DNA from: an uncultured Pseudomonadota bacterium
Lineage (GTDB): Bacteria; Myxococcota_A; UBA796; GCA-2862545
Assembly (NCBI GenBank): GCA_903861005.1
Contig: CAIOSP010000124.1
Span: 1-64,000, forward strand
Direction of reading: 5' to 3'
Length of the DNA stretch: 64,000 nucleotides
The notes under the pieces were generated by a model. It ran no database searches and was not told the origin of the DNA. It worked only from the letters and a program-made list of their open reading frames with translations. Shown in pieces: positions 1 to 64,000 of the stretch (position 1 is the stretch's first letter; the number at the start of each line of letters is the position of its first letter). The position numbers were made by a program, and so were the translations under genes.

Positions 1-141
1 GATCACCGCGGCCGATGGGGCCCGACCGGCCTACGCACCACGCGCAACGAACTGATCGGCGTATTGGTTGAGGCGTTCGGCTGGGTCCTCACCGACATCG
101 CCGGCGAGAACCCGGAACGAACTTCCGATCCGAAGTACTAG
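1..141 (+). CDS. C-terminal fragment of an unidentified protein
   Basis: Reading frame 1 is open from the window edge to a TAG at 139-141 and encodes 46 residues ending in TSDPKY. Codon choice is GC-rich at third positions like the neighbouring genes, which supports real coding. No family is recognisable from so short a tail. It converges on the histidine kinase, and its stop lies directly beside the 27-bp tandem repeat at 142-195. It could also be a chance open frame, because the upstream part is outside the window. Confidence 0.45.
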   Translation, partial: DHRGRWGPTGLRTTRNELIGVLVEAFGWVLTDIAGENPERTSDPKY

Positions 142-195
142 TCTAGGTCGACGCGGGCCACCGCAGCGTCTAGGCCGGCGCGGGCCACCGCAGCG
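142..195. repeat. Two tandem 27-bp copies spanning the kinase stop codon
   Basis: Positions 142-168 and 169-195 are two adjacent 27-base copies that differ at only two positions. Read on the minus strand, each copy carries the last codons of the kinase plus a TAG stop. The kinase terminates in the proximal copy (169-195), and the distal copy repeats the same ending, including a second TAG. The unit is nine codons long, so gain or loss of a copy preserves frame and stop. It looks like a recent slippage or unequal-recombination duplication. Confidence 0.85.
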
Positions 196-1627
196 AGAAC
201 GCCGCGCCCTTGAGCGGCCCGACCGCCTCCAGCTCCAAGCGCGCGCCCATCGCCTCCGCCGCGTTGCGGCAGATCGCCAAGCCCAAGCCCGTACCTGTGG
301 TGCGGGTGGTGAAGAAGGGCTCGAAGATCCGGCCACGGATGGCCGCCTCCACGCCAGGGCCGTCGTCCGCCACCACGATCTCGCGGTCGTGGATCCGAAC
401 CTCGACGTGACCGGGCCCGCCGATCGCGGCGGCCGCGTTCTGCACCAAGTTCAGCAGCACGCGATGCAGGATGTCGGCGTCGGCGACGGCGTGCCCCTGC
501 CCTTCGCGGGAGAAGGAGATGTTCGGGTACTCCCGCCGCACCAGGTCGCACACGCCGTCCGCGGCCGAGGCGAGATCCACGTCGATCAGCCTCACGTCGG
601 GCGTACGGGAGAACGCCAGCAGGTCGCGGACCATGCGATCCAGGCGCGAGATCTGGTCTCGCACCTTGTTCATCACGGTCCGACGGCGATCATCGGGGTC
701 CATGGAGCCCGTGATCACCTGCACCGCGCCCGAGATGCCTGCGAGCGGGTTGCGGAGCTCATGGGCGACCGCGGCGGACAGCTCGCCGATCTGCGCCAAG
801 GACTCCATGCGCCGACGGCCAGCCTCGGCGGCCAGCGAGTCGGTCAGCTCCTCGAATTGCAGGATGGTCGCCATGGTGTCGTGCGCGAGCGGCACCACGC
901 TCACCCGGAACGATCGCGGCAGGCCGTCGAGCGTGGCGTCGACGCGAAGCACCGACACCTCCTGCCCAATGGAGTGCGCCTTGCTGACCAGCCCGTCGAG
1001 CTGGGCCGCCTCGGCGAGCGCGCGCGGCACCACGTCCCAGAAGGGCTTTCCTTGCGGGTCCTTGCCGCAGAGGGCCTCGGAGGCCTGCGTGTGCGCGGCG
1101 ACACGACCGGCGCGGTCGAGCAGCAGCGCTGCGGTCGGCAGGTTGGAGACCAGCAGGTTGGCGAAGTCCCCCAGCCGGGCTCGCTCGCGGGTGCCCATGT
1201 AGGTGCCCGTCATCAGCGCCAGATCGAGCGAGGAGATGCGCCGAACGCTCTCACACACCGCGTAGGCCTCCGTTTGCGGGTAGGCCTCGTTCGCGATGTC
1301 GCACAGTGTCTGCTGCATGACCTCCATCGCCGTGAACATGTAGCGGTGGGCCAGTCCGACCGCGACGTGCTTCTCGCCGATCTTGCGGCGGCGGTCGTAG
1401 TAGGCGGCGTCGTGCGGCCCCAAGAGCAGCTCTTCGAGCCAGCCCTCCATCGTCCGCTTGAGCCTGACCACCTGACCCGGGTCCCGAAGGACCTCGCGCG
1501 CGCCGTCAAACTCGAGGATGCGATCATAGAACCCGTCAGTGATTTGACGTACGCGAGAGCTGACGTGCGGCCAAAAATCGGCGAGCCGCCGGACGTCCTC
1601 CGGACCAAAACGAACATACGCCTTCAT
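170..1627 (-). CDS. Globin-coupled sensor histidine kinase
   Basis: Predicted soluble sensor kinase of 485 aa. Residues about 1-145 form a protoglobin domain: the segment KIGEKHVAVGLAHRYM (82-97) matches the globin-coupled-sensor consensus, with His87 as expected proximal heme ligand. A PAS-like region follows (about 152-262). The kinase core has phosphoacceptor His289 in AVAHELRNP, an N box around Asn397, DDGPGV near 421 and GTGLGLA near 445. There is no membrane segment, so it should sense a gas or redox ligand in the cytoplasm; oxygen is the usual ligand of the family. It is divergent from the NtrC-type regulator at 1776, its likely partner. A GTG at 1645 with a better-spaced GGAG is an alternative start six codons upstream. 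Confidence 0.9.
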   Translation of the reverse strand: MKAYVRFGPEDVRRLADFWPHVSSRVRQITDGFYDRILEFDGAREVLRDPGQVVRLKRTMEGWLEELLLGPHDAAYYDRRRKIGEKHVAVGLAHRYMFTAMEVMQQTLCDIANEAYPQTEAYAVCESVRRISSLDLALMTGTYMGTRERARLGDFANLLVSNLPTAALLLDRAGRVAAHTQASEALCGKDPQGKPFWDVVPRALAEAAQLDGLVSKAHSIGQEVSVLRVDATLDGLPRSFRVSVVPLAHDTMATILQFEELTDSLAAEAGRRRMESLAQIGELSAAVAHELRNPLAGISGAVQVITGSMDPDDRRRTVMNKVRDQISRLDRMVRDLLAFSRTPDVRLIDVDLASAADGVCDLVRREYPNISFSREGQGHAVADADILHRVLLNLVQNAAAAIGGPGHVEVRIHDREIVVADDGPGVEAAIRGRIFEPFFTTRTTGTGLGLAICRNAAEAMGARLELEAVGPLKGAAFSLRWPAPA

Positions 1628-1775
1628 CTCATCGAAGGGGTGCACCGAGACTCCGACCCAGGGACCCCGGAGGAGCCGGGACTGATTGCCTGCACTAGCA
1701 TGATGCGTGCCACCGCAACGTCGCTGGACAGAGACGCGCGACCATGCGACAAAGCGGACCGAGTGGAGATGGACC

Positions 1776-3155
<1,380 letters not shown>

Positions 3156-3206
3156 GCGCGCCCGCGCTTCGGTGGGGGCGTGCTCGGGGTCGACGGTCCG
3201 CCCGCG

Positions 3207-6200
3207 CTACGGCGCCTGTCCTGCCGCACGGGGCAGGATCACATGCGTGGCGTCCTTGCCGACCAGGCTGAGCTGGTCGATCAGCACGTAGCCGGTGCCG
3301 TTGTTCGCCACGCCGATCCGCAGCCGCTTGCCGCCCTGCACGCCTGTCAGGATGCTCCCGAACGCGCCGGGCCCCGTGGCCCCCCCCAGGCCCGAGGTCT
3401 GGCCAGCCAGCACCAAGCTGACCCTGTCCGCGGCCTTGTCCTTCTGGGTGTGCACGGCGTTGACCGCGAGGCGGATGTCCCACGTGCCCTTAGGCGCGTC
3501 GACCTCGAAGAACGCCGTTTGGCCAGGGAACAGCCACCAGGCCTCGGTGCCATCCGCGACCACCAGCGGGAAGCTGGGATCCAGGCTGGCGGTCAGGTTG
3601 GCCGCCTCGCCGCCAGCGGCGGTGTAGACGATCGCTTGGCCCATGTGCATGAAGCAGGCGCCGCAGCTGTTGAGCTCGCGGGGCGCAGTGACCAGCTTGA
3701 GCGGCACGCCGTCGGCCGCGACCTGAAGCGGCGACACCTGCGGCGCGCCGAGCTTGTCGAGCGCGGAGTTGCTGAACGGCCAAGACGCAAAGAGCCGCGA
3801 CTCGAACGCGCCCGCGGTCATCTCGCTCGCTTCACCAGGGCGGGGCTGCGGGAACGTGGGCACCGCGCCGCTCCGCTCAAACTTGGCGAGGGAGATCGGC
3901 GTGCTGGGGCCCGCGCTCTGCGCCTCGAACAGCGCGGCCTGCGGGCCGAAGCCGTCGTAGGACTCCGACAGCGTCGCCATCGACACCAGGACGAACGACG
4001 CGTCGTCCTTGTTCTCCACCCGCAGGACCACCTCCTTGGCGCCCACCGGCAGCGGCGGGTCGATCGCGAAGCGGCCGTTGTGCGCGCGCCGGGTGCCCGG
4101 GCTCAACGTCCACGGCACGTCCATCACGGGCTTGCCGTCGGCCAGCAGCGTGAGGTGGAGCGGCACCTTGGGGTCTGCGACGTGCGGGATGACCGACAGT
4201 TCCAGCAGGTTCGCGCCCTCGCGGAAGGTGCCCAAGCGACGCGTGGGCACCGCGAACTGCGCCGCGTCGCCCGGGTAGAGCCACCACGACCCGCGCAGCG
4301 TGGTCTCCCGCTGCTGCGTCCAGGTGGCGCAAGCGCGCGTGGCGTCCAGGCCGAGCGTGTAGCTGCGGCCATTGTTGAGCGGGCTGGTGTCGTCGGTCGA
4401 AGACACGTACAGCGTCTCGCCCGCGTGGCAGAAGCGCCCCTGCCCCTTCGTCAGCACGTCCTGGCAGACCGCGTGAGGGACCGGCAGCGGCACGCCGTCC
4501 TCGAGCACGCGCAGCGGCGAGCAGTCGTTGGGGCGCATCGAGTCGCTGTCGGGCGAGTCCGCGAGCTCGGCCAGCCGAGGCAGCGCGATCTGCCCGAGCT
4601 TCTGCGGCGCCTTACGCAGCTCCACGTCCACGGGGCCAAACTTGGGCGGCGCGTCGTAGACGGCGGTGGAGAAAGTGTCCTCCACGCGACCGCCGATGAA
4701 CCGGACTGAGCCGCCGTACATGGTCTCGGGCGCGCCGAGCAGCGTGGCCGTGGCCGGGGCGGCGCCGACCGCCAGGTGATGCAGCAGCACCGGTGGCGAC
4801 CCCGCAGGCACCCGGAAGGTCAACGACCAGGGCTTGTCGGGCGCGTTGGGGCCGAGCACGCCGTACATGCGTGACCCGTGCGCGTCGACCTTGAGCTCCT
4901 GATCCAGCACCTGGATGGACGCGCCGGCCTTGTCGGGGGACATCGCCAGCGCGCGCAGCAGCACCTGGAAGGCGCGCGGCGGCAGGTCCCACGCGTGGTC
5001 CACGTCGTAGCGCACCGACGTGCCCGGCCAGACCCACACGATCGGTCCGGAGCCCGGCACCGGCGCCGCCTCGGTGCGCCAAGACACCGACACCGCCGCG
5101 TCCGCGCTCGTCGCGTCGATCACCAGCGCGCCGTCGCGCCACGCCCACGTCCCGGAGCAGGTGCCGTCCGCGGCGCCCGCCGGAAGCTCCTTGTCGCCGA
5201 TCTTCACCACGATCGGCTGCGGCAGCACGGGCCCCAGCGCGCCCGACAGAGCGAGCGAGAGCGCCGCGAGGTCGGGGCTGTGAGCGGTACGAACGCAGCC
5301 CGACCCCTCCACCGTCGGCGCCGGGGGCAGCGCGCCCTCTCGCACAGGCCCGGCCACGCCCTGCAAGCTCTGGACCACCTTGACGCCGCCGTCTTCCCGT
5401 AGGGCGCCGAGCGCGTTGAGCGAGCGCGCGAGCGTCACGGTGAACTTGAGCGCGCCCTGCTTGCTCAGGTGGCGCATGTCCTCAAAGTCCGAGTCGTCCA
5501 GATCCAGCGCGCGCAGATCCAGCCAGCCGGAGCCAAGCTCCTCCATCCAGTCCAGCGCGTCCTGCTCGATGTCCTCGGGCACGTCGTCCATGTGGGGGTT
5601 GCTCGGCGGGAACGGCATGCGGACCCAGACCAGCCGCGCGTGGTTCGTGTCGACCAGCGCTTGCATGTCGGGCAGCAGCGCGTCGCGGCGCAGGTCGTAG
5701 TCCTCGTCGGGCGCGGCCTTGGCGTACAGGCCGGGGTCGTGCAGGCCGTCGCTCGCGGAGCGGTGCAGCCCGTAGTCCATGCGATCGTTCGCGAAGACCA
5801 CCTCGTCGACCTTCTCGGCCAGCCGCTCGCCGTCGTCCAGGCGCTTGCGCTTGGAGAAGAACAGCGTCACGATCCCGTTTCGGAACGAGTCGAGCATGTC
5901 GGAGCGCCACTCGCCGGCGCGCTCGCGCATGTAGTCGGCGCGGAAGTCCTCAGGGTTGTCGAAGTGCAGCACCTTGCTGGCCAGGACCGGCTCGTTCTCG
6001 CTCATCTGCTCGACGAGGCGGTCCACGTTCGCCTCCTCCTTGAGCAGGTCGTGGTTGAGCATGGTGGTCATGGCGCCCGCGATGATCACCAGCTTCGGGT
6101 GGTACCCGTGGGCGAACACGCGGTTCTCCAGCATGGCGTACCAGTGCGCCGCCGACGCGTGCGGCAGCTGCAGCAGCACCACCTGCTCGGTGCGAAGGCC

Positions 6201-6443
6201 CAGCTCGTGGGCCAGAAGATCCAGGTTGATCCCTCGGTGCGCCATGGAGCTGCCCAGGATCACCACCTGCGGATCCGTGCCCTCGAGCTTGGCCTCGATG
6301 TCGGCCGCGTAGCCATGCAGCGACGGCGGCTGCCGCAGCTGCAGGAGCGTCCAGCCGAGGATGACGGCAGGGATCAAGATGGCCAACAGGACAGCGACTA
6401 AGGACTTGCGTTGGCGCACCACGGCTCCGTGCGGGACGAGCAT
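3207..6443 (-). CDS. Membrane-anchored SGNH-like hydrolase with long uncharacterised extension
   Basis: 1,078 aa. A short basic N-terminus is followed by one hydrophobic segment (about 14-35), so the rest is probably periplasmic or extracellular. Residues 60-340 resemble SGNH/GDSL or DltD/AlgJ-type esterases: VVILGSSMAHRG carries the candidate nucleophile Ser (GSS, 64-66), and DMRH at 322-325 matches the block V Asp-x-x-His pair. The remaining 700 or so residues are not recognised. They look beta-rich with several Cys, and passages ending in 'VLIDQLSLV'-like strands suggest carbohydrate-binding or Ig-like modules. It follows the sulfatase gene by 21 bases and is probably co-transcribed with it. 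Function may be deacylation of a surface glycan, but that is inference. Confidence 0.7.
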   Translation of the reverse strand: MLVPHGAVVRQRKSLVAVLLAILIPAVILGWTLLQLRQPPSLHGYAADIEAKLEGTDPQVVILGSSMAHRGINLDLLAHELGLRTEQVVLLQLPHASAAHWYAMLENRVFAHGYHPKLVIIAGAMTTMLNHDLLKEEANVDRLVEQMSENEPVLASKVLHFDNPEDFRADYMRERAGEWRSDMLDSFRNGIVTLFFSKRKRLDDGERLAEKVDEVVFANDRMDYGLHRSASDGLHDPGLYAKAAPDEDYDLRRDALLPDMQALVDTNHARLVWVRMPFPPSNPHMDDVPEDIEQDALDWMEELGSGWLDLRALDLDDSDFEDMRHLSKQGALKFTVTLARSLNALGALREDGGVKVVQSLQGVAGPVREGALPPAPTVEGSGCVRTAHSPDLAALSLALSGALGPVLPQPIVVKIGDKELPAGAADGTCSGTWAWRDGALVIDATSADAAVSVSWRTEAAPVPGSGPIVWVWPGTSVRYDVDHAWDLPPRAFQVLLRALAMSPDKAGASIQVLDQELKVDAHGSRMYGVLGPNAPDKPWSLTFRVPAGSPPVLLHHLAVGAAPATATLLGAPETMYGGSVRFIGGRVEDTFSTAVYDAPPKFGPVDVELRKAPQKLGQIALPRLAELADSPDSDSMRPNDCSPLRVLEDGVPLPVPHAVCQDVLTKGQGRFCHAGETLYVSSTDDTSPLNNGRSYTLGLDATRACATWTQQRETTLRGSWWLYPGDAAQFAVPTRRLGTFREGANLLELSVIPHVADPKVPLHLTLLADGKPVMDVPWTLSPGTRRAHNGRFAIDPPLPVGAKEVVLRVENKDDASFVLVSMATLSESYDGFGPQAALFEAQSAGPSTPISLAKFERSGAVPTFPQPRPGEASEMTAGAFESRLFASWPFSNSALDKLGAPQVSPLQVAADGVPLKLVTAPRELNSCGACFMHMGQAIVYTAAGGEAANLTASLDPSFPLVVADGTEAWWLFPGQTAFFEVDAPKGTWDIRLAVNAVHTQKDKAADRVSLVLAGQTSGLGGATGPGAFGSILTGVQGGKRLRIGVANNGTGYVLIDQLSLVGKDATHVILPRAAGQAP

Positions 6444-6464
6444 GCCCCATAGCCTGACGACCGT

Positions 6465-7943
6465 CTACGGACCCGTGATCACCGGCGGCGCGCCTACGTC
6501 AATCGCCCACCCGTCCAAGCGCGCTTGCAGCCGCGAGAGCGCCGCCGCCGCGTCCGCCGAGAGCGGCCCAGCGGCCAGCAGATCCTCGCCGTCCCGGATG
6601 TCCCCCGCCGCCGTCACGTCGTAGAGCACGCGGTCGCCGATCGCGTCCTCGATCAGCCGCCAGCGCGTGTCTCGCACGGCGCGGTCGTCGTGAAGCCACG
6701 GGCCCGGGCCGTTGGGCGCGAACTGCTCGTTCACGATGTCGTCGTGCAGCACCACGCTCGGGTGACGCAGCGTCGGCAGCAGGCTGACGCCGTCGAGCGC
6801 CACGCCGTCGAGACGCGGCGTCGTGCGCGGCACCCCCGCCAGCGCCAGCACCGTCGGGAAGAGGTCGAGCGCCTGCACCAGCCCGTCCGACACACCCACC
6901 GACAGCCCCGGTCCGCTCACGATCAGCGGCACGCGGCTGCCGCCCTCGTGCAGCGACGCCTTGGCGCCCTGCGCGTCGAACGGCGCGAGGGTCGCCTCGT
7001 CCGGGGTGCCGTTGTCCCCCATGACCACGATCGTCGTGCGCGCGCGAAGCTCGGGGCTCAAGGACGCCAGCAGGCGGCCCAGCTCAGTGTCCATCGCCTC
7101 GACCATCGCCCGGTACTTGTCGGCGTCGGACGAGAGCAGCGTGGGGCGCAGCGTGGTCAGGTGGTCGGGCGGCACGTGGAAGGGCGCGTGCGGCGCGGTG
7201 AGCGCCACCCACAGGAACCAGGGCTCGGGCATCGCCTGCGCGCGGGCGATCGCGTCGTCGATCTCGTCGGTCAACACGTAGCGTCGGTTGGTGGTGATCG
7301 TGCCGTTGTCGTCCTTCTCCCAAAGCCAGTAGCTGCCAGGCAACGTCAGCCCGCCCAAGTCCATCCGGCCCAGGTTGCCGAACGGCCCCGCGTACCAGCC
7401 GAAGCCCGAGTCCAGCGGGTGGCGCGCGCCGTTGGCCGACGAGAGCGTGCCCAGGTGCCACTTGCCCACCGCGCTCGACGCGTAGCCGGCGGTCGCCAGC
7501 ACCTCAGGCAGGATCACCTCGGACAGTGGCAGCTCGGCAACCTCGTCCAGGTCCGACTCCACCGTCCGCCCCACCCCCGTCCGCCGCGCCGTCCGCCCGG
7601 TGAGGATCGCCGCGCGCGTCGGCGAGCACGACGGGAACGCGTACGCATGGGTGAAGCGCACCCCTTCTGCCGCCAGCGCGTCGAGGTTGGGTGTCGGCGG
7701 CGCGTCCGGGTGCAGGCCGTAGCTGCGCACCACGTCCACCCCCAGATCATCGGCGAGCACGATCATCACGTTCCCGCCCGGCGTGTACGGGCTTGAGTCC
7801 GTGTCGACGACCGCGTCGGTGTTGGGCGCCACGTCCGTGTCGACGACCGCGTCCAGTTCCGTGTCCTTGGGCGGATCCGTCGAGGCCGCGCCCTGACAGG
7901 CGCACACCCCGATCGCGACGCCGACCCAGCGGATCAGACCCAC
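6465..7943 (-). CDS. Lipoprotein arylsulfatase-type sulfatase
   Basis: 492 aa. The N-terminus is a lipoprotein signal with candidate acylated Cys14 or Cys16, followed by an Asp/Thr-rich linker. The catalytic domain carries metal-binding Asp65/Asp66 (LADDLG) and the formylglycine signature PSCSPTRAAILTG with Cys106 in CSPTR, so this is a type I sulfatase that needs a maturase. VGKWHLG and the later GDNG and HEGGSRVP motifs complete the active site. The start is GTG and overlaps the 3' end of the Rieske gene by 10 bases, implying translational coupling. It should hydrolyse sulfate esters at the cell surface; the substrate is unknown. No formylglycine-generating enzyme is visible in the window. 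Confidence 0.92.
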   Translation of the reverse strand: MGLIRWVGVAIGVCACQGAASTDPPKDTELDAVVDTDVAPNTDAVVDTDSSPYTPGGNVMIVLADDLGVDVVRSYGLHPDAPPTPNLDALAAEGVRFTHAYAFPSCSPTRAAILTGRTARRTGVGRTVESDLDEVAELPLSEVILPEVLATAGYASSAVGKWHLGTLSSANGARHPLDSGFGWYAGPFGNLGRMDLGGLTLPGSYWLWEKDDNGTITTNRRYVLTDEIDDAIARAQAMPEPWFLWVALTAPHAPFHVPPDHLTTLRPTLLSSDADKYRAMVEAMDTELGRLLASLSPELRARTTIVVMGDNGTPDEATLAPFDAQGAKASLHEGGSRVPLIVSGPGLSVGVSDGLVQALDLFPTVLALAGVPRTTPRLDGVALDGVSLLPTLRHPSVVLHDDIVNEQFAPNGPGPWLHDDRAVRDTRWRLIEDAIGDRVLYDVTAAGDIRDGEDLLAAGPLSADAAAALSRLQARLDGWAIDVGAPPVITGP

Positions 7944-9001
7944 ATCGTCACTTCGCGCACGAACGGCGCGGCCTCGACGTCCGGCGGGTCACCGCGCGCC
8001 GCGCGGGTCATCAGGCGGAGGATGTGCAGCCCGAGCACGTCCAGATCCGTCGACGCAAAGCGCGCCTCCTTGAACGTGTGCAGCGTGTCCTTCTGCATGC
8101 CAAGGATCAGCCGGTCCTGGCCGAAGATCTTGAGCGCGACCGGCTCCACCACCGCCTTCACCATCCAGCGCGGCAGGCGGGTCTTGATGCACACCACCGC
8201 GTAGACGATCGTCTCGAAGTCGTCGACCGGCGTGCAGCAGCCGTGCAGCAGCAGGTGGGCGTCGTCGCCGAGGCGGTACTCCACCTGCGTGATCGATGGC
8301 AGGAAGAAGCGGTCGAAGTGCGTAAGCTCGCCGCCGCTCGGGGCGAGCAGCCGCGCGGCCAGCCCGCTGGGCCGAGCCTCGCCGACGAACTGGCACTCCA
8401 CGCGGTCGTGGTAGCGCGTCACCACCGCCCGGATCGGCTTGCGGTCGGGGCGATCCGTACGGAACAGCCCGCCGTGCAGGAACGCCGTGTGCGGCACGTC
8501 GAGCGCGTTCTCGATCACCATGTGCAGCGAGCCCGGCGTGGGCATCGGGCGCACCACGGTCAGGTAGGCGGGGTCGTCCGCGCCTGGGACGCGGAAGGGC
8601 TCGGTGTCGGGCGCGACGTCGGGCTCGGTCCACACCCAGACGAGGCCCTGCTGCTCACGCACCGGGTACGCGGTCGCCCGACGCGCGACGTGGTCGGCGG
8701 CGCCTTCATAGCCGGGCAGCTCGACGCACTCGCCGTCGCCCCGAAAGCGCCAGCCGTGGTAGCCACACTGGGCCGCGCCCTCGACCACGGACCCGCAGGA
8801 GATCGGCACGTTTCGGTGCGGGCAGCGGTCCAGCAGCGCCGCGGCCTTGCCGTCGGTCTCGCGGAACAACACCACGGGCAGGCCGTGCAGCTTGCGGACC
8901 AGCAGCTTGCCCTTGCCCAATTCGCTCGACAGGCAGGCCACGTACCAAGCGCGAGTCACCTTGGGCGTCATCGCCGCCAGCGTCTTTGAGCTCTCCTCCA
9001 T
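7934..9001 (-). CDS. Rieske non-heme iron oxygenase, alpha-subunit type
   Basis: 355 aa. The N-terminal Rieske domain binds a [2Fe-2S] cluster through Cys60/His62 (CPHRN) and Cys79/His82 (CGYHGW). The C-terminal domain holds the mononuclear iron site in ENALDVPHTAFLH (Asp168, His171, His176). It resembles single-component-like oxygenases of the PaO/KshA group and needs electrons from a separate reductase. The ATG at 9001 is preferred because GGAGG lies five bases upstream. A GTG at 9034 would instead overlap the upstream lipoprotein stop. It is coupled to the sulfatase downstream. The substrate cannot be read from sequence; a hydrophobic aromatic or sterol-like compound is typical of the family. 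Confidence 0.9.
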   Translation of the reverse strand: MEESSKTLAAMTPKVTRAWYVACLSSELGKGKLLVRKLHGLPVVLFRETDGKAAALLDRCPHRNVPISCGSVVEGAAQCGYHGWRFRGDGECVELPGYEGAADHVARRATAYPVREQQGLVWVWTEPDVAPDTEPFRVPGADDPAYLTVVRPMPTPGSLHMVIENALDVPHTAFLHGGLFRTDRPDRKPIRAVVTRYHDRVECQFVGEARPSGLAARLLAPSGGELTHFDRFFLPSITQVEYRLGDDAHLLLHGCCTPVDDFETIVYAVVCIKTRLPRWMVKAVVEPVALKIFGQDRLILGMQKDTLHTFKEARFASTDLDVLGLHILRLMTRAARGDPPDVEAAPFVREVTMWV

Positions 9002-9026
9002 CACGCCCTCCGCAGTCGCCCCAACC

Positions 9027-9608
9027 CTACTCACGCGCCGCGGCGCCGTCTGCCGCAGCAGAGCGTCCCAGCACCCAGGTCAGCGCGCCGGTCGTCTCCG
9101 CGACCACCGGCGCCGCGCCGTCGGGCAGCGCGACGGTCATGGTCACCTTCACCACCTTGCCCTCCAGCTCCTCCAGCGTACGGTCCCAGAAGCGGACGTG
9201 GACCTCCCCGCCGTAGAGCCAGCCCGCGTGGGGCCCCGCGTTGGCGCACAGGAAGACCTGCGGCTGCACGATGGTGCCGAGCTCCTCGCCGGAGGTGGTG
9301 TCCACCGCGTTGGCAGACACCTCGATGCGCTGGGTGGTGTCGAACTCCGCGTGCAGGCGCACCTCGAACGGCGCGTAGGGCGCGCCGCCCTGGGGCGGGT
9401 TGCCGTACTCGATCACGGTGCCGTCGGGCGGCAGGCCGGTGGCGACGCTGCGGGCGAATTCCAGCACAGGCAACGCGCCCCACGCGCAGGTCGGCGACAC
9501 GACGACGTCGGTGTCGTCGGTGTCGCCTGGGGGATCGGTGTCCCCATGGCCGACGGGCCCCACGCAGGCGGCGGAGATCAGGAACGCGATCGGGAGGAGG
9601 AACCGCAT
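9027..9608 (-). CDS. Small lipoprotein of unknown function
   Basis: 193 aa. The signal peptide ends in the lipobox ISAAC (Cys15), followed by a short Asp/Thr-rich linker (GDTDPPGDTDDTD). The mature part is beta-strand rich with two Cys residues and no recognised domain. The ATG at 9608 is chosen because it begins the signal peptide; an upstream in-frame ATG at 9650 would bury it. It is the first gene of a compact set with the Rieske oxygenase and sulfatase and probably sits in the outer membrane. Confidence 0.75.
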   Translation of the reverse strand: MRFLLPIAFLISAACVGPVGHGDTDPPGDTDDTDVVVSPTCAWGALPVLEFARSVATGLPPDGTVIEYGNPPQGGAPYAPFEVRLHAEFDTTQRIEVSANAVDTTSGEELGTIVQPQVFLCANAGPHAGWLYGGEVHVRFWDRTLEELEGKVVKVTMTVALPDGAAPVVAETTGALTWVLGRSAAADGAAARE

Positions 9609-9654
9609 GCGCCCCAGGTTGGCCGACGACGCGACCGCCCGCAACGCCAATTCG

Positions 9655-10533
9655 TCAGCGAATCACAGACAGCGCGTCCGACATGACGCGCCGAGCGCTC
9701 CGCGCGACGCCGTAGTCCCCGTGCGAGATCGCCCAGGTCCAGGTGCCGAGCCCGTGCAGCACGCGGAGCCGGTCAAAGGTGCGCCGCTCGACCGCGTCCA
9801 TCTTGCGTCCGTAGCCCTCCAGGCAGGCCTCCATCGCGCCGGGCACCAGCGCCGACGGCAGCTGGAACAGCTTCACGAAGTCCACCATCCACACGTCGGG
9901 CCGCGCCTGACCAAAGTCGATCAGCACCGTGATCAGCCTCCCCTCCGCGCGGCGGCCAATGACGTTGTGCAGCTGTACGTCACGGTGACAAGGCACGCGC
10001 GACAGCGTCGTCGGCCAGGGCGCCTCCAGGCAGGCCGACACGGCGTCCAAGCCCACAAAGCCGCCCGCGCCCCGACCGCGGTCGCTCCAGGCCTGCCCTC
10101 GCACCCGCAGCGCCTCGTGAAGCGGAACTGGATCCTCCGGAACGTCCGCGCGGACCGCGTGCAAGCGGGCCAGGGTACGGCCCAGGGTCCGGTAGGCGGC
10201 GCGGCGCTCCGGGTCGGTCATCTCCATCGCGTCCAGCGGCACACCGGGGACGTGACGCGTCAGCATCCACCCCCTGCCCACGGGGCAGGTCCCCAGGAAC
10301 TCGGCGGACACATCGCGCATGCCCGCGAGCCACACGCCATAGGCGCGCGCCTCGCGCGCGGCCTTGTCCGGCTGACGGTGCCACTTGAGCCAGCCGACCG
10401 GCGCGCCATCGACCCGAACCGCCCAGGAGCGCGCCTCCGCCAGCCGACGAGTGCACTCGTGGAACGTGCCGTCCACGCCCAGCCGCTCGTTCGCCCACGC
10501 GCGCACGTCGGCGCTCGGCAATTCCTCGGACAC
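9655..10533 (-). CDS. Aminoglycoside phosphotransferase (APH)-like kinase
   Basis: 292 aa of the APH/choline-kinase fold. The catalytic loop is CHRDVQLHN (His183, Asp185, Asn190), and the metal-binding motif is LIDFGQA with Asp206. The start is GTG with GGAGG seven bases upstream. Family members phosphorylate small molecules such as aminoglycosides, choline, homoserine or sugars. Nothing nearby fixes the substrate, so a resistance function should not be assumed. It follows the Sel1-repeat gene by 16 bases and is likely in the same transcript. Confidence 0.8.
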   Translation of the reverse strand: MSEELPSADVRAWANERLGVDGTFHECTRRLAEARSWAVRVDGAPVGWLKWHRQPDKAAREARAYGVWLAGMRDVSAEFLGTCPVGRGWMLTRHVPGVPLDAMEMTDPERRAAYRTLGRTLARLHAVRADVPEDPVPLHEALRVRGQAWSDRGRGAGGFVGLDAVSACLEAPWPTTLSRVPCHRDVQLHNVIGRRAEGRLITVLIDFGQARPDVWMVDFVKLFQLPSALVPGAMEACLEGYGRKMDAVERRTFDRLRVLHGLGTWTWAISHGDYGVARSARRVMSDALSVIR

Positions 10534-10549
10534 GACGCGTCCTCCGGTC

Positions 10550-11776
10550 CTAGAACCGCTTCAGGGCTTCGCAGGCTTCCTGGATCCCGCCCTGACAGGC
10601 GGCGCCGTAAGCGCTAGCGGCCGCCTGCTTCTGCGGCCCCTCGGTCTCCGCGCCGGACTCGGCGGTGCGCCCCCAGTCCAGGCAGGCCGGCGCCCAGTGC
10701 GCCATGCAGCCCGCGGCCTCCAGCTCGGCAGGGCGCGTGAAGCCGGACGCGTCGACCTGGTGGGCTCGGATCATCTTGGCCAACCGACCGCAGCCCTCGC
10801 GCGCGTCGTGATTGCAGGCGCCCTTGAAGAACGACGCGATCTGAGGCGCGGGCAGCGCGGCGTCCTGCGCCACCAGCCCGGCGACGAGGCAGGCGTTGCC
10901 GTCGCCGCCCTGGCACTTGGTGTCGGCCACGGTCGCCACGGCGTCCAGCACGGACTTGACCTGCTCGTCGGGGAAGGTGCCGTCGGCACGTCCCTTGGTC
11001 AGGAGCTCCACGGCAAGCGGGTCGCGCAGCTTGGCGCCTGCGAGCAGCATCTGCAGGCGCTTGGCCGGATCCGCCGGGACGCCCTCGCCCTTCTCGTAGA
11101 CGAAGGCCGCGAACCCGCACCCACCAAAGTAGCCCTTCGCGCAGGCCTCTTCGTAGGACTTCAGCGCCGCCACCAGGTCGATGGGGCCTGCGGTCCCGTA
11201 CTTGGCGGCCAGGCCCACCTTGGCGCAGCCGCGGCCGTCGCCCAGCTCACACGCCCGCTTCCAAAGCTCGAGCGCGCGAGGCAGGTCCTCCTTGGCGCGC
11301 TCGCGGATCAGGCCCGCGTCCACGCAGGACTCGGCCCAGCCGTGCTTGCAGCCCTCGTCGTAGCGGGAGCGCGCCATCGATTGGTCCTTGGGCACGCCCT
11401 TGCCGGTCATCGACAGGCGGCCGAGCTCCCAGCAGGCCTGACCATCGCCCAGGCGACAGCCCGCGTCCCAGTCCGACACGGCCCGACCAAACGGCGAGGC
11501 CTCACCGGGGCCCGCGTCACCGTCGCGCGCGGAGTCGCCGGAGATCAGCGCGCGCGCAGCGGAGCCGCAAGCGCTCGCCTCGCCCATGCGCTTGCAGGCG
11601 TCCTCCATCAGGGCGACGCCCTCGGTGGCCTTGCCCGCGGCGATCAGGACGCTGGCGCGACTGATGCACGCGCTCGCGCCGTCCCGGCCGCACGGATCCG
11701 GGGCCGCGCCGTACAGGCAGCCGGACATGAGCGCCGCGACGAGCGCGGCCGCGAATCGATTTAGCCGAGGACCCAC
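10550..11776 (-). CDS. Cysteine-rich Sel1-repeat lipoprotein
   Basis: 408 aa. The signal peptide ends at LMSGC (Cys20 region). The mature protein is a solenoid of Sel1-like (TPR-related) repeats of about 36 residues; examples are GCRLGDGQACWELG and ACELGDGRGCAKVG, each with the paired Cys typical of secreted Hcp-type Sel1 proteins. Such repeats usually mediate protein-protein contacts in the periplasm. The start is GTG and lies inside the end of the aldehyde dehydrogenase gene (16-base overlap), so translation is probably coupled. No enzymatic motif is present. Confidence 0.85.
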   Translation of the reverse strand: MGPRLNRFAAALVAALMSGCLYGAAPDPCGRDGASACISRASVLIAAGKATEGVALMEDACKRMGEASACGSAARALISGDSARDGDAGPGEASPFGRAVSDWDAGCRLGDGQACWELGRLSMTGKGVPKDQSMARSRYDEGCKHGWAESCVDAGLIRERAKEDLPRALELWKRACELGDGRGCAKVGLAAKYGTAGPIDLVAALKSYEEACAKGYFGGCGFAAFVYEKGEGVPADPAKRLQMLLAGAKLRDPLAVELLTKGRADGTFPDEQVKSVLDAVATVADTKCQGGDGNACLVAGLVAQDAALPAPQIASFFKGACNHDAREGCGRLAKMIRAHQVDASGFTRPAELEAAGCMAHWAPACLDWGRTAESGAETEGPQKQAAASAYGAACQGGIQEACEALKRF

Positions 11777-13167
11777 TTCATCTTCCCGAGCTTGCCCGCG
11801 TAGGGCGGGTACTTGATCGGCAGGTCCCAGATCGACGCGGAGGAGGCCTCCAGCACGCCCTTGTAGTGCGTGAACACGTCGAATCCGTGCTTGCCGTGGT
11901 AAGCGCCGACCCCGCTGGTGCGCACCCCGCCGAACGGGATGGCCGGGTCCGACATCTGCATCATCGTGTTGTTCACGCAGCCGCAGCCGAAGGCCACGCG
12001 CTCGGTGACGCGCTCGATCTCCGTGCCGTCCTCCGTGAACAGGTAGAGCGCGAGCGGGTTGGGGTTGCGGCGGACCAGCTCGATCGACTCTTCCATGGAC
12101 TTGACCTTGATCACCGGCAGCACCGGCCCGAAGATCTCCTCCTGCATGACGACGTCGTCGAACGTGACGCCGGTGAGGATGGTCGGCGCGATGTAGCGCT
12201 CGGACGGGTCGGTCTGGCCGCCGTAGGCCACCTTGGCCGGGTCGATCAGGCGCGACACGCGGGCGAAGTGCTTGTCGTTGATGATGCGGCCAAAGTCCGG
12301 GCTGCCCTTGGCGTCCGCCCCGTAGAACTCGGTCGCCATCTCGCCCAGGCGCTTGATCAGCGCGTCGTGCACCGACTCATGGACCAGCAGGTAGTCCGGC
12401 GCGATGCAGGTCTGGCCGGCGTTCATCCAGCGGCCCCACGCCAGGCGGCGCGCGGTCGACTCGATGTTGGCGGTGCGGCCGACCAGGCCCGGGCTCTTGC
12501 CGCCCAGCTCCAGCGTGCAGCGCGACAGGTGCTCCGCGGCGGCCCGCGCGATGACCCGGCCGATGTTCGTGCCGCCCGTGTAGAAGAAGTGGTCGAACGG
12601 GATCTCCAGGAGCGAACCCGCCATGTCGGCGCCACCCTCCACCGCCGCCACGTACTCCGAGGAGAACGTGGAGCGGATGATCTCCGTGGTGACCTCGGAC
12701 GACGCAGGCGCCAGCTCGGACGGCTTGCAGATCGCCACATTGCCCGCGGCGATCGCCGCCACGAGCGGCTGGAGCGTGAGCTGCACCGGGTAGTTCCACG
12801 CGCCGAAGATCACGTTCGTGCCCAGCGGATCCGCATGCAGCGCGGTCCGACCGACCTGCGCGACCACCGGCGGGAACGTGCGCTTCACGCGCATCCACCG
12901 GCTCAGGTGCTTGATGGCGTGCTTGGCCTCGTTGGCCACCATCCAGGTCTCGGTGCCGTACGCCTCAAGCTCGGGCTTGTGGAGGTCCGACCAGAGCGCG
13001 TCGGCGATCCGCTTCTCGGCGCGCAGCACCGCGTCCGCCAGCGCGCGCAGCTGCTGGGTGCGGAACTCCCGCGGGAAGGTGGCGCCGGAGTCGAAGAAGC
13101 GCTTCTGCGACGTGTAGAGCGCCTGGACGTCCACCTGCGACGCGGGGCGGGCCTTGACCTGATTCAT
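11761..13167 (-). CDS. Class 3-like aldehyde dehydrogenase
   Basis: 468-aa NAD(P)-dependent aldehyde dehydrogenase. Catalytic Cys254 lies in NAGQTCIAPDY, the general base Glu220 in LELGGKSPG, and the oxyanion Asn in the FGAWNYP motif (about 125). The length and the C-terminal hydrophobic tail (KYPPYAGKLGKMKWVLG) fit the ALDH3 group that oxidises fatty or aromatic aldehydes to acids. ATG at 13167 is preferred because GAGG sits five bases upstream; a GTG two codons earlier lacks that spacing. It lies between the giant repeat-protein gene and the Sel1 gene without an evident pathway link. Confidence 0.93.
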   Translation of the reverse strand: MNQVKARPASQVDVQALYTSQKRFFDSGATFPREFRTQQLRALADAVLRAEKRIADALWSDLHKPELEAYGTETWMVANEAKHAIKHLSRWMRVKRTFPPVVAQVGRTALHADPLGTNVIFGAWNYPVQLTLQPLVAAIAAGNVAICKPSELAPASSEVTTEIIRSTFSSEYVAAVEGGADMAGSLLEIPFDHFFYTGGTNIGRVIARAAAEHLSRCTLELGGKSPGLVGRTANIESTARRLAWGRWMNAGQTCIAPDYLLVHESVHDALIKRLGEMATEFYGADAKGSPDFGRIINDKHFARVSRLIDPAKVAYGGQTDPSERYIAPTILTGVTFDDVVMQEEIFGPVLPVIKVKSMEESIELVRRNPNPLALYLFTEDGTEIERVTERVAFGCGCVNNTMMQMSDPAIPFGGVRTSGVGAYHGKHGFDVFTHYKGVLEASSASIWDLPIKYPPYAGKLGKMKWVLG

Positions 13168-13224
13168 CGGCACCTCGGACGCCCCGAAGTAGCCTGATCC
13201 AGGTCAAGGGTCACTGCGCCGCAG

Positions 13225-16200
13225 TCAGGCGGCCCGCAGCCGCCTGCGGCGCAGCGCACCCACGCCCAGCATCAGGCCGAGCAGCCCGAAGCGCGGCGCT
13301 CCGGACTGCTCGCACGTGCAGCCGCCGTCGTCGGGCGGCGTTCCGGTGTCGGTGTCGTCGACCTGCACGTCGGTGTCGCCAGGGTTGTCGGTGACGAGGT
13401 CGCCACCCACGCAGTCCTGGTCGATCCCGTCGTCGGGGATCTCCGTCGCGCCGGGGTTCACGCCCGCCGCGTCGTCGTCGCAGTCGACCTCATCGCTGGC
13501 CGCGGCGTAGCCTACGGGCGCCTCACAGGCGGCGACCGACGACTGCGCCGACGTGAAGCCGTCGCCGTCCGCGTCGGCGAACCACACGGTCGCGTCCGCC
13601 GCGGTGCGCTCGTCGATCGTGCCGTCGCAGTTGTCGTCCACGCCGTTGCACAGCTCGACCGCGTCCGGGTTGATGTCCACGTCGCCGTCGTCGCACTCGT
13701 CACACGCCGCGAACCCGTCGCCGTCGTGGTCGGTGTAGCCGGTCGCGCCGTCGCAGTTGTAGTCGTTGCCGTCCCCGCACTGCGTCTCGGCGGCGCCGGG
13801 GTGGTAGAGCGTGCTGTCGTCGTCGCAGTCGCCCGCGGGCAGCGACCCGACCGCCTCGCCCACGTCCGTGCAGTCCAGATCCACGCTCGACACGAGCGCG
13901 CCGTCGTCGGGCCGGTAGCCGTCCTGATCGACGTCCGCGTAGCAGTCCTCCAGGCCGTCGCAGTCCTGGTCGACGCCGTCCGCAGCGATCTCAGTGGCGA
14001 GCGGGCCGACGAGCGGATCTGCGTCGTCGCAGTCCGTCGTCGGATCGGTGGCCACGGCCTCACCCGCACCGTCGCACGCGATGTTCACGCTTGAGAGCGT
14101 CGACGTGGCGTCCGGCCGCCCGCCGTCGGAGTCTGCGTCCACGAAGCACAGCTCCAGCGCGTCGCAATTGGAGTCGACGCGATCGCCCGGCAGCTCGGCG
14201 GCGCCAGGGTGCACGGCGGCGTTCGAGTCGTTGCACTCGACGCACGCCGCGTAGGCGTCGTGGTCATTGTCGACGTAGGCGACGGAGTTGTCGCAGTTGT
14301 AGTCGTGCGGGTCGGCGCAGTCCGGCTCGGGCGCGTTGGGGTGGTAGGCGGCCTGCGTGTCGTCGCAGTCGCCTGCCAGCTGGGTGAGCAGCGCCTCGCC
14401 GAAGTCTGAGCAGTCGGTGTCCGCGGACGCGACCGACTTCACCAGATCCGGCCGGTAGCCGTCGCCGTCGCCGTCCACAAAGCAGCGCTCAGCGCCGTCA
14501 CAGTCGGAGTCGACCCCATCGCCGGTGCGGTCGACCTTACCCGGGCGGATGGTCGCGTCGTGATCGTTGCAGTCGTCCGTGGGCGCAGCCCCCGTGGCCT
14601 CGCCCGCGTCGGCGCAGTCCACGTCTACGGACACGACCTGATCGGTCGCGTTGGGGCGCGCGCCGTCCGAGTCCGCGTCCGTGTAGCAGGCTTCGTGGCC
14701 GTCGCAGTCCTCATCGATCGCGTCGCCGACGACCTCGGACGCGTCCGGGTGGACCGAGGCCGCGTTGTCCTTGCAGTCGCCCGCCGGTGCATCGCGCGTC
14801 GCTTCGCCCAGGCCATTGCAGCCGGCCGTGGTGCCCAGGATGGTGTTGGTCGCGTCGACCCGGTACCCGTCCCCGTCCTCATCGATGTAGCACCGGTCGA
14901 CGCCGTCGCAGTTGCTGTCGAGCCCGTCGCCGGCGATCTCCGACGCGTCGGGGCGCACGTCCAGGTTGTTGTCGTCGCAGTCGTCGCACGCGGGCCAGCC
15001 GTCGCCGTCGTTGTCAGCGAACCCGGTGAAGCCGTCGCAGTTGTAGTCCGCCGGATCGGTGCAGTCGGTCTCGGGCGCGTTCGGGTGGAACAGCGCGCTG
15101 GCGTCGTCGCAGTCGCCGGTCAGATCGGTGGCGAGCGCCTCGCCCGCGTCCGCGCAGTCGGCGTCCGCCGAGATCACCGTGTCGATCGCGTCCACGCGGT
15201 AGCTGTCGTCGTCCAGATCGACGTAGCAGCGCTCGTGGCCGTCACAGTCCTCGTCCACGCCGTCGCCGACCAGCTCGGCGGCGCCTGGCCGCGAGAGCGC
15301 GTCGCCGTCGTCACAGTCGAACAGCGCCGTGGCCGGCGCTTCGCCCGCGTCCAGGCAGTCCAGGTCCGCCGACACGACCGTGGTGGCCGTGCGCGCGCCG
15401 TCGCGATCCGCGTCGGCGTAGCACAGCTCGGCGGTGTCGCAATTGGCGTCGACGCCGTCCGCCACGACCTCGGTCGCGCCCGGGTAGGTCGAGGACACGG
15501 CGTCGTTGCAGTCGGTGCCGTCAACCACCTGCTCCACGAGCGCGTCGCAGCGCTGCACGGAGACGATCGCGCTGCCGAACCCGTCGCGGTCCGCGTCGGG
15601 GTGGAAGGTGGTCTGGCTGTTCGTGGCGACCGAGGGGTCCGCGTCGTCGGCCGCGCTGTCGCAGTCCTCGTCCACGTTTGCCACGTCACAGACCTCGGCC
15701 GCGCCGGGGTGAATCGCCGCGACCGCGTCGTTGCAGTCGCTGGCGGTGGTCACCTTCCCCGGCACCAGGTTGCACGAGAGCGTGGGCGTGCCGCCGCCGT
15801 AGCCGTCCGCGTCCACGTCGCCGTAGAACGACGTCTTGCTGGCGACCGACGTCGAGGGGTCCGCGTCATCCGCGAGCGAGTCGCAGTCCTCGTCCACGTC
15901 GGCCGGGTCACAGACCTCGGTGGCGCCGGGGTTCACGGTCGCGCTGCTGTCGTTGCAATCGCCGCTCTGCGGCCCAAAGCCGGTCCGCGCGTCGCACATC
16001 GGGGTCGGCGTGCCCACGCCGTAGCCGTCGGCGTCGGCGTCGGCGTAGAAGCTGGTGCGCGTCGCGGCAGACACAGACGGATCCGCGTCGTCTGCAAGCC
16101 CGTCGCAGTCCTCGTCCGCGTTCGCCGCGTCGCAGACCTCCTGCGCGGTCGGGTTGATCGCCGCAGCGGCGTCGTTGCAGTCGCCGGCGGTGGTGGTGCG

Positions 16201-19200
16201 ACCGGTCGTCAGGTCGCACGCGCGCACCGTGGTCGCGGCGCCAAAGCCGTCGTGGTCCGCGTCAAGGTAGAACGACGTCCGTGTGGCGTCGGACACGCTG
16301 CTGTCCGCGTCATCGGCGAGCGTGTCGCAGTCCTCATCCACGTTGCCTGAGTCACACACCTCGGTGGCGCCGGGGTTGATCGCCGCGAGCGCGTCGTTGC
16401 AGTCGTCGTGCGTCGCAGACGCGCCCGCCGGCAGATCGCAGGCGAGCGTGGCGGTGTTGGAGCCGTAGCCGTCGGCGTCGCCGTCCAAGTAGAAGGTCAC
16501 ACGCGACGCGGCAGACACGCTCGGGTCGAGATCGTCAACGAGCGCGTCGCAGTCCTCGTCTGCGTTCGCCGGATCACAGACCTCCTGGGCGCCAGGGTGA
16601 ATGGCGGCGGCGGCGTCGTTGCAGTCCGTGCTGGTGACGGTGGCGTTGGCGGGCTTGGCGCAGGCGCGCGTCGTGGTCGCGCCGCCGTAGCCGTCGGCGT
16701 CCCCGTCCACGTAGAAGGTGATCTTGGACGCGTCGGACACGCTGCTGTCTGCGTCGTCCACGAGCGTGTCGCAGTCCTCGTCCACGTCGCCAGGATCACA
16801 GACCTCCTGCGCGCCAGGGTTGATCGCGGACAGGGTGTCGTTGCAGTCGTCGCGCGTCGCCGAATAGCCGTTGGGCTTGTCGCAGAACTTCGACCCGGTG
16901 GTGCCGCCGTAGGTGTCGCCGTCGCCGTCCACATAGAACGTGGTCTTGGAGGCCGCGGACGCCGTGGGATCCGCGTTGTCCGACAGGCCATCGCAGTCTT
17001 CGTCCGTGTTCGCCGGATCACAGACCTCGGTGGCAAAGGGGCTGATCGACGCGGTGGTGTCGTTGCAGTCCGTGTTGTCGACGGTCACGCCGGCGACGAT
17101 GTCGCACAGGCGCACGGGGCTTGCGGGCGCGCCGTAGCCGTCGTTGTCCCCGTCCGTGTAGTAGGTGGTGCGGGTGGCGTCCGAGGCGGAGTTGTCGGCG
17201 TTGTCGGACAAGCCGTCGCAGTCCTCGTCGACGTTCGCCACGTCGCAGACCTCCTGGCCGCCGGGGCGGATGACCGCCGAGGCGTCGTTGCAGTCGTTCG
17301 ACGTGAGCGACGCGCCACCGCCGACGTCGCAGCGCTGCGTCGTCGTCAGCCCGCCGTACCCGTCCAAGTCGACGTCGCGGAAGAAGGTGTTGAAGGTGGC
17401 CGCGCTGACGCTCGGGTCGGCGTCGTCTGACTTGTTGTCGCAGTCCTCGTCCGTGTTGGACGCGTCGCACACCTCCTGCGCGCCTGGGCTGATCGCGGCG
17501 CCGCCGTCGTTGCAGTCGGTGTTGTTCGTCGCGTAGCCGGCGGGCACGTCGCAGAACCGTCCGGTCACCGCGGTGCCGTACCCATCGCTGTCCGCGTCGA
17601 CGTAGAAGGTCGACTTGGTGGACGGGGTGGCGGAGCTGTCGCCGTTGTCGGTCAGCCCGTCGCAGTCCTCATCGGCGTTCAACGGGTCGCAGACCTCCTG
17701 GCCACCAGGCCGGATGGTCGCCGACGCGTCGTCGCAGTCGGTGTGATCGGCGACGTAGCCGACCGGGGCGTCGCACAGCACGACCGCCACGCCCGCGCCG
17801 TACGTGTCGCCGTCCGTGTCCGGGTACCAGGACGTGCGCGAGGCGAGCGAGAGCGTGGCGTCCGCGTCGTCCACGGAGCCGTTGCAGTTCTCGTCCCCGC
17901 CGTAGTCATCGCACACCTCCGTGCCGCCTGGGTGCACGGACGCGTTGGTGTCGTTGCAGTCGACGCTGTCGGAGTAGCCATCGTGGTCAGCGTCGCCGCT
18001 GTAGCCCAGGTACAGCGTGGCCGTGCCCCCGCCCGCGTAGGCGCCGCTCCCGGCGGCGTTCGCGCCGACGAGGACGTCGTCGAAGCCGTCGCCGTTGGCG
18101 TCGCCGCCGCCGTCTACGGACGCTGCGAACGCGCCGCCCGATCCCGGGATCAAGGTGTTGGCCGAGGCGATGAAGCCCGTCGGCATCGACACGTAGAGGT
18201 AGGCGCGGCCGTAGGTGACCTCGTAGGACTGATCCCCCACCAGCAGGTCGCGGCGTCCGTCCCCATTCACGTCGCCGCCCGGGGCGAGCGCGTCGCCGAA
18301 TTCGACGTCCCTGGTCCCGCCGGACAGCGTGCTCCACGGCGTGGACTCCAAACCGGTCGCGGACCCGCGGTACAGGTAGACGCGCCCGTGCGCCGACGCG
18401 CGCCTGGGTGCGCCGACGGCCACCTCGCCGTAGGTGTCGCCGTTGGTGTCGCCCAGGCCGGCCACCGTCGCGCCGAACGAGTCGCCCACACCCTCGCCCG
18501 TGAGGGTCACGTCGGCCGACGACGACAGGCCCGCGCCGCTCCCGTAGAACACCAGCGCCGAACCGGCGGTCGATGCCGGGCCCGGCGCGCCGACGATCAC
18601 GTCCGCGAACGTGTCATGGTTGACGTCCCCGGCGGTGGCGACCTTGGTGCCGAGCCCCTGCCCTGTGACCGAGCCGGCCAACGACCACGCCGCGGTGGCG
18701 TCCACGCCCGACCCGCTGCCCAAGAAGAGGTAGGCAGCCCCGGCGCCCGACGAGCGCAGCGGCGCCCCGACCAGCAGATCCGAGCGCGTGTCTCCGTTGA
18801 CGTCACCGGCGTCGTCGAGCGACGTGCCAAACCCGCCCGCCCCGGACGGGCCGTCGAGCGTGGTCGCGGCGGCGGTCACCAGGCCGGTCGCCGACCCGAG
18901 GTACACGTACACGCGGCCGTTGCCCGCCCCATAGGAGGGCGCGCCGACCGCGACGTCGGCATAGCCGTCGTGGTTCACGTCCCCTGCGCCCGACACCGCC
19001 CCGCCGTAGAAGTCGCCGACGTTGTCGCCGAGGAGCACGGTGTTCGCCGTCGTCGCCAAACCCAACGTGGTGCCGTGGTAGATCAGCGCCTCGCCGCGCG
19101 AGGATCCAAACCCGGGCGCGCCGACGATCGCGTCGTCGTAGGTGTCGCCGTTGAGGTCGCCCGCGAACGCCACGGAGTACCCGAGGCGCATCGCGGTCGG

Positions 19201-21201
19201 CGCGCCGAGCTCCTGGTGCGTGCCGCCCGCGAGGCTGGTCGCCGACCCCTGGTACACAAACACGTGGTCGCCGGTGGCCGAGGACGCCACGAAGAGCGCG
19301 TCCGACTTGCCGTCCCCGTTCACGTCGCCTGCGGCCGCGACCAGCGCCCCAAAGCCGCCCGACGCGACCGGAGACGCGAGCGAGGCCGAGTACGACGTCG
19401 GCAGCCCGGTCGCCGTCCCGTGGAGGACGTGGACCACGCCCGCTCCGGACGTCGAGCCCGAGGAGCCGAACGTCATGTCCTCGAAGGTGTCGCCGTTGAC
19501 GTCCCCGACGTTGGCGATCGTGCCGCCGATCGGCGCCGCCGCTGTCCCGTTCCAGGTCTGGAAGGCGGAGGTCGACACGCCCGTGGAGGTGCCGCGGTAG
19601 AGCGCGACACGGCCGGCGCCCGAGCTCACGCCCGGCGACGCGATCAGCAGGTCGGCGTAGGAGTCCGCGTTGGTGTAGTGGGCGGCGGCGATCGCCTGGC
19701 CAAAGTGCGCGCCAGCGACGCCGGGGGTGATGATCGTGCGGCGCGTGGACAGCAGCCCGTCCGTGCCGCCCAGGTACACGTAGACCCGACCCTGGTCAAT
19801 CACGGAGCCGGGGGGGTTCGTCGAGTAGTTGGGCGCGCCGACGGCCACGTCCTCCCGCAGATCATGGTTCACGTCGCCCGCGCAGACGAGCACGCTGCCG
19901 AAGAGCATCGGGCCGTTCACGTCCCCGGTGATCGTGATGGGCGCGGTCGTGTCGATGCCGGTCGCCGTGCCCAGGTAGGCCACGATCTGCCCCTGACTGG
20001 ACGAGCCGCCGGTCGACGCGCCGACCACGAGGTCGTCCTTGTTGTCCCCGTTCAAGTCACAGGCGTCCGCGATCGCGCCGCCAAAGTTCCCGCCCTGCGC
20101 GGCGCCCTCGACCGTGATCGGCGTTGCCCCGAGCCCCGACGCGCTGCCCAGGTAGAGCGACACCCCGCCCTTGTAGGCGTTGGTGCCCGGCGCCCCGATG
20201 GCTACGTCGGCGTATCCGTCGTGGTTGACGTCACCGACGCCCGTCATCGCCGAGCCGAACTGCAGGCCCGCGGTTCCGACGAGCACCTGGGTCGCCACCG
20301 ACGGGAGCCCCGAAGCCGATCCACGGAACACGTACACCCGAGCGTCCGCGCCGATGGTGCCGCGCACGAGCACGTCGGCGTACCCGTCGCCGTTGGTGTC
20401 CCCCGCGCCCGCCACCTTGCCGCCCCACGCGGTCACGGCGGCGTCGCCGGACACGGACCACGCCGACGACTGGTAGACCGGATCCACCGTGATCGGGAAG
20501 CGCGCGCCCGCGTCGTCGACCGACACACGTAGACCCGCCTCGCCGACCTCAAACCACGCCTCCAACGGCACGCCGTCGGCGTCCCACGCGCGCAGGTCGG
20601 TGACCAACACAGAGCTACCATTGTCGGCGTCCAGCCAAGCGATGTCGCGCTCCACGCGGACGGCCGCGCCGTCCACCGCGACGTCCAGGGAGAGCGGCCC
20701 GTCGCCCGCGGGCGGCGCGTCTACGGTCCAGCCCTGCTCAAGACCCTCGGGCAGGTTGATCCACCACTCCGTGAAGGTGTCGGTGCGAAGCTCAAGCTGG
20801 CGCACGCAGGCGCCGTCCGCCGACCGCATGCCAGGGACACAGGCCCCGAGGCTGGGCTGCGCGTCCTGCGCCGCCAGCGTCACGCCGGCGCGCCCCAGCC
20901 CGACGCTGCGCAGCGTCAAGGCCTGATCGGCAAACCGCAGCGTCGCGCCGGATCCGTCGAAGCGGGCGTCCAGTCCGCGCCCCCCCACGTGGGTCACGAA
21001 GCCGTCCCCGTCGACCGCGAACGTCCGCTCCCCGTCCGCCAGCCGCGCCGAGACTTCAGACCACCACGCCGGGCTCGCCGCCGGATCCGCAGCCGTCGAC
21101 GCGTTCGCGGGCTCCGCCGGCGCCGGGCTCACGCCGACCGACGCGCCACCCTGGCAACCCACCGAGAGCACAAGGAAACACAGCGAGAATCGAAGAAACA
21201 T
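13225..21201 (-). CDS. Giant FG-GAP / MopE-repeat surface protein with MYXO-CTERM-like anchor
   Basis: 2,658 aa. The signal peptide ends in LSVGC (lipobox-like, Cys16). Residues about 17-250 are an unassigned N-terminal module. About 250-1070 hold 14 FG-GAP repeats with calcium-loop motifs such as GDVNHDGYADVAIGAP. About 1075-2600 hold 23 MopE-type putative metal-binding units of the form CNDxxxxxxPGAxEVCD...DEDCDG. A Thr/Asp linker leads to CTCEQSG, a hydrophobic helix and RRRR, which matches the MYXO-CTERM sorting signal. ATG at 21201 is chosen over 21255 because it begins the signal peptide and has a GGAG five bases upstream. Probably a secreted, calcium-loaded adhesin or matrix protein; binding partners are unknown. 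Confidence 0.93.
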   Translation of the reverse strand: MFLRFSLCFLVLSVGCQGGASVGVSPAPAEPANASTAADPAASPAWWSEVSARLADGERTFAVDGDGFVTHVGGRGLDARFDGSGATLRFADQALTLRSVGLGRAGVTLAAQDAQPSLGACVPGMRSADGACVRQLELRTDTFTEWWINLPEGLEQGWTVDAPPAGDGPLSLDVAVDGAAVRVERDIAWLDADNGSSVLVTDLRAWDADGVPLEAWFEVGEAGLRVSVDDAGARFPITVDPVYQSSAWSVSGDAAVTAWGGKVAGAGDTNGDGYADVLVRGTIGADARVYVFRGSASGLPSVATQVLVGTAGLQFGSAMTGVGDVNHDGYADVAIGAPGTNAYKGGVSLYLGSASGLGATPITVEGAAQGGNFGGAIADACDLNGDNKDDLVVGASTGGSSSQGQIVAYLGTATGIDTTAPITITGDVNGPMLFGSVLVCAGDVNHDLREDVAVGAPNYSTNPPGSVIDQGRVYVYLGGTDGLLSTRRTIITPGVAGAHFGQAIAAAHYTNADSYADLLIASPGVSSGAGRVALYRGTSTGVSTSAFQTWNGTAAAPIGGTIANVGDVNGDTFEDMTFGSSGSTSGAGVVHVLHGTATGLPTSYSASLASPVASGGFGALVAAAGDVNGDGKSDALFVASSATGDHVFVYQGSATSLAGGTHQELGAPTAMRLGYSVAFAGDLNGDTYDDAIVGAPGFGSSRGEALIYHGTTLGLATTANTVLLGDNVGDFYGGAVSGAGDVNHDGYADVAVGAPSYGAGNGRVYVYLGSATGLVTAAATTLDGPSGAGGFGTSLDDAGDVNGDTRSDLLVGAPLRSSGAGAAYLFLGSGSGVDATAAWSLAGSVTGQGLGTKVATAGDVNHDTFADVIVGAPGPASTAGSALVFYGSGAGLSSSADVTLTGEGVGDSFGATVAGLGDTNGDTYGEVAVGAPRRASAHGRVYLYRGSATGLESTPWSTLSGGTRDVEFGDALAPGGDVNGDGRRDLLVGDQSYEVTYGRAYLYVSMPTGFIASANTLIPGSGGAFAASVDGGGDANGDGFDDVLVGANAAGSGAYAGGGTATLYLGYSGDADHDGYSDSVDCNDTNASVHPGGTEVCDDYGGDENCNGSVDDADATLSLASRTSWYPDTDGDTYGAGVAVVLCDAPVGYVADHTDCDDASATIRPGGQEVCDPLNADEDCDGLTDNGDSSATPSTKSTFYVDADSDGYGTAVTGRFCDVPAGYATNNTDCNDGGAAISPGAQEVCDASNTDEDCDNKSDDADPSVSAATFNTFFRDVDLDGYGGLTTTQRCDVGGGASLTSNDCNDASAVIRPGGQEVCDVANVDEDCDGLSDNADNSASDATRTTYYTDGDNDGYGAPASPVRLCDIVAGVTVDNTDCNDTTASISPFATEVCDPANTDEDCDGLSDNADPTASAASKTTFYVDGDGDTYGGTTGSKFCDKPNGYSATRDDCNDTLSAINPGAQEVCDPGDVDEDCDTLVDDADSSVSDASKITFYVDGDADGYGGATTTRACAKPANATVTSTDCNDAAAAIHPGAQEVCDPANADEDCDALVDDLDPSVSAASRVTFYLDGDADGYGSNTATLACDLPAGASATHDDCNDALAAINPGATEVCDSGNVDEDCDTLADDADSSVSDATRTSFYLDADHDGFGAATTVRACDLTTGRTTTAGDCNDAAAAINPTAQEVCDAANADEDCDGLADDADPSVSAATRTSFYADADADGYGVGTPTPMCDARTGFGPQSGDCNDSSATVNPGATEVCDPADVDEDCDSLADDADPSTSVASKTSFYGDVDADGYGGGTPTLSCNLVPGKVTTASDCNDAVAAIHPGAAEVCDVANVDEDCDSAADDADPSVATNSQTTFHPDADRDGFGSAIVSVQRCDALVEQVVDGTDCNDAVSSTYPGATEVVADGVDANCDTAELCYADADRDGARTATTVVSADLDCLDAGEAPATALFDCDDGDALSRPGAAELVGDGVDEDCDGHERCYVDLDDDSYRVDAIDTVISADADCADAGEALATDLTGDCDDASALFHPNAPETDCTDPADYNCDGFTGFADNDGDGWPACDDCDDNNLDVRPDASEIAGDGLDSNCDGVDRCYIDEDGDGYRVDATNTILGTTAGCNGLGEATRDAPAGDCKDNAASVHPDASEVVGDAIDEDCDGHEACYTDADSDGARPNATDQVVSVDVDCADAGEATGAAPTDDCNDHDATIRPGKVDRTGDGVDSDCDGAERCFVDGDGDGYRPDLVKSVASADTDCSDFGEALLTQLAGDCDDTQAAYHPNAPEPDCADPHDYNCDNSVAYVDNDHDAYAACVECNDSNAAVHPGAAELPGDRVDSNCDALELCFVDADSDGGRPDATSTLSSVNIACDGAGEAVATDPTTDCDDADPLVGPLATEIAADGVDQDCDGLEDCYADVDQDGYRPDDGALVSSVDLDCTDVGEAVGSLPAGDCDDDSTLYHPGAAETQCGDGNDYNCDGATGYTDHDGDGFAACDECDDGDVDINPDAVELCNGVDDNCDGTIDERTAADATVWFADADGDGFTSAQSSVAACEAPVGYAAASDEVDCDDDAAGVNPGATEIPDDGIDQDCVGGDLVTDNPGDTDVQVDDTDTGTPPDDGGCTCEQSGAPRFGLLGLMLGVGALRRRRLRAA
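13405..17990 (-). repeat. Tandem MopE-type coding repeats, two classes
   Basis: The repeats lie inside the giant gene. I count 23 units starting with C-N/D-D. Units 1-11 (about 17990-15500) are about 74 aa (222 bp) each, of the form EVCDxxNxDEDCD...SFYxDxDxDGYG. Units 12-23 (about 15500-13405) are of a second class with xDGVDxxCDGxExCYxDxDxDG. Most of these are 65-68 aa, with 44-aa short units at positions 14, 18 and 21. The repeats are Asp- and Cys-rich, fitting multiple calcium or metal sites. Counting was by eye. Confidence 0.88.
18000..20480 (-). repeat. Fourteen FG-GAP (integrin alpha-like) coding repeats
   Basis: These are successive repeats of about 55-62 aa, each with an Asp-x-Asn-x-Asp-Gly calcium loop followed by a VxVGAP-type strand, for example GDVNGDTRSDLLVGAP and GDTNGDTYGEVAVGAP. 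Fourteen loops are countable, which would suit two seven-bladed propellers. One loop (AHYTNADSYADLLIASP) is degenerate. Confidence 0.85.
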
Positions 21202-21238
21202 CTCGGCTCCATGGCCACGGACGAACGGCAGTCCGACC

Positions 21239-21268
21239 TTAGCATGCAGGCCCACGCCTCGCCGTCAA
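21239..21268 (-). promoter_or_regulatory. Possible sigma-70 promoter of the giant surface-protein gene
   Basis: On the minus strand TTGACG (21268-21263) matches five of six -35 bases. It is followed after 18 bases by TGCTAA (21244-21239) as a weak -10. A start near 21232 would give a leader of about 30 bases before the ATG at 21201, which has GGAG upstream. This is pattern recognition only; the -10 is a poor match. Confidence 0.3.
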
Positions 21269-21380
21269 GATGGTGCCTACGAACCAGCTTGCTTGCACCC
21301 GACCTTGCGCCTCGACATCAGGCCCGGCCAGGAGCCCGCGAAACAAAGTTAGTTCCTACGATCTTCAGCCACGCGAACGA

Positions 21381-22844
21381 CTAACGGCGACTGGATCCGC
21401 GGAGGTCATCCGGGCTGCCCGCCGGATCCGACGACAGTTCGGCCGCTCGAAACCCTTCGGCGTCCAGGCCATACTCTTTCATCTTGTTGTAAAGCGTGCG
21501 TCGCGCGATCCCGGCGTGCGTCGCGCTCTTCTGGATGTGCCCACGATAGCGGACCAGCACCCTGGACAAGTACGCGCGCTCCACCACCATGGCCAGCCGC
21601 TCGAGCTGGGGCGCCAGCGCCTGGTCCTCGTCGATGACGGGCGCGCCCGCGGCCATGCTCGCCGATTGCACACGCGTCAGCTCGGCGGGCAGCATCTCCT
21701 TGAGCACGGTGCGCCCCCGGGCCAGGATCACCCAACGCTCACAGAGCGCGCGCAGCTGACGTACATTGCCGGGCCAGGGGTAGCCCTGGATCCAGGCCAT
21801 GGCATCCGCCGCGATGCGCGGCGCCTTCAGCCCGTACTCCTTGGCCGCGTCGTCCAGGAAGTGGCGCAGCAGGACCGGGATGTCCTCCCGACGCTCACGA
21901 AGCGGCGGCAGCCGGATCGGGAACACGTTCAGCCGGTAGAACAGGTCTTCCCTGAACTTGCCCGCGCTGACGAGGTCCGCCAGATCGACGTTCGTGGCGG
22001 TGACGATGCGCACGTCCACGTTCACCGGCTTCTCGCCGCCGACCCGCCGGAAGCTCATCTCCTCCAGCACCCGCAGCAGGTTGACCTGCACGCCCAGCGA
22101 GGTCTCGCCCAGCTCGTCGAGGAACAGCGTGCCGCCGTCCGCCAGCTCGAACACGCCGACACGTCGCCCGACCGCACCGGTGAACGAGCCGCGCTCGTGC
22201 CCGAACAGCTCGCTCTCCAGCAGGCCCTCGGCAAACGCGCCGCAGTTTACGCTGATGTAGGGCTTGCCCTTTCGCAGCGAGTCGTCGTGGATCGCGCGGG
22301 CGACCAGCTCCTTGCCGGTCCCGGTCTCGCCGATGATCAGCACCGTGGCGTCGGTGGGCGCGACGGCCGCGATCTGCTCGAAGACCTCGTGCATCTTGGG
22401 GCTTCGCGACAGCATGTTGCGGAACCCGAACCGGTCCTTCACCGTCTCCACGGTGTTCTGGAGGGCCCGGCGGTCGCGCAGATCGTGGAGCGCCCGCCCC
22501 ACCGCCTGCTCCAGCCTGGCTGGATCCACCGGCTTCTCCAGGTAGTCGTCAGCGCCGGCGCGCATGGTCGCCACCGCGGTCGTGGTGCCGGGGCGGGCGG
22601 TCACGGCCACGACGCGCACGCCGGGGCGGTGCTCCACCAGCATCCGCACGGCCCGCGGCCCCGGCTGCTCGGCGTTCTCCAGGCTCACGATCACCAGCTC
22701 GGGCGCGAGCTCATCGAGCGCTGCGACCCCTTCCCGGAGCGTGCGGACCAAGGTGAGCGCGCGGTCGGGCGCCGACAGCAGGCGGATCAGGCGCTCGGCG
22801 TCCGCCTCCACCTCGTCGATGATCAGGATCCGCTCGACGTCCAC
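21381..22844 (-). CDS. Sigma-54 activator with an aspartate-less receiver
   Basis: 487 aa with NtrC architecture. The receiver (about 5-120) keeps acidic residues Asp10/Glu11, Thr82 and Lys104, but the phosphoacceptor position reads VIVSLEN with Ser54 instead of Asp. The AAA+ domain has Walker A GETGTGKE, the sigma-54 contact loop GSFTGA, Walker B TLFLDE and an arginine-finger region. The C-terminus is a Fis-type helix-turn-helix (IARRTLYNKMKEYGLD). The GTG start is supported by an AGGGGGA eight bases upstream and by the immediate start of the receiver fold. It is divergent from the acyl-CoA dehydrogenase gene (97-base gap) and may regulate it. Activity is probably not set by classical phosphorylation. 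Confidence 0.9.
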   Translation of the reverse strand: MDVERILIIDEVEADAERLIRLLSAPDRALTLVRTLREGVAALDELAPELVIVSLENAEQPGPRAVRMLVEHRPGVRVVAVTARPGTTTAVATMRAGADDYLEKPVDPARLEQAVGRALHDLRDRRALQNTVETVKDRFGFRNMLSRSPKMHEVFEQIAAVAPTDATVLIIGETGTGKELVARAIHDDSLRKGKPYISVNCGAFAEGLLESELFGHERGSFTGAVGRRVGVFELADGGTLFLDELGETSLGVQVNLLRVLEEMSFRRVGGEKPVNVDVRIVTATNVDLADLVSAGKFREDLFYRLNVFPIRLPPLRERREDIPVLLRHFLDDAAKEYGLKAPRIAADAMAWIQGYPWPGNVRQLRALCERWVILARGRTVLKEMLPAELTRVQSASMAAGAPVIDEDQALAPQLERLAMVVERAYLSRVLVRYRGHIQKSATHAGIARRTLYNKMKEYGLDAEGFRAAELSSDPAGSPDDLRGSSRR

Positions 22845-22941
22845 TACGCATCCCCCTGGATCTGCACCGTAGCACACGCGGATGAACCTTCCGCCCAGGC
22901 AGTCGCCGCGGTAGGAGCATGCCCCGACCAAGAGGCGTCCC

Positions 22942-24855
22942 ATGGGCAACTTCTACGACGACAACGAAGATCTCCGCTGGTACATCGATCGCGGCATCGA
23001 CTGGACCGATCTGGTCGCGATCACCGAGTACGAGTGGCGCGCCCCGGAGCACCCCGAGTCGGTCGAGGCGGCGGTCGACCTGTACCGCGACGTGCTGCGC
23101 CTGATCGGCGAGTTCGCGTCCGAGGCCGTGGCCCCGGTGGCCAAGGAGATCGACAAGGACAAGCCCCGCGTGGAGGCCGGTGAGGTTGTCCACCCGCCCG
23201 AGTTCGACCAGGTCATGGCCGGCCTCAAGGACATGGAGGTCTACGGCATGTGCCTGCCGCGCGAGCTCGGCGGCATGAACCTGCCCTTCCTGGCCTACAT
23301 GGCGTCGATCGAGCTGATCGGCCGCGCCGACGTCAGCGTGGTCGCGCACTACGGCTTTCACGGCGGCATCGCCATGGCGCTCCTGCTCTACTCCGTGCTC
23401 GAAGGCACCACGGAGTTCGACACCGAGGCGGGCAAGATCAAGTCCACCCGCTGGGCCCAGGCCATCGAGGAGATCCGCGCAGGGGACGCCTGGGGCAGCA
23501 TGGACATCACCGAGTCCGACGCCGGCTCCGACATGGGCGCGCTGCGCTCCAAGGCTGAGCAGGACGCGGACGGCAACTGGTTCGTCACCGGCCAGAAGAT
23601 CTACATCACGTCCGGCCACGGCAAGTGGCACATCGTCATCGCCCGCACCGAGCCCGTGGCCAAGGCGGACGACCCGTTCGCGGGCCTGGGCGGCCTGTCG
23701 CTCTTCCTGGTGCCCGCCTACACCGACACGCCCCAGGGCCGCGTGCGCCACAGCACGATCGACGGCGTGGAGACCAAGCTCGGCCACAACGGCTCGGCCA
23801 CGGTCGCCATCAGCTTCGAGCGCGCCCCGGCCGACCTGATCGGCAAGCGCGGCGAAGGCTTCAAGGGCATGCTGCTGCTCATGAACAACGCCCGCGTCGG
23901 CGTGGGCTTTGAGTCGCTCGGCCTGTGCGAGGCCGCCACCCGTATGGCCGCCGAGTACGCCGCGCAGCGCCCGTCGATGGGCAAGATGATCGATCGCCAC
24001 GAGATGATCGCCGACTACCTCGACGAGATGCGCACCGACTGCCAGGCGATCCGCGCGATCACCATGACCGCCGGCTACCACGAGGAGATGTCGCAGAAGC
24101 TGCGCCTGAAGGGCCAGTTCTTCCCGCCGACCGACCCGGCCGAGGTCGCCAAGCTCGACGCGCTCCAGAAGCGCCACGCCTCCAAGGCGCGCCGCCTCAC
24201 CCCGCTGGTCAAGTACCTGGCGAGCGAGAAGGCCGTCGAGATGGCCCGTCGCGCCATCCAGATCCACGGCGGCGCCGGCTACACCAAGGACTACGAGGCC
24301 GAGAAGCTGCTGCGCGACGCGATCGTGTTCCCGATCTACGAGGGAACCAGCCAGATCCAGTCGCTGATGGCCATGAAGGACACCCTGATCGGCGCCATCA
24401 AGAAGCCGCAAGACTTCCTGCGCCGCGCGGCCGCCGCCCGCTGGGCTGCTGTGTCCGCCCGCGACCCGCACACGCGCCGCGTCGCCAAGCTTCAGTCGCT
24501 GTCCTACGCCACCCAGCAGCACCTGATGACCCGCATCGTCGGCGGCAAGTTCAGCGGCCTGCGCGGCACGCCGGTGACCGACTGGCCCGGCGCGTTCGGC
24601 GACTGGGACCCCAAGCGCGACTTCGCGCCCGCCATGCTCCACGCCGAGCGCCTGATCCGCATCCTGATCGACGTCGCCGTCGCCGAGACGCTGCTCGACC
24701 AGGTCAAGATCGACCCGGCCCGCGCCGACGTCCTCGAGCGCTGGCTGGAGCGCGCGGAGCCCCGCTGCCGCTCCATGCACGACATCGTCACCACCACCGG
24801 CGAGCGCATCCTCGCTCAGCTCTCGGGCGCCGGCGACGCGTCAGCCGCCAAGTAG
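22942..24855 (+). CDS. Large acyl-CoA dehydrogenase (FadE/DmdC-like)
   Basis: 637-aa flavoprotein that introduces the alpha,beta double bond into acyl-CoA thioesters. The length exceeds the usual 380-aa acyl-CoA dehydrogenases and fits the longer DmdC/FadE5-like branch with an extra C-terminal helical domain. Visible motifs are ITESDAGSDMGALRS (FAD/substrate region), the HGGAGYTKDYEAEKLLRDA segment and YEGTSQIQ, whose Glu467 is the expected catalytic base. It is followed 42 bases later by a hydrolase gene and preceded divergently by an atypical sigma-54 activator. Likely beta-oxidation; whether the substrate is fatty, branched or methylmercaptopropionyl-CoA cannot be told. Confidence 0.93.
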   Translation: MGNFYDDNEDLRWYIDRGIDWTDLVAITEYEWRAPEHPESVEAAVDLYRDVLRLIGEFASEAVAPVAKEIDKDKPRVEAGEVVHPPEFDQVMAGLKDMEVYGMCLPRELGGMNLPFLAYMASIELIGRADVSVVAHYGFHGGIAMALLLYSVLEGTTEFDTEAGKIKSTRWAQAIEEIRAGDAWGSMDITESDAGSDMGALRSKAEQDADGNWFVTGQKIYITSGHGKWHIVIARTEPVAKADDPFAGLGGLSLFLVPAYTDTPQGRVRHSTIDGVETKLGHNGSATVAISFERAPADLIGKRGEGFKGMLLLMNNARVGVGFESLGLCEAATRMAAEYAAQRPSMGKMIDRHEMIADYLDEMRTDCQAIRAITMTAGYHEEMSQKLRLKGQFFPPTDPAEVAKLDALQKRHASKARRLTPLVKYLASEKAVEMARRAIQIHGGAGYTKDYEAEKLLRDAIVFPIYEGTSQIQSLMAMKDTLIGAIKKPQDFLRRAAAARWAAVSARDPHTRRVAKLQSLSYATQQHLMTRIVGGKFSGLRGTPVTDWPGAFGDWDPKRDFAPAMLHAERLIRILIDVAVAETLLDQVKIDPARADVLERWLERAEPRCRSMHDIVTTTGERILAQLSGAGDASAAK

Positions 24856-24897
24856 ACCCCCACGCGCGCCGCCTTCGGGCGCGCCAAGGACGCCACC

Positions 24898-25587
24898 TTG
24901 CTCAAGGTCCAGCGCTTCACGGTCGGCCAGTTCCAGGTCAACACCTGGCTGATCACCGACGTCGCCACCGGGCACGCCGCCCTCATCGACACCGGTGAGG
25001 ACGACGAGCTGATCCGCGAGCTCGACCGCCTCAGCCCCCGTCCCGACGTGCGCCTGCTGCTGCTGACGCACACCCACATCGATCACGCGGGCGCCCTGAC
25101 CTTGCTCCAAGAGCGCTACGACGCACCCACCTGGATGCCGGGCGCCGACCGCCCGCTGTTCGAGACGCTCCCGTACCAGGGCACCATGTTCGGCATGCCG
25201 CACCTGGACCGCCCCTGCGGCCGCATCGACCACGAGGTGTCGGACGGCGGACAGGTGCAGCTCGGGGAGACCACGCTGCGCTTCCTGGCCACGCCGGGCC
25301 ACACGCCCGGCCAGGGCTGCTGGTTCGACGACGAGCACATCTTCGTCGGCGACACCCTGTTCGCGGGGAGCATCGGCCGGACCGACTTCCCCCTCTCGGA
25401 CCCGATGCTCGCGGTCGCGAGCCTGCGCCGCCTGTGCGACCTGCCCGGCCACTTGATCGTGCACAGCGGGCATGGGCCGGACACCACCCTCGAGCGGGAG
25501 CTCCAGTCCAACCCGTTCCTGGGCTACCTGCGCCGCGAGCGAGGGCTGCCCGTCGGTCAGACGCTCCGCTGGGCGGTCGGCACCTGA
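24898..25587 (+). CDS. Metallo-beta-lactamase-fold hydrolase (glyoxalase II-like)
   Basis: 229 aa. The zinc site is THTHIDH (57-63), followed by TPGHTPG, the bridging Asp in VGDTLFAGSIGRTD and the late His in HSGHGPDTT. The layout resembles hydroxyacylglutathione hydrolases and thioester hydrolases, and HSGHGPDTTLERELQSNPFL is typical of the bacterial YcbL-like group. TTG is chosen as start because AAGGA lies eight bases upstream and the fold begins at once. Co-directional with the acyl-CoA dehydrogenase, so a thioesterase-like role in the same pathway is possible but unproven. Confidence 0.88.
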   Translation: MLKVQRFTVGQFQVNTWLITDVATGHAALIDTGEDDELIRELDRLSPRPDVRLLLLTHTHIDHAGALTLLQERYDAPTWMPGADRPLFETLPYQGTMFGMPHLDRPCGRIDHEVSDGGQVQLGETTLRFLATPGHTPGQGCWFDDEHIFVGDTLFAGSIGRTDFPLSDPMLAVASLRRLCDLPGHLIVHSGHGPDTTLERELQSNPFLGYLRRERGLPVGQTLRWAVGT

Positions 25588-25611
25588 CCTGCGCGGGCCG
25601 CGGGACGCGCC

Positions 25612-27480
<1,869 letters not shown>

Positions 27481-27594
27481 CAGGAGAGCTCCCTCCAGGC
27501 CTGCCAGCTAGGCCGTGACAGGTCGCGGCATCCATGCGGGCGCGCCCCTACAACATTCACCGATTGCAGGACGAACGCCCTTATTTTTAGGTCG

Positions 27595-29565
27595 TCACGA
27601 GGCGGCACGGTGTTTTTTCACCGCGGTCAGCGCGTCCTCCGCCTCCAGCATCAGGTCATCGGCGCCGCACATGTGGCGGCCGGACGCGGCCACGCCCACC
27701 TGAGCCGACACACGGAAGCGAGCGCTCCCCTTCCCACTGAAGACGAGGCTGCCGAACGTGCTGAGGGCGGAGGTCAGACGGGCCTGCGCGCCGGTGCGCG
27801 TCTCGCGGACCATGGCGACGACGATCCGATCGGAGCCCCACCGGCCGACGATCGCGCCCTCCTCGAAGGCCTGTCGGACGCACGCCACCAGCGCGACCAG
27901 CACCTGGTCTCCGGCGTCGAACCCGTACATGTGGTTCACGTCGTGGAAGTAGTCCAGATCGATCAGGCCCACTGCCACGTCTGGCGCCGACCGCCGCATC
28001 AGGTCGTGCAGGCGCCGGTGGAACGCGTTGCGGCGCAGGGTCCCGGTCGTCGGGTCCTGGTCCTCGATCTCCGACACGCGGTCATTCGCGGCGAGCACCT
28101 TGGCGACGATCTCGTCGGGGCGCACGGGGCGCACGGGGCGCATGACGGTGCCGAAGACGCCCGCCCGCGCCATGGCGATCTGCAGCGGCGCCGAGTCGTG
28201 CTCCACCGCCAACAGCACGGGCAGCGAGGAGCGCTGGATCCCCGCGCGCAAGCGACGGCAGACGTCCAGACCGGACATGCCCGGCAGCAGCACGTCCGAC
28301 ACAACCACGTGCGGCTCGAACGCCAGGACCTGCGCGTCGAGCGTCGCCGAATCCATCGCCTGCGCGATCTCGCACGACGCGCGGGTGAGCGCCTCGCCTG
28401 CCTCCGCGAGGAAGGTCGGATCGGCGCTCAACAGCAAGACCCTCACCGCCGGGGTCGTGTCCGAGTGGGTCAGCCGCCGAACCAGCGCGGCCAGGTCCCG
28501 GTCCTGCAGCGGGAGGGTGATCACGCCGGAGAGCCGTTCGTGGCGCACCGCGCGCTCCAGCTCATCCGCCGACTCGGTGTCCTCGGCGATCAGGCCAATC
28601 GGCGCGGTCGACGTGCTCTCTTGACGGTGGAGGAACTCGACCAGCCGCTGCGCGCCGTCGTCCGGGAGGTCGTCCGCGATGAGCGCGTACGCGATCGGGG
28701 TGGTGCGCGCGAGCGCCCTCGCCGCGACCATCGACCCGGCGTTGATCATGTCCAGGCCGTGCAGGTCGAACCAGTCCGCGAGCGCGACGAGCAGCGCGCG
28801 GTCGGCGGAGACGCACAGGGCCGTCCCGGCCTGCCGGGGCGACGGAGAGACGCTAGCGCGACGAGGCCCCCACGCGTGCGCCCATGTGTGCATAAGGACG
28901 CAGGCGGACTCCAGCCGCGCGGTGTCCATGACCGCGGCGTCGGCGCAGAGCGCCTCGGCGCTCATCTGCAGCAGCTCCGCCACCACGGTGAAGCGCATGT
29001 CGGTGCAGCGGCTGGCCAGCAGCCGCCAGCTCCCCCCGACCGTCGCGCGCACAGACGGACCGGCACCCGTCACCCCGCCCTCGACGTCCGCGACGACGTC
29101 GTCGACCTCGGAGGCCAAGGTCTGGCCGAACTGCTCTCGCACCCGCGCCAGGGTCCCGGACCAGGCCTGGGGGTACTGGCCCTCGTCGTTGACGGCGCCG
29201 CGCACCGCGTCGACCAGGGTGGACTGGAGGTGCTGTACCACCTCGGTGAGCTCGTACGGCTCCAACATCACGGTAGGCACCTGCAGCGAGTTCGCCAGCT
29301 CGTCCAAGTGCGGGTCGGAGACGAGCGAGGCCGCGTACACCACCCGGCCACTCCAGCCGTGCTGTCGAAGCTCGCGCACCCAGTCCAGGCCGTCGCCGTG
29401 GTTCTCGTGCTCCACGACCACCACCAGGTCCGCGTGGGTGGCCGACAGCGCGATCCGCCCCTGCCCGATCGAGGCCGCCGCCGCGCACGGGATCGAGAGC
29501 AGCTCGAGCGCCGCCCGAAACAGGTTCCGGTTCAGGGTGTCTTCGCCGACCACGAGACCGCGCAT
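27595..29565 (-). CDS. Multi-receiver protein with degenerate GGDEF domain
   Basis: 656 aa. A first receiver-like domain (about 1-115) has Glu52 at the phosphoacceptor position and Pro-Tyr where the conserved Lys-Pro should be. A central helical region follows. A second receiver-like segment lies at about 250-370. A third receiver (about 375-490) retains VVVSDVLLPGMSG but has Arg in place of the conserved Lys. The C-terminal GGDEF-type domain has the active-site signature changed to WGSDR (about 576-580), so diguanylate cyclase activity is unlikely. ATG at 29565 is preferred because GGAGG lies five bases upstream and the first receiver starts there. An in-frame ATG at 29637 is the alternative. 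Probably a signal-integrating scaffold or c-di-GMP/GTP-binding effector. Confidence 0.85.
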   Translation of the reverse strand: MRGLVVGEDTLNRNLFRAALELLSIPCAAAASIGQGRIALSATHADLVVVVEHENHGDGLDWVRELRQHGWSGRVVYAASLVSDPHLDELANSLQVPTVMLEPYELTEVVQHLQSTLVDAVRGAVNDEGQYPQAWSGTLARVREQFGQTLASEVDDVVADVEGGVTGAGPSVRATVGGSWRLLASRCTDMRFTVVAELLQMSAEALCADAAVMDTARLESACVLMHTWAHAWGPRRASVSPSPRQAGTALCVSADRALLVALADWFDLHGLDMINAGSMVAARALARTTPIAYALIADDLPDDGAQRLVEFLHRQESTSTAPIGLIAEDTESADELERAVRHERLSGVITLPLQDRDLAALVRRLTHSDTTPAVRVLLLSADPTFLAEAGEALTRASCEIAQAMDSATLDAQVLAFEPHVVVSDVLLPGMSGLDVCRRLRAGIQRSSLPVLLAVEHDSAPLQIAMARAGVFGTVMRPVRPVRPDEIVAKVLAANDRVSEIEDQDPTTGTLRRNAFHRRLHDLMRRSAPDVAVGLIDLDYFHDVNHMYGFDAGDQVLVALVACVRQAFEEGAIVGRWGSDRIVVAMVRETRTGAQARLTSALSTFGSLVFSGKGSARFRVSAQVGVAASGRHMCGADDLMLEAEDALTAVKKHRAAS

Positions 29566-29994
29566 GGGGTCCTCCACGAGAACCGCGTGTAGTTCGCGCG
29601 GTTCTGATTTGTCGGTTGGCTGCTTCGAATGCTTCATGCGGGGGGGCGCGTACGGGGAAAGGCGTAGAACCGCTCGCATCGACAGTCCACGCCTTTCGCT
29701 ACGGCCGCAGCATGGACTCGGGCTTGAGCCGCAAGCGCGTTGGGCGCTCCGGGTGGGTGAGGTCACCGCCGACCGCGCCGTGGGAGAAGGTCGGCGTACG
29801 GCCCTTCCACCGGCAGGTGGACACCGCGAAGGCGTTGCCCCTGCCGGCGCCATTTCGGAGCACCATGCGCTCCGGGGGACCTCGCGCGGGACGCGCTCGG
29901 CGCCCGCAGAGGCCACGTCGCCGTGCAAGGCCGGGCGCTAGCGGAGCGCCTCGATGGCCTGCGCGTCGACGTCGTCCGCGGAGGACGGCTCCGA
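29566..29994. other. 429-bp stretch without a convincing gene
   Basis: No frame here combines a ribosome-binding site, plausible composition and a recognisable product. Open frames run through it in several phases only because the DNA is GC-rich. If the downstream gene used the upstream ATG at 29637, the gap would shrink to 357 bp. The one visible element is an inverted repeat at 29657-29697. Confidence 0.5.
29657..29697. repeat. 9-bp inverted repeat with 23-nt loop
   Basis: GAAAGGCGT at 29657-29665 is repeated in inverted orientation as ACGCCTTTC at 29689-29697. It lies about 90 bases upstream of the degenerate GGDEF gene on its strand, a place where an operator or leader hairpin could act. 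No family of operators is recognised. Confidence 0.4.
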
Positions 29995-32163
29995 CTACTT
30001 CGGCTGGGCTTTCGGCAGCCCCTTCGAACGTGGGCGGCGCGCCTTTTCCACCGCCGTCTTCCCGCGCACGACCAAGCCTTCGAGCTTGGTCCGCATGGCG
30101 GTGAGCGCGATCACGTATGGGTCCGCCACCTCTGCCTGCGCCGTCACGTCCTTCGTCACCAACGCGTCGTGGTTCTTCTTGCGCTGGGCGAGCTGCGCCT
30201 TGATCTTGCGGCTCCGCTCCTCCAAGTCGGCGCTCACCCGTTCAACCTCCGTCGCAGCGCGCTTCACGGCCGCGGCCAGGCGCAGGCCCTGGTGGAACGT
30301 CTCGACGCCCGCCCCGCCCTTCGCGACCTTACTCCGGTTCTTGAGGTCCTTGGCGACGGCGTCCGCGAGCAACTTCATGCCCCCTATCGCCTCGTCGTAG
30401 GCACGCTGATCAGCCGCGACCATCTGCTCAAACTGCATCTTCTGACGGTAGGCCGACATCTCGCGGTCGTTCTTCTCGAAGTCGGCGGGGCTCGGCTGGA
30501 GCGACCCGTGCAGCTCGAGGAACTCGCCGACCGTGAGCTTGTCCTTCTTCCTCGGATCCGGCATCACCCACTCAACCTTCACGCCCAGCATCATCATGTG
30601 CTTGATGAAGTTCACGAACATGGCGAGCGGCGGCTTGTAGTGGCCGCTGCGGGAGTTGACGATCTCGACCTTGCCGCCCGAGATCTTGAGCTCGCCCGCC
30701 ATCCGGATCGGCAGGCCCGACATGTAGGACGAGTGGAACACCGACAGCCGATCGCCGTCGTCCTGCTCGACCGCGTGCTGATGGGTGATGTAGAGGTCCC
30801 CACTCATGCTGAGCACGAAGCCAGTGAACCCGGCCGTGATCTGCTGGCTCGGGTACTCGGACGAGTCCGCTGGGACGAGGTTCATCAAGCCCGGCACCTT
30901 CTCGCGCCAGGTCCACCAGTCGTACTGGTAGAGCTTGCCGCCCTTCACGTGAACGCGGAACAGGTCGCGCTGATCGCCGGTCATCCACTTGGCCAGCTCG
31001 CGCTCCACGTCGAGCGTGGTGCCGTGCTCCTCCATGCCCTTGCCGTAGTGCTTCTCCAGCCACGCCGGCAGCGCGTTGATCCCGACCTTGGCCTCCTTGG
31101 CCAGGCGCGTCGCGGCCTTGGTGTAGAACTCCTCGACCTGCGCCTTCATCTCCTTGTCGACGCCGTCAGAGAACTTGCGGCCAGCCTGCCCCACGCCCGC
31201 CGCCTTGAGCCAATAGTCGGCCGCGAAGTACAGCTCCGCGAGCACACCGACCTTGGCGTCGGGCAGCGCGTCGCGATACTTCGCGAGCAGCGCGCGCAGC
31301 GTCCTGAGGATGATGTCCGTGTTCTTGACGTCCGACAGCCCGGTGAGGTCCGCCCCCTCAAACGTCAGCCCGAGCGCCTTCTGCACCTCGTTCTGGGCCA
31401 GGCGCAGGCGCGCGTCCAGATCGTCGAGGGTGAGCAGGCTGTCCTTGTAGCGGGTCTTGCCGAGCCGGCTGCCGACCAGCGTCCGGCGCGCGTCCACGCT
31501 GCCCGCCACAAGCTTCTCCAACACCTTAGCGAGCTTCGCGAGCGCCTCGCGCGCCAGCGTACGCGCGGGCTCGTCGTTCGTCGACGCGTGCGCCCGGAGC
31601 GCGGCGTTCAGCCCGACCTTCTTGAAGGCGTTCACCAGCGCGATGACGAGCTTGGACGACGTGTCCTTCCCGGCCTCGGTCTCAGTCTCGTCAAGCTGGC
31701 CCTCGGCGACGACGCCCGCGGTGCGAACCCAGGTCGTGTACTGGCCCGTCGTGCCGAACTCGCCGTCGACCACATCGTTGAGGGCCTTGATCGCGACACC
31801 TTCGCCCTTCAGCGACGTTCGGAGCGCCTTGAAGGTGTCCTTGAGCTGCGCCTTGGCGGTCACCCGGTTGGCCCGCACACCCGGAAGCGCGCGCAGGCGG
31901 TCCTTGCCGCGGACCAGCGCCCCTCGCGCCACGACCCAGTCCTCACGCTTGGTGGACTTCACGCCCTCGTCCTGCTTCCAGAGGCGAGCGAAGAAGTCCA
32001 GCGTGGTCACCGACTCGTTTTCCCCGAAGGAGACGCGGACATTCGTGTCCTTCTCTCCGCCGGGGCGAACCATACAGTAGAACACTGCTTTGCCGATCTC
32101 AAGGTCGCTCAGCGTCTGCAGGTGCGCGACGATGTGGGTCTTCGCGGAGGTCGGAATCGCCAT
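29995..32163 (-). CDS. Lys-rich protein with IQM-like C-terminal domain
   Basis: 722 aa, with no signal peptide or membrane segment. Residues 1-400 are helical, rich in Lys and Ala, and not recognised. Residues about 445-535 (about 30556-30830) resemble the conserved domain of plant IQM calmodulin-binding proteins: GFVLSMSGDLYI, then FHSSYMSG (476-483), AGELKISGGKVE and SGHYKP (506-511). Similar 'HSSF...AGE...SGHYxP' blocks are recalled from scattered bacterial proteins of unknown activity. A C-terminal coiled coil and basic tail end it. ATG at 32163 is preferred to an upstream start because AGGG lies seven bases before it and the extension is low-quality. It sits 115 bases after argH. The activity is unknown; an effector, toxin or glycan-binding role are all open. 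Confidence 0.75.
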   Translation of the reverse strand: MAIPTSAKTHIVAHLQTLSDLEIGKAVFYCMVRPGGEKDTNVRVSFGENESVTTLDFFARLWKQDEGVKSTKREDWVVARGALVRGKDRLRALPGVRANRVTAKAQLKDTFKALRTSLKGEGVAIKALNDVVDGEFGTTGQYTTWVRTAGVVAEGQLDETETEAGKDTSSKLVIALVNAFKKVGLNAALRAHASTNDEPARTLAREALAKLAKVLEKLVAGSVDARRTLVGSRLGKTRYKDSLLTLDDLDARLRLAQNEVQKALGLTFEGADLTGLSDVKNTDIILRTLRALLAKYRDALPDAKVGVLAELYFAADYWLKAAGVGQAGRKFSDGVDKEMKAQVEEFYTKAATRLAKEAKVGINALPAWLEKHYGKGMEEHGTTLDVERELAKWMTGDQRDLFRVHVKGGKLYQYDWWTWREKVPGLMNLVPADSSEYPSQQITAGFTGFVLSMSGDLYITHQHAVEQDDGDRLSVFHSSYMSGLPIRMAGELKISGGKVEIVNSRSGHYKPPLAMFVNFIKHMMMLGVKVEWVMPDPRKKDKLTVGEFLELHGSLQPSPADFEKNDREMSAYRQKMQFEQMVAADQRAYDEAIGGMKLLADAVAKDLKNRSKVAKGGAGVETFHQGLRLAAAVKRAATEVERVSADLEERSRKIKAQLAQRKKNHDALVTKDVTAQAEVADPYVIALTAMRTKLEGLVVRGKTAVEKARRPRSKGLPKAQPK

Positions 32164-32278
32164 GAGGCACCCTGGGGAAGCGCGCGACCTATGACGCGCC
32201 TCCTGTTCCGCGATGAGGGGGAGCCCTCCCACGTGGTCGACAAGCGCTCGCGCGACCCGTCGCCCGCGCGTCTCGCGC

Positions 32279-33670
32279 TCACGCCCCGCGAAGCGCCTGG
32301 ATCTGCGCGCGCACGCTCTCGGGCCCTGCGCCGCCCGCGGTCCGCAGACCCGCCAGCAGCTTGGCCGGGGTCATGCCAGCCAGCTCAGCCGAGATGCCCT
32401 CGCCGCCGTCGACCGGGTGCTCACCCAGCGCGGCCGCGAAGCCCGCCGCCAGGCCGCCGGTGTCCTGGCCTAGTCGAACCGCGCGGCCGACCAGGTGGTG
32501 CGCCTCACGGAACGGCAGGCCCGCGAGCACAAGGCGATCCGCGAGCCAGAGCGCCGCGAGCTCGGAGCCGCACGCGGCCTCCATGCGCGCCGCGTCCCAG
32601 GACATGGCGTCCACATGCAGGGCCGCCAGGCTCACCGCGTCGCGCGTGTTGTCGTACGAGCGGAACAGCAGCGTCTTGTCAGGCTGAAGGTCCTTGCTGT
32701 ACCCGCTGACAAGCCCGCTGGCGGCCGAGGCGAGCGCGGCGAAGTCGCCCGCCGGGAGCTTGCCGAGCACGCGAAGCAGCTCTGCCCCGTCCGGGTTGCG
32801 CTTCTGCGGCAGCAGGCTGGAGCCGGTGGTCAGCCGGTCCGGCAGCTTGAGCCACGCGAAGGCCGGAGACGCGAACAGCACCAGCTCCTCGCCCAGGCGG
32901 GACAGGCCGACGCCCGTCGTGGCGAGCACGCCGATCGCGTCGATCACGTCCGTGCGGCTGCCGGTGGTCTGGGTGGCGTTGAGCGTGGGCCGCGTGAAGC
33001 CGAGCGCCGTCGCCGTGTGCTGCCGATCGATCGGCAGGTAGGTCCCTGCCGACGCGCCGCTGCCGAGCGGGCTCTCGTCCAGGCGGGCGAGCAGGTCGCC
33101 CACACGGCGACGCGCGCGGGACAGCTCGGCCGCGTGCGCGCACAGCCACTGGCCGACGCTGCTGACTTGGGCCGGCTGCAGGTGCGTGAACGACGGCATG
33201 GGCGCGTCGACGCCCTGCTCCGCGCGATCCGCGAGCAGGCGGATGAGCGCGTCGAGGTCGTCACGCAGCACGGTGAACGCGTCGCGCATCCACATCGTGG
33301 TGTCCAAGATGACCTGATCGTTGCGGCTGCGGCCGGTGTGCAGCTTGCGCGCGGGCGCGCCAATGCGCTCGCCCAGGCGGCGCTCCACCGCCATGTGGAT
33401 GTCTTCGTCGGACGGGAGGAACTCGAACGCGCCGGTCCGCAGCTCCTCGTGGATCGCGTCCAGCCCGTGGACGATCGCTTTGGCCTCGTCCGCGGAGATC
33501 AGGCCCACGCGCGCGAGCATCGTCGCGTGGGCCTTGGAGCCGCGCACGTCCTGATCCCACAGGCGCCGATCCACGTCGACGCTGCGGTTGATGCGCTCGA
33601 GCAGCGCGTCGGTGGCCTCGGTGAACCGCCCGCCGAGGCTGCGCGCCGGCGTGCGATCCTCGGCGCTCAC
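32279..33670 (-). CDS. argH: Argininosuccinate lyase
   Basis: 463 aa, the usual family length. It cleaves argininosuccinate to arginine and fumarate, the last step of arginine synthesis. The fumarase/aspartase signature GSSLLPQKRNPD is present, along with the LHTGRSRNDQV and SFTHLQPAQ motifs of the active site. The start is GTG and overlaps the argB stop as GTGA, the 3'-most link of the overlapping arg operon. Nothing is anomalous. Confidence 0.97.
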   Translation of the reverse strand: MSAEDRTPARSLGGRFTEATDALLERINRSVDVDRRLWDQDVRGSKAHATMLARVGLISADEAKAIVHGLDAIHEELRTGAFEFLPSDEDIHMAVERRLGERIGAPARKLHTGRSRNDQVILDTTMWMRDAFTVLRDDLDALIRLLADRAEQGVDAPMPSFTHLQPAQVSSVGQWLCAHAAELSRARRRVGDLLARLDESPLGSGASAGTYLPIDRQHTATALGFTRPTLNATQTTGSRTDVIDAIGVLATTGVGLSRLGEELVLFASPAFAWLKLPDRLTTGSSLLPQKRNPDGAELLRVLGKLPAGDFAALASAASGLVSGYSKDLQPDKTLLFRSYDNTRDAVSLAALHVDAMSWDAARMEAACGSELAALWLADRLVLAGLPFREAHHLVGRAVRLGQDTGGLAAGFAAALGEHPVDGGEGISAELAGMTPAKLLAGLRTAGGAGPESVRAQIQALRGA

Positions 33671-34551
33671 CGCAGGCCCGCGTCGTCAGGGACGACCAGG
33701 GTGCCGCAGCCGTTGTCGCTGAAGATCTCGCGCAGCAGCGTCGCCGGCTCACGGCCCGAGATGATGTGCACGCGCTCGACGCCGCGGTCGATCGCCTTGA
33801 GGGCCTCTTCGACCTTGGCGCGCATGCCGCCCGCGATCACGCCCTCGTCGATCAACTCACGCACCGCCGACACTGGCAGCTGCGAGATGGGGCCCGCCGC
33901 GTCCAGCCCGCGCATGACGCCGGCGATGCTGGTGAGCAGCACCAGCTTGGACGCGCCCAGATCGGACGCCACGCGGCTGGCGACCGCGTCGCCGTTCACG
34001 TTGACCAGGTGGCCGTCGTCCAGCGTGCCCAAGCTCGGGAGCACGGGCACGGACCAGCCGTTGGGGCCCTTGGTGAACTTGGAGGCGTCCACGCCGACCA
34101 CGTCACCAACCCATCCCCAGTCGACGGTCTCGCCGTCCTCGACCGTGGGCGGGCGACGGACGCAGTGCACCGCGCTGGTGACGCCATCCTCAAAGCCGAT
34201 CGCCGGCACGCCGTCGCGGCGCAGGCGCTCGACGATCGCGCGGTTGAGATCGCCACCCACCACCGAAACCAGCACGTCGAGCGTGGCGTCGTCGGTCACG
34301 CGGCGGCCGCGGAACTTGCGAGGCACCAGGCCGCGCTGCTTGCACTCGGCGTCCACCTGCTTGCCGCCGCCGTGCACGATCAGCGGACGAAGCCCGCAGC
34401 GCACGAGGATGACGATCTGTGGGAGGATGCGCTCGAGCACGGGGCCGCCGTCGAGCAGCTCGCCGCCGAGCTTGACGACGACCAGCCGATCGCGGAACGC
34501 TTCAATGTACTGGGCCGCCTCGGCGACGTCTGGACCACGATCCGGCTTCAT
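33667..34551 (-). CDS. argB: N-acetylglutamate kinase
   Basis: 294 aa. It phosphorylates N-acetylglutamate. The amino-acid-kinase fold shows VVVKLGGELL (Lys27), VIVHGGGKQVD and the C-terminal SDNGCGTLVVP characteristic of ArgB. The ATG overlaps the end of argF' as ATGA, and its stop overlaps argH as GTGA. It may be arginine-feedback controlled, but the N-terminal helix that confers this in some homologues cannot be judged by eye. Confidence 0.95.
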   Translation of the reverse strand: MKPDRGPDVAEAAQYIEAFRDRLVVVKLGGELLDGGPVLERILPQIVILVRCGLRPLIVHGGGKQVDAECKQRGLVPRKFRGRRVTDDATLDVLVSVVGGDLNRAIVERLRRDGVPAIGFEDGVTSAVHCVRRPPTVEDGETVDWGWVGDVVGVDASKFTKGPNGWSVPVLPSLGTLDDGHLVNVNGDAVASRVASDLGASKLVLLTSIAGVMRGLDAAGPISQLPVSAVRELIDEGVIAGGMRAKVEEALKAIDRGVERVHIISGREPATLLREIFSDNGCGTLVVPDDAGLR

Positions 34552-35555
34552 GGAATGACTCCCTGGCGACGCGCGAGGTGTTCGACCAGCGCGGCCTGTG
34601 CCCACATCCGATTTCCTGCCTGCTGCACGACAAGGCTGCGAGGCCCGTCGAGCACTTCTCCCGCGATGACGACGTTGCGGCGGACCGGCAGGCAGTGCAT
34701 CACGCGACCGTGATCCGTGCCCGACATCGCCGACTCGTCCATCTGCCAGGTGCGAAGCTCCGGGTCCGTCGGACCAGAGCGATCCAAGCGACCCCACGAC
34801 TTCACGTAGACCACGCGACGGCCGCGCAGGCCGCCCAAGCGATCATGCGTGACCGTGACCTTGCCGCCGCGCGCCGACGCCTCGGAGCGCGCTGAGTCCA
34901 GCACCTCACGATCCAGATCGAACCCGTGCGGGTGAACCACCGACACGTCGCAGCCGGCGAGCGCCGCCTGCATCAAGAAGGTCTGGGGCACGGCCGTGGG
35001 CAGCGCCTTGGGGTGGTAGGCCCAGGACAGCGCGACCGGCAGGCCGCGCAGGTCCGGACCGAAGGTCTCATGGAGCGTCATCACGTCCGCCAGCCCCTGA
35101 CAGGGGTGGTGCGTGGTGCCCTCCAGGCTGATGATCGGCACGCCCGCGTAGTGCGCGATCTTGCGCAGCACCGGCTCGGTGCGCTCCACGTCCCACGGCG
35201 CCGTGCCGCGGAAGCTGCGCACGCCGAGGATGTGGAAGAACTGGCCGAGCACCCGCGCCGCCTCGGCGATGTTCTCGACCTTGTCGCCGTCCATGACTGC
35301 GTCGGGGTCAAGCTCGAGCGCCCAGGTGTCGCTGGTGGCGTTCATGGTCTGGCAGGAGCCGCCGACGATGCGGACCGCCTGCTCGAACGACGCGCGCGTC
35401 CGAAGCGACGGGTTGAAGTACAGCGCGCCCACCCGCAGCCGGTTGGGCACGGGGTTGGGGTCGGACGCCTTGAGCACGCCCGCGCGCGACAGGATGATGG
35501 CGCGGTCCGCGTCCGTCAGGTCGGTCGGCGACACCACATGAAGCAGATCAGACAC
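34548..35555 (-). CDS. argF': N-acetylornithine (or N-succinylornithine) carbamoyltransferase
   Basis: 335 aa. Carbamoyl-phosphate site FNPSLRTRASFEQA (47-60), HPCQ (150-153) and HCLPVRRNV (287-295). The variants point to the acetylornithine transcarbamylase branch described in Xanthomonas rather than canonical OTC: FNPSLRTR instead of the usual STRTR context, AYHPKALPTAVP, VVYVKSWG, and HCLPVRRN instead of HCLPA. It would therefore act on the N-acylated intermediate made by ArgB/C/D, giving N-acetylcitrulline. The GTG start follows a perfect 12-base Shine-Dalgarno and overlaps the argD stop by 8 bases. Acetyl versus succinyl specificity is not decidable here. Confidence 0.85.
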   Translation of the reverse strand: MSDLLHVVSPTDLTDADRAIILSRAGVLKASDPNPVPNRLRVGALYFNPSLRTRASFEQAVRIVGGSCQTMNATSDTWALELDPDAVMDGDKVENIAEAARVLGQFFHILGVRSFRGTAPWDVERTEPVLRKIAHYAGVPIISLEGTTHHPCQGLADVMTLHETFGPDLRGLPVALSWAYHPKALPTAVPQTFLMQAALAGCDVSVVHPHGFDLDREVLDSARSEASARGGKVTVTHDRLGGLRGRRVVYVKSWGRLDRSGPTDPELRTWQMDESAMSGTDHGRVMHCLPVRRNVVIAGEVLDGPRSLVVQQAGNRMWAQAALVEHLARRQGVIP

Positions 35556-36678
35556 CGATCACCTCCTTGAGGGTGGTGACGAACCGGTCGACGTGCTCGT
35601 CCTGGAGGATGTAAGGCGCCAGGAGCCGCAGCGTGCGCGGGTGCGACGACGTGCCGACCATGATGTCGCGGGCCAGGAGCGCGTCGCGCACCGTGTTGGC
35701 CGACACCGGGGTCTCTACGCCGAGCAGACAGCCCTTGCCGCGCACCTCGACGCCGGGGATGCCGGCCAGACCGGCGCGGATGCGGGCCTCGATCTCCAGC
35801 ACGCGGGTCATCAGGCCGTCGCGGCGGATGATGTTCGCGACCGCCTCCACCATGGCGCAGGCCATCGGGCCGCCGCCGAACGTGGTGCCGAGCTCGCCGG
35901 AGCCGACGCGATCGCCGATCGCCTTGGTGCAGACCATGGCGCCCACGGGGAAGCCCGCGCCGAGCGACTTGGCGAGCGTGACCATGTCCGGCTTCACACC
36001 AAAGGCTTCATGCGCGTACCAGGTGCCGGTGCGACCCACGCCGCCCTGGACCTCGTCGAAGATGAAGAAGGCGCCGACCTCGCGGCAGCGGGCCTCGACG
36101 CGCTGCAGCCACGCGGCGTCCGGCACGTACAGGCCGCCCAAGCTGACGATCGCCTCGATCATCACGCCAGCGACGGTCTCGTCGATGCTCGACAGGTCCT
36201 CCTGGCCGAGCGTGAAGGTGCGGCACCAGTGCGCCGGCACGTCGAGCGGGATGCGGCCGCGGTAGCCGCCAAGCCCGGTGACCGACAGCGCGCCGAGCGT
36301 ACGGCCGTGGAAGCTGGAGTCCAGCGTGATCACCGTCTTTCGGCCGGTGAGCTTGCGCGCCAGGTGCAACGCGGACTCGTTCGCCTCGGTCCCCGAGTTC
36401 ACGAAGTGCACGTAGGCCAGATGCTCGCTGCCGCCCAGCACCGCGTTGGCCGCGCGCTCCTGCACCGCCATGTGCAGCGAGTTCGAGTAGAAGTCGAGCG
36501 TGCGGTACGCGTTGGACAGCGTCTCCGCCAGCTCAGGGTGGGCGTGACCCAGCGGGCAGACCGCGTGGGCGCCGTACAGGTCGAGGATCTGGCGACCGTC
36601 CGACGTGTACATGTACACGCCGTTCGCGCGCACCAGGTCGAGGTCCAGACGCGGGTAGACAGGCAGCAGCGCGCTCAT
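35548..36678 (-). CDS. argD: N-acetylornithine aminotransferase
   Basis: 376-aa class III PLP aminotransferase. The PLP lysine lies in LAKSLGAGFPVGAM; FVNSGTEANESALHLAR and IFDEVQGGVGRTG are cofactor motifs. Position between argC and argF' assigns it to N-acetylglutamate-semialdehyde transamination. ATG at 36678 overlaps the argC stop as ATGA; an upstream in-frame ATG at 36720 would lie within argC and is rejected. The last codons also form the Shine-Dalgarno of argF'. Confidence 0.95.
   Translation of the reverse strand: MSALLPVYPRLDLDLVRANGVYMYTSDGRQILDLYGAHAVCPLGHAHPELAETLSNAYRTLDFYSNSLHMAVQERAANAVLGGSEHLAYVHFVNSGTEANESALHLARKLTGRKTVITLDSSFHGRTLGALSVTGLGGYRGRIPLDVPAHWCRTFTLGQEDLSSIDETVAGVMIEAIVSLGGLYVPDAAWLQRVEARCREVGAFFIFDEVQGGVGRTGTWYAHEAFGVKPDMVTLAKSLGAGFPVGAMVCTKAIGDRVGSGELGTTFGGGPMACAMVEAVANIIRRDGLMTRVLEIEARIRAGLAGIPGVEVRGKGCLLGVETPVSANTVRDALLARDIMVGTSSHPRTLRLLAPYILQDEHVDRFVTTLKEVIGV
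35557..35568 (-). promoter_or_regulatory. Perfect 12-base Shine-Dalgarno for argF'
   Basis: On the minus strand AAGGAGGTGATC, fully complementary to the standard 3' end of 16S rRNA, ends two bases before the argF' GTG start. The AAGGAGG core is spaced six bases from the GTG. It lies within the last codons of argD. This settles the argF' start and implies strong re-initiation or independent loading at this cistron. Confidence 0.85.
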
Positions 36679-37700
36679 GGCCAAGCCCCCACGAGCGGAA
36701 GACCGACGGTCTCGTCCCACCCGTACCAGAGGTTGAGGTTCTGCACGGCCTGACCGGACCCGCCCTTGAGCAGGTTGTCGATCGCGGTCGTGATCACGAC
36801 GTCACTGCCCACCTTCTGCACGCCGATCAGCGTGCGGACGGACAGCAGCGTGGCGCCCATGGCGGCTGCGCCCTCGATCACGTCGACGGTGGGCTTGCCC
36901 TCGTAGGCCGCGCGGTAGAGTGCCTGCGCGTCACCGTCCAGCTCGCTCGCCTTGAGGACGAGCGTGAGGTGGATGCCGCGGGGTGCGGGCAGGCTGTGCG
37001 GCACAAAACGAACGCCGGGGACCGCGCCACGCTGGCCCAGAAGCTGGAGCAGCTCGCCCATGTGCTGGTGCTTGAGCGGCTTGTAGGCGACGAAGTTGTT
37101 CACCCGCAGCGTGTGCTGGGTGCCGTCCTGCGGCGCGATGCCGCTGCCCGACGAGCCCGTCACGCCAAAGATCGTGACGTCCACGCCCGACGCGAGGTGC
37201 GGCTGGAGCGGCGCCAGCGTCAGCGCGAGCGCGGTCGCAAAGCAGCCCGGGTTGGCGATCACGCGCGCGGTCGCGGGTGCGCCACCCGTGAGCTCGGGCA
37301 GGCCGTAGAAGGCCTCCGCCGACAGCTCAGGCGCCGCGGGGGGCTTGCCGTACCAGCGGGTGTGCTCGGCCGGGTCGACGATGCGGAAGTCGCTGCCGAG
37401 ATCGATCACACGCACGCCGCGCGCGACCAGCTCACGGCCCGCCACCGCGGACTCGCCGTGCGGCAGCGCCAGAAACACCACGTCGCAGCGCTGCGAGAGC
37501 ACGTCCGCGTCAAACGCCTCAAGCAAGCCGTCGCCCGGGCCACGAAGGGCAGGACGAAGCTCGCTCAAGCGCCGACCGGCGCTCTTGCCCGCGACGAGCG
37601 CGGTGAGCTGGACGAACGGATGCGACGCGAGGAGCCTGACCAGCTCGCCGCCCAAGAAGCCGTTCGCTCCGACAATGCCGGCGCGGACGGTCGTGGTCAT
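36675..37700 (-). CDS. argC: N-acetyl-gamma-glutamyl-phosphate reductase
   Basis: 341 aa. It makes an NADPH-dependent reduction of acetylglutamyl phosphate to the semialdehyde. N-terminal Rossmann motif GIVGANGFLGGELVRLL; active-site Cys in ANPGCFATA; GVTGSSGSG loop. ATG overlaps the upstream NTPase stop as ATGA, and its own stop overlaps argD, so translation is coupled throughout. Confidence 0.96.
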   Translation of the reverse strand: MTTTVRAGIVGANGFLGGELVRLLASHPFVQLTALVAGKSAGRRLSELRPALRGPGDGLLEAFDADVLSQRCDVVFLALPHGESAVAGRELVARGVRVIDLGSDFRIVDPAEHTRWYGKPPAAPELSAEAFYGLPELTGGAPATARVIANPGCFATALALTLAPLQPHLASGVDVTIFGVTGSSGSGIAPQDGTQHTLRVNNFVAYKPLKHQHMGELLQLLGQRGAVPGVRFVPHSLPAPRGIHLTLVLKASELDGDAQALYRAAYEGKPTVDVIEGAAAMGATLLSVRTLIGVQKVGSDVVITTAIDNLLKGGSGQAVQNLNLWYGWDETVGLPLVGAWP

Positions 37701-38746
37701 CCCTCTTCCTCGGGGGCGAGACCAGCGGCCGCCAGCTGGCAGACCTTGTCGGCTTCGAGGAAGATGTTGGCGGCGGGCAGGCCCTGCTGATTCAGGCGGC
37801 GGGTACCGGTGACGTTGTCGGTGGCCGGACCGGTCACGACGCGCACGGGGATGCCCCAGGCCTGCAGCTGACGGGCGGCGGCGACCGCGCCGATGGTGTC
37901 GTTGGCGGCCACGACGGCGCCCGTGATGTGCTTGCTGAAGCGCGGGTCGGCGAACACGTCGTCCACGCCGTAGTCGCCCATCAGGCCGTCACCCATCTCG
38001 AGCACGATCACGTCCGGCGCTTCCTGCGCCAGGTGCGCGAGCATGGTCTGGGCGAGGTCGGGGATGTCGGTGTGGTACGACGTCGACGGCAGGCCGCAGT
38101 CCAGGAAGGACAGGGTCTTGTTGGCGCCGTTGTCCACGAACACCTGAAGGTCCTTCACGGCGGCGACGCCGGTGACCTTGCCCGCGTGCACGATCAGGCC
38201 GCGGCTGCGTAGCCAGCGCGTGATGACCGCGGCGGCCGTGGTCTTGCCGGCGTGCATGCACGTGCCCGCGATGACGAGCACCGGCGGCATCTTGTCCGGC
38301 ACGGGCAGGGCCGGATCGATCGCGAAGTCCTTGAGGCGCAGCGGCTTGCCCTGGCGGTAGGGCGTGCCCAGCACCTGAAGCTCGATCGGCGCGCCGAGGC
38401 CCGCGTGATCGCCGTCGGAGACGCCGATGACACCGCCCATGTTGAGCAGGTGCAGCACGTCGCCGGCCTTGACCTGGGCCGGGACGCGGCCGCAGAAGCC
38501 GCGCAGCGCCGCGCGGCTGCCGAGCGCGCCGACGATCAGATCGCCGGGCACCAGGCGCGCCTGACGGCCCGTGGTGAGCTCGAGGTGGCCGTACTCACGA
38601 CGCGCGGTCAACACCTTGCACGCGATCGCGGCGCCTTCCTCTGCGAGGGGCGTCTGATGCACGGTGATGTAGGGGCCGAGGTCGAACGGGAGGCAGACGC
38701 TTGCGACCTTGTGGGGCCGGAGGCGGAGGTCGTATTGTTCGGTCAC
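37697..38746 (-). CDS. Uncharacterised P-loop NTPase embedded in the arginine operon
   Basis: 349 aa. Residues 1-150 form a beta-rich domain with a LVPGDLIVGALGSRAALRG-type block. Residues about 155-349 are a P-loop domain: Walker A GTCMHAGKTT (161-170), then VHAGKVTGVAAVKD, and a Walker-B-like VIVLEMGDG (247-255). The P-loop layout recalls dethiobiotin-synthetase/CobQ-like enzymes and the DUF1611 (DgcN) N-acetyltransferase family, but I cannot assign it. The GTG start overlaps the argG stop as GTGA and its stop overlaps argC as ATGA, so it is an integral operon member. A role in making or activating an arginine intermediate is plausible. Confidence 0.8.
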   Translation of the reverse strand: MTEQYDLRLRPHKVASVCLPFDLGPYITVHQTPLAEEGAAIACKVLTARREYGHLELTTGRQARLVPGDLIVGALGSRAALRGFCGRVPAQVKAGDVLHLLNMGGVIGVSDGDHAGLGAPIELQVLGTPYRQGKPLRLKDFAIDPALPVPDKMPPVLVIAGTCMHAGKTTAAAVITRWLRSRGLIVHAGKVTGVAAVKDLQVFVDNGANKTLSFLDCGLPSTSYHTDIPDLAQTMLAHLAQEAPDVIVLEMGDGLMGDYGVDDVFADPRFSKHITGAVVAANDTIGAVAAARQLQAWGIPVRVVTGPATDNVTGTRRLNQQGLPAANIFLEADKVCQLAAAGLAPEEEG

Positions 38747-39918
38747 CGGCGGAGACCGATGGCGAGGATCTTGGAGAAGCCGTCCGTGTCGCGGCCATCC
38801 CAACCCGCGCCCAGCTCGCCGTAGCGAGCGCGGCCCTTCATGCGGGACTGCGGCGCGTCGATGGTGGAGAGCTCCACCGTGCCCTTGCCCAGCGTCAGGC
38901 CGACCTCGCCGTTCACCACCTGCTGCTCGGACGCGAAGTACGCCTCGATGTCCGCCATCACGGAGTCCAGCCAGAAGCCCTCATGGAGGAGCTGGCCGTA
39001 CGTGGGCTTGAGGTGGTCGCGCAGCAGGATCTGCTGCTTGGACAGCGTGAGCTTGCACAGCTCAAGGTGCGCGCGGTGGATGAGCGCCGCGGCGGGAGCC
39101 TCGAACAGGATGCGGCCCTTGATGCCGAGGACCGTGTCGCCGGTGTGGACATCACGGCCGAGGCCGTGCGCCGCGCCGCGCTCGTTGAGCAGCTCGATCA
39201 GGGCGGGCATGCCCATCTCGACGCCGTCGACGCTGACCGGACGGCCGGCCTGAAAGCCGATCTTGAGGATCTCCTCAGGCAGGGTGACGTCGGCCGCGGC
39301 GAGCACCTTGAGGCGCAGGTCGGTGGGGACGGGCTTGGACGGGTCGTGCAGCGGACCGCCGCCCATCGTGGTGCCCCACATGGACGTGTTGATGCTGTAC
39401 GTGGTGGTCTTGGCCTCCGTCTGGATGCCGACCTTGCGGAGCATCTCCGCCGACTCCTCGCGGGAGGGGCCGAGGTCGCGGATGGGGGCCTCGATCTTGA
39501 TGCCGGGGTTGAGCAGCGTGCGCAGGGTCACGTCGAAGCGGACCTGGTCGTTGCCGGCGGCGGTGCAGCCATGGCCGACCGCGTCAAAGCCACCCTCGTT
39601 CGCCAGGCGCGCGAGGTGAGCCGCCTGCAGGCCGCGCTCGGAGCCGACGCACAGCGGGTAGTTCTCACCCTTGAGGAAGCCAGTGCGGAGCAGCGGCGTC
39701 AGGATGCGGTCGCAGAGCTCGTCGCGGAGGTCGACCAGGGTGTGCGACTCGGCGCCGCACTCCTTGGACCGATCCGCAATCTTGGCCCGCTCGGCGTCAT
39801 CGAGACCGCCGCAGTCGAAGGTGACCGTGGAGACCACGTACCTTTCGCCAAGGTTGACCACGCAGAAGCTCGTGTCGAGCCCACCTGAGAACGAGAGCAA
39901 CAGCCGCGGCTTGGACAT
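38743..39918 (-). CDS. argG: Argininosuccinate synthase
   Basis: 391 aa. It joins citrulline and aspartate using ATP. The N-terminal PP-loop is SFSGGLDTS, and NTSMWGTTMG and VGHGCTAAGNDQVRF are family motifs. It is first in the operon, with GGAGG eight bases before its ATG. In a pathway with acetylornithine carbamoyltransferase, citrulline must first be freed by a deacetylase that is not present in this window. Confidence 0.95.
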   Translation of the reverse strand: MSKPRLLLSFSGGLDTSFCVVNLGERYVVSTVTFDCGGLDDAERAKIADRSKECGAESHTLVDLRDELCDRILTPLLRTGFLKGENYPLCVGSERGLQAAHLARLANEGGFDAVGHGCTAAGNDQVRFDVTLRTLLNPGIKIEAPIRDLGPSREESAEMLRKVGIQTEAKTTTYSINTSMWGTTMGGGPLHDPSKPVPTDLRLKVLAAADVTLPEEILKIGFQAGRPVSVDGVEMGMPALIELLNERGAAHGLGRDVHTGDTVLGIKGRILFEAPAAALIHRAHLELCKLTLSKQQILLRDHLKPTYGQLLHEGFWLDSVMADIEAYFASEQQVVNGEVGLTLGKGTVELSTIDAPQSRMKGRARYGELGAGWDGRDTDGFSKILAIGLRR

Positions 39919-39993
39919 TCGACCTGCCTCCGACGCGCGCCATGAACCGCATTCCGTACCGACCCGGGATGCCGCTGGCGCGGGGCGCGCCCC

Positions 39994-41019
39994 CTAATCC
40001 CCTTCCCCCCCGTTCGCCACGGCCTGACCCGCACCGTTCACACCCCCGTCGAGAATGAAGCAGATCCCGCCGAACGTCGCCTGGACCAACAGGCCCCCCA
40101 GGTGGACCATCAGCACGATCACCGCGGCCACCGACGGGTCGAAAGAGAACAATCCAAGCGCCGCAATTCCCGCGGCCTCGTAGGCGCCGAGCGACGCGGG
40201 CGTGGGCACGGTGGCGTTGGCGGCCATCACCGCCGCCCAGAATGTCACAATGATGGCGGGGGTGGCGACCACGCCTGGGATGCCCCACATGATCCACACC
40301 GCGGCCGACATGCCGCCCAGCCACATGAACACCGTGATCAGCACGGCCTCCGCGGTGCGCCAGGGCGCGCCGACCATCGCCCGCAGCCCCTGCTCAAACG
40401 CCGCCGCCAGCCCGCCGACCCGCTCCCCGCCCAGGCGCCGGGCCAAGCCGACCACCCGCTCCGGGCCCATCGCGAGCAGCACGGCGAACCCGACGAGCCC
40501 GCCCGCGGCCGCCAGACCCAGCAGCAGCCGTACCTCGCCCAGGCGGCCCGACGGATCCAGCGCCGGGTCGGTGGCGCCCAGCGCGCTCGCCACGCCGAAC
40601 AGCACCAGCAGCGAGAGGATGTCGAGCAGGCGCTCGGCCACGATGCCTGCCAGACCCGTCCCGAACGGTATCTGGAAGCGCCGCTCCAGCATCCAAGGGC
40701 GCAGCAGCCCGCCCACCCGCATGGGTGTGAGCATGCCCGCCACAAAGGTGGTGGCGACGATCGACATCACCGACCGCCACGGCGGCCCCACCGGCAGCAG
40801 CACCTGCGCGCGTCGGCCGCGCAGCAGGAGCACCAGCACGTCCGCCAGCAGCGCCGGCACCAGGAAGCCCCAGCGGAACGACGACAGCGTAGCCGTGAAA
40901 CGGCCTGCGTCAAGCGTCTGCGCGATCGCCGCCAACAGCAGCACGGCGAGCGCGGTCGCCAGGACGGCCCGGAGGCGTCGGCGATCAGGCTTGTTCGGGG
41001 CTGGCGGGGGCTGCGTCAA
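39994..41019 (-). CDS. Flippase-like integral membrane protein (LPG synthase TM / UPF0104 family)
   Basis: 341 aa with about eight hydrophobic segments. Family hallmarks are LTPMRVGGLLRPWMLERR and GIVAERLLDI in the first half and ATVPTPASLGAYEAA in the second. Members include AglD-like proteins and the flippase half of MprF, and are thought to move or modify lipid-linked substrates. The C-terminal catalytic half of MprF is absent. The start appears to be TTG; no strong ribosome-binding site was seen, so the exact start is uncertain. It lies 75 bases upstream of argG on the same strand and is transcribed toward it. Confidence 0.85.
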   Translation of the reverse strand: MTQPPPAPNKPDRRRLRAVLATALAVLLLAAIAQTLDAGRFTATLSSFRWGFLVPALLADVLVLLLRGRRAQVLLPVGPPWRSVMSIVATTFVAGMLTPMRVGGLLRPWMLERRFQIPFGTGLAGIVAERLLDILSLLVLFGVASALGATDPALDPSGRLGEVRLLLGLAAAGGLVGFAVLLAMGPERVVGLARRLGGERVGGLAAAFEQGLRAMVGAPWRTAEAVLITVFMWLGGMSAAVWIMWGIPGVVATPAIIVTFWAAVMAANATVPTPASLGAYEAAGIAALGLFSFDPSVAAVIVLMVHLGGLLVQATFGGICFILDGGVNGAGQAVANGGEGD

Positions 41020-41181
41020 GACGTCCGAGAGTCGCCCCGCGCGGGCTCACGCGCAAGCAGGCTCTGGTCGCCCGCGAAAACTTTCCGACCCGCCGAGCAA
41101 TTCCCGGACGCCAATCTTTATTGTCGTGTACGTTTACAAGGCCGCCTCTGGGCGCACTTCCCAAAAGAGAAGGACGGGCCC

Positions 41182-41790
41182 TTGGACCACAGCTCGCTGT
41201 ACGAGCGGATCCTCAAGGCAGTGGACGAGCGGGCGTACTTCACGCCCGCCGACGCGGTGGACCCTGCCCAGCGCGACGCCATGCGCGAGATCGGCGCCCG
41301 CCTGCACGCCCCGGACATGGACCCGGCCGCGCTGCGGCCTTGGATCCACCGGCTGCACGCCGAGGGCCGGATCGATCGGGTCCACCTGCTCTCGGCCCTG
41401 CACGTGGTCGCGGCCAGCCCCAAGGTAGCCGACTGGTCCGAGGCCGCGCGGCTGGCGGGCGAGCAGGAGCTGGCGGCCCTGGAGCTCGGCGGACCGCACC
41501 TGGACGCCAACCTCGCGTCGGTCGACCGTCACCGCGGCGTGCTCGCGTTCCTGCGCGGCCACCACTCGGTCGCGCTGGATCACTTCACCCGGGCGCTCGA
41601 GCGCCAGCGCACCGCCGAGAACGTCGGCAACGTGCTCGCGGCCCTGCTCAAGCTCGGCGAGATCGAAGAGGCCGAAGAGATCCTGGCCCAGGTCCGTCGA
41701 ACGCTCTCTCCTTCCATGGTGGCGGACCTGTCACGGGCCATCGACACCGACCCTGATCTCGCCGCGCTGCGCGGCCCGGAGCCCCTATGA
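41182..41790 (+). CDS. Hypothetical TPR-like protein
   Basis: 202 aa, soluble and helical. Residues about 105-185 form TPR-like helix pairs (AFLRGHHSVALDHFTRALER and VLAALLKLGEIEEAEEILAQ). No catalytic motif is seen. TTG is chosen as start because AAGGA is eight bases upstream; earlier in-frame codons run antisense to the flippase gene. It overlaps the next small gene as ATGA and probably forms an operon with it and the sigma factor. Confidence 0.7.
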   Translation: MDHSSLYERILKAVDERAYFTPADAVDPAQRDAMREIGARLHAPDMDPAALRPWIHRLHAEGRIDRVHLLSALHVVAASPKVADWSEAARLAGEQELAALELGGPHLDANLASVDRHRGVLAFLRGHHSVALDHFTRALERQRTAENVGNVLAALLKLGEIEEAEEILAQVRRTLSPSMVADLSRAIDTDPDLAALRGPEPL

Positions 41791-42041
41791 AGACCATGCT
41801 CGCCCTGATCCTCGTCGCGATGGGTGTCACGCCGAACGAGACGACGTCGCAGCGGGCGATGTGCGCGTTCGTGGAGACGGTGAGCGCGGGCCAATGGACC
41901 TGCCAACGCCTCGCTGTCTGGGCCCGCAAGGGTCACGACGAGCTCCCCCGCTCGCTCGCCAGCAAGCTCCCGCCGCCTCCCGCTGAAGACGAGGTCACCG
42001 ACACCGACGACAGCGCTGAGCGCATCTCCAACGGATTCTGA
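41787..42041 (+). CDS. Small exported protein, unknown
   Basis: 84 aa with a short N-terminal hydrophobic segment (about 4-14), two Cys and an acidic Asp/Thr-rich C-terminus (EDEVTDTDDSAE). No family is recognised. It is translationally coupled to the gene before it and ends three bases before the sigma-factor start, so a regulatory link to that sigma factor is possible. Confidence 0.6.
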   Translation: MKTMLALILVAMGVTPNETTSQRAMCAFVETVSAGQWTCQRLAVWARKGHDELPRSLASKLPPPPAEDEVTDTDDSAERISNGF

Positions 42042-42044
42042 TCG

Positions 42045-42656
42045 ATGGGCTCCCTCCACCTCGACGTGAGGCGGCTGCTCGCAGACCGCCACGGACCGGA
42101 AGCGGCGGCCATGTTCCGCACGCTCGCCGCGTTCGTCGAACGTCGGGTGGGCTACCTGTCGCGCACCCGCTGTCGCGATCTCCTGGCCGACGCGGACCAG
42201 GAAGAGATCCTCGGCGAAGTCCTGTTCACCCTGATGGAAGGCGCGCTGGGCCGCTTCCGCGGAGAGACGACCGCCGAGCTGCAGGCGTTCGTGCGCACCG
42301 TGACCGACCGCACCACCCTGCGTCGCGCGCAGCTCCGGCTCCGCGAGCGCGAGACCGTCGAAGACCTGCACGGCGTCCATTGGACCCCGACCGCGCCCGC
42401 CCCCGACGAGGCGGTGGAGCTGTGGGTCGACTCGCCGCTGGATCTGGCCGACCGCACCTTCTTGTCCGACCTGCTCCACGCGGGCAGCCAGGCCGACCTA
42501 GCCCGCAAGAGCGGGGTCAGCCGAGCCGCGGTCAGCCAGCGGCTCACCCGCATCCGCGATCGCATCGCCCGCCTGCCGCAGTCGCAGCGCGACGCGCACG
42601 ACGCGTGGCTGGAGCACACCGCAACCGCCGCGGTGTCGGGCGACGCGCCGTCGTAG
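42045..42656 (+). CDS. ECF-like RNA polymerase sigma factor
   Basis: 203 aa. Residues about 22-95 resemble sigma region 2 (RCRDLLADADQEEILGEV and FRGETTAELQAFVRTV). Residues about 145-185 form a region-4 helix-turn-helix (SQADLARKSGVSRAAVSQRL). Regions 1.1 and 3 are missing, as in ECF factors. No classical anti-sigma gene lies beside it; its operon mates are a TPR-like protein and a tiny exported protein. It converges with the hypothetical gene at 42664. Confidence 0.8.
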   Translation: MGSLHLDVRRLLADRHGPEAAAMFRTLAAFVERRVGYLSRTRCRDLLADADQEEILGEVLFTLMEGALGRFRGETTAELQAFVRTVTDRTTLRRAQLRLRERETVEDLHGVHWTPTAPAPDEAVELWVDSPLDLADRTFLSDLLHAGSQADLARKSGVSRAAVSQRLTRIRDRIARLPQSQRDAHDAWLEHTATAAVSGDAPS

Positions 42657-42663
42657 GTCTGGC

Positions 42664-43092
42664 CTACTCGCCCTCGGGGACGTCGAGCGGCAGGCTGCCG
42701 ACGACCTCCTCGGGGAGCTGCACGCCGAGCGCTTCGATGGCGAGCTCGCCGAACTCCGTCAGCTCGACCAGCCGCGCCTCCAGCGCGTCGTGCAGGGTGA
42801 CGGGCATGTCGTCGGTCCACGTCAGGTACAGGCGCAGGTCGTCGACGACGGCGTAGAAGCCCTCCAGCGCGCGCACCTGGGCCGGCTCGAGCAGCACCAG
42901 ATCCGGCAGCGCGGCGGTGCGCCAGCGGGTGAACAGCGTGTCCAGGAACGGCTCGCGGGAGCGGTGCCTGGACCAGATGGTCACCATGAACTCCAGGCGC
43001 TCGCGCAGCTGCACGACCACCCGAGCCACCTCCATCGCGAGCAGCAGACGCAAGCGGTCGGCGCGCGTCACGTCCGCGGAACCTCCGGTCAT
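42664..43092 (-). CDS. Hypothetical protein
   Basis: 142 aa, mostly helical with no signal peptide and no recognised domain. The ATG at 43092 has GAGG five bases upstream. It is divergent from the exported protein at 43195 with a gap of about 100 bases, and its end is seven bases from the sigma-factor stop. A longer in-frame extension upstream would overlap the divergent gene and is rejected. Confidence 0.65.
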   Translation of the reverse strand: MTGGSADVTRADRLRLLLAMEVARVVVQLRERLEFMVTIWSRHRSREPFLDTLFTRWRTAALPDLVLLEPAQVRALEGFYAVVDDLRLYLTWTDDMPVTLHDALEARLVELTEFGELAIEALGVQLPEEVVGSLPLDVPEGE

Positions 43093-43194
43093 CTCCACCT
43101 CGCGGGCGCGGCGTATCCGCGGGCAGGTACGCGGACCACCGTGGAAGTCACCGACGCGCTTGTGCGTTAGCTGTTCCCATCCTGCGGAGCTCCC

Positions 43195-43719
43195 ATGTCG
43201 GTCCTGCTCGCCCTCCTGCTGTCCGCCCACGCGGGCGAGGCCCCCGCCCCGTCCGAGGTCGTGTCGATGACCACGGTCGACATCGACGTCGTCACGTTCG
43301 ACCTGCCCACCTGCGACAAGGTGCGCGCGGAGTACCGCGACGCCCGCCCCGGTGAGCCCAAGGCACCCAAGATCAAGGTCGTGCTGCGCAACCGCAGCGG
43401 CCAGATGTGCCTGTACAAGGGCCTCGCGTTCGCGGGCACGCTGGCGGGCACCTACCAGTCGACGATCACCACCCCAGACGGCTCGGGCTTCTTCATCCCG
43501 CCGGACGGCGAGGTCGAGCTGCGGCTGCACCTCACGCCGTCGGACACGCCCCGCGACGTGATCCGCATGCAGATCCCGCCGGACAGCGGCTTGGTCGTGC
43601 TGGAAGGCTTCGCTGCGGCCAATGCGCCGGGCGCGACGCCCCCGCCCGCGACGCCGCCTGTGGTGGAAGAACCCGCGCGCGGCCACGGCAAGCCGCCCAA
43701 GGTCAAGCCCTCAAAGTAG
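43195..43719 (+). CDS. Secreted hypothetical protein
   Basis: 174 aa. The first 14 residues form a short signal peptide ending near AHAGEA. The mature part is beta-rich with a Pro-rich, basic C-terminal tail. GGAG lies five bases before the ATG. Its stop overlaps the stop of the convergent phosphodiesterase gene by nine bases. No function can be assigned. Confidence 0.7.
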   Translation: MSVLLALLLSAHAGEAPAPSEVVSMTTVDIDVVTFDLPTCDKVRAEYRDARPGEPKAPKIKVVLRNRSGQMCLYKGLAFAGTLAGTYQSTITTPDGSGFFIPPDGEVELRLHLTPSDTPRDVIRMQIPPDSGLVVLEGFAAANAPGATPPPATPPVVEEPARGHGKPPKVKPSK

Positions 43720-44577
43720 CCAGGACTTCCCGTCCAGGTCCTCGTACGGCACGCCGAGCCAGTCCAGCGCGGTGGGCGCCACGTCCATGTGGTTCGCGTC
43801 CGACGGCGCGTCGCCGCCCGCGGGCAGCCCGCCGCCGACCACGCCCACCGGGATGGTCTGCGTGTCCACGCTCGGCTCCTCGTGGCCGGTCCCCAGCCCG
43901 CCGTGGTCGGTGACCAGCGCGACGAGCCAGTCGGCGTTCTCCGCGTCGGCGGTCACCGCGTCGATCGCCCCCGCGACGTCGGCGTCCACGCCCTCGATCG
44001 CCGCGATGTACTCCGGGTTGTCGGCGGAGAAGCCGCTGCTGTGGCCCGCGTGGTCGACTGAGTCGAAGTGCGAGAACACCAGGTCGAACTCGCCGGACTC
44101 GATGCGCGTGACGAGCGCGGCGCCCACGGCCTCGTCGGTGCCCTGATCCATGGCGTCGGTCGCGTCAGGCCCCACCAGCGGCAGGATGCCGACCCAGTCG
44201 AACACCGCGGCGGTGCTTCGCCCGGCGGCGCGGACGCGGCTGAGGAAGCTGGGCCAGTCGGGGCTGATGCTGCCGAGGTCGTCGTTGCTCTCGACGCCGT
44301 GGTCTTCGACCTCCACGCCGGTGAGGACGGACGCCCAGCCGGGGCCGCTCAACGTCACGCCCTGCGCGTGCGTGTGCGCGTCGAGCGCGAGCACGCCGCG
44401 CTCGAACAGCGCGTCCAGGTTGGGGGTGTTGGCCGCGGCAAGCGCGTCAGGACGCAGGCCGTCGACGCCGATCACGAACACCTTGTGCGGCAGCCCGCCG
44501 GACGAGTCCGTGTCGTCCTTCGTCGGGTCGCCGCCTGCGCAGGCGGCCAGAAAGGCCAGGGGCAGCACGCGCTTCAT
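43711..44577 (-). CDS. Lipoprotein phosphodiesterase/nucleotide pyrophosphatase-like enzyme
   Basis: 288 aa of the alkaline-phosphatase superfamily. The signal ends at LAACAGG (lipobox) with a short Asp/Thr linker. Metal and catalytic motifs are VIGVDGLRPD (Asp39), SGPGWASVLTG with Ser77 as the probable nucleophile, HFDSVDHAGHSSG and TDHGG. The protein is compact compared with eukaryotic NPPs. The ATG overlaps the radical SAM stop as ATGA, so the two are translationally coupled. It could hydrolyse phosphodiesters, phosphonates or sugar phosphates outside the cell. Confidence 0.85.
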   Translation of the reverse strand: MKRVLPLAFLAACAGGDPTKDDTDSSGGLPHKVFVIGVDGLRPDALAAANTPNLDALFERGVLALDAHTHAQGVTLSGPGWASVLTGVEVEDHGVESNDDLGSISPDWPSFLSRVRAAGRSTAAVFDWVGILPLVGPDATDAMDQGTDEAVGAALVTRIESGEFDLVFSHFDSVDHAGHSSGFSADNPEYIAAIEGVDADVAGAIDAVTADAENADWLVALVTDHGGLGTGHEEPSVDTQTIPVGVVGGGLPAGGDAPSDANHMDVAPTALDWLGVPYEDLDGKSWLL

Positions 44578-46268
44578 GGGGAGGCCTCCGTCGGCCCCGC
44601 CTGCGCGGCCGGGCCGTCCGATCGGTAGCCCTTCTTGGTCATCCAGCCGATGAAGCTGGCCATGATCTTGCCCACGTCCACGTTGTTCTTGGTGACGGTA
44701 GGCCGGTACGACCAGTCGAGTAGGAAGTGGTTGTCGGTGGCGTCGATCCAGTAGCGGTCCACGCCCGTGCGGTCGTCGAGCGTGGCCAGGACGAACTTGT
44801 CCTTGTGCTCGGTCTCGTGGAGGAACGAGTTGCCGCCGTAGATCGTGCCGTCCCAGTCCACCGTCACCTCGCCGTTGAGGCGCATGGCGACGGGCTTGTG
44901 CTGCATGTTGATGAACTCGATCGACTCGCCCCGCGCCCAGCGGGCGATCAGGCCCTGCCCAATCTGATGCAGGCCGCGCGCGAACGACGCGGTCTCGGCC
45001 TCGGTCCACACACGGCCCAGCATGTTGTTGATCTGGATGCGCTTGAAGCCCAGGTCCGCGATGTGGAAGAAGTTCGCGGGCATCGCGTCGACGTTGGTCG
45101 GGTGGACGACCATGATCACGTACTGCTCGATGCCGCTCGCGAGGATCGCCGAGGCGTGCGTGGCGATGGAGTTGTCGTAGCTCTTGGCCGCCTTCCAGCG
45201 GGAGGGACGGAAGCGGTTCTGGGTCCGTTCGTCGCCGTCGAGGGAGAGCTCTAAGCGGATCGGGCGCTCCTTCATCCAGCTCAGTTTCTCCTCGTCGAGC
45301 GACCAGCCGTTGCTGCTGACGACGTACGAGGGCGTCTTCCCCAAGGCGCGGGCGCGCGTCTGCGCGTAGTCGATGGCGTGCTGGAGCACCGGCCACGCCA
45401 GCAGCGCCTCGCCTCCGAAGAACTGGATCATCACGTCCGTCAGGTCCGTCGACAGCGCCAGGTCCACGCCGCGCTCGGCCACCTCGACCGTCATCACGCG
45501 GCCGTCCTGCTTGGGGATGTAGCAGTAGGAGCAGCGCAGCTCGCACTGCCAGGTGGGGATGAGCACCACCCGGCGCGTGGTGTCGTAGGTGTACTGCCGG
45601 AAGCGCTTCATCCAGCCTTCGACGTCGCCCAGCAGCGACGTCGCCAGCGCCATCGCCGGCTCCTTGCCCATCGCCCCGCCGGGCCAACCGTCGGCCAGCC
45701 GGAGCCAGGCGCGGCGCAGCGACGCGAAGATCGCGCGTCGCGGGGCGTCGTCCAGGCGACGCACGAGGAACTCACCGAGGCGGCGCGCCACCTCATCGGT
45801 GGTGCCGTCCAGCCGGGCGCTCCACACGGCCCGCAGGCGCTCCAGGCTCAGGGTGTAGTGGCGCTCGGCGTCGAGCACGCCGGCGTCCACGGCGGCGGCC
45901 ACCCACGCGTCCTTGGGTCGAACATCCCCGTGCGTCACGAACTCAAGCCGACCCGGGAAGCGCAGCGCGAGCGCCGCCACCTCACCCAGCGTGGCGATCA
46001 GCTCGTCGGGCGTGGTCAACACGTCCGCCAGCGGCGCGATCAGCGTCACGTCCACGCCGTGCGCCGCGAGGGCGTGCACCGCCGCCCGGACTGTCGTCAG
46101 GTCGTAGTCGGCGCCCGCCCGCGTGAGCGCGGCGTCGTGAAGGCCGCGGAGCGCCAGCGTGGCGCGCCGACCGGCGGTCATCCAGGACGGCGCCTGCGGG
46201 TCAGGCCGAACCCCGTCCGGTCCGTGCACAACCAGCTCGGACACCTCGAAGCGCTGCGCGTCGCCCAT
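44574..46268 (-). CDS. Radical SAM protein without auxiliary cluster cysteines
   Basis: 564 aa. The [4Fe-4S]/SAM motif is CELRCSYC (Cys242, 246, 249). These three are the only cysteines in the whole protein, so SPASM/Twitch auxiliary clusters are absent even though the C-terminal part resembles the SPASM region (VDWDGTIYGGN). Residues 1-230 form an unassigned N-terminal domain. FFGGEALLAW (GGE motif) follows the cluster. The ATG at 46268 begins the folded N-terminus; upstream in-frame sequence is low quality and antisense-like. It is coupled to the phosphodiesterase gene. It resembles peptide-modifying radical SAM enzymes, but no precursor peptide was found. Confidence 0.85.
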   Translation of the reverse strand: MGDAQRFEVSELVVHGPDGVRPDPQAPSWMTAGRRATLALRGLHDAALTRAGADYDLTTVRAAVHALAAHGVDVTLIAPLADVLTTPDELIATLGEVAALALRFPGRLEFVTHGDVRPKDAWVAAAVDAGVLDAERHYTLSLERLRAVWSARLDGTTDEVARRLGEFLVRRLDDAPRRAIFASLRRAWLRLADGWPGGAMGKEPAMALATSLLGDVEGWMKRFRQYTYDTTRRVVLIPTWQCELRCSYCYIPKQDGRVMTVEVAERGVDLALSTDLTDVMIQFFGGEALLAWPVLQHAIDYAQTRARALGKTPSYVVSSNGWSLDEEKLSWMKERPIRLELSLDGDERTQNRFRPSRWKAAKSYDNSIATHASAILASGIEQYVIMVVHPTNVDAMPANFFHIADLGFKRIQINNMLGRVWTEAETASFARGLHQIGQGLIARWARGESIEFINMQHKPVAMRLNGEVTVDWDGTIYGGNSFLHETEHKDKFVLATLDDRTGVDRYWIDATDNHFLLDWSYRPTVTKNNVDVGKIMASFIGWMTKKGYRSDGPAAQAGPTEASP

Positions 46269-46294
46269 GGGCAAAGGACTCCGGAGCCGAGATG

Positions 46295-47773
46295 CTAGCA
46301 CGGGAGCGGCCAAGCCACCCCCGCCGAGGCGTCGAGCCACGCGCCCTCCTCCGCGGTCACGCCGTACGCGTCGCGCACCCGCCGCTCGGCGGTGGCCCGA
46401 TCCACGCCCTCCAATGGCCCCTCCGGGGGCGCCGGGATGGGCATGGACGCCAGGTAGCTCCCCAAGAAGTGCAGGTAGCCGCCTCCCTTGCGGGTGCCCG
46501 CGAACAGCTGCGCGTACAGCACGTGGAACACGTCGCTCTGCAGCACCCACACGAGCCACGCGAGCGTGCGCTCACCCTCGTCCAGGCCGTCGCGCGAGCG
46601 CACCAGCAGGAAGGTGTCCTTGAGCACCAGGCCCGATCGGTCGAGCGCGGCGCGGCAGCGTCGGGCGTTCTGCGCGACCACCACCTTGGGGGCGTCGAAC
46701 AAGGCGATCGCCGGGAACGCGTTGCCCACCTCGCGGGCGCGCGCCTCGTCGTAGTCGACCCACGCGCCCGCCCAGCGGATCTCGCCGTCGTCGAGCTCCC
46801 GGTTCCCGGCGAAGCTGCCGCCGCCCAGGAAGCGCCGCGCGTGCGGAGAGTCAGGGCGGTCGGCCGACACAAAGCGCTCCCGCAGGCCCGCGCGGTGAAA
46901 GGACACCGTCCAGCGGATCTCGAAGCGATCGCCCAGCGGCGCCAGGGACGGCTCGCGCAGCACCCGGCGCAGGAGCGCGCCGCCGACGCCCTGCCAGGGC
47001 ACGCCCCACCGACCGCCGAGCTTCGACGCGACGAGCGTGTGCTCCAGGCCCTCGTCCGCGCCTCGCGCGCGTAGAGTCCGCGGGCCGCCCTCCGTCCACG
47101 TCAGCACGACTGGATAGACCGCCGCCGCCGCCCCAAAGTCCCCGGCGCCGCCGCGGTCTTCCAGGCTCACCGTCCCCCGCGACAGCAGCAGCGCGCGCAG
47201 CCCCGCCGTCGCGCCGGTCACCAGCAGGCGGTTCGGCACGATGAGCGACACCTGCCCGCCGGGCGACACCAGCCGCGACGCGAGCTCCACGAAGATCGCG
47301 TACAGATCGAACGCGCCCGTCGCCGCCTCCCAGCCGTCCTTGCGGAGCCGTCTCTTGAGCGCGTCCGACATGCGCTTGGACTCCAGGTACGGCGGGTTGC
47401 CCACCACGCGGTCGAAGCGGGCGTCGGTCGGATCCAGCGCGTCCCGGTGCACCAGCGAGAGCGTGGCGCCCGCGGCCCTCGCGAGCGGCTCCAGGCGCGC
47501 CGACGCCACGGCGAGCGCGTCCCCGTCGATGTCCCAGCCCTCGACGTGCAGGCCTGGGACCCGGTCGTCGATCGCGCGCTGGAGCACGGCCTCAAGGAAC
47601 GCGCCGTCGCCGCAGGACGGGTCTAGCCAGCGGCTCGCCATGTCGAGCCCGTCGACCACGTGCCGCGCCAGCGCGTCGGGCGTGTACACGCGCCCGTTGA
47701 GCTTGGGCACGGACGTGCGACGACCCACCTGGTTGTCGCGGCCCGTGGCGTACGGTGTCGGCGCGTCGTGCAT
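46295..47773 (-). CDS. Orphan N6-adenine DNA methyltransferase
   Basis: 492 aa. SAM motif I is DPSCGDGAF (51-59) and the catalytic motif IV is NPPY (126-129), typical of adenine-N6 methyltransferases of the Eco57I/TaqI type. The C-terminal half should recognise the target sequence. No restriction nuclease, specificity subunit or phage-defence partner is adjacent, so it may be a regulatory solitary enzyme or the methylase part of a Type IIG-like system lacking the nuclease. ATG at 47773 is supported by GGAG five bases upstream. Confidence 0.82.
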   Translation of the reverse strand: MHDAPTPYATGRDNQVGRRTSVPKLNGRVYTPDALARHVVDGLDMASRWLDPSCGDGAFLEAVLQRAIDDRVPGLHVEGWDIDGDALAVASARLEPLARAAGATLSLVHRDALDPTDARFDRVVGNPPYLESKRMSDALKRRLRKDGWEAATGAFDLYAIFVELASRLVSPGGQVSLIVPNRLLVTGATAGLRALLLSRGTVSLEDRGGAGDFGAAAAVYPVVLTWTEGGPRTLRARGADEGLEHTLVASKLGGRWGVPWQGVGGALLRRVLREPSLAPLGDRFEIRWTVSFHRAGLRERFVSADRPDSPHARRFLGGGSFAGNRELDDGEIRWAGAWVDYDEARAREVGNAFPAIALFDAPKVVVAQNARRCRAALDRSGLVLKDTFLLVRSRDGLDEGERTLAWLVWVLQSDVFHVLYAQLFAGTRKGGGYLHFLGSYLASMPIPAPPEGPLEGVDRATAERRVRDAYGVTAEEGAWLDASAGVAWPLPC

Positions 47774-47854
47774 CGTCGCTCCAGCAGCGTCCTTGCTGGT
47801 CACGCGCGCGCTGTCGAGGGTGGCGTGCGGCGTCCGCGCGGGTTTTGGTGTGCC

Positions 47855-49357
47855 ATGCGCCGGCTGCCCCGTCCCCCGTTCGACCAAGCTCGCTCCGTGT
47901 CGATCGTCCTCCCCTCCGATCTGGTCGGCCTGGAGGACGACGAGCGCGCCGTGATCCAGGACCTGCCTGCGCAGCTGGCGTCCGAGGCGTCGGACCTGGC
48001 GCGGGAGCTTGGCGCGCCCGTGCGCTTCGTCGACGCGCCGCCCGCGGACGGCGCGACCTGGCTGATCGGACCCGCCGCGAACAACCCGCACCTGGCGGCC
48101 CTCGGGCGGCCGGCGGTCGAGAGGCCCACCCACGACCTGGACCGCGACCGGGGCCTGCTGATCACCGACGCGGCCGACGTCGACGGGATCCTGGCATCGT
48201 TCAGCGCGCTGCGCTCCCTGTCCCGGCTGGAGCGCGGGCCGCTGGTGGTCGACCACGCCCACACGGTCGAGGAGGCCGTCGCGCGTGTGCTGGTCGAGGT
48301 GCACGACACGTGGCCGTCGTTTGGCCTGCGCGGCGTGGACTGGACCGCGCTCTCACGACGGCACGTGTGGTCCGTGCTCGGCGCGACCAACCCGGTCGTG
48401 GCGATGCAGCGCTGGCTGGCCGAGCTGGGCGACTTCCACACCTGGGTCCGCCCCGCGCGCACCCACGGCGTGCTCCCGTACGGCGCGTGCGTGGTCGGCG
48501 GTGAGGTCGTCCTCACCCACGTCCCCGAGTGGACCGCCGCGTGGTCGCACGGCGTTCGGCCCGGCTGGCGGCTGGTGGGCGAGCCCGTGCGGGAGACCTG
48601 GGCGTCCACGCCCGCGGCCCCGCACGTGAAGCCCTTGCTGGTGGCGCGGCGCATCCTGTCTGGATCGTTCGGCGACGTCCGCGACCTGGAGGCGCGCGGC
48701 CCCGACGCCCGCTGGGCCCGCTGGTCGGAGTCGTGGGAGCCGCCCACCGGCGCGCCGGTCGACTGGGAGCGGCTGCCCGAAGGCGTCGGCTACCTGTGGA
48801 TCGGCGCCTGGGTCCCCGGCCTGGGCGTCGAGGAGGCGATCGACGAGGCGTTCGAGGCGCTGGCCGACTGCCCAGCCCTGATCGTCGACCTGCGCGGCAA
48901 CGGCGGCGGTCGCCTGAAGATGGCGCGGGCCTTCCGCGACCGCTTCCTCACCGAGCCCCGCCACCTGGGCTGGCTGCGGACCTCCCAGCCGGGCGGCGGC
49001 CTCGGCGCGCCCGAGGCGATCGACGGCGTACCGAGCGACAAGCCGCGCTGGACCAAGCCGGTCCGCTTCCTCACCTCACCCCTCACGTACTCGGCGAGCG
49101 AGGACGCAATCTTGGGCCTCCAAGGCCTAGAACACGTCCAGGTGTGGGGCGAGCCCACGGGCGGCGGGAGCGGGCGGCTGCGCAGGCTGAAGCTGCTGCC
49201 CGGCTGGCGGCTGACCATCAGCAGCGCGCTCACCCACGAGCGGAGCGGGCGCTGCATCGAGGGCGCTGGGCTGCTGCCCGACAGGCTGATCGCGCCCGAT
49301 CGGGGTCATCCGGACGGGTCCGATCCGGTGCTGGACGCGACGCGCGCGAGCTGGTGA
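47855..49357 (+). CDS. S41-family C-terminal processing peptidase-like protein
   Basis: 500 aa. The C-terminal half is an S41 tail-specific protease core: LIVDLRGNGGG, FLTSPLTYSASEDA with the expected nucleophile Ser, and EPTGGGSG. The N-terminal half is unassigned, and no clear PDZ domain or signal peptide is visible. The start is uncertain because neither the ATG at 47855 nor a GTG downstream has a good ribosome-binding site. It is divergent from the methyltransferase gene. A periplasmic or cytoplasmic protease role is plausible. Confidence 0.78.
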   Translation: MRRLPRPPFDQARSVSIVLPSDLVGLEDDERAVIQDLPAQLASEASDLARELGAPVRFVDAPPADGATWLIGPAANNPHLAALGRPAVERPTHDLDRDRGLLITDAADVDGILASFSALRSLSRLERGPLVVDHAHTVEEAVARVLVEVHDTWPSFGLRGVDWTALSRRHVWSVLGATNPVVAMQRWLAELGDFHTWVRPARTHGVLPYGACVVGGEVVLTHVPEWTAAWSHGVRPGWRLVGEPVRETWASTPAAPHVKPLLVARRILSGSFGDVRDLEARGPDARWARWSESWEPPTGAPVDWERLPEGVGYLWIGAWVPGLGVEEAIDEAFEALADCPALIVDLRGNGGGRLKMARAFRDRFLTEPRHLGWLRTSQPGGGLGAPEAIDGVPSDKPRWTKPVRFLTSPLTYSASEDAILGLQGLEHVQVWGEPTGGGSGRLRRLKLLPGWRLTISSALTHERSGRCIEGAGLLPDRLIAPDRGHPDGSDPVLDATRASW

Positions 49358-49569
49358 GCAGCTGGCGCGCGGCGGGCGCGGCGGACGCGGCGGGTGCAGC
49401 GCGTGCGGCGCTTGTTCCGAGCCGACCCTAGCGGTCGGCGAGCCGAGGCCCACGCCAGGCGCAGCGGGCGCGCGGACCGACGACGCCGGTTCTCTGTACA
49501 CACCGAGGCCTGGGCCTGCCCGCTGGTACATCCACGCGCATGATCAAGGTATAAGCGGTGAGGCTGCGC

Positions 49570-49595
49570 GATCGCTCAGATTCGATCTGAGCGAT

Positions 49596-49596
<1 letters not shown>
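49570..49596 (-). terminator. Perfect hairpin directly after ffh
   Basis: GATCGCTCAGAT (49570-49581) and its exact complement (49585-49596) flank a three-base loop. The hairpin starts at the last base of the ffh stop codon and has no U-run afterwards. It may act as a factor-dependent terminator or as mRNA 3'-end protection. The S41 gene ends more than 200 bases away on the other side; the DNA between (49358-49569) shows no gene. Confidence 0.6.
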
Positions 49597-51203
<1,607 letters not shown>

Positions 51204-51245
51204 CCCGTCCGGTCAGAGGTCCGCGCACGCGCGCGGGGTCAGATT

Positions 51246-51689
51246 CTAAACACCCGTGGAGCCGAAGCCACCTGTCCCGCGCGTGGTCGCGTCGAGGCTG
51301 TCGACCTCGTCCCACGCCACCTGCACGAACGGCGCCACGACCAGCTGGGCGATGCGGTCGCCGCGGCGGATCACGAAGGGCTCGGCGCCCAGGTTGATCA
51401 ACGGCACCTTGATCTCGCCACGGTAGTCCGCGTCGATGGTGCCCGGTGCGTTGAGCACGGTCACGCCGTTCTTCACGGCCAGGCCGGAGCGCGGACGCAC
51501 CTGGGCCTCGTGCCCGTCCGGCAGCGCGATCGCCAGGCCCGTGGGCACCAGCGCGCGCGCACCGGGCGCCAGCACGATCTCCGCCTCGACCGCGGCGCGC
51601 AGGTCACAGCCCGCGCTGCCCGTGGTCTCATAGCGGGGGAGCTCGAGATCCTTGGCGCCGTCGAGGCGCCGGATCGACACGTGTCGCAT
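51246..51689 (-). CDS. dut: dUTP diphosphatase
   Basis: 147-aa trimeric dUTPase. It hydrolyses dUTP to dUMP and PPi, keeping uracil out of DNA. The motifs are complete: [35 protein letters not shown] and the C-terminal [12 protein letters not shown] at 51689 has GGAGGG four bases upstream; an in-frame codon at 51725 is rejected. It lies between pnp and ffh. Confidence 0.97.
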
Positions 51690-51759
51690 CAACCCTCCGA
51701 AACGAAGCGCGGCCGACGTTCTCACGCCGGCCGCTACACTACACGTTCGAGGTCGGCGA

Positions 51760-53877
51760 TCAGCTCGCCGTCTCGAGCGCCTCCTTGCGGGACAGGCGGA
51801 TCTTGCCGGAGCGATCGACGTCGATCACGCGGACCAGCACCTCGTCGCCCTCATTGAGGACGTCGCGCACGTCGTTGACGCGCTCGTGGGCGAGGTGGCT
51901 GATGTGGATCAGGCCGTCGGTGCCGGGGAAGATCTCGACGAAGGCGCCGAAGTCCGTGATGCGCTTGACCGTGCCCAGGTACAGGGCGCCGATCTCGGCC
52001 TCCTGCATGAGCTCGCGGATCATCGCCATGGCCTTGGCCGTGGCGGCGCTGTCGGACGACGCGATGTCGACCTTGCCCGCGTCATCCACGTTGACCTTGA
52101 CGCCGCACTGCGCCTGGATCTCGCGGATGACCTTGCCACCCGGGCCGATGAGCTCGCGGATGCGGTCCGGCTTGATGTGGATGGTGGTGATGCGCGGCGC
52201 GTGCGGGGAGAGCTCCTCGCGGGGCGCCGAGATGCACTTGTCCATCTCGTCGAGGATGTGCAGGCGGCCCTGGCGAGCCTGCTCGAGCGCGGCGGCCATG
52301 ACCTCGCGGCTGACGCCGGAGATCTTGGTGTCCATCTGGAACGCGGTGATGCCGTTGCGCGAGCCGGCGACCTTGAAGTCCATGTCGCCCAGCGCGTCCT
52401 CGTCACCGAGGATGTCGCTGATGACGGCGAAGCGCTCGCCTTCCTTGATCAGGCCCATCGCGATGCCCGCGACCGGCGCCTTGAGCGGCACGCCCGCGTC
52501 GAGGAGCGAGAGCGTCGCGCCGCAGACGGTGGCCATGGACGACGAGCCGTTGGACTCGAGGACGTCCGAGGTGCAGCGGAGCACGTAGGGGAACTGGTCC
52601 TTGGTGGGGAGCACGGCCTCCAGCGCGCGATGCGCCAGGGCGCCGTGGCCGATCTCGCGGCGCTTGGGCGCGCGGAGCGGGCGGGCCTCGCCGGTGCAGT
52701 ACGGCGGGAAGTTGTAGGTCAGCATCCAGGTGCGATCGCGCTTGCCGTCCGGGTAGTCGAGCATCTGCGCGTCGGTGTCGGTGCCGAGCGTGGCGACGAC
52801 GAGGGCCTGCGTCTCACCGCGGGTGAACGTGCCCGAGCCGTGCGCGCGCGGCGCCGTGCCGACCTCGCACCAGATGGCGCGGACGTCGGACGGGCTGCGG
52901 CCGTCGAGGCGCTTGTTCGTGTCGAGGACGGCGAAGCGCATGGTCTTCTTGACCAGCTTCTCCCAGCCTTCCTTCGCGTCTTCGACGATGACGGCGGCCT
53001 CGCCCTCAGACTTGCCGGCGATCAGCTCCGCGATCACGGTGTCGCGGGCGGCCTTGATGGCGACCTTGCGCTCGTGCTTGCCGGCGATGCCCATGGCGGC
53101 CTTGAGCGGCTCGCCGCCCTTCTCGAGCACGGCGGCGACGATGGCGGCGTCCGGCGTGCGACCGGCCGACCACTCCATTCGGGGCTTGCCGGCGGCGCGA
53201 CCGAGGTCCTCGATCACGGCCACGATCTTCTTGATCTCGACCTGGGCCAGGTCCAGCGCGTCGAGGAAGTCGGCCTCAGGGGCCTCCTTGCCGCCGCCCT
53301 CGACCATGATGATCGACGACGCGGTGCCCGCGACCACCAGGGTGACGTCCGCGGCGTTCGCGATGTCCTTGGTGGGGTTGATGTGCCAGGTGGCGCCGAC
53401 CTTGACCAGACGGACGGCGGCGACGGGCTCGCTCACCGGCGCCGGGGAGATCCAGGTGGCGGCAGACGCGCCGCACAGCGCCAGGATGTCGGTCTCCGCG
53501 TCCTTGTCGTACGAGATGACCGTCGCGATGATCTGGGTCTCGTTGCGGAAGGTCTTCGGGAAGAGCGGGCGGATCGGGCGATCGATGAGGCGGGAGATGA
53601 GCGTCATGCGCTCGTTCGCCATGCCCTCGCGCTTGAGGAAGCCGCCGGGGATGGTGCCCGAGGCGCCGGCGCGGTCCTGGTAGTCGACCGTGAGCGGCAT
53701 GAAGTCGAACTTGGTGGGCTCGTGCATGGCGACGCAGGTGACGAGCACCTGGCTGTCACCAGACTTCACCATGACGGCGCCGCCGGCCTGCTTGGCGAGC
53801 TTGCCGGTCTCGAAGGTGATGGTGCGTCCACCGACTTCAACAGAGCGGGTGACGAGATTGACGTTGTGCTGGGACAT
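51760..53877 (-). CDS. pnp: Polyribonucleotide nucleotidyltransferase (PNPase)
   Basis: 705 aa. Two RNase PH domains (about 1-220 and 320-550) flank a helical linker. A KH domain with [13 protein letters not shown] and an S1 domain ending [11 protein letters not shown] follow. It degrades RNA 3' to 5' using phosphate. The gene has a long, highly structured leader between rpsO and its ATG, as in enterobacteria where PNPase autoregulates its mRNA after RNase III cleavage; whether that occurs here is inference. Confidence 0.98.
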
Positions 53878-53959
53878 GGAATCCTCGAATAGGCATGAGG
53901 GCCCAGATCGTGGGCCTGCCTGATGGATCCCGCCGAGAGCGAAGCACCGTCACGAGGTC

Positions 53960-54017
53960 TTCACCGACCTTCGAGGGCGGACTGTCCTAGGACAGTCAGA
54001 CCTCGAAGACGGGTGAA
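53960..54017 (-). promoter_or_regulatory. Long stem-loop in the pnp leader
   Basis: A 17-base arm (53960-53976) pairs with 54001-54017, with a small internal mismatch. Inside it lies a perfect 18-base palindrome (53980-53997). The structure lies 83 bases upstream of the pnp ATG on the coding strand. A double-stranded stem of this size is a candidate RNase III site or PNPase autoregulatory element. Confidence 0.7.
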
Positions 54018-54088
54018 GGGGCCGCGATCGAGCGGGAATGAACTACGGGTTTGGAGAGAGCGCGAACCGCCGGTTGCGGTCCGTGGGG

Positions 54089-54108
54089 CCCCTGACGGCG
54101 TGCCGTCA
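54089..54108 (-). promoter_or_regulatory. Hairpin in the rpsO-pnp spacer
   Basis: CCTGACGGC (54089-54097) and GCCGTCAGG (54100-54108) form a perfect nine-base-pair stem with a two-base centre. It is one of five hairpins in this spacer and has no U-run. Confidence 0.6.
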
Positions 54109-54142
54109 GGTTGGGTGGGACCGAAGTCCCCGGATGCAAGAC

Positions 54143-54165
54143 CGCCGTACACGACGTGTACGGCG
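54143..54165 (-). promoter_or_regulatory. Strong hairpin in the rpsO-pnp spacer
   Basis: CGCCGTACAC (54143-54152) and GTGTACGGCG (54156-54165) form a perfect ten-base-pair stem with a three-base loop. The position after rpsO suggests an attenuator or processing site. Confidence 0.65.
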
Positions 54166-54169
54166 AGTC

Positions 54170-54235
54170 ACCAACCAGCCACGAAGTGGACGGTGGGTCC
54201 TAACCAACCGGACACGTAGTGGACGGTTGGTCATA
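54170..54235 (-). repeat. Tandem 33-nt hairpin-forming repeats after rpsO
   Basis: 54170-54202 and 54203-54235 are directly adjacent 33-base copies identical at 28 positions. Each can fold on the coding strand into a hairpin through its outer ACCNACC/GGTNGGT arms plus an inner CAC/GTG pairing. They begin eight bases beyond the rpsO stop and may act as a double terminator or 3'-end stabiliser. Confidence 0.75.
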
Positions 54236-54242
54236 GGTGATC

Positions 54243-54503
54243 TCAGCGGCGCAGGCCCAGACGCTGGATGAGCGCACGGTAGCGCTGACCGTGATGCAGC
54301 TTCAGATACGCAAGCAGACGGCGGCGCTGGCCGACGAGCTTGAGCAGGCCGCGGCGGGAGCCGTGGTCCTTCGGGTGCGCCTTGAAGTGCGCGGTCAGCT
54401 GGTCAATGCGCGCCGAGATGAGGGCCACCTGGACCTCAGGAGAGCCGGTGTCTCCCTCGTGCATCGCGTAGTCGGTCACAATCTTCTGCTTGTCGTCGGC
54501 CAT
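54243..54503 (-). CDS. rpsO: 30S ribosomal protein S15
   Basis: 86 aa. Family motifs [28 protein letters not shown] and QRRRLLAYL are present. S15 nucleates assembly of the 30S central domain on 16S rRNA. It precedes pnp, the usual bacterial order. The region upstream, 54504-54786, holds no gene and should contain its promoter, which I could not place. Confidence 0.98.
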
Positions 54504-54700
54504 GGTCTATCCTTCGGCGTTCGCGCGTCCCCCAGGCGTCGTCGGATGGCCTTCCATCGCACGTCCGCGGGAGCGTAGGTTGTTGCCCGGGAGTCCGGAC
54601 CGCGCCCATGTCACACACAAAAGGGGCTGCGTCAAGCCTGCGGGAGCCGCCCCCGTCCGGCGGAACGCGGCATCCCAACGACAACGGCCCGACGGCGCGT

Positions 54701-54711
54701 GGTTTCAAACC
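54701..54711. promoter_or_regulatory. Short palindrome upstream of the DUF1592 operon
   Basis: GGTTTCAAACC is a perfect inverted repeat around one central base and lies about 60 bases before a TATAAT hexamer. It is a possible operator for the plus-strand operon or for divergent rpsO, with no recognised regulator. Confidence 0.3.
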
Positions 54712-54772
54712 GCGTTGTTCACGATTCACCACGGCCTCACGCATGAGGCTCGCGACCCGCCGCGGATTCACG

Positions 54773-54778
54773 TATAAT
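54773..54778 (+). promoter_or_regulatory. Consensus -10 hexamer close to a start codon
   Basis: TATAAT matches the sigma-70 -10 consensus exactly in otherwise GC-rich DNA and ends eight bases before the ATG at 54787. No good -35 hexamer is visible 16-18 bases upstream. Transcription from it would start at or next to the ATG, giving a nearly leaderless message. Confidence 0.45.
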
Positions 54779-54786
54779 CTGAGGCG

Positions 54787-56394
54787 ATGAAACACCTTCC
54801 ACTCCTCCTCGTCGTGGCGCTGGCTGGTTGCACCCCAGAGTCCGAACCCCTAGCGGTGGGTCCGGCTCCTGAGGTCACTGGTGATGCGCCTGTCCTTCGC
54901 CGCCTCACCGAGTCCCAGTACGAGCACGCGCTCCAGGACTTGTTTGGGGACGACGTCTACATCCCTGACGCGCCGGAGCCTGATCTTCGGGCCGCGGGCC
55001 TTGGTCGCATCGGCGCAAGCCAGGTGACCATCTCCCCGCGCGGCGTCGAGCGCTACGAGGCCGCGGCCTACGTGCTCGCCGAGCAGGCGCTGAACGACGT
55101 CCACAGGAGCACTTGGATGCCGTGTGAGCCGGAGGGCGTCACCGACGACGCCTGCGCCGGGCAGGCCATGGAGCTTCTCGGCCGCCGCGCCTGGCGTCGC
55201 CCGTTGGCCGACGACGAGCTCGCCACGCTGGTCGCGCTCGTGAACGACGCGTCCACCACGCTGGGCGACTTCGACGAAGGCCTGCAGTTCGGCATCGCCG
55301 CGCTGCTCCAGTCCCCGGACTTCCTGATGCGCCCGGAGCTCGGCGAGCCCGATCCGGACGCCCCCGGCAAGCTCCGCTACACCGGGTTCGAGATGGCCAG
55401 CCGCCTCTCGTTCATGCTGTGGGACTCGATCCCCGACGACGCGCTGCTCGACGCGGCGGCCGCCGGTGACCTGGACAACCTGGACGGCCTGACGACCGAG
55501 GTCGACCGCATGATCGCCGACCCTCGGGCCCACCGCGGCCTGCGCGCCTGGACCGACGATCTGCTCAACCTGGGCACGCTCGCCGACATCCAGAAGGACC
55601 CGACCGTGTTCGTGTACCTGCGTGAGGGCCTGTTCGAAGCCGCCCGCGAGGAGACGCTGGCCGGCCTCGAGGACCTCGTGTTCGCCCGTGACGGGGACCT
55701 CCGGGACCTGCTCACCACGCGCCACACCTTCCTCGACCGCAACCTAGCCACGCTCTACGGCGTCCCAGCCCCGATCCGCGATGGCCTCGGCCCCACCGAC
55801 CTGCCCGAGGACGGAGCCCGCGCCGGTCTGCTCGGCCAGGCCGCGATCCTGGCGCAGTTCGCCCACCCGCGGTCGTCGAGCGCCACCAAGCGCGGCAAGT
55901 TCGTCCGCGAGACGCTGCTCTGCCAGACCATGCCTGCCCCGCCGGCCGGCGTGAACACCGCGATCCCCGAGCCCTCGCCGGACGCCCCCACGCTGCGCGA
56001 TCGCATCGCCGTGCACCTCGAGACCCCGGTCTGCGCCGCGTGCCACAAGCTGATGGATCCGATCGGCTTGGCCCTGGAGCAGTTCGACGGCATCGGCGTG
56101 TACCGCACGACCGAGGCCGACACCCAGATCGACGCATCCGGCGACCTGGACGGCAAGAAGTACGACGGCCTCATCGGCCTCGCGCGGGCCATCCGCGCGC
56201 ACAACAGCTTCGTCCCCTGCATGGTCAACCAGGTCGCGCGCGCCGCGACCGGCATCCAGCAGACCGACGAGGACGAGGCGTCCTACGACTGGCTCGCCGA
56301 AAAGTTCGCCGAGGAGGACTTCCGCTTGCAGGCCCTGTGGCGCGATCTCGCGCTGTCCCCGATGTTCCGTCGCGTTGGTGAGGTGCAGGAATGA
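54787..56394 (+). CDS. DUF1592/DUF1588-type lipoprotein with CxxCH motif
   Basis: 535 aa. The signal ends at ALAGC (lipobox). Domains of the planctomycete/myxobacterial DUF1587-1595-1592-1588-1585 set are recognisable: LRRLTESQYEHALQDLFG at the start, RRAWRRPLADDEL, TGFEMASRLSFMLWDSIPDD, DRNLATLYGVP and CAACHKLMDPIGLALEQFD. The CAACH could bind heme c. First of three overlapping genes. The partner DUF1552 protein and these proteins always travel together, but their biochemical role is unknown to me. Confidence 0.92.
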   Translation: MKHLPLLLVVALAGCTPESEPLAVGPAPEVTGDAPVLRRLTESQYEHALQDLFGDDVYIPDAPEPDLRAAGLGRIGASQVTISPRGVERYEAAAYVLAEQALNDVHRSTWMPCEPEGVTDDACAGQAMELLGRRAWRRPLADDELATLVALVNDASTTLGDFDEGLQFGIAALLQSPDFLMRPELGEPDPDAPGKLRYTGFEMASRLSFMLWDSIPDDALLDAAAAGDLDNLDGLTTEVDRMIADPRAHRGLRAWTDDLLNLGTLADIQKDPTVFVYLREGLFEAAREETLAGLEDLVFARDGDLRDLLTTRHTFLDRNLATLYGVPAPIRDGLGPTDLPEDGARAGLLGQAAILAQFAHPRSSSATKRGKFVRETLLCQTMPAPPAGVNTAIPEPSPDAPTLRDRIAVHLETPVCAACHKLMDPIGLALEQFDGIGVYRTTEADTQIDASGDLDGKKYDGLIGLARAIRAHNSFVPCMVNQVARAATGIQQTDEDEASYDWLAEKFAEEDFRLQALWRDLALSPMFRRVGEVQE

Positions 56395-57701
56395 CCATAA
56401 ACCGTCGGACCGTGCTCAAGGGCCTCTTCGGAGGCGCGGTCGCCACCGTCGCCCTGCCGCCGCTGGAAGCCATGATGAACCGCTCGGGCACCGCCTGGGC
56501 GGACGGCTCCTCGTTCCCTAAGCGCTTTGCGCTCTGGACCTGGGCGAACGGCGTCGTCCCTGCGTTCTGGACGCCGTCGGCGCAGGGCGTGGGCAGCGCC
56601 TGGGAGCTCTCCCCGCTGCTGCAGCCGCTGGCGCCGGTGAAGTCCAAGCTCGCGCTGGTCACGGGCCTGGAGATCCGCGCGATCAACAGCATCCCGCACT
56701 ACTCGGGCTTCGGCTCGCTGCTGACCGGCCTGGGCCAACTCGGCACCGAGGGCGATCAGACCTACGCGGGCCCCACGATCGACCAGATCATCGCGGCGCA
56801 GATCGGCGGCGACACGCCCTACCGGTCGATCGAGGCCGGCGCCTGGTTCTCTGAGGGGATGTCGTTCAACGGCCCCCACAGCCCGAACCCGCCCGAGACC
56901 AACCCGTTCGCCATGTACCAGCGCCTGTTCGGGCCCACGTTCCGCGCGCCGGGCGAGGACGCGGTGATCGATCCCAAGCTCGGCCTGCGCCAGAGCGTGC
57001 TCGACGTGGTGACCGACCGCGTGACGGCGCTTCAGGCCAAGCTCGGCTCGGCGGACCGTGCCCGCCTCGACCAGCACCTGTCCGGCATCCGCGACCTGGA
57101 GCTGCGCCTCACCCGCCTGCAGGCCGGCCCGCCGGACCTGGCGGCGTGCTCGCGCCCCGACGAGCCCCTCAGCCTGGACAAGCTCGAGGATCCGTTCCTC
57201 AACCACCGCGAGCTGGCCGACATGCTCGTGATGGCGCTCGCGTGTGACCAGACCCGCGTGCTCAGCATGGCGTTCATGACGCCCGTGTCGAACTACCTGT
57301 TCCCGGGCGCCACGGCGGGCCACCACGAGCTCACCCACAACGAGCCCGGCGATCAGCCCTCGGTCCAGGCGAACACCATCCGCGCCATGGAGGAGCTGTC
57401 CTACTTCCTGTCCAAGCTCGACTCGGTCCAGGAAGGCGACGCCAGCCTGCTCGACCACAGCTTGGTCATGGCGACCACCGACGTGTCGCTCGGCAAGACC
57501 CACAGCCTGGACGACTACCCCATCGTGCTCGCCGGCTCTGCCGATGGCGCGCTGGTGCAGGACATCCACTACCACTCGACCGGCCGTGAAAACGCGAGCA
57601 AGATCATGCTCTCCGCGATCCGCGCGATGGGCGTCGCGGCGCCCTCGTTCGGCGACGAAGATCGCCTCACCACCGACGGCATCTCGGCGATCGAGGCATG
57701 A
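56391..57701 (+). CDS. DUF1552 protein with Tat signal
   Basis: 436 aa. The N-terminus NRRTVLKGLFGGAVATVAL is a twin-arginine-type export signal. The body matches DUF1552, whose visible features include FALWTWANGVVPAFW, ITGLE-like strands and a GHHELTHN segment. The family is distantly related to alkaline-phosphatase-like DUF1501 proteins. It overlaps the DUF1592 gene as ATGA and the next lipoprotein gene as ATGA. Export folded through Tat suggests a bound cofactor or metal. Confidence 0.92.
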   Translation: MTINRRTVLKGLFGGAVATVALPPLEAMMNRSGTAWADGSSFPKRFALWTWANGVVPAFWTPSAQGVGSAWELSPLLQPLAPVKSKLALVTGLEIRAINSIPHYSGFGSLLTGLGQLGTEGDQTYAGPTIDQIIAAQIGGDTPYRSIEAGAWFSEGMSFNGPHSPNPPETNPFAMYQRLFGPTFRAPGEDAVIDPKLGLRQSVLDVVTDRVTALQAKLGSADRARLDQHLSGIRDLELRLTRLQAGPPDLAACSRPDEPLSLDKLEDPFLNHRELADMLVMALACDQTRVLSMAFMTPVSNYLFPGATAGHHELTHNEPGDQPSVQANTIRAMEELSYFLSKLDSVQEGDASLLDHSLVMATTDVSLGKTHSLDDYPIVLAGSADGALVQDIHYHSTGRENASKIMLSAIRAMGVAAPSFGDEDRLTTDGISAIEA

Positions 57702-58594
57702 CCATGCGCACGCTGACTCTCCTCGCGCTCGTGGGCGCGACGGCCTGCAAGCCTCTTCCCGACGACATCGTCACGCCTGAGCCGGAGTCCGGCACCGTCG
57801 TCCTCGCCCGCGCGGTCGAATTCGCGGGCGGCGCCGACGGCGTCAGCGAGGGCTTTGACCTCGACAACGCGGTCACCGCGCGCGGCGACAACACCGGCTG
57901 CGGCATCCAGGACTACACGTCCCCCACCGGCGCGCCCGGCATCGACAACGCGTTCGCGAGCTTGATGCCGGTGATCACCGCGACCGGCGGCCAGGCGCTC
58001 CCGGACCTGGTGCAGAACGCCGTCACCAGCGGCGAGCTGCTCCTGCTGTTCGCGATGTCCCCCGAGGACGCCGCCGGCTGCATCCCCATCGAGGTCGCCC
58101 GCGGCGGCAGCGCCCCGATGATCGGCACGAACGGCCTGATCCTCCCTGGCCAGACCTTCGAGATCGACCGCGCGCAGCCCTCTGCCAACGTCACCTGCGC
58201 TCACAAGCAGGGAGACGGCTCCGTGCTGGGCTCCGGTCTGACCCTGCGCCTGCCGCTGCACGTGTTCGACGAGACGATCGACCTATCGATGACCAACGGC
58301 ACCGTGTCGCTGATCGACAACGGCGACGGCACCTTCCACGGCGTCGTGTCCGGCGGCGTCTCCACCGTCGAGGTCAACGAGAACGTGCAGGGCTTCGACG
58401 CCATCCCTTCCGTGCTGGTCGGCGCGATCGGCGCGGCGCTCAACCAGATCGCGGATCTGGCGCCCGACGCCAGCGGCACCTGCCAGCAGATGTCGACCTC
58501 GATCGTGTTCGAGGGTGTGCCCGCGTTCTTGTTCCCGGACGAGGGCGGCGTCCCCGCGGACACCGACGCGCCGATGGACACGGACGCGGGCTAG
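57698..58594 (+). CDS. Lipoprotein of unknown function, third gene of the DUF1592/DUF1552 operon
   Basis: 298 aa. The signal peptide ends at GATAC (lipobox), and the mature protein is beta-rich with five Cys and an acidic Asp/Thr tail (ADTDAPMDTDAG). No domain is recognised. The ATG overlaps the DUF1552 stop; a second ATG two codons later is possible. A terminator-like hairpin follows at 58609. Confidence 0.8.
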   Translation: MTMRTLTLLALVGATACKPLPDDIVTPEPESGTVVLARAVEFAGGADGVSEGFDLDNAVTARGDNTGCGIQDYTSPTGAPGIDNAFASLMPVITATGGQALPDLVQNAVTSGELLLLFAMSPEDAAGCIPIEVARGGSAPMIGTNGLILPGQTFEIDRAQPSANVTCAHKQGDGSVLGSGLTLRLPLHVFDETIDLSMTNGTVSLIDNGDGTFHGVVSGGVSTVEVNENVQGFDAIPSVLVGAIGAALNQIADLAPDASGTCQQMSTSIVFEGVPAFLFPDEGGVPADTDAPMDTDAG

Positions 58595-58608
58595 CGCTCC
58601 GCTCGCCG

Positions 58609-58636
58609 CTGTCGGCCGCCCTACCGCGGCCGTCAG
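58609..58636. terminator. Bidirectional terminator hairpin
   Basis: CTGTCGGCCGC (58609-58619) pairs with GCGGCCGTCAG (58626-58636) with one mismatch and a six-base loop. It lies between the convergent lipoprotein and truB genes and could end both transcripts. No long U-run is present, as is common in GC-rich genomes. Confidence 0.6.
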
Positions 58637-58663
58637 TTGTCGGCGTGGATCGGCGGCTCCAGC

Positions 58664-59632
58664 CTAGATGCCTTGCACGACGCGCTGCAGCTTGAAGCCG
58701 AGCGGCGCGATCTCGGCGATCGCCACCAGGTCTCCGCCGTCCATCAGCAGCACGCGCTCGCCCACGCCGCTCGTGTGGACGGGCTGGGTCGGAGCCTGAC
58801 CGTGCCGGATCTTGCGGGCCGTCTCGGCGTCCACGTCCACCAGCGGCAGGTGCGAGAGCGCCGACAGCGGCGACACCAGCTTGGCGTCGAGCGCTTCCGT
58901 CACGTCCGGACGCGGGTTCCACGGCGGGCGCGGCTCGTCGCGCGGCGCGCGGAACACGGCGGGCCAGGGCAGCGATCCGTCGGCCGCGACGATCGATGCG
59001 AGCGCGTTCAAGGACAGCGCGTCGGCGATCTCGAACGGGCCGCTACGCAGGCGGGCCAGCGCGATCAGGTGGCCGACCGTGCCCAGCGCGACCGCGATCT
59101 CCTCGGCCAGTACGCGCGCGTAGGTGCCGCGTCCGCAGGTGATCTTCACCCGCAGGGTGTCGGGCGTGCGCGAGATCACCGACAGCGCGTGGACGACGAT
59201 CGGGCGCGCGGCGCTCTCGACCTCCTTCCCGCGGCGGGCGTACCAGTACAGCGGCTTGCCATCGACCTTCACGGCGCTGTAGGCCGGCGGCGCCTGCATC
59301 TGCTCGCCCAAGAAGCCCTCGAGCACGCGCGCCACCGTCTCGTCGTCGAGCTCCGGCACGGGGGCCTCGGCGAGCACGGCGCCGGTGGGGTCGCCGGTGT
59401 CCATGGCGACGCCCAGGCGCATCGTCGCGTCGTACACCTTGTAGGACTCGTCCAGGTACTGGATCAGGCGCGTGGCGCTGCCCACGGCGAGCGCGAGCAC
59501 GCCGGTGGCGAACGGGTCGAGCGTGCCGGTGTGGCCCACGCTCTTCTCGCCCGTCGCGGCGCGGATGATGCCGACGATGTCGTGCGACGTGAGGCCCTCA
59601 GGCTTGTCGACGACCAGGAACCCGTCTCTCAA
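58664..59632 (-). CDS. truB: tRNA pseudouridine-55 synthase
   Basis: 322 aa. It makes pseudouridine 55 in the tRNA T-loop. Catalytic Asp39 lies in GHTGTLDPFATGVL, followed by YKVYDATMRLG and the C-terminal PUA-like region. The start is TTG, overlapping the rbfA stop as TTGA. It is normally followed by rpsO; here a plus-strand operon intervenes. Confidence 0.96.
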   Translation of the reverse strand: MRDGFLVVDKPEGLTSHDIVGIIRAATGEKSVGHTGTLDPFATGVLALAVGSATRLIQYLDESYKVYDATMRLGVAMDTGDPTGAVLAEAPVPELDDETVARVLEGFLGEQMQAPPAYSAVKVDGKPLYWYARRGKEVESAARPIVVHALSVISRTPDTLRVKITCGRGTYARVLAEEIAVALGTVGHLIALARLRSGPFEIADALSLNALASIVAADGSLPWPAVFRAPRDEPRPPWNPRPDVTEALDAKLVSPLSALSHLPLVDVDAETARKIRHGQAPTQPVHTSGVGERVLLMDGGDLVAIAEIAPLGFKLQRVVQGI

Positions 59633-60087
59633 CGAGGCTCTTCCGCGTCAGCGTCGGCCGCGTCCTCGTCTCCGGCGACGTCATCGACCGCGTCTTCGTC
59701 GGCGAGCTCGTCGTCGTCCGAGGCATCCACCGGCGCGGCCGGGTGGAGCTCCTTGCCGATCTGGTCGAGCAACGCGGTCAGGCGCACGGCGTCTTCGTGG
59801 TTGCGATCCCACTGGAACACCAGCTCCGGCGCGATGCGCAGGCGCAGCGCGCGACCGATCGGGCCGCGCATCTGGCGCGCCGCGCGGCCGAGTGCTTCGT
59901 TCAGCACCTTGTTGGGTTCACCGCCGCCAAACGGGAGGTACTTCACCACCGCGCGCGACAGGTCCTTGGACATCTCGACCGACGTCACGCTGATCTCGGT
60001 CAGCTCCGGATCCTTCACCTGACGCAGACGATCGGCGACCTCACGGTGCACCATCTCGCCGACGCGCGCTGGCCGCCAACCCGCCAT
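59629..60087 (-). CDS. rbfA: Ribosome-binding factor A
   Basis: 152 aa. A KH-like 30S maturation factor: VKDPELTEISVTSVEMSKDLSRA and LRLRIAPELVFQWD are diagnostic. The last 35 residues are an Asp/Glu/Ala tail beyond the usual fold. It is coupled to truB by a four-base overlap. Confidence 0.95.
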   Translation of the reverse strand: MAGWRPARVGEMVHREVADRLRQVKDPELTEISVTSVEMSKDLSRAVVKYLPFGGGEPNKVLNEALGRAARQMRGPIGRALRLRIAPELVFQWDRNHEDAVRLTALLDQIGKELHPAAPVDASDDDELADEDAVDDVAGDEDAADADAEEPR

Positions 60088-60186
60088 GCCTCCAACCTCC
60101 GTCCCACGGTCCTACGGCGCTGCGGGGGGTCCGTCAACGAAGGGACCGCCCCGGAGCACCGCGACACGCACGCAAAACGGCCGGTT

Positions 60187-60969
60187 CTATTTGTCCTTCC
60201 ACTGCGGCGCACGCTTCTCTGCGAACGCCACGACGCCTTCCATCGCGTCCTCCGCGAGCAGGTTCACGGTGAGGCGACCGTTGAGCAGCTCGAGCGCCGA
60301 CGCGTAGTTCAGGTCGGCCGCCTGGTAGAACGACCGCTTGCCCAGCGCGACGATCGCTGCGGACTTGGACGCGATGCGCAGGGCCAGCGCGATCGCCTCG
60401 TCGACCGCCGCACCCGGCGCGCTGACCGAGTTGGCGAGCCCGAGCGCGACGGCGCGCGCCGCGTCCACCTTGTCGCCGCACAGCATCATCTCGAGGAGCG
60501 CCTTGCGCGACACGTTGCGCTGCAAGGGCGCCGTGATCACGTAGGGGAACAGGCCCACGTTGATCTCGGGCGTGCCGATGCGCGCCGCCGGATCCACCAC
60601 CGCCAGGTCACAGGCCGCGACGATGCCGCAGCCGCCGCCGAGCGCGTCACCCTGGACGGCCGCGATCACCGGCTTGGCCAGGGCGGGGATGGCCGCGATC
60701 AGCTCCGCGAAGCGACGACGCGAGGTCTCCGCGCCGATCACGCCGTCAAAGCCCGCGCCCATGCCGCCCACCAGATCGCCGCCCGCGCAGAACATCTTGC
60801 CCGCGCCGGTCAGCACGATCACCCGCGCCGCAGGGTCCGCCTCGGCCGCCTTGAGCGCGGCGATCAAATCATCCATCAGCTCGGGCGACAGCGCGTTGCG
60901 GCGCTCCGGGCGGTTCAGGGTCAACAGGGCGACGCCGCCCTCGCGGATCTCGGCCAGCACCAACGACAT
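60187..60969 (-). CDS. Enoyl-CoA hydratase/isomerase family protein
   Basis: 260-aa crotonase. Oxyanion-hole segments are MFCAGGDL and GDALGGGCGIVAACDLAV. The second catalytic Glu position appears in TPEINVGLFPY, where the usual Gly/Glu pattern is kept. ATG at 60969 has AGGTGA upstream and begins the fold; a TTG or other start at 60999 would add a basic stretch. It hydrates or isomerises an acyl-CoA; the exact substrate is unclear. It could work with the acyl-CoA dehydrogenase at 22942, but they are far apart. Confidence 0.92.
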   Translation of the reverse strand: MSLVLAEIREGGVALLTLNRPERRNALSPELMDDLIAALKAAEADPAARVIVLTGAGKMFCAGGDLVGGMGAGFDGVIGAETSRRRFAELIAAIPALAKPVIAAVQGDALGGGCGIVAACDLAVVDPAARIGTPEINVGLFPYVITAPLQRNVSRKALLEMMLCGDKVDAARAVALGLANSVSAPGAAVDEAIALALRIASKSAAIVALGKRSFYQAADLNYASALELLNGRLTVNLLAEDAMEGVVAFAEKRAPQWKDK

Positions 60970-61039
60970 GGTTTCACCTCGTCGGCGGGTGGTTAGCACA
61001 CTTGGCGCGCACCAGGAATTGCCCGCGCGCGGAGTTTGG

Positions 61040-61756
61040 ATGCGGCTGGCGATCGTGGGACCCGGGCGGCTCGGCCGATCGTTGGACGTGCTCTGGCGGC
61101 GCGCCGGTCACGACGTCACGCTCGTCGGTCGCGGCGTCGTCGTGCCCGACGACGCGGACGCCGTGCTGCTGGCCGTGCCCGACCGTGCCCTGCCGGAGGT
61201 CGCGACGACGATCGCGCCATACCACACCCTGCTGCACGCCTCTGGCGCGTCTGCGCTCGACGTCCTGGGGAACCGGACCCACCGCGGCAGCCTGCACCCC
61301 CTGATGACCTTCCCGGGTCCCGACGTCGCCATGCCCGATCTGACGGGCGTCGCCGCGGCGGTCGACGGATCCGACGACGCCACCGTGACGTTGACCACCT
61401 CGCTCGCGCGCGACCTGGGCCTGCGCCCGGTGCGGGTGCCCGGCGACCGGCGGCTCTACCACGCGTCCGCCGTCATCGCGGGCAACTTCGCCACCCTGCT
61501 TCTGGTGGAGGCGGGGCGCGTGCTCGCAGCCGCGGGCGTAGATCCGCGCGAGGCCCGCGCGATGCTCGCGCCCCTCGCGGTCCAGAGCCTGCTCAACGGC
61601 GTCGACGACCCGGCGCGCGCGATCACCGGCCCCGCAGCCCGCGGCGATCACGCGGTCCTCGACGCCCACCGCGCCGCCCTGCGCGACGCTGGACTTGCGG
61701 ACGCGCTCGCGGTCTACGATCTCCTCTCGGAGCGGGTCAGCATCTTGCGGAGTTGA
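61040..61756 (+). CDS. Rossmann-fold DUF2520 protein
   Basis: 238 aa. The N-terminal NADP-type motif is IVGPGRLGRSL, followed by LLAVPDRALPEVA and the family hallmark SLHPLMTFPG. The C-terminal helical domain is DUF2520-like (YHASAVIAGNFATLLL). Related proteins look like short-chain 6-phosphogluconate or F420-dependent reductases of unknown substrate, often near pantothenate genes, which are absent here. GGAG lies five bases before the ATG. Confidence 0.88.
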   Translation: MRLAIVGPGRLGRSLDVLWRRAGHDVTLVGRGVVVPDDADAVLLAVPDRALPEVATTIAPYHTLLHASGASALDVLGNRTHRGSLHPLMTFPGPDVAMPDLTGVAAAVDGSDDATVTLTTSLARDLGLRPVRVPGDRRLYHASAVIAGNFATLLLVEAGRVLAAAGVDPREARAMLAPLAVQSLLNGVDDPARAITGPAARGDHAVLDAHRAALRDAGLADALAVYDLLSERVSILRS

Positions 61757-61844
61757 AATCGCCACCTTTCGTACAACATGCAACAACGGCATGGACGGGA
61801 GGGGCTGGCGCGTCTAACATCACACTAGGAACGCGGAGCCGCCC

Positions 61845-62030
61845 ATGCTGGACGCCTTCATCATCGAGCGCATCCGTCAGGACCGGGAACGGGAGAGGCA
61901 GCGCGAGAGCGCACGCCAGCCCCTCCGGATCGAACGGGGCCCGCCCCGACCGCCCGAGGCGGAACCTCGACGTGATCGCGATGAGCCCGCCGAGAAGCGC
62001 GGCTCCACGGTCATCGACTTCCAGCTCTAG
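61845..62030 (+). CDS. Small Arg/Glu-rich protein
   Basis: 61 aa: MLDAFIIERIRQDRERERQR begins a charged helix, then a Pro-rich linker and the C-terminus RGSTVIDFQL. GGAG lies six bases upstream of the ATG, and codon use matches neighbours. Small proteins of this layout are familiar from deltaproteobacterial and myxobacterial genomes, but I know no function for them. The DNA between 62031 and 62264 shows no gene. Confidence 0.65.
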   Translation: MLDAFIIERIRQDRERERQRESARQPLRIERGPPRPPEAEPRRDRDEPAEKRGSTVIDFQL

Positions 62031-62264
62031 CGCCCCTTCGGTCGCGAGCATCTAGACTGACTGCGAGGCGCTAGCGTAGGCGCCCCGCCCCGTTTGTCCA
62101 GTTCATTTCGGCCGGACATGACAACCCAGGCGGCCCCGCGAACACGGTGGCCACCTGAAAGAGCGCGCCCTTCGGACACACTCCTGCTGCGCGACCCCGC
62201 AAGCACGGTGGTCGCTCCCGTCTACTCACCACACCCCGCCTGCGCGAACGCAGACACGACGCAG

Positions 62265-62501
62265 CTAGTAGTCGGCCAGCTTGACGCCCTGGGCCTTGGC
62301 GAACACGTCCAGGCCGAGCTTGTCGATGGTGCGCATGGCGCGGGTCGTGATGCGGAGCGTCACGAAGCGAGAGCCCTCCTCCCACCAGAACCGGCGCTTG
62401 TGCAGGTTGGGGAGCTGCCGACGCTTGGTCTTGATGTTGGAGTGGGAGACCGAGTTCGCGACCGCGGGGCCGGTACCGGTGAGCATGCACTTGCGGGCCA
62501 T
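62265..62501 (-). CDS. rpmB: 50S ribosomal protein L28
   Basis: 78 aa with the L28 pattern: KCMLTGTGPAVANSVSHSN, KRRQLPNLHKRRFW and the C-terminal RAMRTIDKLGL. The usual rpmG neighbour is not present, so it stands alone. The start ATG is unambiguous. Confidence 0.97.
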   Translation of the reverse strand: MARKCMLTGTGPAVANSVSHSNIKTKRRQLPNLHKRRFWWEEGSRFVTLRITTRAMRTIDKLGLDVFAKAQGVKLADY

Positions 62502-62599
62502 GATTGCCTCGAAGGTGTGAGCGGGGTCATGACAGACCCAACGCGACGGCGCCGTCTAACGGAGCTGACGGCCCCACGCAAGCGCAACCGACCGGACGG

Positions 62600-63055
62600 T
62601 CACGCCGGACGGGTCACGAGCACCACCCCGTTCTCTACCCGCGCAGGCCAGGTCTTCACGCGCTGCGTGGCGTCGAGCGTGCAGACGCCGTCACGCACGT
62701 CGAACGTCCAGCCGTGGAACGGGCACGACAGGATGTGGCCCTGTAGGTCGCCGTCGCCGAGCGGGCCGCCTGAGTGCGGGCAGTCGTTGTCGAGCACGTA
62801 GACTTGGTCGCCCACCTTGCACACGGCGACGGGCTCGCCATCGAGCATGGCCTCGGTCACGCCGCCGCGCGGGATCTGGTCCACCCGCAGCAACGCCACG
62901 CTCTCGCCCACCGCCGCGGGAAGCTCGACCGCGGGCGCCGCAGCCGCACGCGCCGACGCCAGCACAGCGTCCGCGTCGAAGCGGCCGGTCATCTGGGCCC
63001 ACAGGGTGGCGCGAACGCCCCGCTCACGGCCCAGCAGCAAGGATCGGATCGTCAT
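62600..63055 (-). CDS. Rieske-type [2Fe-2S] ferredoxin domain protein
   Basis: 151 aa. The N-terminal 50 residues are unassigned; the rest is a Rieske domain with CPHSGGPLG (Cys92, His94) and CPFHGWTFDV (Cys111, His114). The form is that of small NirD/BphA3-like Rieske ferredoxins. ATG at 63055 has GGAG five bases upstream. It could donate electrons to a Rieske oxygenase such as that at 7934-9001, but is unlinked to it. Confidence 0.9.
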   Translation of the reverse strand: MTIRSLLLGRERGVRATLWAQMTGRFDADAVLASARAAAAPAVELPAAVGESVALLRVDQIPRGGVTEAMLDGEPVAVCKVGDQVYVLDNDCPHSGGPLGDGDLQGHILSCPFHGWTFDVRDGVCTLDATQRVKTWPARVENGVVLVTRPA

Positions 63056-63145
63056 GTCGTCTCCGGCGAACGTCCCGGTACACCTGTTGTCGTCGGCACG
63101 CCACCGACGGTGAGTTACCCAGCGTCGACCTTGTCTGAGGGTGCC

Positions 63146-64000
63146 ATGCTGCGCTTCCACGCACGTACCGATGTGGGCCTGAAGCGGCGACAGAACGAAG
63201 ACGCGCTGTTCGCCCATGAAGACCACGGCCTGTTCGTGGTCGCCGACGGCGTAGGCGGCCGCAAGGCTGGCGAGCTGGCCAGCGCCATCACCGTCGACAC
63301 CTTCCAGGCCTACGCGCCGCGCCTGCGCGATGTGGTCGAGCGCTTCTCCTCGGACCCCAACCGCGACACGCGAAACGAGGTCCTCACCATGCTGGCGGAG
63401 GCCGCGAACACCGCGTCAAACCGTGTGTATGAGACGGCTGAAGGCACCGGCCGACAAGGCATGACCAGCACGCTCGCGGCCGCGGTGGTCGGCGGCGGCG
63501 TGGCGTTCGTCGTGCACGTAGGCGACAGCCGCATCTACCTGCTCCGCGACGGCCAGCTCCGTCAGCTGACGGAGGACCACAGCCTCGTCAACGAGATGGT
63601 CCGCAACGGCAGCCTGCAGCCGGAGGAGGCCGACACCAGCCGCTTCCGCAACGTGATCACCCGCGCGATCGGCCTGTACCCGAACGTCGTGGCCGACACG
63701 CTCGCGGTCGAGCTCGCCCCCGGCGACCGCCTGCTGCTGTGCTCCGACGGCCTGTCGGACATGATCGAGACCGACGAGATGGCCGAGCTGCTCCGCAAGC
63801 CCGACATCACGGACGCCACCGAGGCCCTGGTCGAGGCCGCGCTGCGCGGCGGCGGGCGCGACAACATCACGGCCATCGCCATCGCCCCGGAGGCCACGCT
63901 GGACTCTGGCGCGGTCGCGGCGCGCGCGCGGGTCATGGAGTCGCTCTTCCTGTTCGAGGACCTGCCCTACCAAGCGCGCATCCGCGTCGGCCGCATCGTG
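63146..64000 (+). CDS. PP2C-type Ser/Thr phosphatase, truncated by the window
   Basis: 285 residues visible, no stop in the window. PP2C motifs are complete: RRQNEDA, VVADGVGGRKAGELAS (Asp34/Gly35), GMTSTLAA, VVHVGDSRIYLL, LTEDHS, CSDGLSDM and GGRDNIT. After the catalytic domain, residues 264-285 (SLFLFEDLPYQARIR) resemble the beginning of a cyclic-nucleotide-binding domain, which would make this a phosphatase-cNMP fusion. It reverses Ser/Thr kinase signalling, common in Myxococcota. GAGGG precedes the ATG. Confidence 0.93.
   Translation, partial: MLRFHARTDVGLKRRQNEDALFAHEDHGLFVVADGVGGRKAGELASAITVDTFQAYAPRLRDVVERFSSDPNRDTRNEVLTMLAEAANTASNRVYETAEGTGRQGMTSTLAAAVVGGGVAFVVHVGDSRIYLLRDGQLRQLTEDHSLVNEMVRNGSLQPEEADTSRFRNVITRAIGLYPNVVADTLAVELAPGDRLLLCSDGLSDMIETDEMAELLRKPDITDATEALVEAALRGGGRDNITAIAIAPEATLDSGAVAARARVMESLFLFEDLPYQARIRVGRIV

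Follow-up and report, generated by a model that had tools for sequence, protein, structure and literature searches.

We predict that an uncharacterised P-loop NTPase encoded in the arginine operon of an uncultured bacterium is the first enzyme of arginine biosynthesis, making N-acyl-L-glutamate from glutamate, and from sequence comparison we put the probability of this role at roughly three in four. The NTPase gene belongs to the operon, the recognised first-step enzymes are missing from the genome, and in Bacteroidota a GNAT acyltransferase takes its place in otherwise identical operons. Searches of open-access papers on DUF1611, N-succinylglutamate synthase and missing N-acetylglutamate synthase (NAGS) turned up no reference to the family, and we regard it as a strong candidate for an N-acyl(succinyl)-glutamate synthase of a new type.

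The first arginine step seems to be missing in many uncultured phyla, so that their prototrophy is mistaken for auxotrophy or the pathway is shown with a gap. In Bacteroidota, this gap was filled by the GNAT ArgA2 in GapMind (PMC7311316) and in a gut-microbiome reconstruction (PMC9026213). If our prediction is correct, the NTPase family would close it in many further lineages and add one more fold to those that acylate glutamate, and with it a new enzyme type at a basic metabolic step. The N-succinyl arginine pathway would then extend well beyond Bacteroidota, and the common N-acetylornithine carbamoyltransferase label of the NTPase-partnered ArgF′ would need correction.

The NTPase gene is embedded in a coupled arginine operon

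Within the window (the whole 64,000-nucleotide stretch of DNA analysed here), the NTPase is encoded by an open reading frame of 349 amino acids at 37697–38746 on the minus strand, with a GTG start at 38746; the plus strand of this interval is not open in the NTPase frame. The initial annotation had the reading frame right and gave no strand for it. The operon runs argG-NTPase-argC-argD-argF′-argB-argH, all on the minus strand. Upstream, argG (argininosuccinate synthase, 38743–39918; PF00764/PF20979 and the argG NCBIfam models) overlaps the NTPase start with its stop through GTGA (CGGTGACCG), and the NTPase stop in turn overlaps the ATG of argC (N-acyl-gamma-glutamyl-phosphate reductase, 36675–37700, over the TIGR01850 cut-off) through ATGA (GAGGGATGACC). 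Another ATGA joins argC to argD (class III N-acylornithine aminotransferase, 35548–36678, placed by Pfam and NCBIfam matches and by its junction), which shares 8 nt with argF′ (carbamoyltransferase, 34548–35555; GTGTCTGA). The remaining junctions are an ATGA overlap between argF′ and argB (N-acylglutamate kinase, 33667–34551, a kinase domain only with no fused NAGS domain) and a GTGA overlap between argB and argH (argininosuccinate lyase, 32279–33670, no fused acetyltransferase).

All six junctions therefore overlap, by 4–8 nt each, which places the NTPase gene inside one coupled operon. Both overlaps that the initial annotation had cited for calling it a coupled member and not a passenger are seen in the junction sequences, and argA, argJ and argE are missing from the operon of the window, as it had stated. 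Every operon gene but the NTPase has confident Pfam and NCBIfam matches.

Known first-step enzymes are missing from NTPase-bearing genomes

The genome carrying the window (G000) is 96.7% complete, and a canonical argA or argJ encoded elsewhere in it, which the initial annotation had named, together with a structural match to a family of known unrelated function, as speaking against its proposal, was not found. Whole-genome searches return no ArgJ (PF01960), no ArgA above the TIGR01890 cut-off (the only TIGR01890 match is argB itself), no short GNAT NAGS and, by profile search, no Bacteroidota-type GNAT. A search with the NAT-domain family PF04768 gives zero matches, but as the control genomes give none either, this result carries no weight; NF005840 gives low-scoring, at most suggestive GNAT matches in many genomes.

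The same picture holds among relatives. An NTPase homologue is encoded in 21 of 38 genomes from the genus, family and order of the window, its own genome included, with the same operon order at almost all loci. All 21 have argB, and ArgJ is missing from 20; the exception, G015, is 6% contaminated and spread over 1330 contigs. ArgJ is present in five relatives that lack the NTPase, where a GNAT adjoins argJ. Both NTPase and ArgJ are missing from the 11 relatives that lack a full argB, and also from one genome that does have argB (G030, 86% complete). No argB, NTPase or ArgJ match is seen in G004, G007, G010, G016, G022, G025, G029, G031 and G034, some of them fairly complete; such genomes are probably arginine auxotrophs within the same order.

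Among 50 NTPase genomes of other groups, drawn from a wide scan of GTDB, ArgJ is missing from 49. The exception is a Woesearchaeota MAG (G064), in which argG-NTPase-argC-argD-argF′-argB-argE-argH is followed just downstream on the same contig by argJ; this contig (L095/L216, 21,496 bases) carries the only operon seen with both genes. A succinyl pathway that uses a deacylase would be expected to lack ArgJ in any case, so more weight falls on the missing GNAT ArgA2 and short NAGS. For the deacylation step, the only ArgE candidate in G000 is a generic M20 hydrolase (C36:5385–6482, E 5e-44) that scores no better than M20 matches in genomes without the NTPase, and its assignment as the N-acylcitrulline deacylase is uncertain.

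The NTPase follows the arginine genes across phyla

A scan of 84,980 GTDB species genomes yields at least 559 confirmed NTPase relatives. The best 80 of these loci include records from Planctomycetota, Acidobacteriota, Sumerlaeota, Spirochaetota, Gammaproteobacteria, Armatimonadota (Fimbriimonadaceae), Rhodothermales, Woesearchaeota and Diapherotrites. At nearly every locus examined, the NTPase lies in an arginine operon (argR-argG-NTPase-argC-argD-argF′-argB-argE-argH), and this position is kept across at least eight phyla, two of them archaeal MAG lineages (DPANN). Among the best 80 loci the NTPase co-occurs with argC in 73, argB in 63, argF′ in 62, argG in 60 and argR in 45. Nor is the NTPase a chance neighbour: of 106 loci examined, 90 have argC no more than 400 bp downstream, and of the 81 that have a same-strand argG, 75 have it no more than 400 bp upstream. 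Pairwise NTPase distances correlate with those of argC (r = 0.92), argB (0.91) and argF′ (0.89) as tightly as those of the arginine genes do among themselves, in simple correlations that ignore tree structure.

Self-contained Rhodothermales operons (L118 and L126/L129), ordered argR-argG-NTPase-argC-argD-argF′-argB-argE-argH, narrow the possible role. In these and in L131, each other arginine step is present once and the NTPase is the sole gene without a step; in L118 and L126/L129, glutamate acylation is the sole step without a gene.

A GNAT acyltransferase replaces the NTPase in Bacteroidota

We searched 99 Bacteroidota genomes for N-acylornithine carbamoyltransferase and the NTPase. A strong carbamoyltransferase match occurs in 49, 12 of them with the NTPase and 37 without it, and the 12 NTPase-bearing genomes hold exactly the 12 top carbamoyltransferase scores. 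Eleven of the 37 NTPase-free operons were read, one of them broken by a contig end, and all 10 readable operons have the order GNAT-argG-argC-argD-argF′-argB-argE(-argH). The corresponding GNAT profile (A3) matches nine of nine NTPase-free controls and one of 71 NTPase genomes (Fisher 4e-11, phylogeny ignored); as the nine controls also fed the profile, what counts is how rarely it matches the 71. The lone genome with both, Bacteroidota G117, carries its GNAT copy outside the arginine operon with no arginine neighbours.

The GNAT known as ArgA2, BT3761 or Cabys_1732 has been assigned as an N-succinyl- or N-acetylglutamate synthase (PMC7311316, PMC5317091, PMC9026213). By position and fold, rather than by direct sequence comparison, we infer that the operon GNAT is of this type. 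ArgA2 and the NTPase share their place in the pathway and their partners argG, argC, argD, argF′, argB, argE and argH. Their folds are unrelated (ArgA2 is a GNAT, PF00583), and the ArgA2 gene lies upstream of argG whereas the NTPase gene lies between argG and argC. ArgA2 itself is an N-succinylglutamate synthase candidate in Bacteroidota and an N-acetylglutamate synthase in Caldithrix. A swap of NTPase and GNAT in otherwise identical operons points to the acylation step rather than any other, and the exchange is a non-orthologous displacement by the same logic that underlies the ArgA2 assignment. The central proposal of the initial annotation, that the NTPase supplies the missing acylation step, is thus strongly supported by both the genome-wide absence of ArgA and ArgJ and the reciprocal swap with ArgA2. 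We also considered whether the NTPase corresponds to ArgA3 of PMC9026213 and rejected this, since ArgA3 is a deacetylase homologue.

Counting against the role are G117 (NTPase and GNAT), G064 and G015 (NTPase and ArgJ) and G030 (argB with neither NTPase nor ArgJ); many of the surveyed genomes are MAGs. GNATs are diverse, and an unrecognised one may acylate glutamate in NTPase carriers.

The P-loop domain retains the catalytic residues of BioD

An AlphaFold2 model of the NTPase (pLDDT 91.7, pTM 0.89) contains a beta-rich N-terminal domain (residues 5–152; 38291–38734, minus strand) and a SIMIBI-type, BioD-like P-loop domain (residues 153–349; 37700–38290, minus strand), the two-domain layout that had been read from the sequence. 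A Foldseek search with the whole model brings up nothing but generic SIMIBI GTPases, with FtsY, SRP54 and HypB as the top matches, and the N-terminal domain alone (pLDDT 93) matches no solved fold (best E 0.4). Searches of the PDB with phmmer and profiles return only P-loop-level chance matches, and the ArgA, ArgJ, short NAGS and ArgA2 domain families of Pfam and NCBIfam do not match the NTPase.

Across 107 arginine-type members, G161, G167, K168, T169, K190, G193, D199, E250, D253 and D283 are essentially invariant, with K168, K190, D199 and E250 at 100%. A profile alignment with BioD (134 columns, E 1e-4) places these four residues on BioD K16, K38, D52 and E107, which are invariant in 12 BioD sequences and which we take to be the residues that handle ATP/Mg2+ and the carbamate. 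BioD phosphorylates a carbamate. The NTPase resembles the SIMIBI synthetases of the BioD (TIGR00347), CobQ and CobB type in its P-loop domain and these catalytic residues, and differs from BioD in its extra beta domain and arginine context; G000 also encodes a separate BioD. No BioD family of NCBIfam comes within E 0.1 of the NTPase (TIGR00347 cut-off 83.3 bits), and deeper NTPase-family profiles improve neither the BioD nor the DUF1611 scores.

The initial annotation had described the domain as BioD/CobQ- or DUF1611-like. The first likeness stands on the alignment and catalytic residues above, and membership of DUF1611 (PF07755) does not. The best Pfam or NCBIfam match of the window NTPase is to the P-loop of this family, with 14.4 bits (E 0.025) against a gathering score of 25 bits, and weak P-loop matches to it occur in 16 of 19 NTPase-family members (best E 1.1e-4). 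Alignment with hhalign (E 2.4e-4) covers the P-loop region only and leaves the K190 and D199 segment unaligned. True DUF1611 proteins of the relatives have another N-terminal domain and read GTGQTAW where the NTPase reads GKVTGV. We therefore rejected membership of the DUF1611/DgcN family, and by these comparisons BioD is at least as close to the NTPase as DUF1611.

A proposed ATP-dependent route to N-acylglutamate

We infer the catalytic activity, acyl group and ATP dependence of the NTPase, and propose the following route. As a non-orthologous substitute for ArgA/ArgJ and the GNAT-type ArgA2, the NTPase would make N-acyl-L-glutamate, most likely N-succinyl-L-glutamate, from glutamate. The BioD-like P-loop domain would use MgATP to phosphorylate a carboxylate (succinate), and the alpha-amine of glutamate would then attack the resulting acyl phosphate; glutamate and/or arginine, the latter as a feedback inhibitor, may be bound by the beta domain. 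ArgB, ArgC, ArgD and ArgF′ would act on the acylated intermediates, an M20 deacylase would free citrulline, and ArgG and ArgH would finish the pathway.

Retention of all four invariant BioD residues favours ATP-dependent ligase chemistry; granted an acylating role, we consider a ligase, rather than an acyl-CoA transferase, an even bet. The alternative is an acyl-CoA-dependent glutamate N-acyltransferase comparable to DgcN, whose P-loop would bind either a regulatory nucleotide or the nucleotide moiety of CoA. We take DgcN of the DUF1611 family to be the D-glutamate N-acetyltransferase of EC 2.3.1.312. Its family (PDB 2g0t, 2obn, 7xrj) has a distantly similar P-loop, reflected in the weak matches described above, and its reported reaction is the N-acylation of glutamate. 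D-glutamate N-acetyltransferase activity is formally listed as EC 2.3.1.312 (PMC11747546), and the GNAT that the NTPase replaces is itself CoA-dependent. Conservation of the BioD-type ATP/Mg2+ residues in the NTPase family speaks against the acyl-CoA reading, as does a DUF1611 alignment that omits the very segment holding K190 and D199, where DUF1611 has GTGQTAW; we hold this reading possible and lean away from it. In its most specific form, the ligase proposal is that a protein made of a BioD-like P-loop domain and a new beta domain would link free succinate and L-glutamate by way of succinyl phosphate, CoA-free, and that arginine biosynthesis would start in this way in Acidobacteriota, Planctomycetota, Rhodothermales, Armatimonadota, the order of the window itself (probably myxococcal) and DPANN archaea. 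Taken whole, this combination is speculative and we would give it about one chance in a few.

Partner carbamoyltransferases point to a succinyl group

N-acetyl- and N-succinylornithine transcarbamylases are told apart by Glu92/Asn185/Lys302 in the former and A, S, P, V or Q at 92, P at 185 and V, I or E at 302 in the latter (Shi et al., PMC4581275). The ArgF′ of the window is V92/P185/V302, the N-succinylornithine signature. None of the readable partner ArgF′ has E92 or N185, P185 is found in 67 and V, I or E302 in about 65; Thr92, common in Acidobacteriota, is not among the published residues (A/S/P/V/Q), which makes the assignment less certain for those proteins. This signature makes succinyl, not acetyl, the probable acyl group, and we consider it the likelier assignment provided that the NTPase acylates glutamate. 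The N-acetyl group implied by the initial annotation is thus probably to be replaced by succinyl. The N-succinylornithine transcarbamylase pathway of B. fragilis shows the same gene set and succinyl-type ArgF′ residues, and differs in that its first enzyme is a GNAT and that of the window would be a P-loop NTPase.

That the NTPase instead acetylates glutamate, as an N-acetylglutamate synthase, appears unlikely. NCBIfam names the partner ArgF′ N-acetylornithine carbamoyltransferase (NF003384 in the window), and K302 is kept in two partners (L126 and L129); against this stand the lack of E92 and N185 in any readable partner and the prevalence of P185, with the Acidobacteriota Thr92 proteins again the less certain cases. 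The label is probably wrong for nearly all ArgF′ partners examined in the NTPase-bearing phyla.

Roles outside acylation are poorly accommodated

A regulatory or assembly role, in which the NTPase acts as sensor, chaperone or channelling subunit and an unrecognised enzyme performs the first step, seems improbable to us. SIMIBI NTPases are often switches, as are the top Foldseek matches FtsY, SRP54 and HypB, but the NTPase exchanges reciprocally with a catalytic GNAT, many NTPase operons already have ArgR, and the arginine operons examined contain no other recurrent uncharacterised gene. A different small step is more improbable still: carbamoyl phosphate supply would suit the carbamate phosphorylation of BioD, yet GNAT-type operons need carbamoyl phosphate equally and lack the NTPase, and N-acylcitrulline deacylation would suit the missing argE of the window, yet the NTPase and an M20 deacylase stand together in many operons, so the NTPase is not the deacylase.

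Distant paralogues and neighbouring genes

Distant NTPase paralogues lie outside arginine operons (L185:8606–9634, L186:8905–9939, L187:4295–5389 and L042:9350–10384); two are immediate neighbours of predicted ABC-exporter-like genes, and another stands next to a peptidase-like gene. Several arginine-family residues (Y52, G83, N102 and D310) are missing from these paralogues, which keep the P-loop, K190, D199 and E250. Their occurrence means that the substrate cannot be read from the fold alone, and the fold probably has other acylation or ligation roles outside arginine.

In the window, argG is directly preceded on its own strand by the gene for a membrane protein of the LPG_synthase_TM family (PF03706, 39994–41019), an arrangement also found in the same-genus genome G001. 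Further upstream on the minus strand, a radical-SAM-looking protein with a CELRCSYCYIP motif is encoded directly upstream of a phosphodiesterase/alkaline-phosphatase-like protein (44574–46559 and about 43711–44570).

Follow-up and report, generated by a model that had tools for sequence, protein, structure and literature searches.

The spacer between rpsO and pnp in the 64,000-nt stretch of DNA analysed here (the window) is supported as an elaborate, structured leader of pnp, the gene of polynucleotide phosphorylase (PNPase). Its long hairpin, as judged from alignments and covariance models, is an order-wide RNA element held by base-pair-preserving changes, best read as a separate RNA family of a known kind, an order-specific version of the pnp leader hairpin.

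Both genes lie on the minus strand, and the mRNA runs from rpsO through the hairpins to pnp. The upstream gene of this operon, rpsO (54243–54503), encodes ribosomal protein S15 (86 amino acids; Pfam PF00312, E 4.5e-34), and pnp (51760–53877) encodes a PNPase of 705 amino acids with KH and S1 domains (Pfam RNase_PH, RNase_PH_C, PNPase, KH_1 and S1), preceded by a Shine–Dalgarno-like GAGG at 53884–53887. The spacer comprises 365 nt (53878–54242), and the relevant RNA is its minus strand. Also on the minus strand, a gene at 49596–51203 encodes a protein that we named by eye as SRP54/Ffh-like, with a long, glycine-rich C-terminal tail of GGGFPG repeats.

In mRNA order, and with fold z-scores against shuffled sequence, the spacer begins directly 3′ of the rpsO stop codon with two tandem 33-nt hairpin units that are 85% identical. 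Unit 1 (54203–54235; z −3.1), with a CAC-nnn-GUG apex, stands out when folded alone; unit 2 (54170–54202; z −1.0) is weak alone, with 28 of 200 shuffles equally good. A 10-bp hairpin (54143–54165; z −4.3) likewise has a CAC-nnn-GUG apex, and all three are absent from G001, the only same-genus genome that we compared, whose S15 is 99% identical to that of the window. They are followed by a UUCG tetraloop stem (54117–54130; z −1.3; one pair changed on both sides in G001, from C–G to U–A), a short perfect stem-loop with 9-nt arms (54091–54110; z −4.3; differing in G001 in the loop only) and a 7-bp stem that precedes CGCGCUCUCUCC (54064–54082; z −1.2; kept in G001 with one G–C to G–U change). The long pnp leader hairpin, a probable RNase III substrate, occupies 60 nt at 53959–54018 (z −6.5; 0 of 200 shuffles as good). 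Its arms are 83% complementary, it encloses an inner palindrome of 18 nt, or 9 bp (53980–53997), and its 3′ end lies 81 nt from the pnp start codon. A last hairpin (53891–53921; z −1.9) adjoins the Shine–Dalgarno-like sequence on its upstream side. A first-pass annotation of this DNA had listed five of these hairpins, all of which are indeed present; it overlooked three weaker ones (the UUCG stem, the 7-bp stem and the hairpin next to the Shine–Dalgarno-like sequence), and its long stem-loop needs correction from 58 to 60 nt, with a palindrome half as long as the 18 bp that it gave.

Spacers were taken from 33 loci of relatives in the order, and nearly all contain a long stem-loop whose arms are related between loci (consensus CUUCGCAGGUCUuCG ... 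CGcAGGUCUGUGAAG). With L008, L019, L027 and L030 left out, these loci gave a 29-row alignment, A1, in which 11 of 18 arm pairs have changes on both sides (7.2 ± 1.3 in shuffles; 3/500), the covariation score is 0.347 compared with 0.200 in shuffles (0/500), and 83% of cells are paired as against 32–49% in slid registers. A covariance model, R1, was built from these 29 genomes and searched against all 71 genomes of the class, and its matches were compared with the positions of S15. The order has 63 genomes, 34 of them outside R1; S15 was found in 32 of the 34, and 29 of these 32 carry an R1 match with E 0.01 or better on the S15 strand, 66–192 nt past S15. Two of the three misses, G024 and G033, are ambiguous, and the third, G037, gives a weak match (23.2 bits) at the expected position when scanned locally; local scanning also recovered G014, a model member missed by the genome-wide search (34.3 bits).

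A second alignment, A3, holds 30 held-out rows, namely L008, L027, L185 (the G037 spacer, the same as L019) and 27 new sequences; L181 and L186/L030 (G024 and G033; divergent and ambiguous) and L184 (match inside a gene) were left out. Both-side changes occur in 19 of 25 pairs (8.7 ± 1.5 in shuffles; 0/500), covariation is 0.291 against 0.163, and 80.6% of cells are paired compared with 29.5–44.5% in slid registers, in a held-out test that leans somewhat to structure, as its rows were picked by the structure-aware R1 and aligned by MAFFT without structure. Pooling all 59 sequences gives 161 both-side cells compared with 37.0 ± 6.1 in shuffles; retrieval with R1 favours structure-fitting sequences, and many of the relatives' genomes are incomplete. 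Covariance modelling across relatives, which the first-pass annotation had proposed, therewith finds compensatory changes in the long hairpin throughout the order, strong also in the held-out sequences. The hairpin stands before pnp in 59 of 59 loci, at a variable distance from the start codon (median 104 nt) that is affected by the automatic assignment of starts, some of them wrong (clearly so in L020, at 4 nt).

A few model bacteria are known to autoregulate PNPase by means of a leader hairpin, and these hairpins do not resemble one another from lineage to lineage. The primary papers on degradation of the duplex by PNPase are reportedly Jarrige 2001 and Carzaniga 2009. According to the relevant passages of four reviews (PMC8708148, PMC10126417, PMC5872136 and PMC7866481), RNase III cuts the rpsO–pnp stem-loop of Escherichia coli, destabilising pnp mRNA, and likewise cuts the rpsO–pnp hairpin of Streptomyces coelicolor. 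Passages in PMC8708148, PMC10126417 and PMC5872136 name PNPase repression by RNase III for Borrelia, Streptococcus and Campylobacter, and one in PMC7866481 states that PNPase degrades the duplex after the cut.

The layout that we read in the E. coli sequence is similar to that of the window, with an rpsO terminator, a long imperfect stem-loop, a small hairpin by the Shine–Dalgarno sequence and then pnp, although the window has extra tandem hairpins and no U-tailed rpsO terminator. Similarity at the level of sequence or model is absent: with filters off, R1 reaches at most 2.4 bits in the spacer of E. coli. Actino-pnp RNA (RF01688), listed as a cis-regulatory RNA motif in Table 1 of PMC2864571, is comparable in being a cis-regulatory hairpin of ~60 nt in the actinobacterial rpsO–pnp spacer (63 model positions; 61–65 in the order's element), but its consensus arms are different. 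Its model (gathering score 47.7 bits) finds nothing in the window region at E values of up to 10, and it exceeds the cut-off in none of 38 order genomes and in six of eight actinobacterial control loci; conversely, R1 found nothing in actinobacterial rpsO–pnp loci. The S. coelicolor hairpin shares a G+C-rich host, and a passage of PMC10126417 gives a 2–4-fold rise of PNPase activity in the rnc mutant; its cleavage has been mapped, whereas the order's element is known from sequence, and by model it belongs with the actinobacterial leaders. Homology to the E. coli or Actino-pnp leaders was looked for with R1, with the broader model R2 and with RF01688, and was not found. No Rfam family, Actino-pnp and SraG included, matches the window's spacer, and we found no description of the order's pnp leader element in open-licence papers.

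Long stem-loops before pnp are common across bacteria. The median longest unbranched stem is 27 bp in 61 order spacers (17.8 in shuffled sequence), 29 in 64 diverse spacers (13.2) and 22 in 29 spacers of the phylum (17.2); in seven other spacers of the class it is 17, compared with 17.4 in shuffles.

We consider it probable that the spacer acts as a pnp leader whose long hairpin, once cleaved by RNase III, gives PNPase its point of entry for autoregulation. Such control, exerted through an order-specific RNA, is the parsimonious reading. Profile matches show both enzymes to be encoded in the window's genome, PNPase with its KH and S1 domains and RNase III with E 1.8e-47 (163 bits, slightly below the curated cut-off of 166.25). 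RNA polymerase would read through from rpsO, or start within the spacer, and the long hairpin would fold. Cutting by RNase III would then separate the rpsO mRNA from the pnp mRNA and leave a short duplex at the new pnp 5′ end, whose upper strand PNPase would attack from its new 3′ end, opening the 5′ end of pnp. The resulting pnp message would be short-lived or poorly translated, such that much PNPase leads to little new PNPase. On the other side of the cut, the tandem units, the 10-bp stem and the stem with 9-nt arms would cap the rpsO mRNA thus released at its 3′ end, taking the place of the U-tailed terminator, which is present in most relatives and missing from the window's genus. Against this model stands Rhodobacter sphaeroides, in which the pnp mRNA level is unaffected in an rnc mutant, as a passage of PMC7866481 reports; an RNase III hairpin is not to be assumed for every pnp. 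A Shine–Dalgarno switch was rejected as a general mechanism, as the longest complement averages 4.17 nt over 58 loci, compared with 4.18 in shuffles, and is not conserved. In the window, the 3′ arm of the long hairpin does contain CCUCGAA, which complements UUCGAGG over the pnp Shine–Dalgarno sequence (p 0.01; p 0.04 in G001).

The arms of the long hairpin keep more than their pairing. Many sequences have AGGUCU on both sides, with CUGAGCG/CGCUCA inside (CUGAGC/GCUCA in most of family f2); a C–G pair at columns 11/80 is present in 29 of 29 A1 sequences, and a G–U then U–G step at columns 9–10, with both wobbles, in 25 of 59. The stem also appears to carry regular mismatches, kept rather than random, with A3 pairs 6/115, 13/108, 15/106 and 20/101 mostly unpaired (27, 24, 21 and 20 of 29, respectively). 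This kept arm sequence exceeds what plain double-stranded RNA would need and suggests another or an additional binder; it also offers a concrete target for asking which features of a natural duplex RNase III or PNPase recognises. One tentative, somewhat unlikely proposal is twofold: that the arms (AGGUCU on both strands, the mid-stem G–U/U–G wobble and the fixed mismatches) form a recognition element evolved in this order for PNPase or for a PNPase–RNase III pair, and that in the window's genus the loss of the terminator, together with the gain of the tandem hairpins, has made cutting there the sole route to an rpsO 3′ end and a pnp 5′ end. It is unlikely, at slightly longer odds, that the hairpin is chiefly a specific binding site, at which PNPase (through KH/S1), S15 or another protein would hold the arms and repress translation or alter read-through, with RNase III unneeded. 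The sequence kept on both arms speaks for such a site; however, long duplexes before pnp are common elsewhere, and the known instances are RNase III substrates.

Comparison with G001 divides the leader. Over the part that begins with the UUCG stem and runs to the pnp start, the alignment is almost gap-free, with 10 differences in 252 positions, of which the 81 nt between the long hairpin and the start codon hold one; at four-fold degenerate sites in the compared part of pnp, 19 of 211 differ. Three of the changes are compatible with the stems, being the two-sided change in the UUCG stem and those in the loops of the short stem and the long hairpin. The 112 nt that directly follow rpsO, where the tandem units and the 10-bp stem lie, by contrast have as their counterpart in G001 47 nt of different sequence; these form one hairpin, which shares the CAC-loop-GUG apex seen in the window (z −4.6, calculated for a 49-nt stretch). 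The leader thus has two halves, conserved on the side of pnp and fast-changing on that of rpsO, and the tandem 33-nt hairpins look recent in origin because they are missing from G001, where the stretch has been replaced.

These results bear on the first-pass proposal that five hairpins form a leader much more elaborate than the enterobacterial one and a lineage-specific RNA control device. A single device made of all five hairpins is not supported; the tandem units and the 10-bp stem are local additions, replaced in G001. The elaborateness is real for the window, where the upstream part measures 224 nt compared with an order median of 102, and does not extend to the family. The long hairpin does behave like a lineage-specific control element, with covariation across the order, one copy in the genome and no occurrence found in rpsO–pnp regions outside the order. 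Direct repeats of 20/25 or better on the rpsO side occur in two of 61 order spacers, the window's and that of G010; the latter, at 662 nt the longest spacer seen (L044), has ~66-nt repeats identical at 24 of 25 positions and looks like a second, independent expansion on the rpsO side.

In 39 of the 59 order loci, the sequence 3′ of rpsO forms a hairpin with a U-rich tail (shuffled expectation 1.2). The same scan of order loci detected no such terminator in either the window or G001, a consensus scan of the window for an intrinsic terminator (a G+C-rich stem with a U-rich tail) was also negative, and in this genus hairpins without the U-rich tail stand at the terminator position. We infer that the upstream hairpins cap the rpsO mRNA once it has been cut or trimmed, and that transcription often reads through into pnp. 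In many relatives (for example, L005, L008, L029, L163 and L180), GTTCTTT recurs 3′ of the rpsO terminator stem and may be a terminator tail or a separate signal.

The frequency of terminators in relatives also speaks for the idea that the spacer hairpins mainly serve rpsO, as terminators, attenuators or 3′-end caps that shield its mRNA from exonucleases, with pnp transcribed from its own downstream promoter. The first hairpins adjoin the rpsO stop codon, and the idea fits the upstream hairpins well. The long hairpin, however, is separate from the terminator and nearer pnp, the sequence between it and the start codon is nearly invariant between the two species, with its single differing site, and consensus scans of the window show neither a terminator-like nor a sigma-70-like site. 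A strong promoter close upstream of pnp, which the first-pass annotation had raised against its own proposal, does not appear among sites of the sigma-70 type, the one type scanned, with no match in 53700–54800. For the spacer as a whole, we regard service to rpsO as improbable.

The functional molecule is the pnp mRNA strand, because G–U pairs outnumber A–C oppositions (155 of 1134 paired cells vs 63) and because the mRNA strand scores higher, the window's sequence, itself a model member, reaching 51.6 bits (E 5.3e-12) on that strand and 24.1 bits on the other. Against dinucleotide-shuffled sequence, the whole spacer folds with z −6.7 on the mRNA strand and z −7.1 on the opposite strand (0 of 100 shuffles as good on either). 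The strength of the opposite strand accords with a small RNA made from the spacer, of which the hairpin would be part, as does SraG (RF00082), an Rfam family that covers the enterobacterial rpsO–pnp spacer and is annotated on the strand opposite pnp (E. coli L155, 428–599, our positive control). With covariation and G–U use pointing to the mRNA strand, and no match of the SraG covariance model in the window, we give this idea very little weight. In E. coli, the conserved structure of SraG may itself partly reflect the pnp leader hairpin. That the structures are chance products of G+C-rich sequence, an idea to which several smaller hairpins no better than shuffles when folded alone lend some colour, is refuted for the long hairpin by covariation far above two controls, together with the mRNA-strand z-score of the whole spacer.

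The element is specific to its place. The window's genome has one R1 match at E 0.1 or better, and a mobile or dispersed repeat was rejected: neither this genome nor G001 has another convincing copy of the leader, and the other leader matches there, its own inverted arms aside, are stretches of 19–33 bases with E 0.1 or worse. Twenty-one further stretches with R1 matches were checked (second matches in order genomes and matches in the phylum outside the order, leaving out opposite-strand copies of the pnp hairpins and G035:C270). Twenty lie inside open reading frames of at least 80 codons, L202 being the one without such a frame, and none of the 21 adjoins a correctly oriented gene for S15 or PNPase. 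We rejected these as occurrences of the element elsewhere and treat them as chance matches.

Outside the order, R2 gave no leader match in eight class genomes from other families, in 39 genomes that represent 29 further families of the phylum or in E. coli; its sole match, L223 (18.6 bits), lies inside pnp. The negatives of a 377-genome scan are weak because it was limited to 13 scored candidates per genome and failed to recover known members of the order, and the local scan is the better test. Among 80 rpsO loci from named genomes, L049 alone is significant with R1 (E 9.6e-6), and L049 is the G032 contig position.

Defined by a covariance model that spans 59 genomes from an order with little study behind it, the hairpin is a third kind beside the enterobacterial and actinobacterial leaders, with a strict position and a single copy, and could become an Rfam family. 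It supports the idea of a PNPase control that recurs with lineage-specific RNAs. Three spacers of the class outside the order (L189, L190 and L191) share a different motif, a stem around CCCCCGGAACGGGG, which is possibly another lineage-specific pnp leader.
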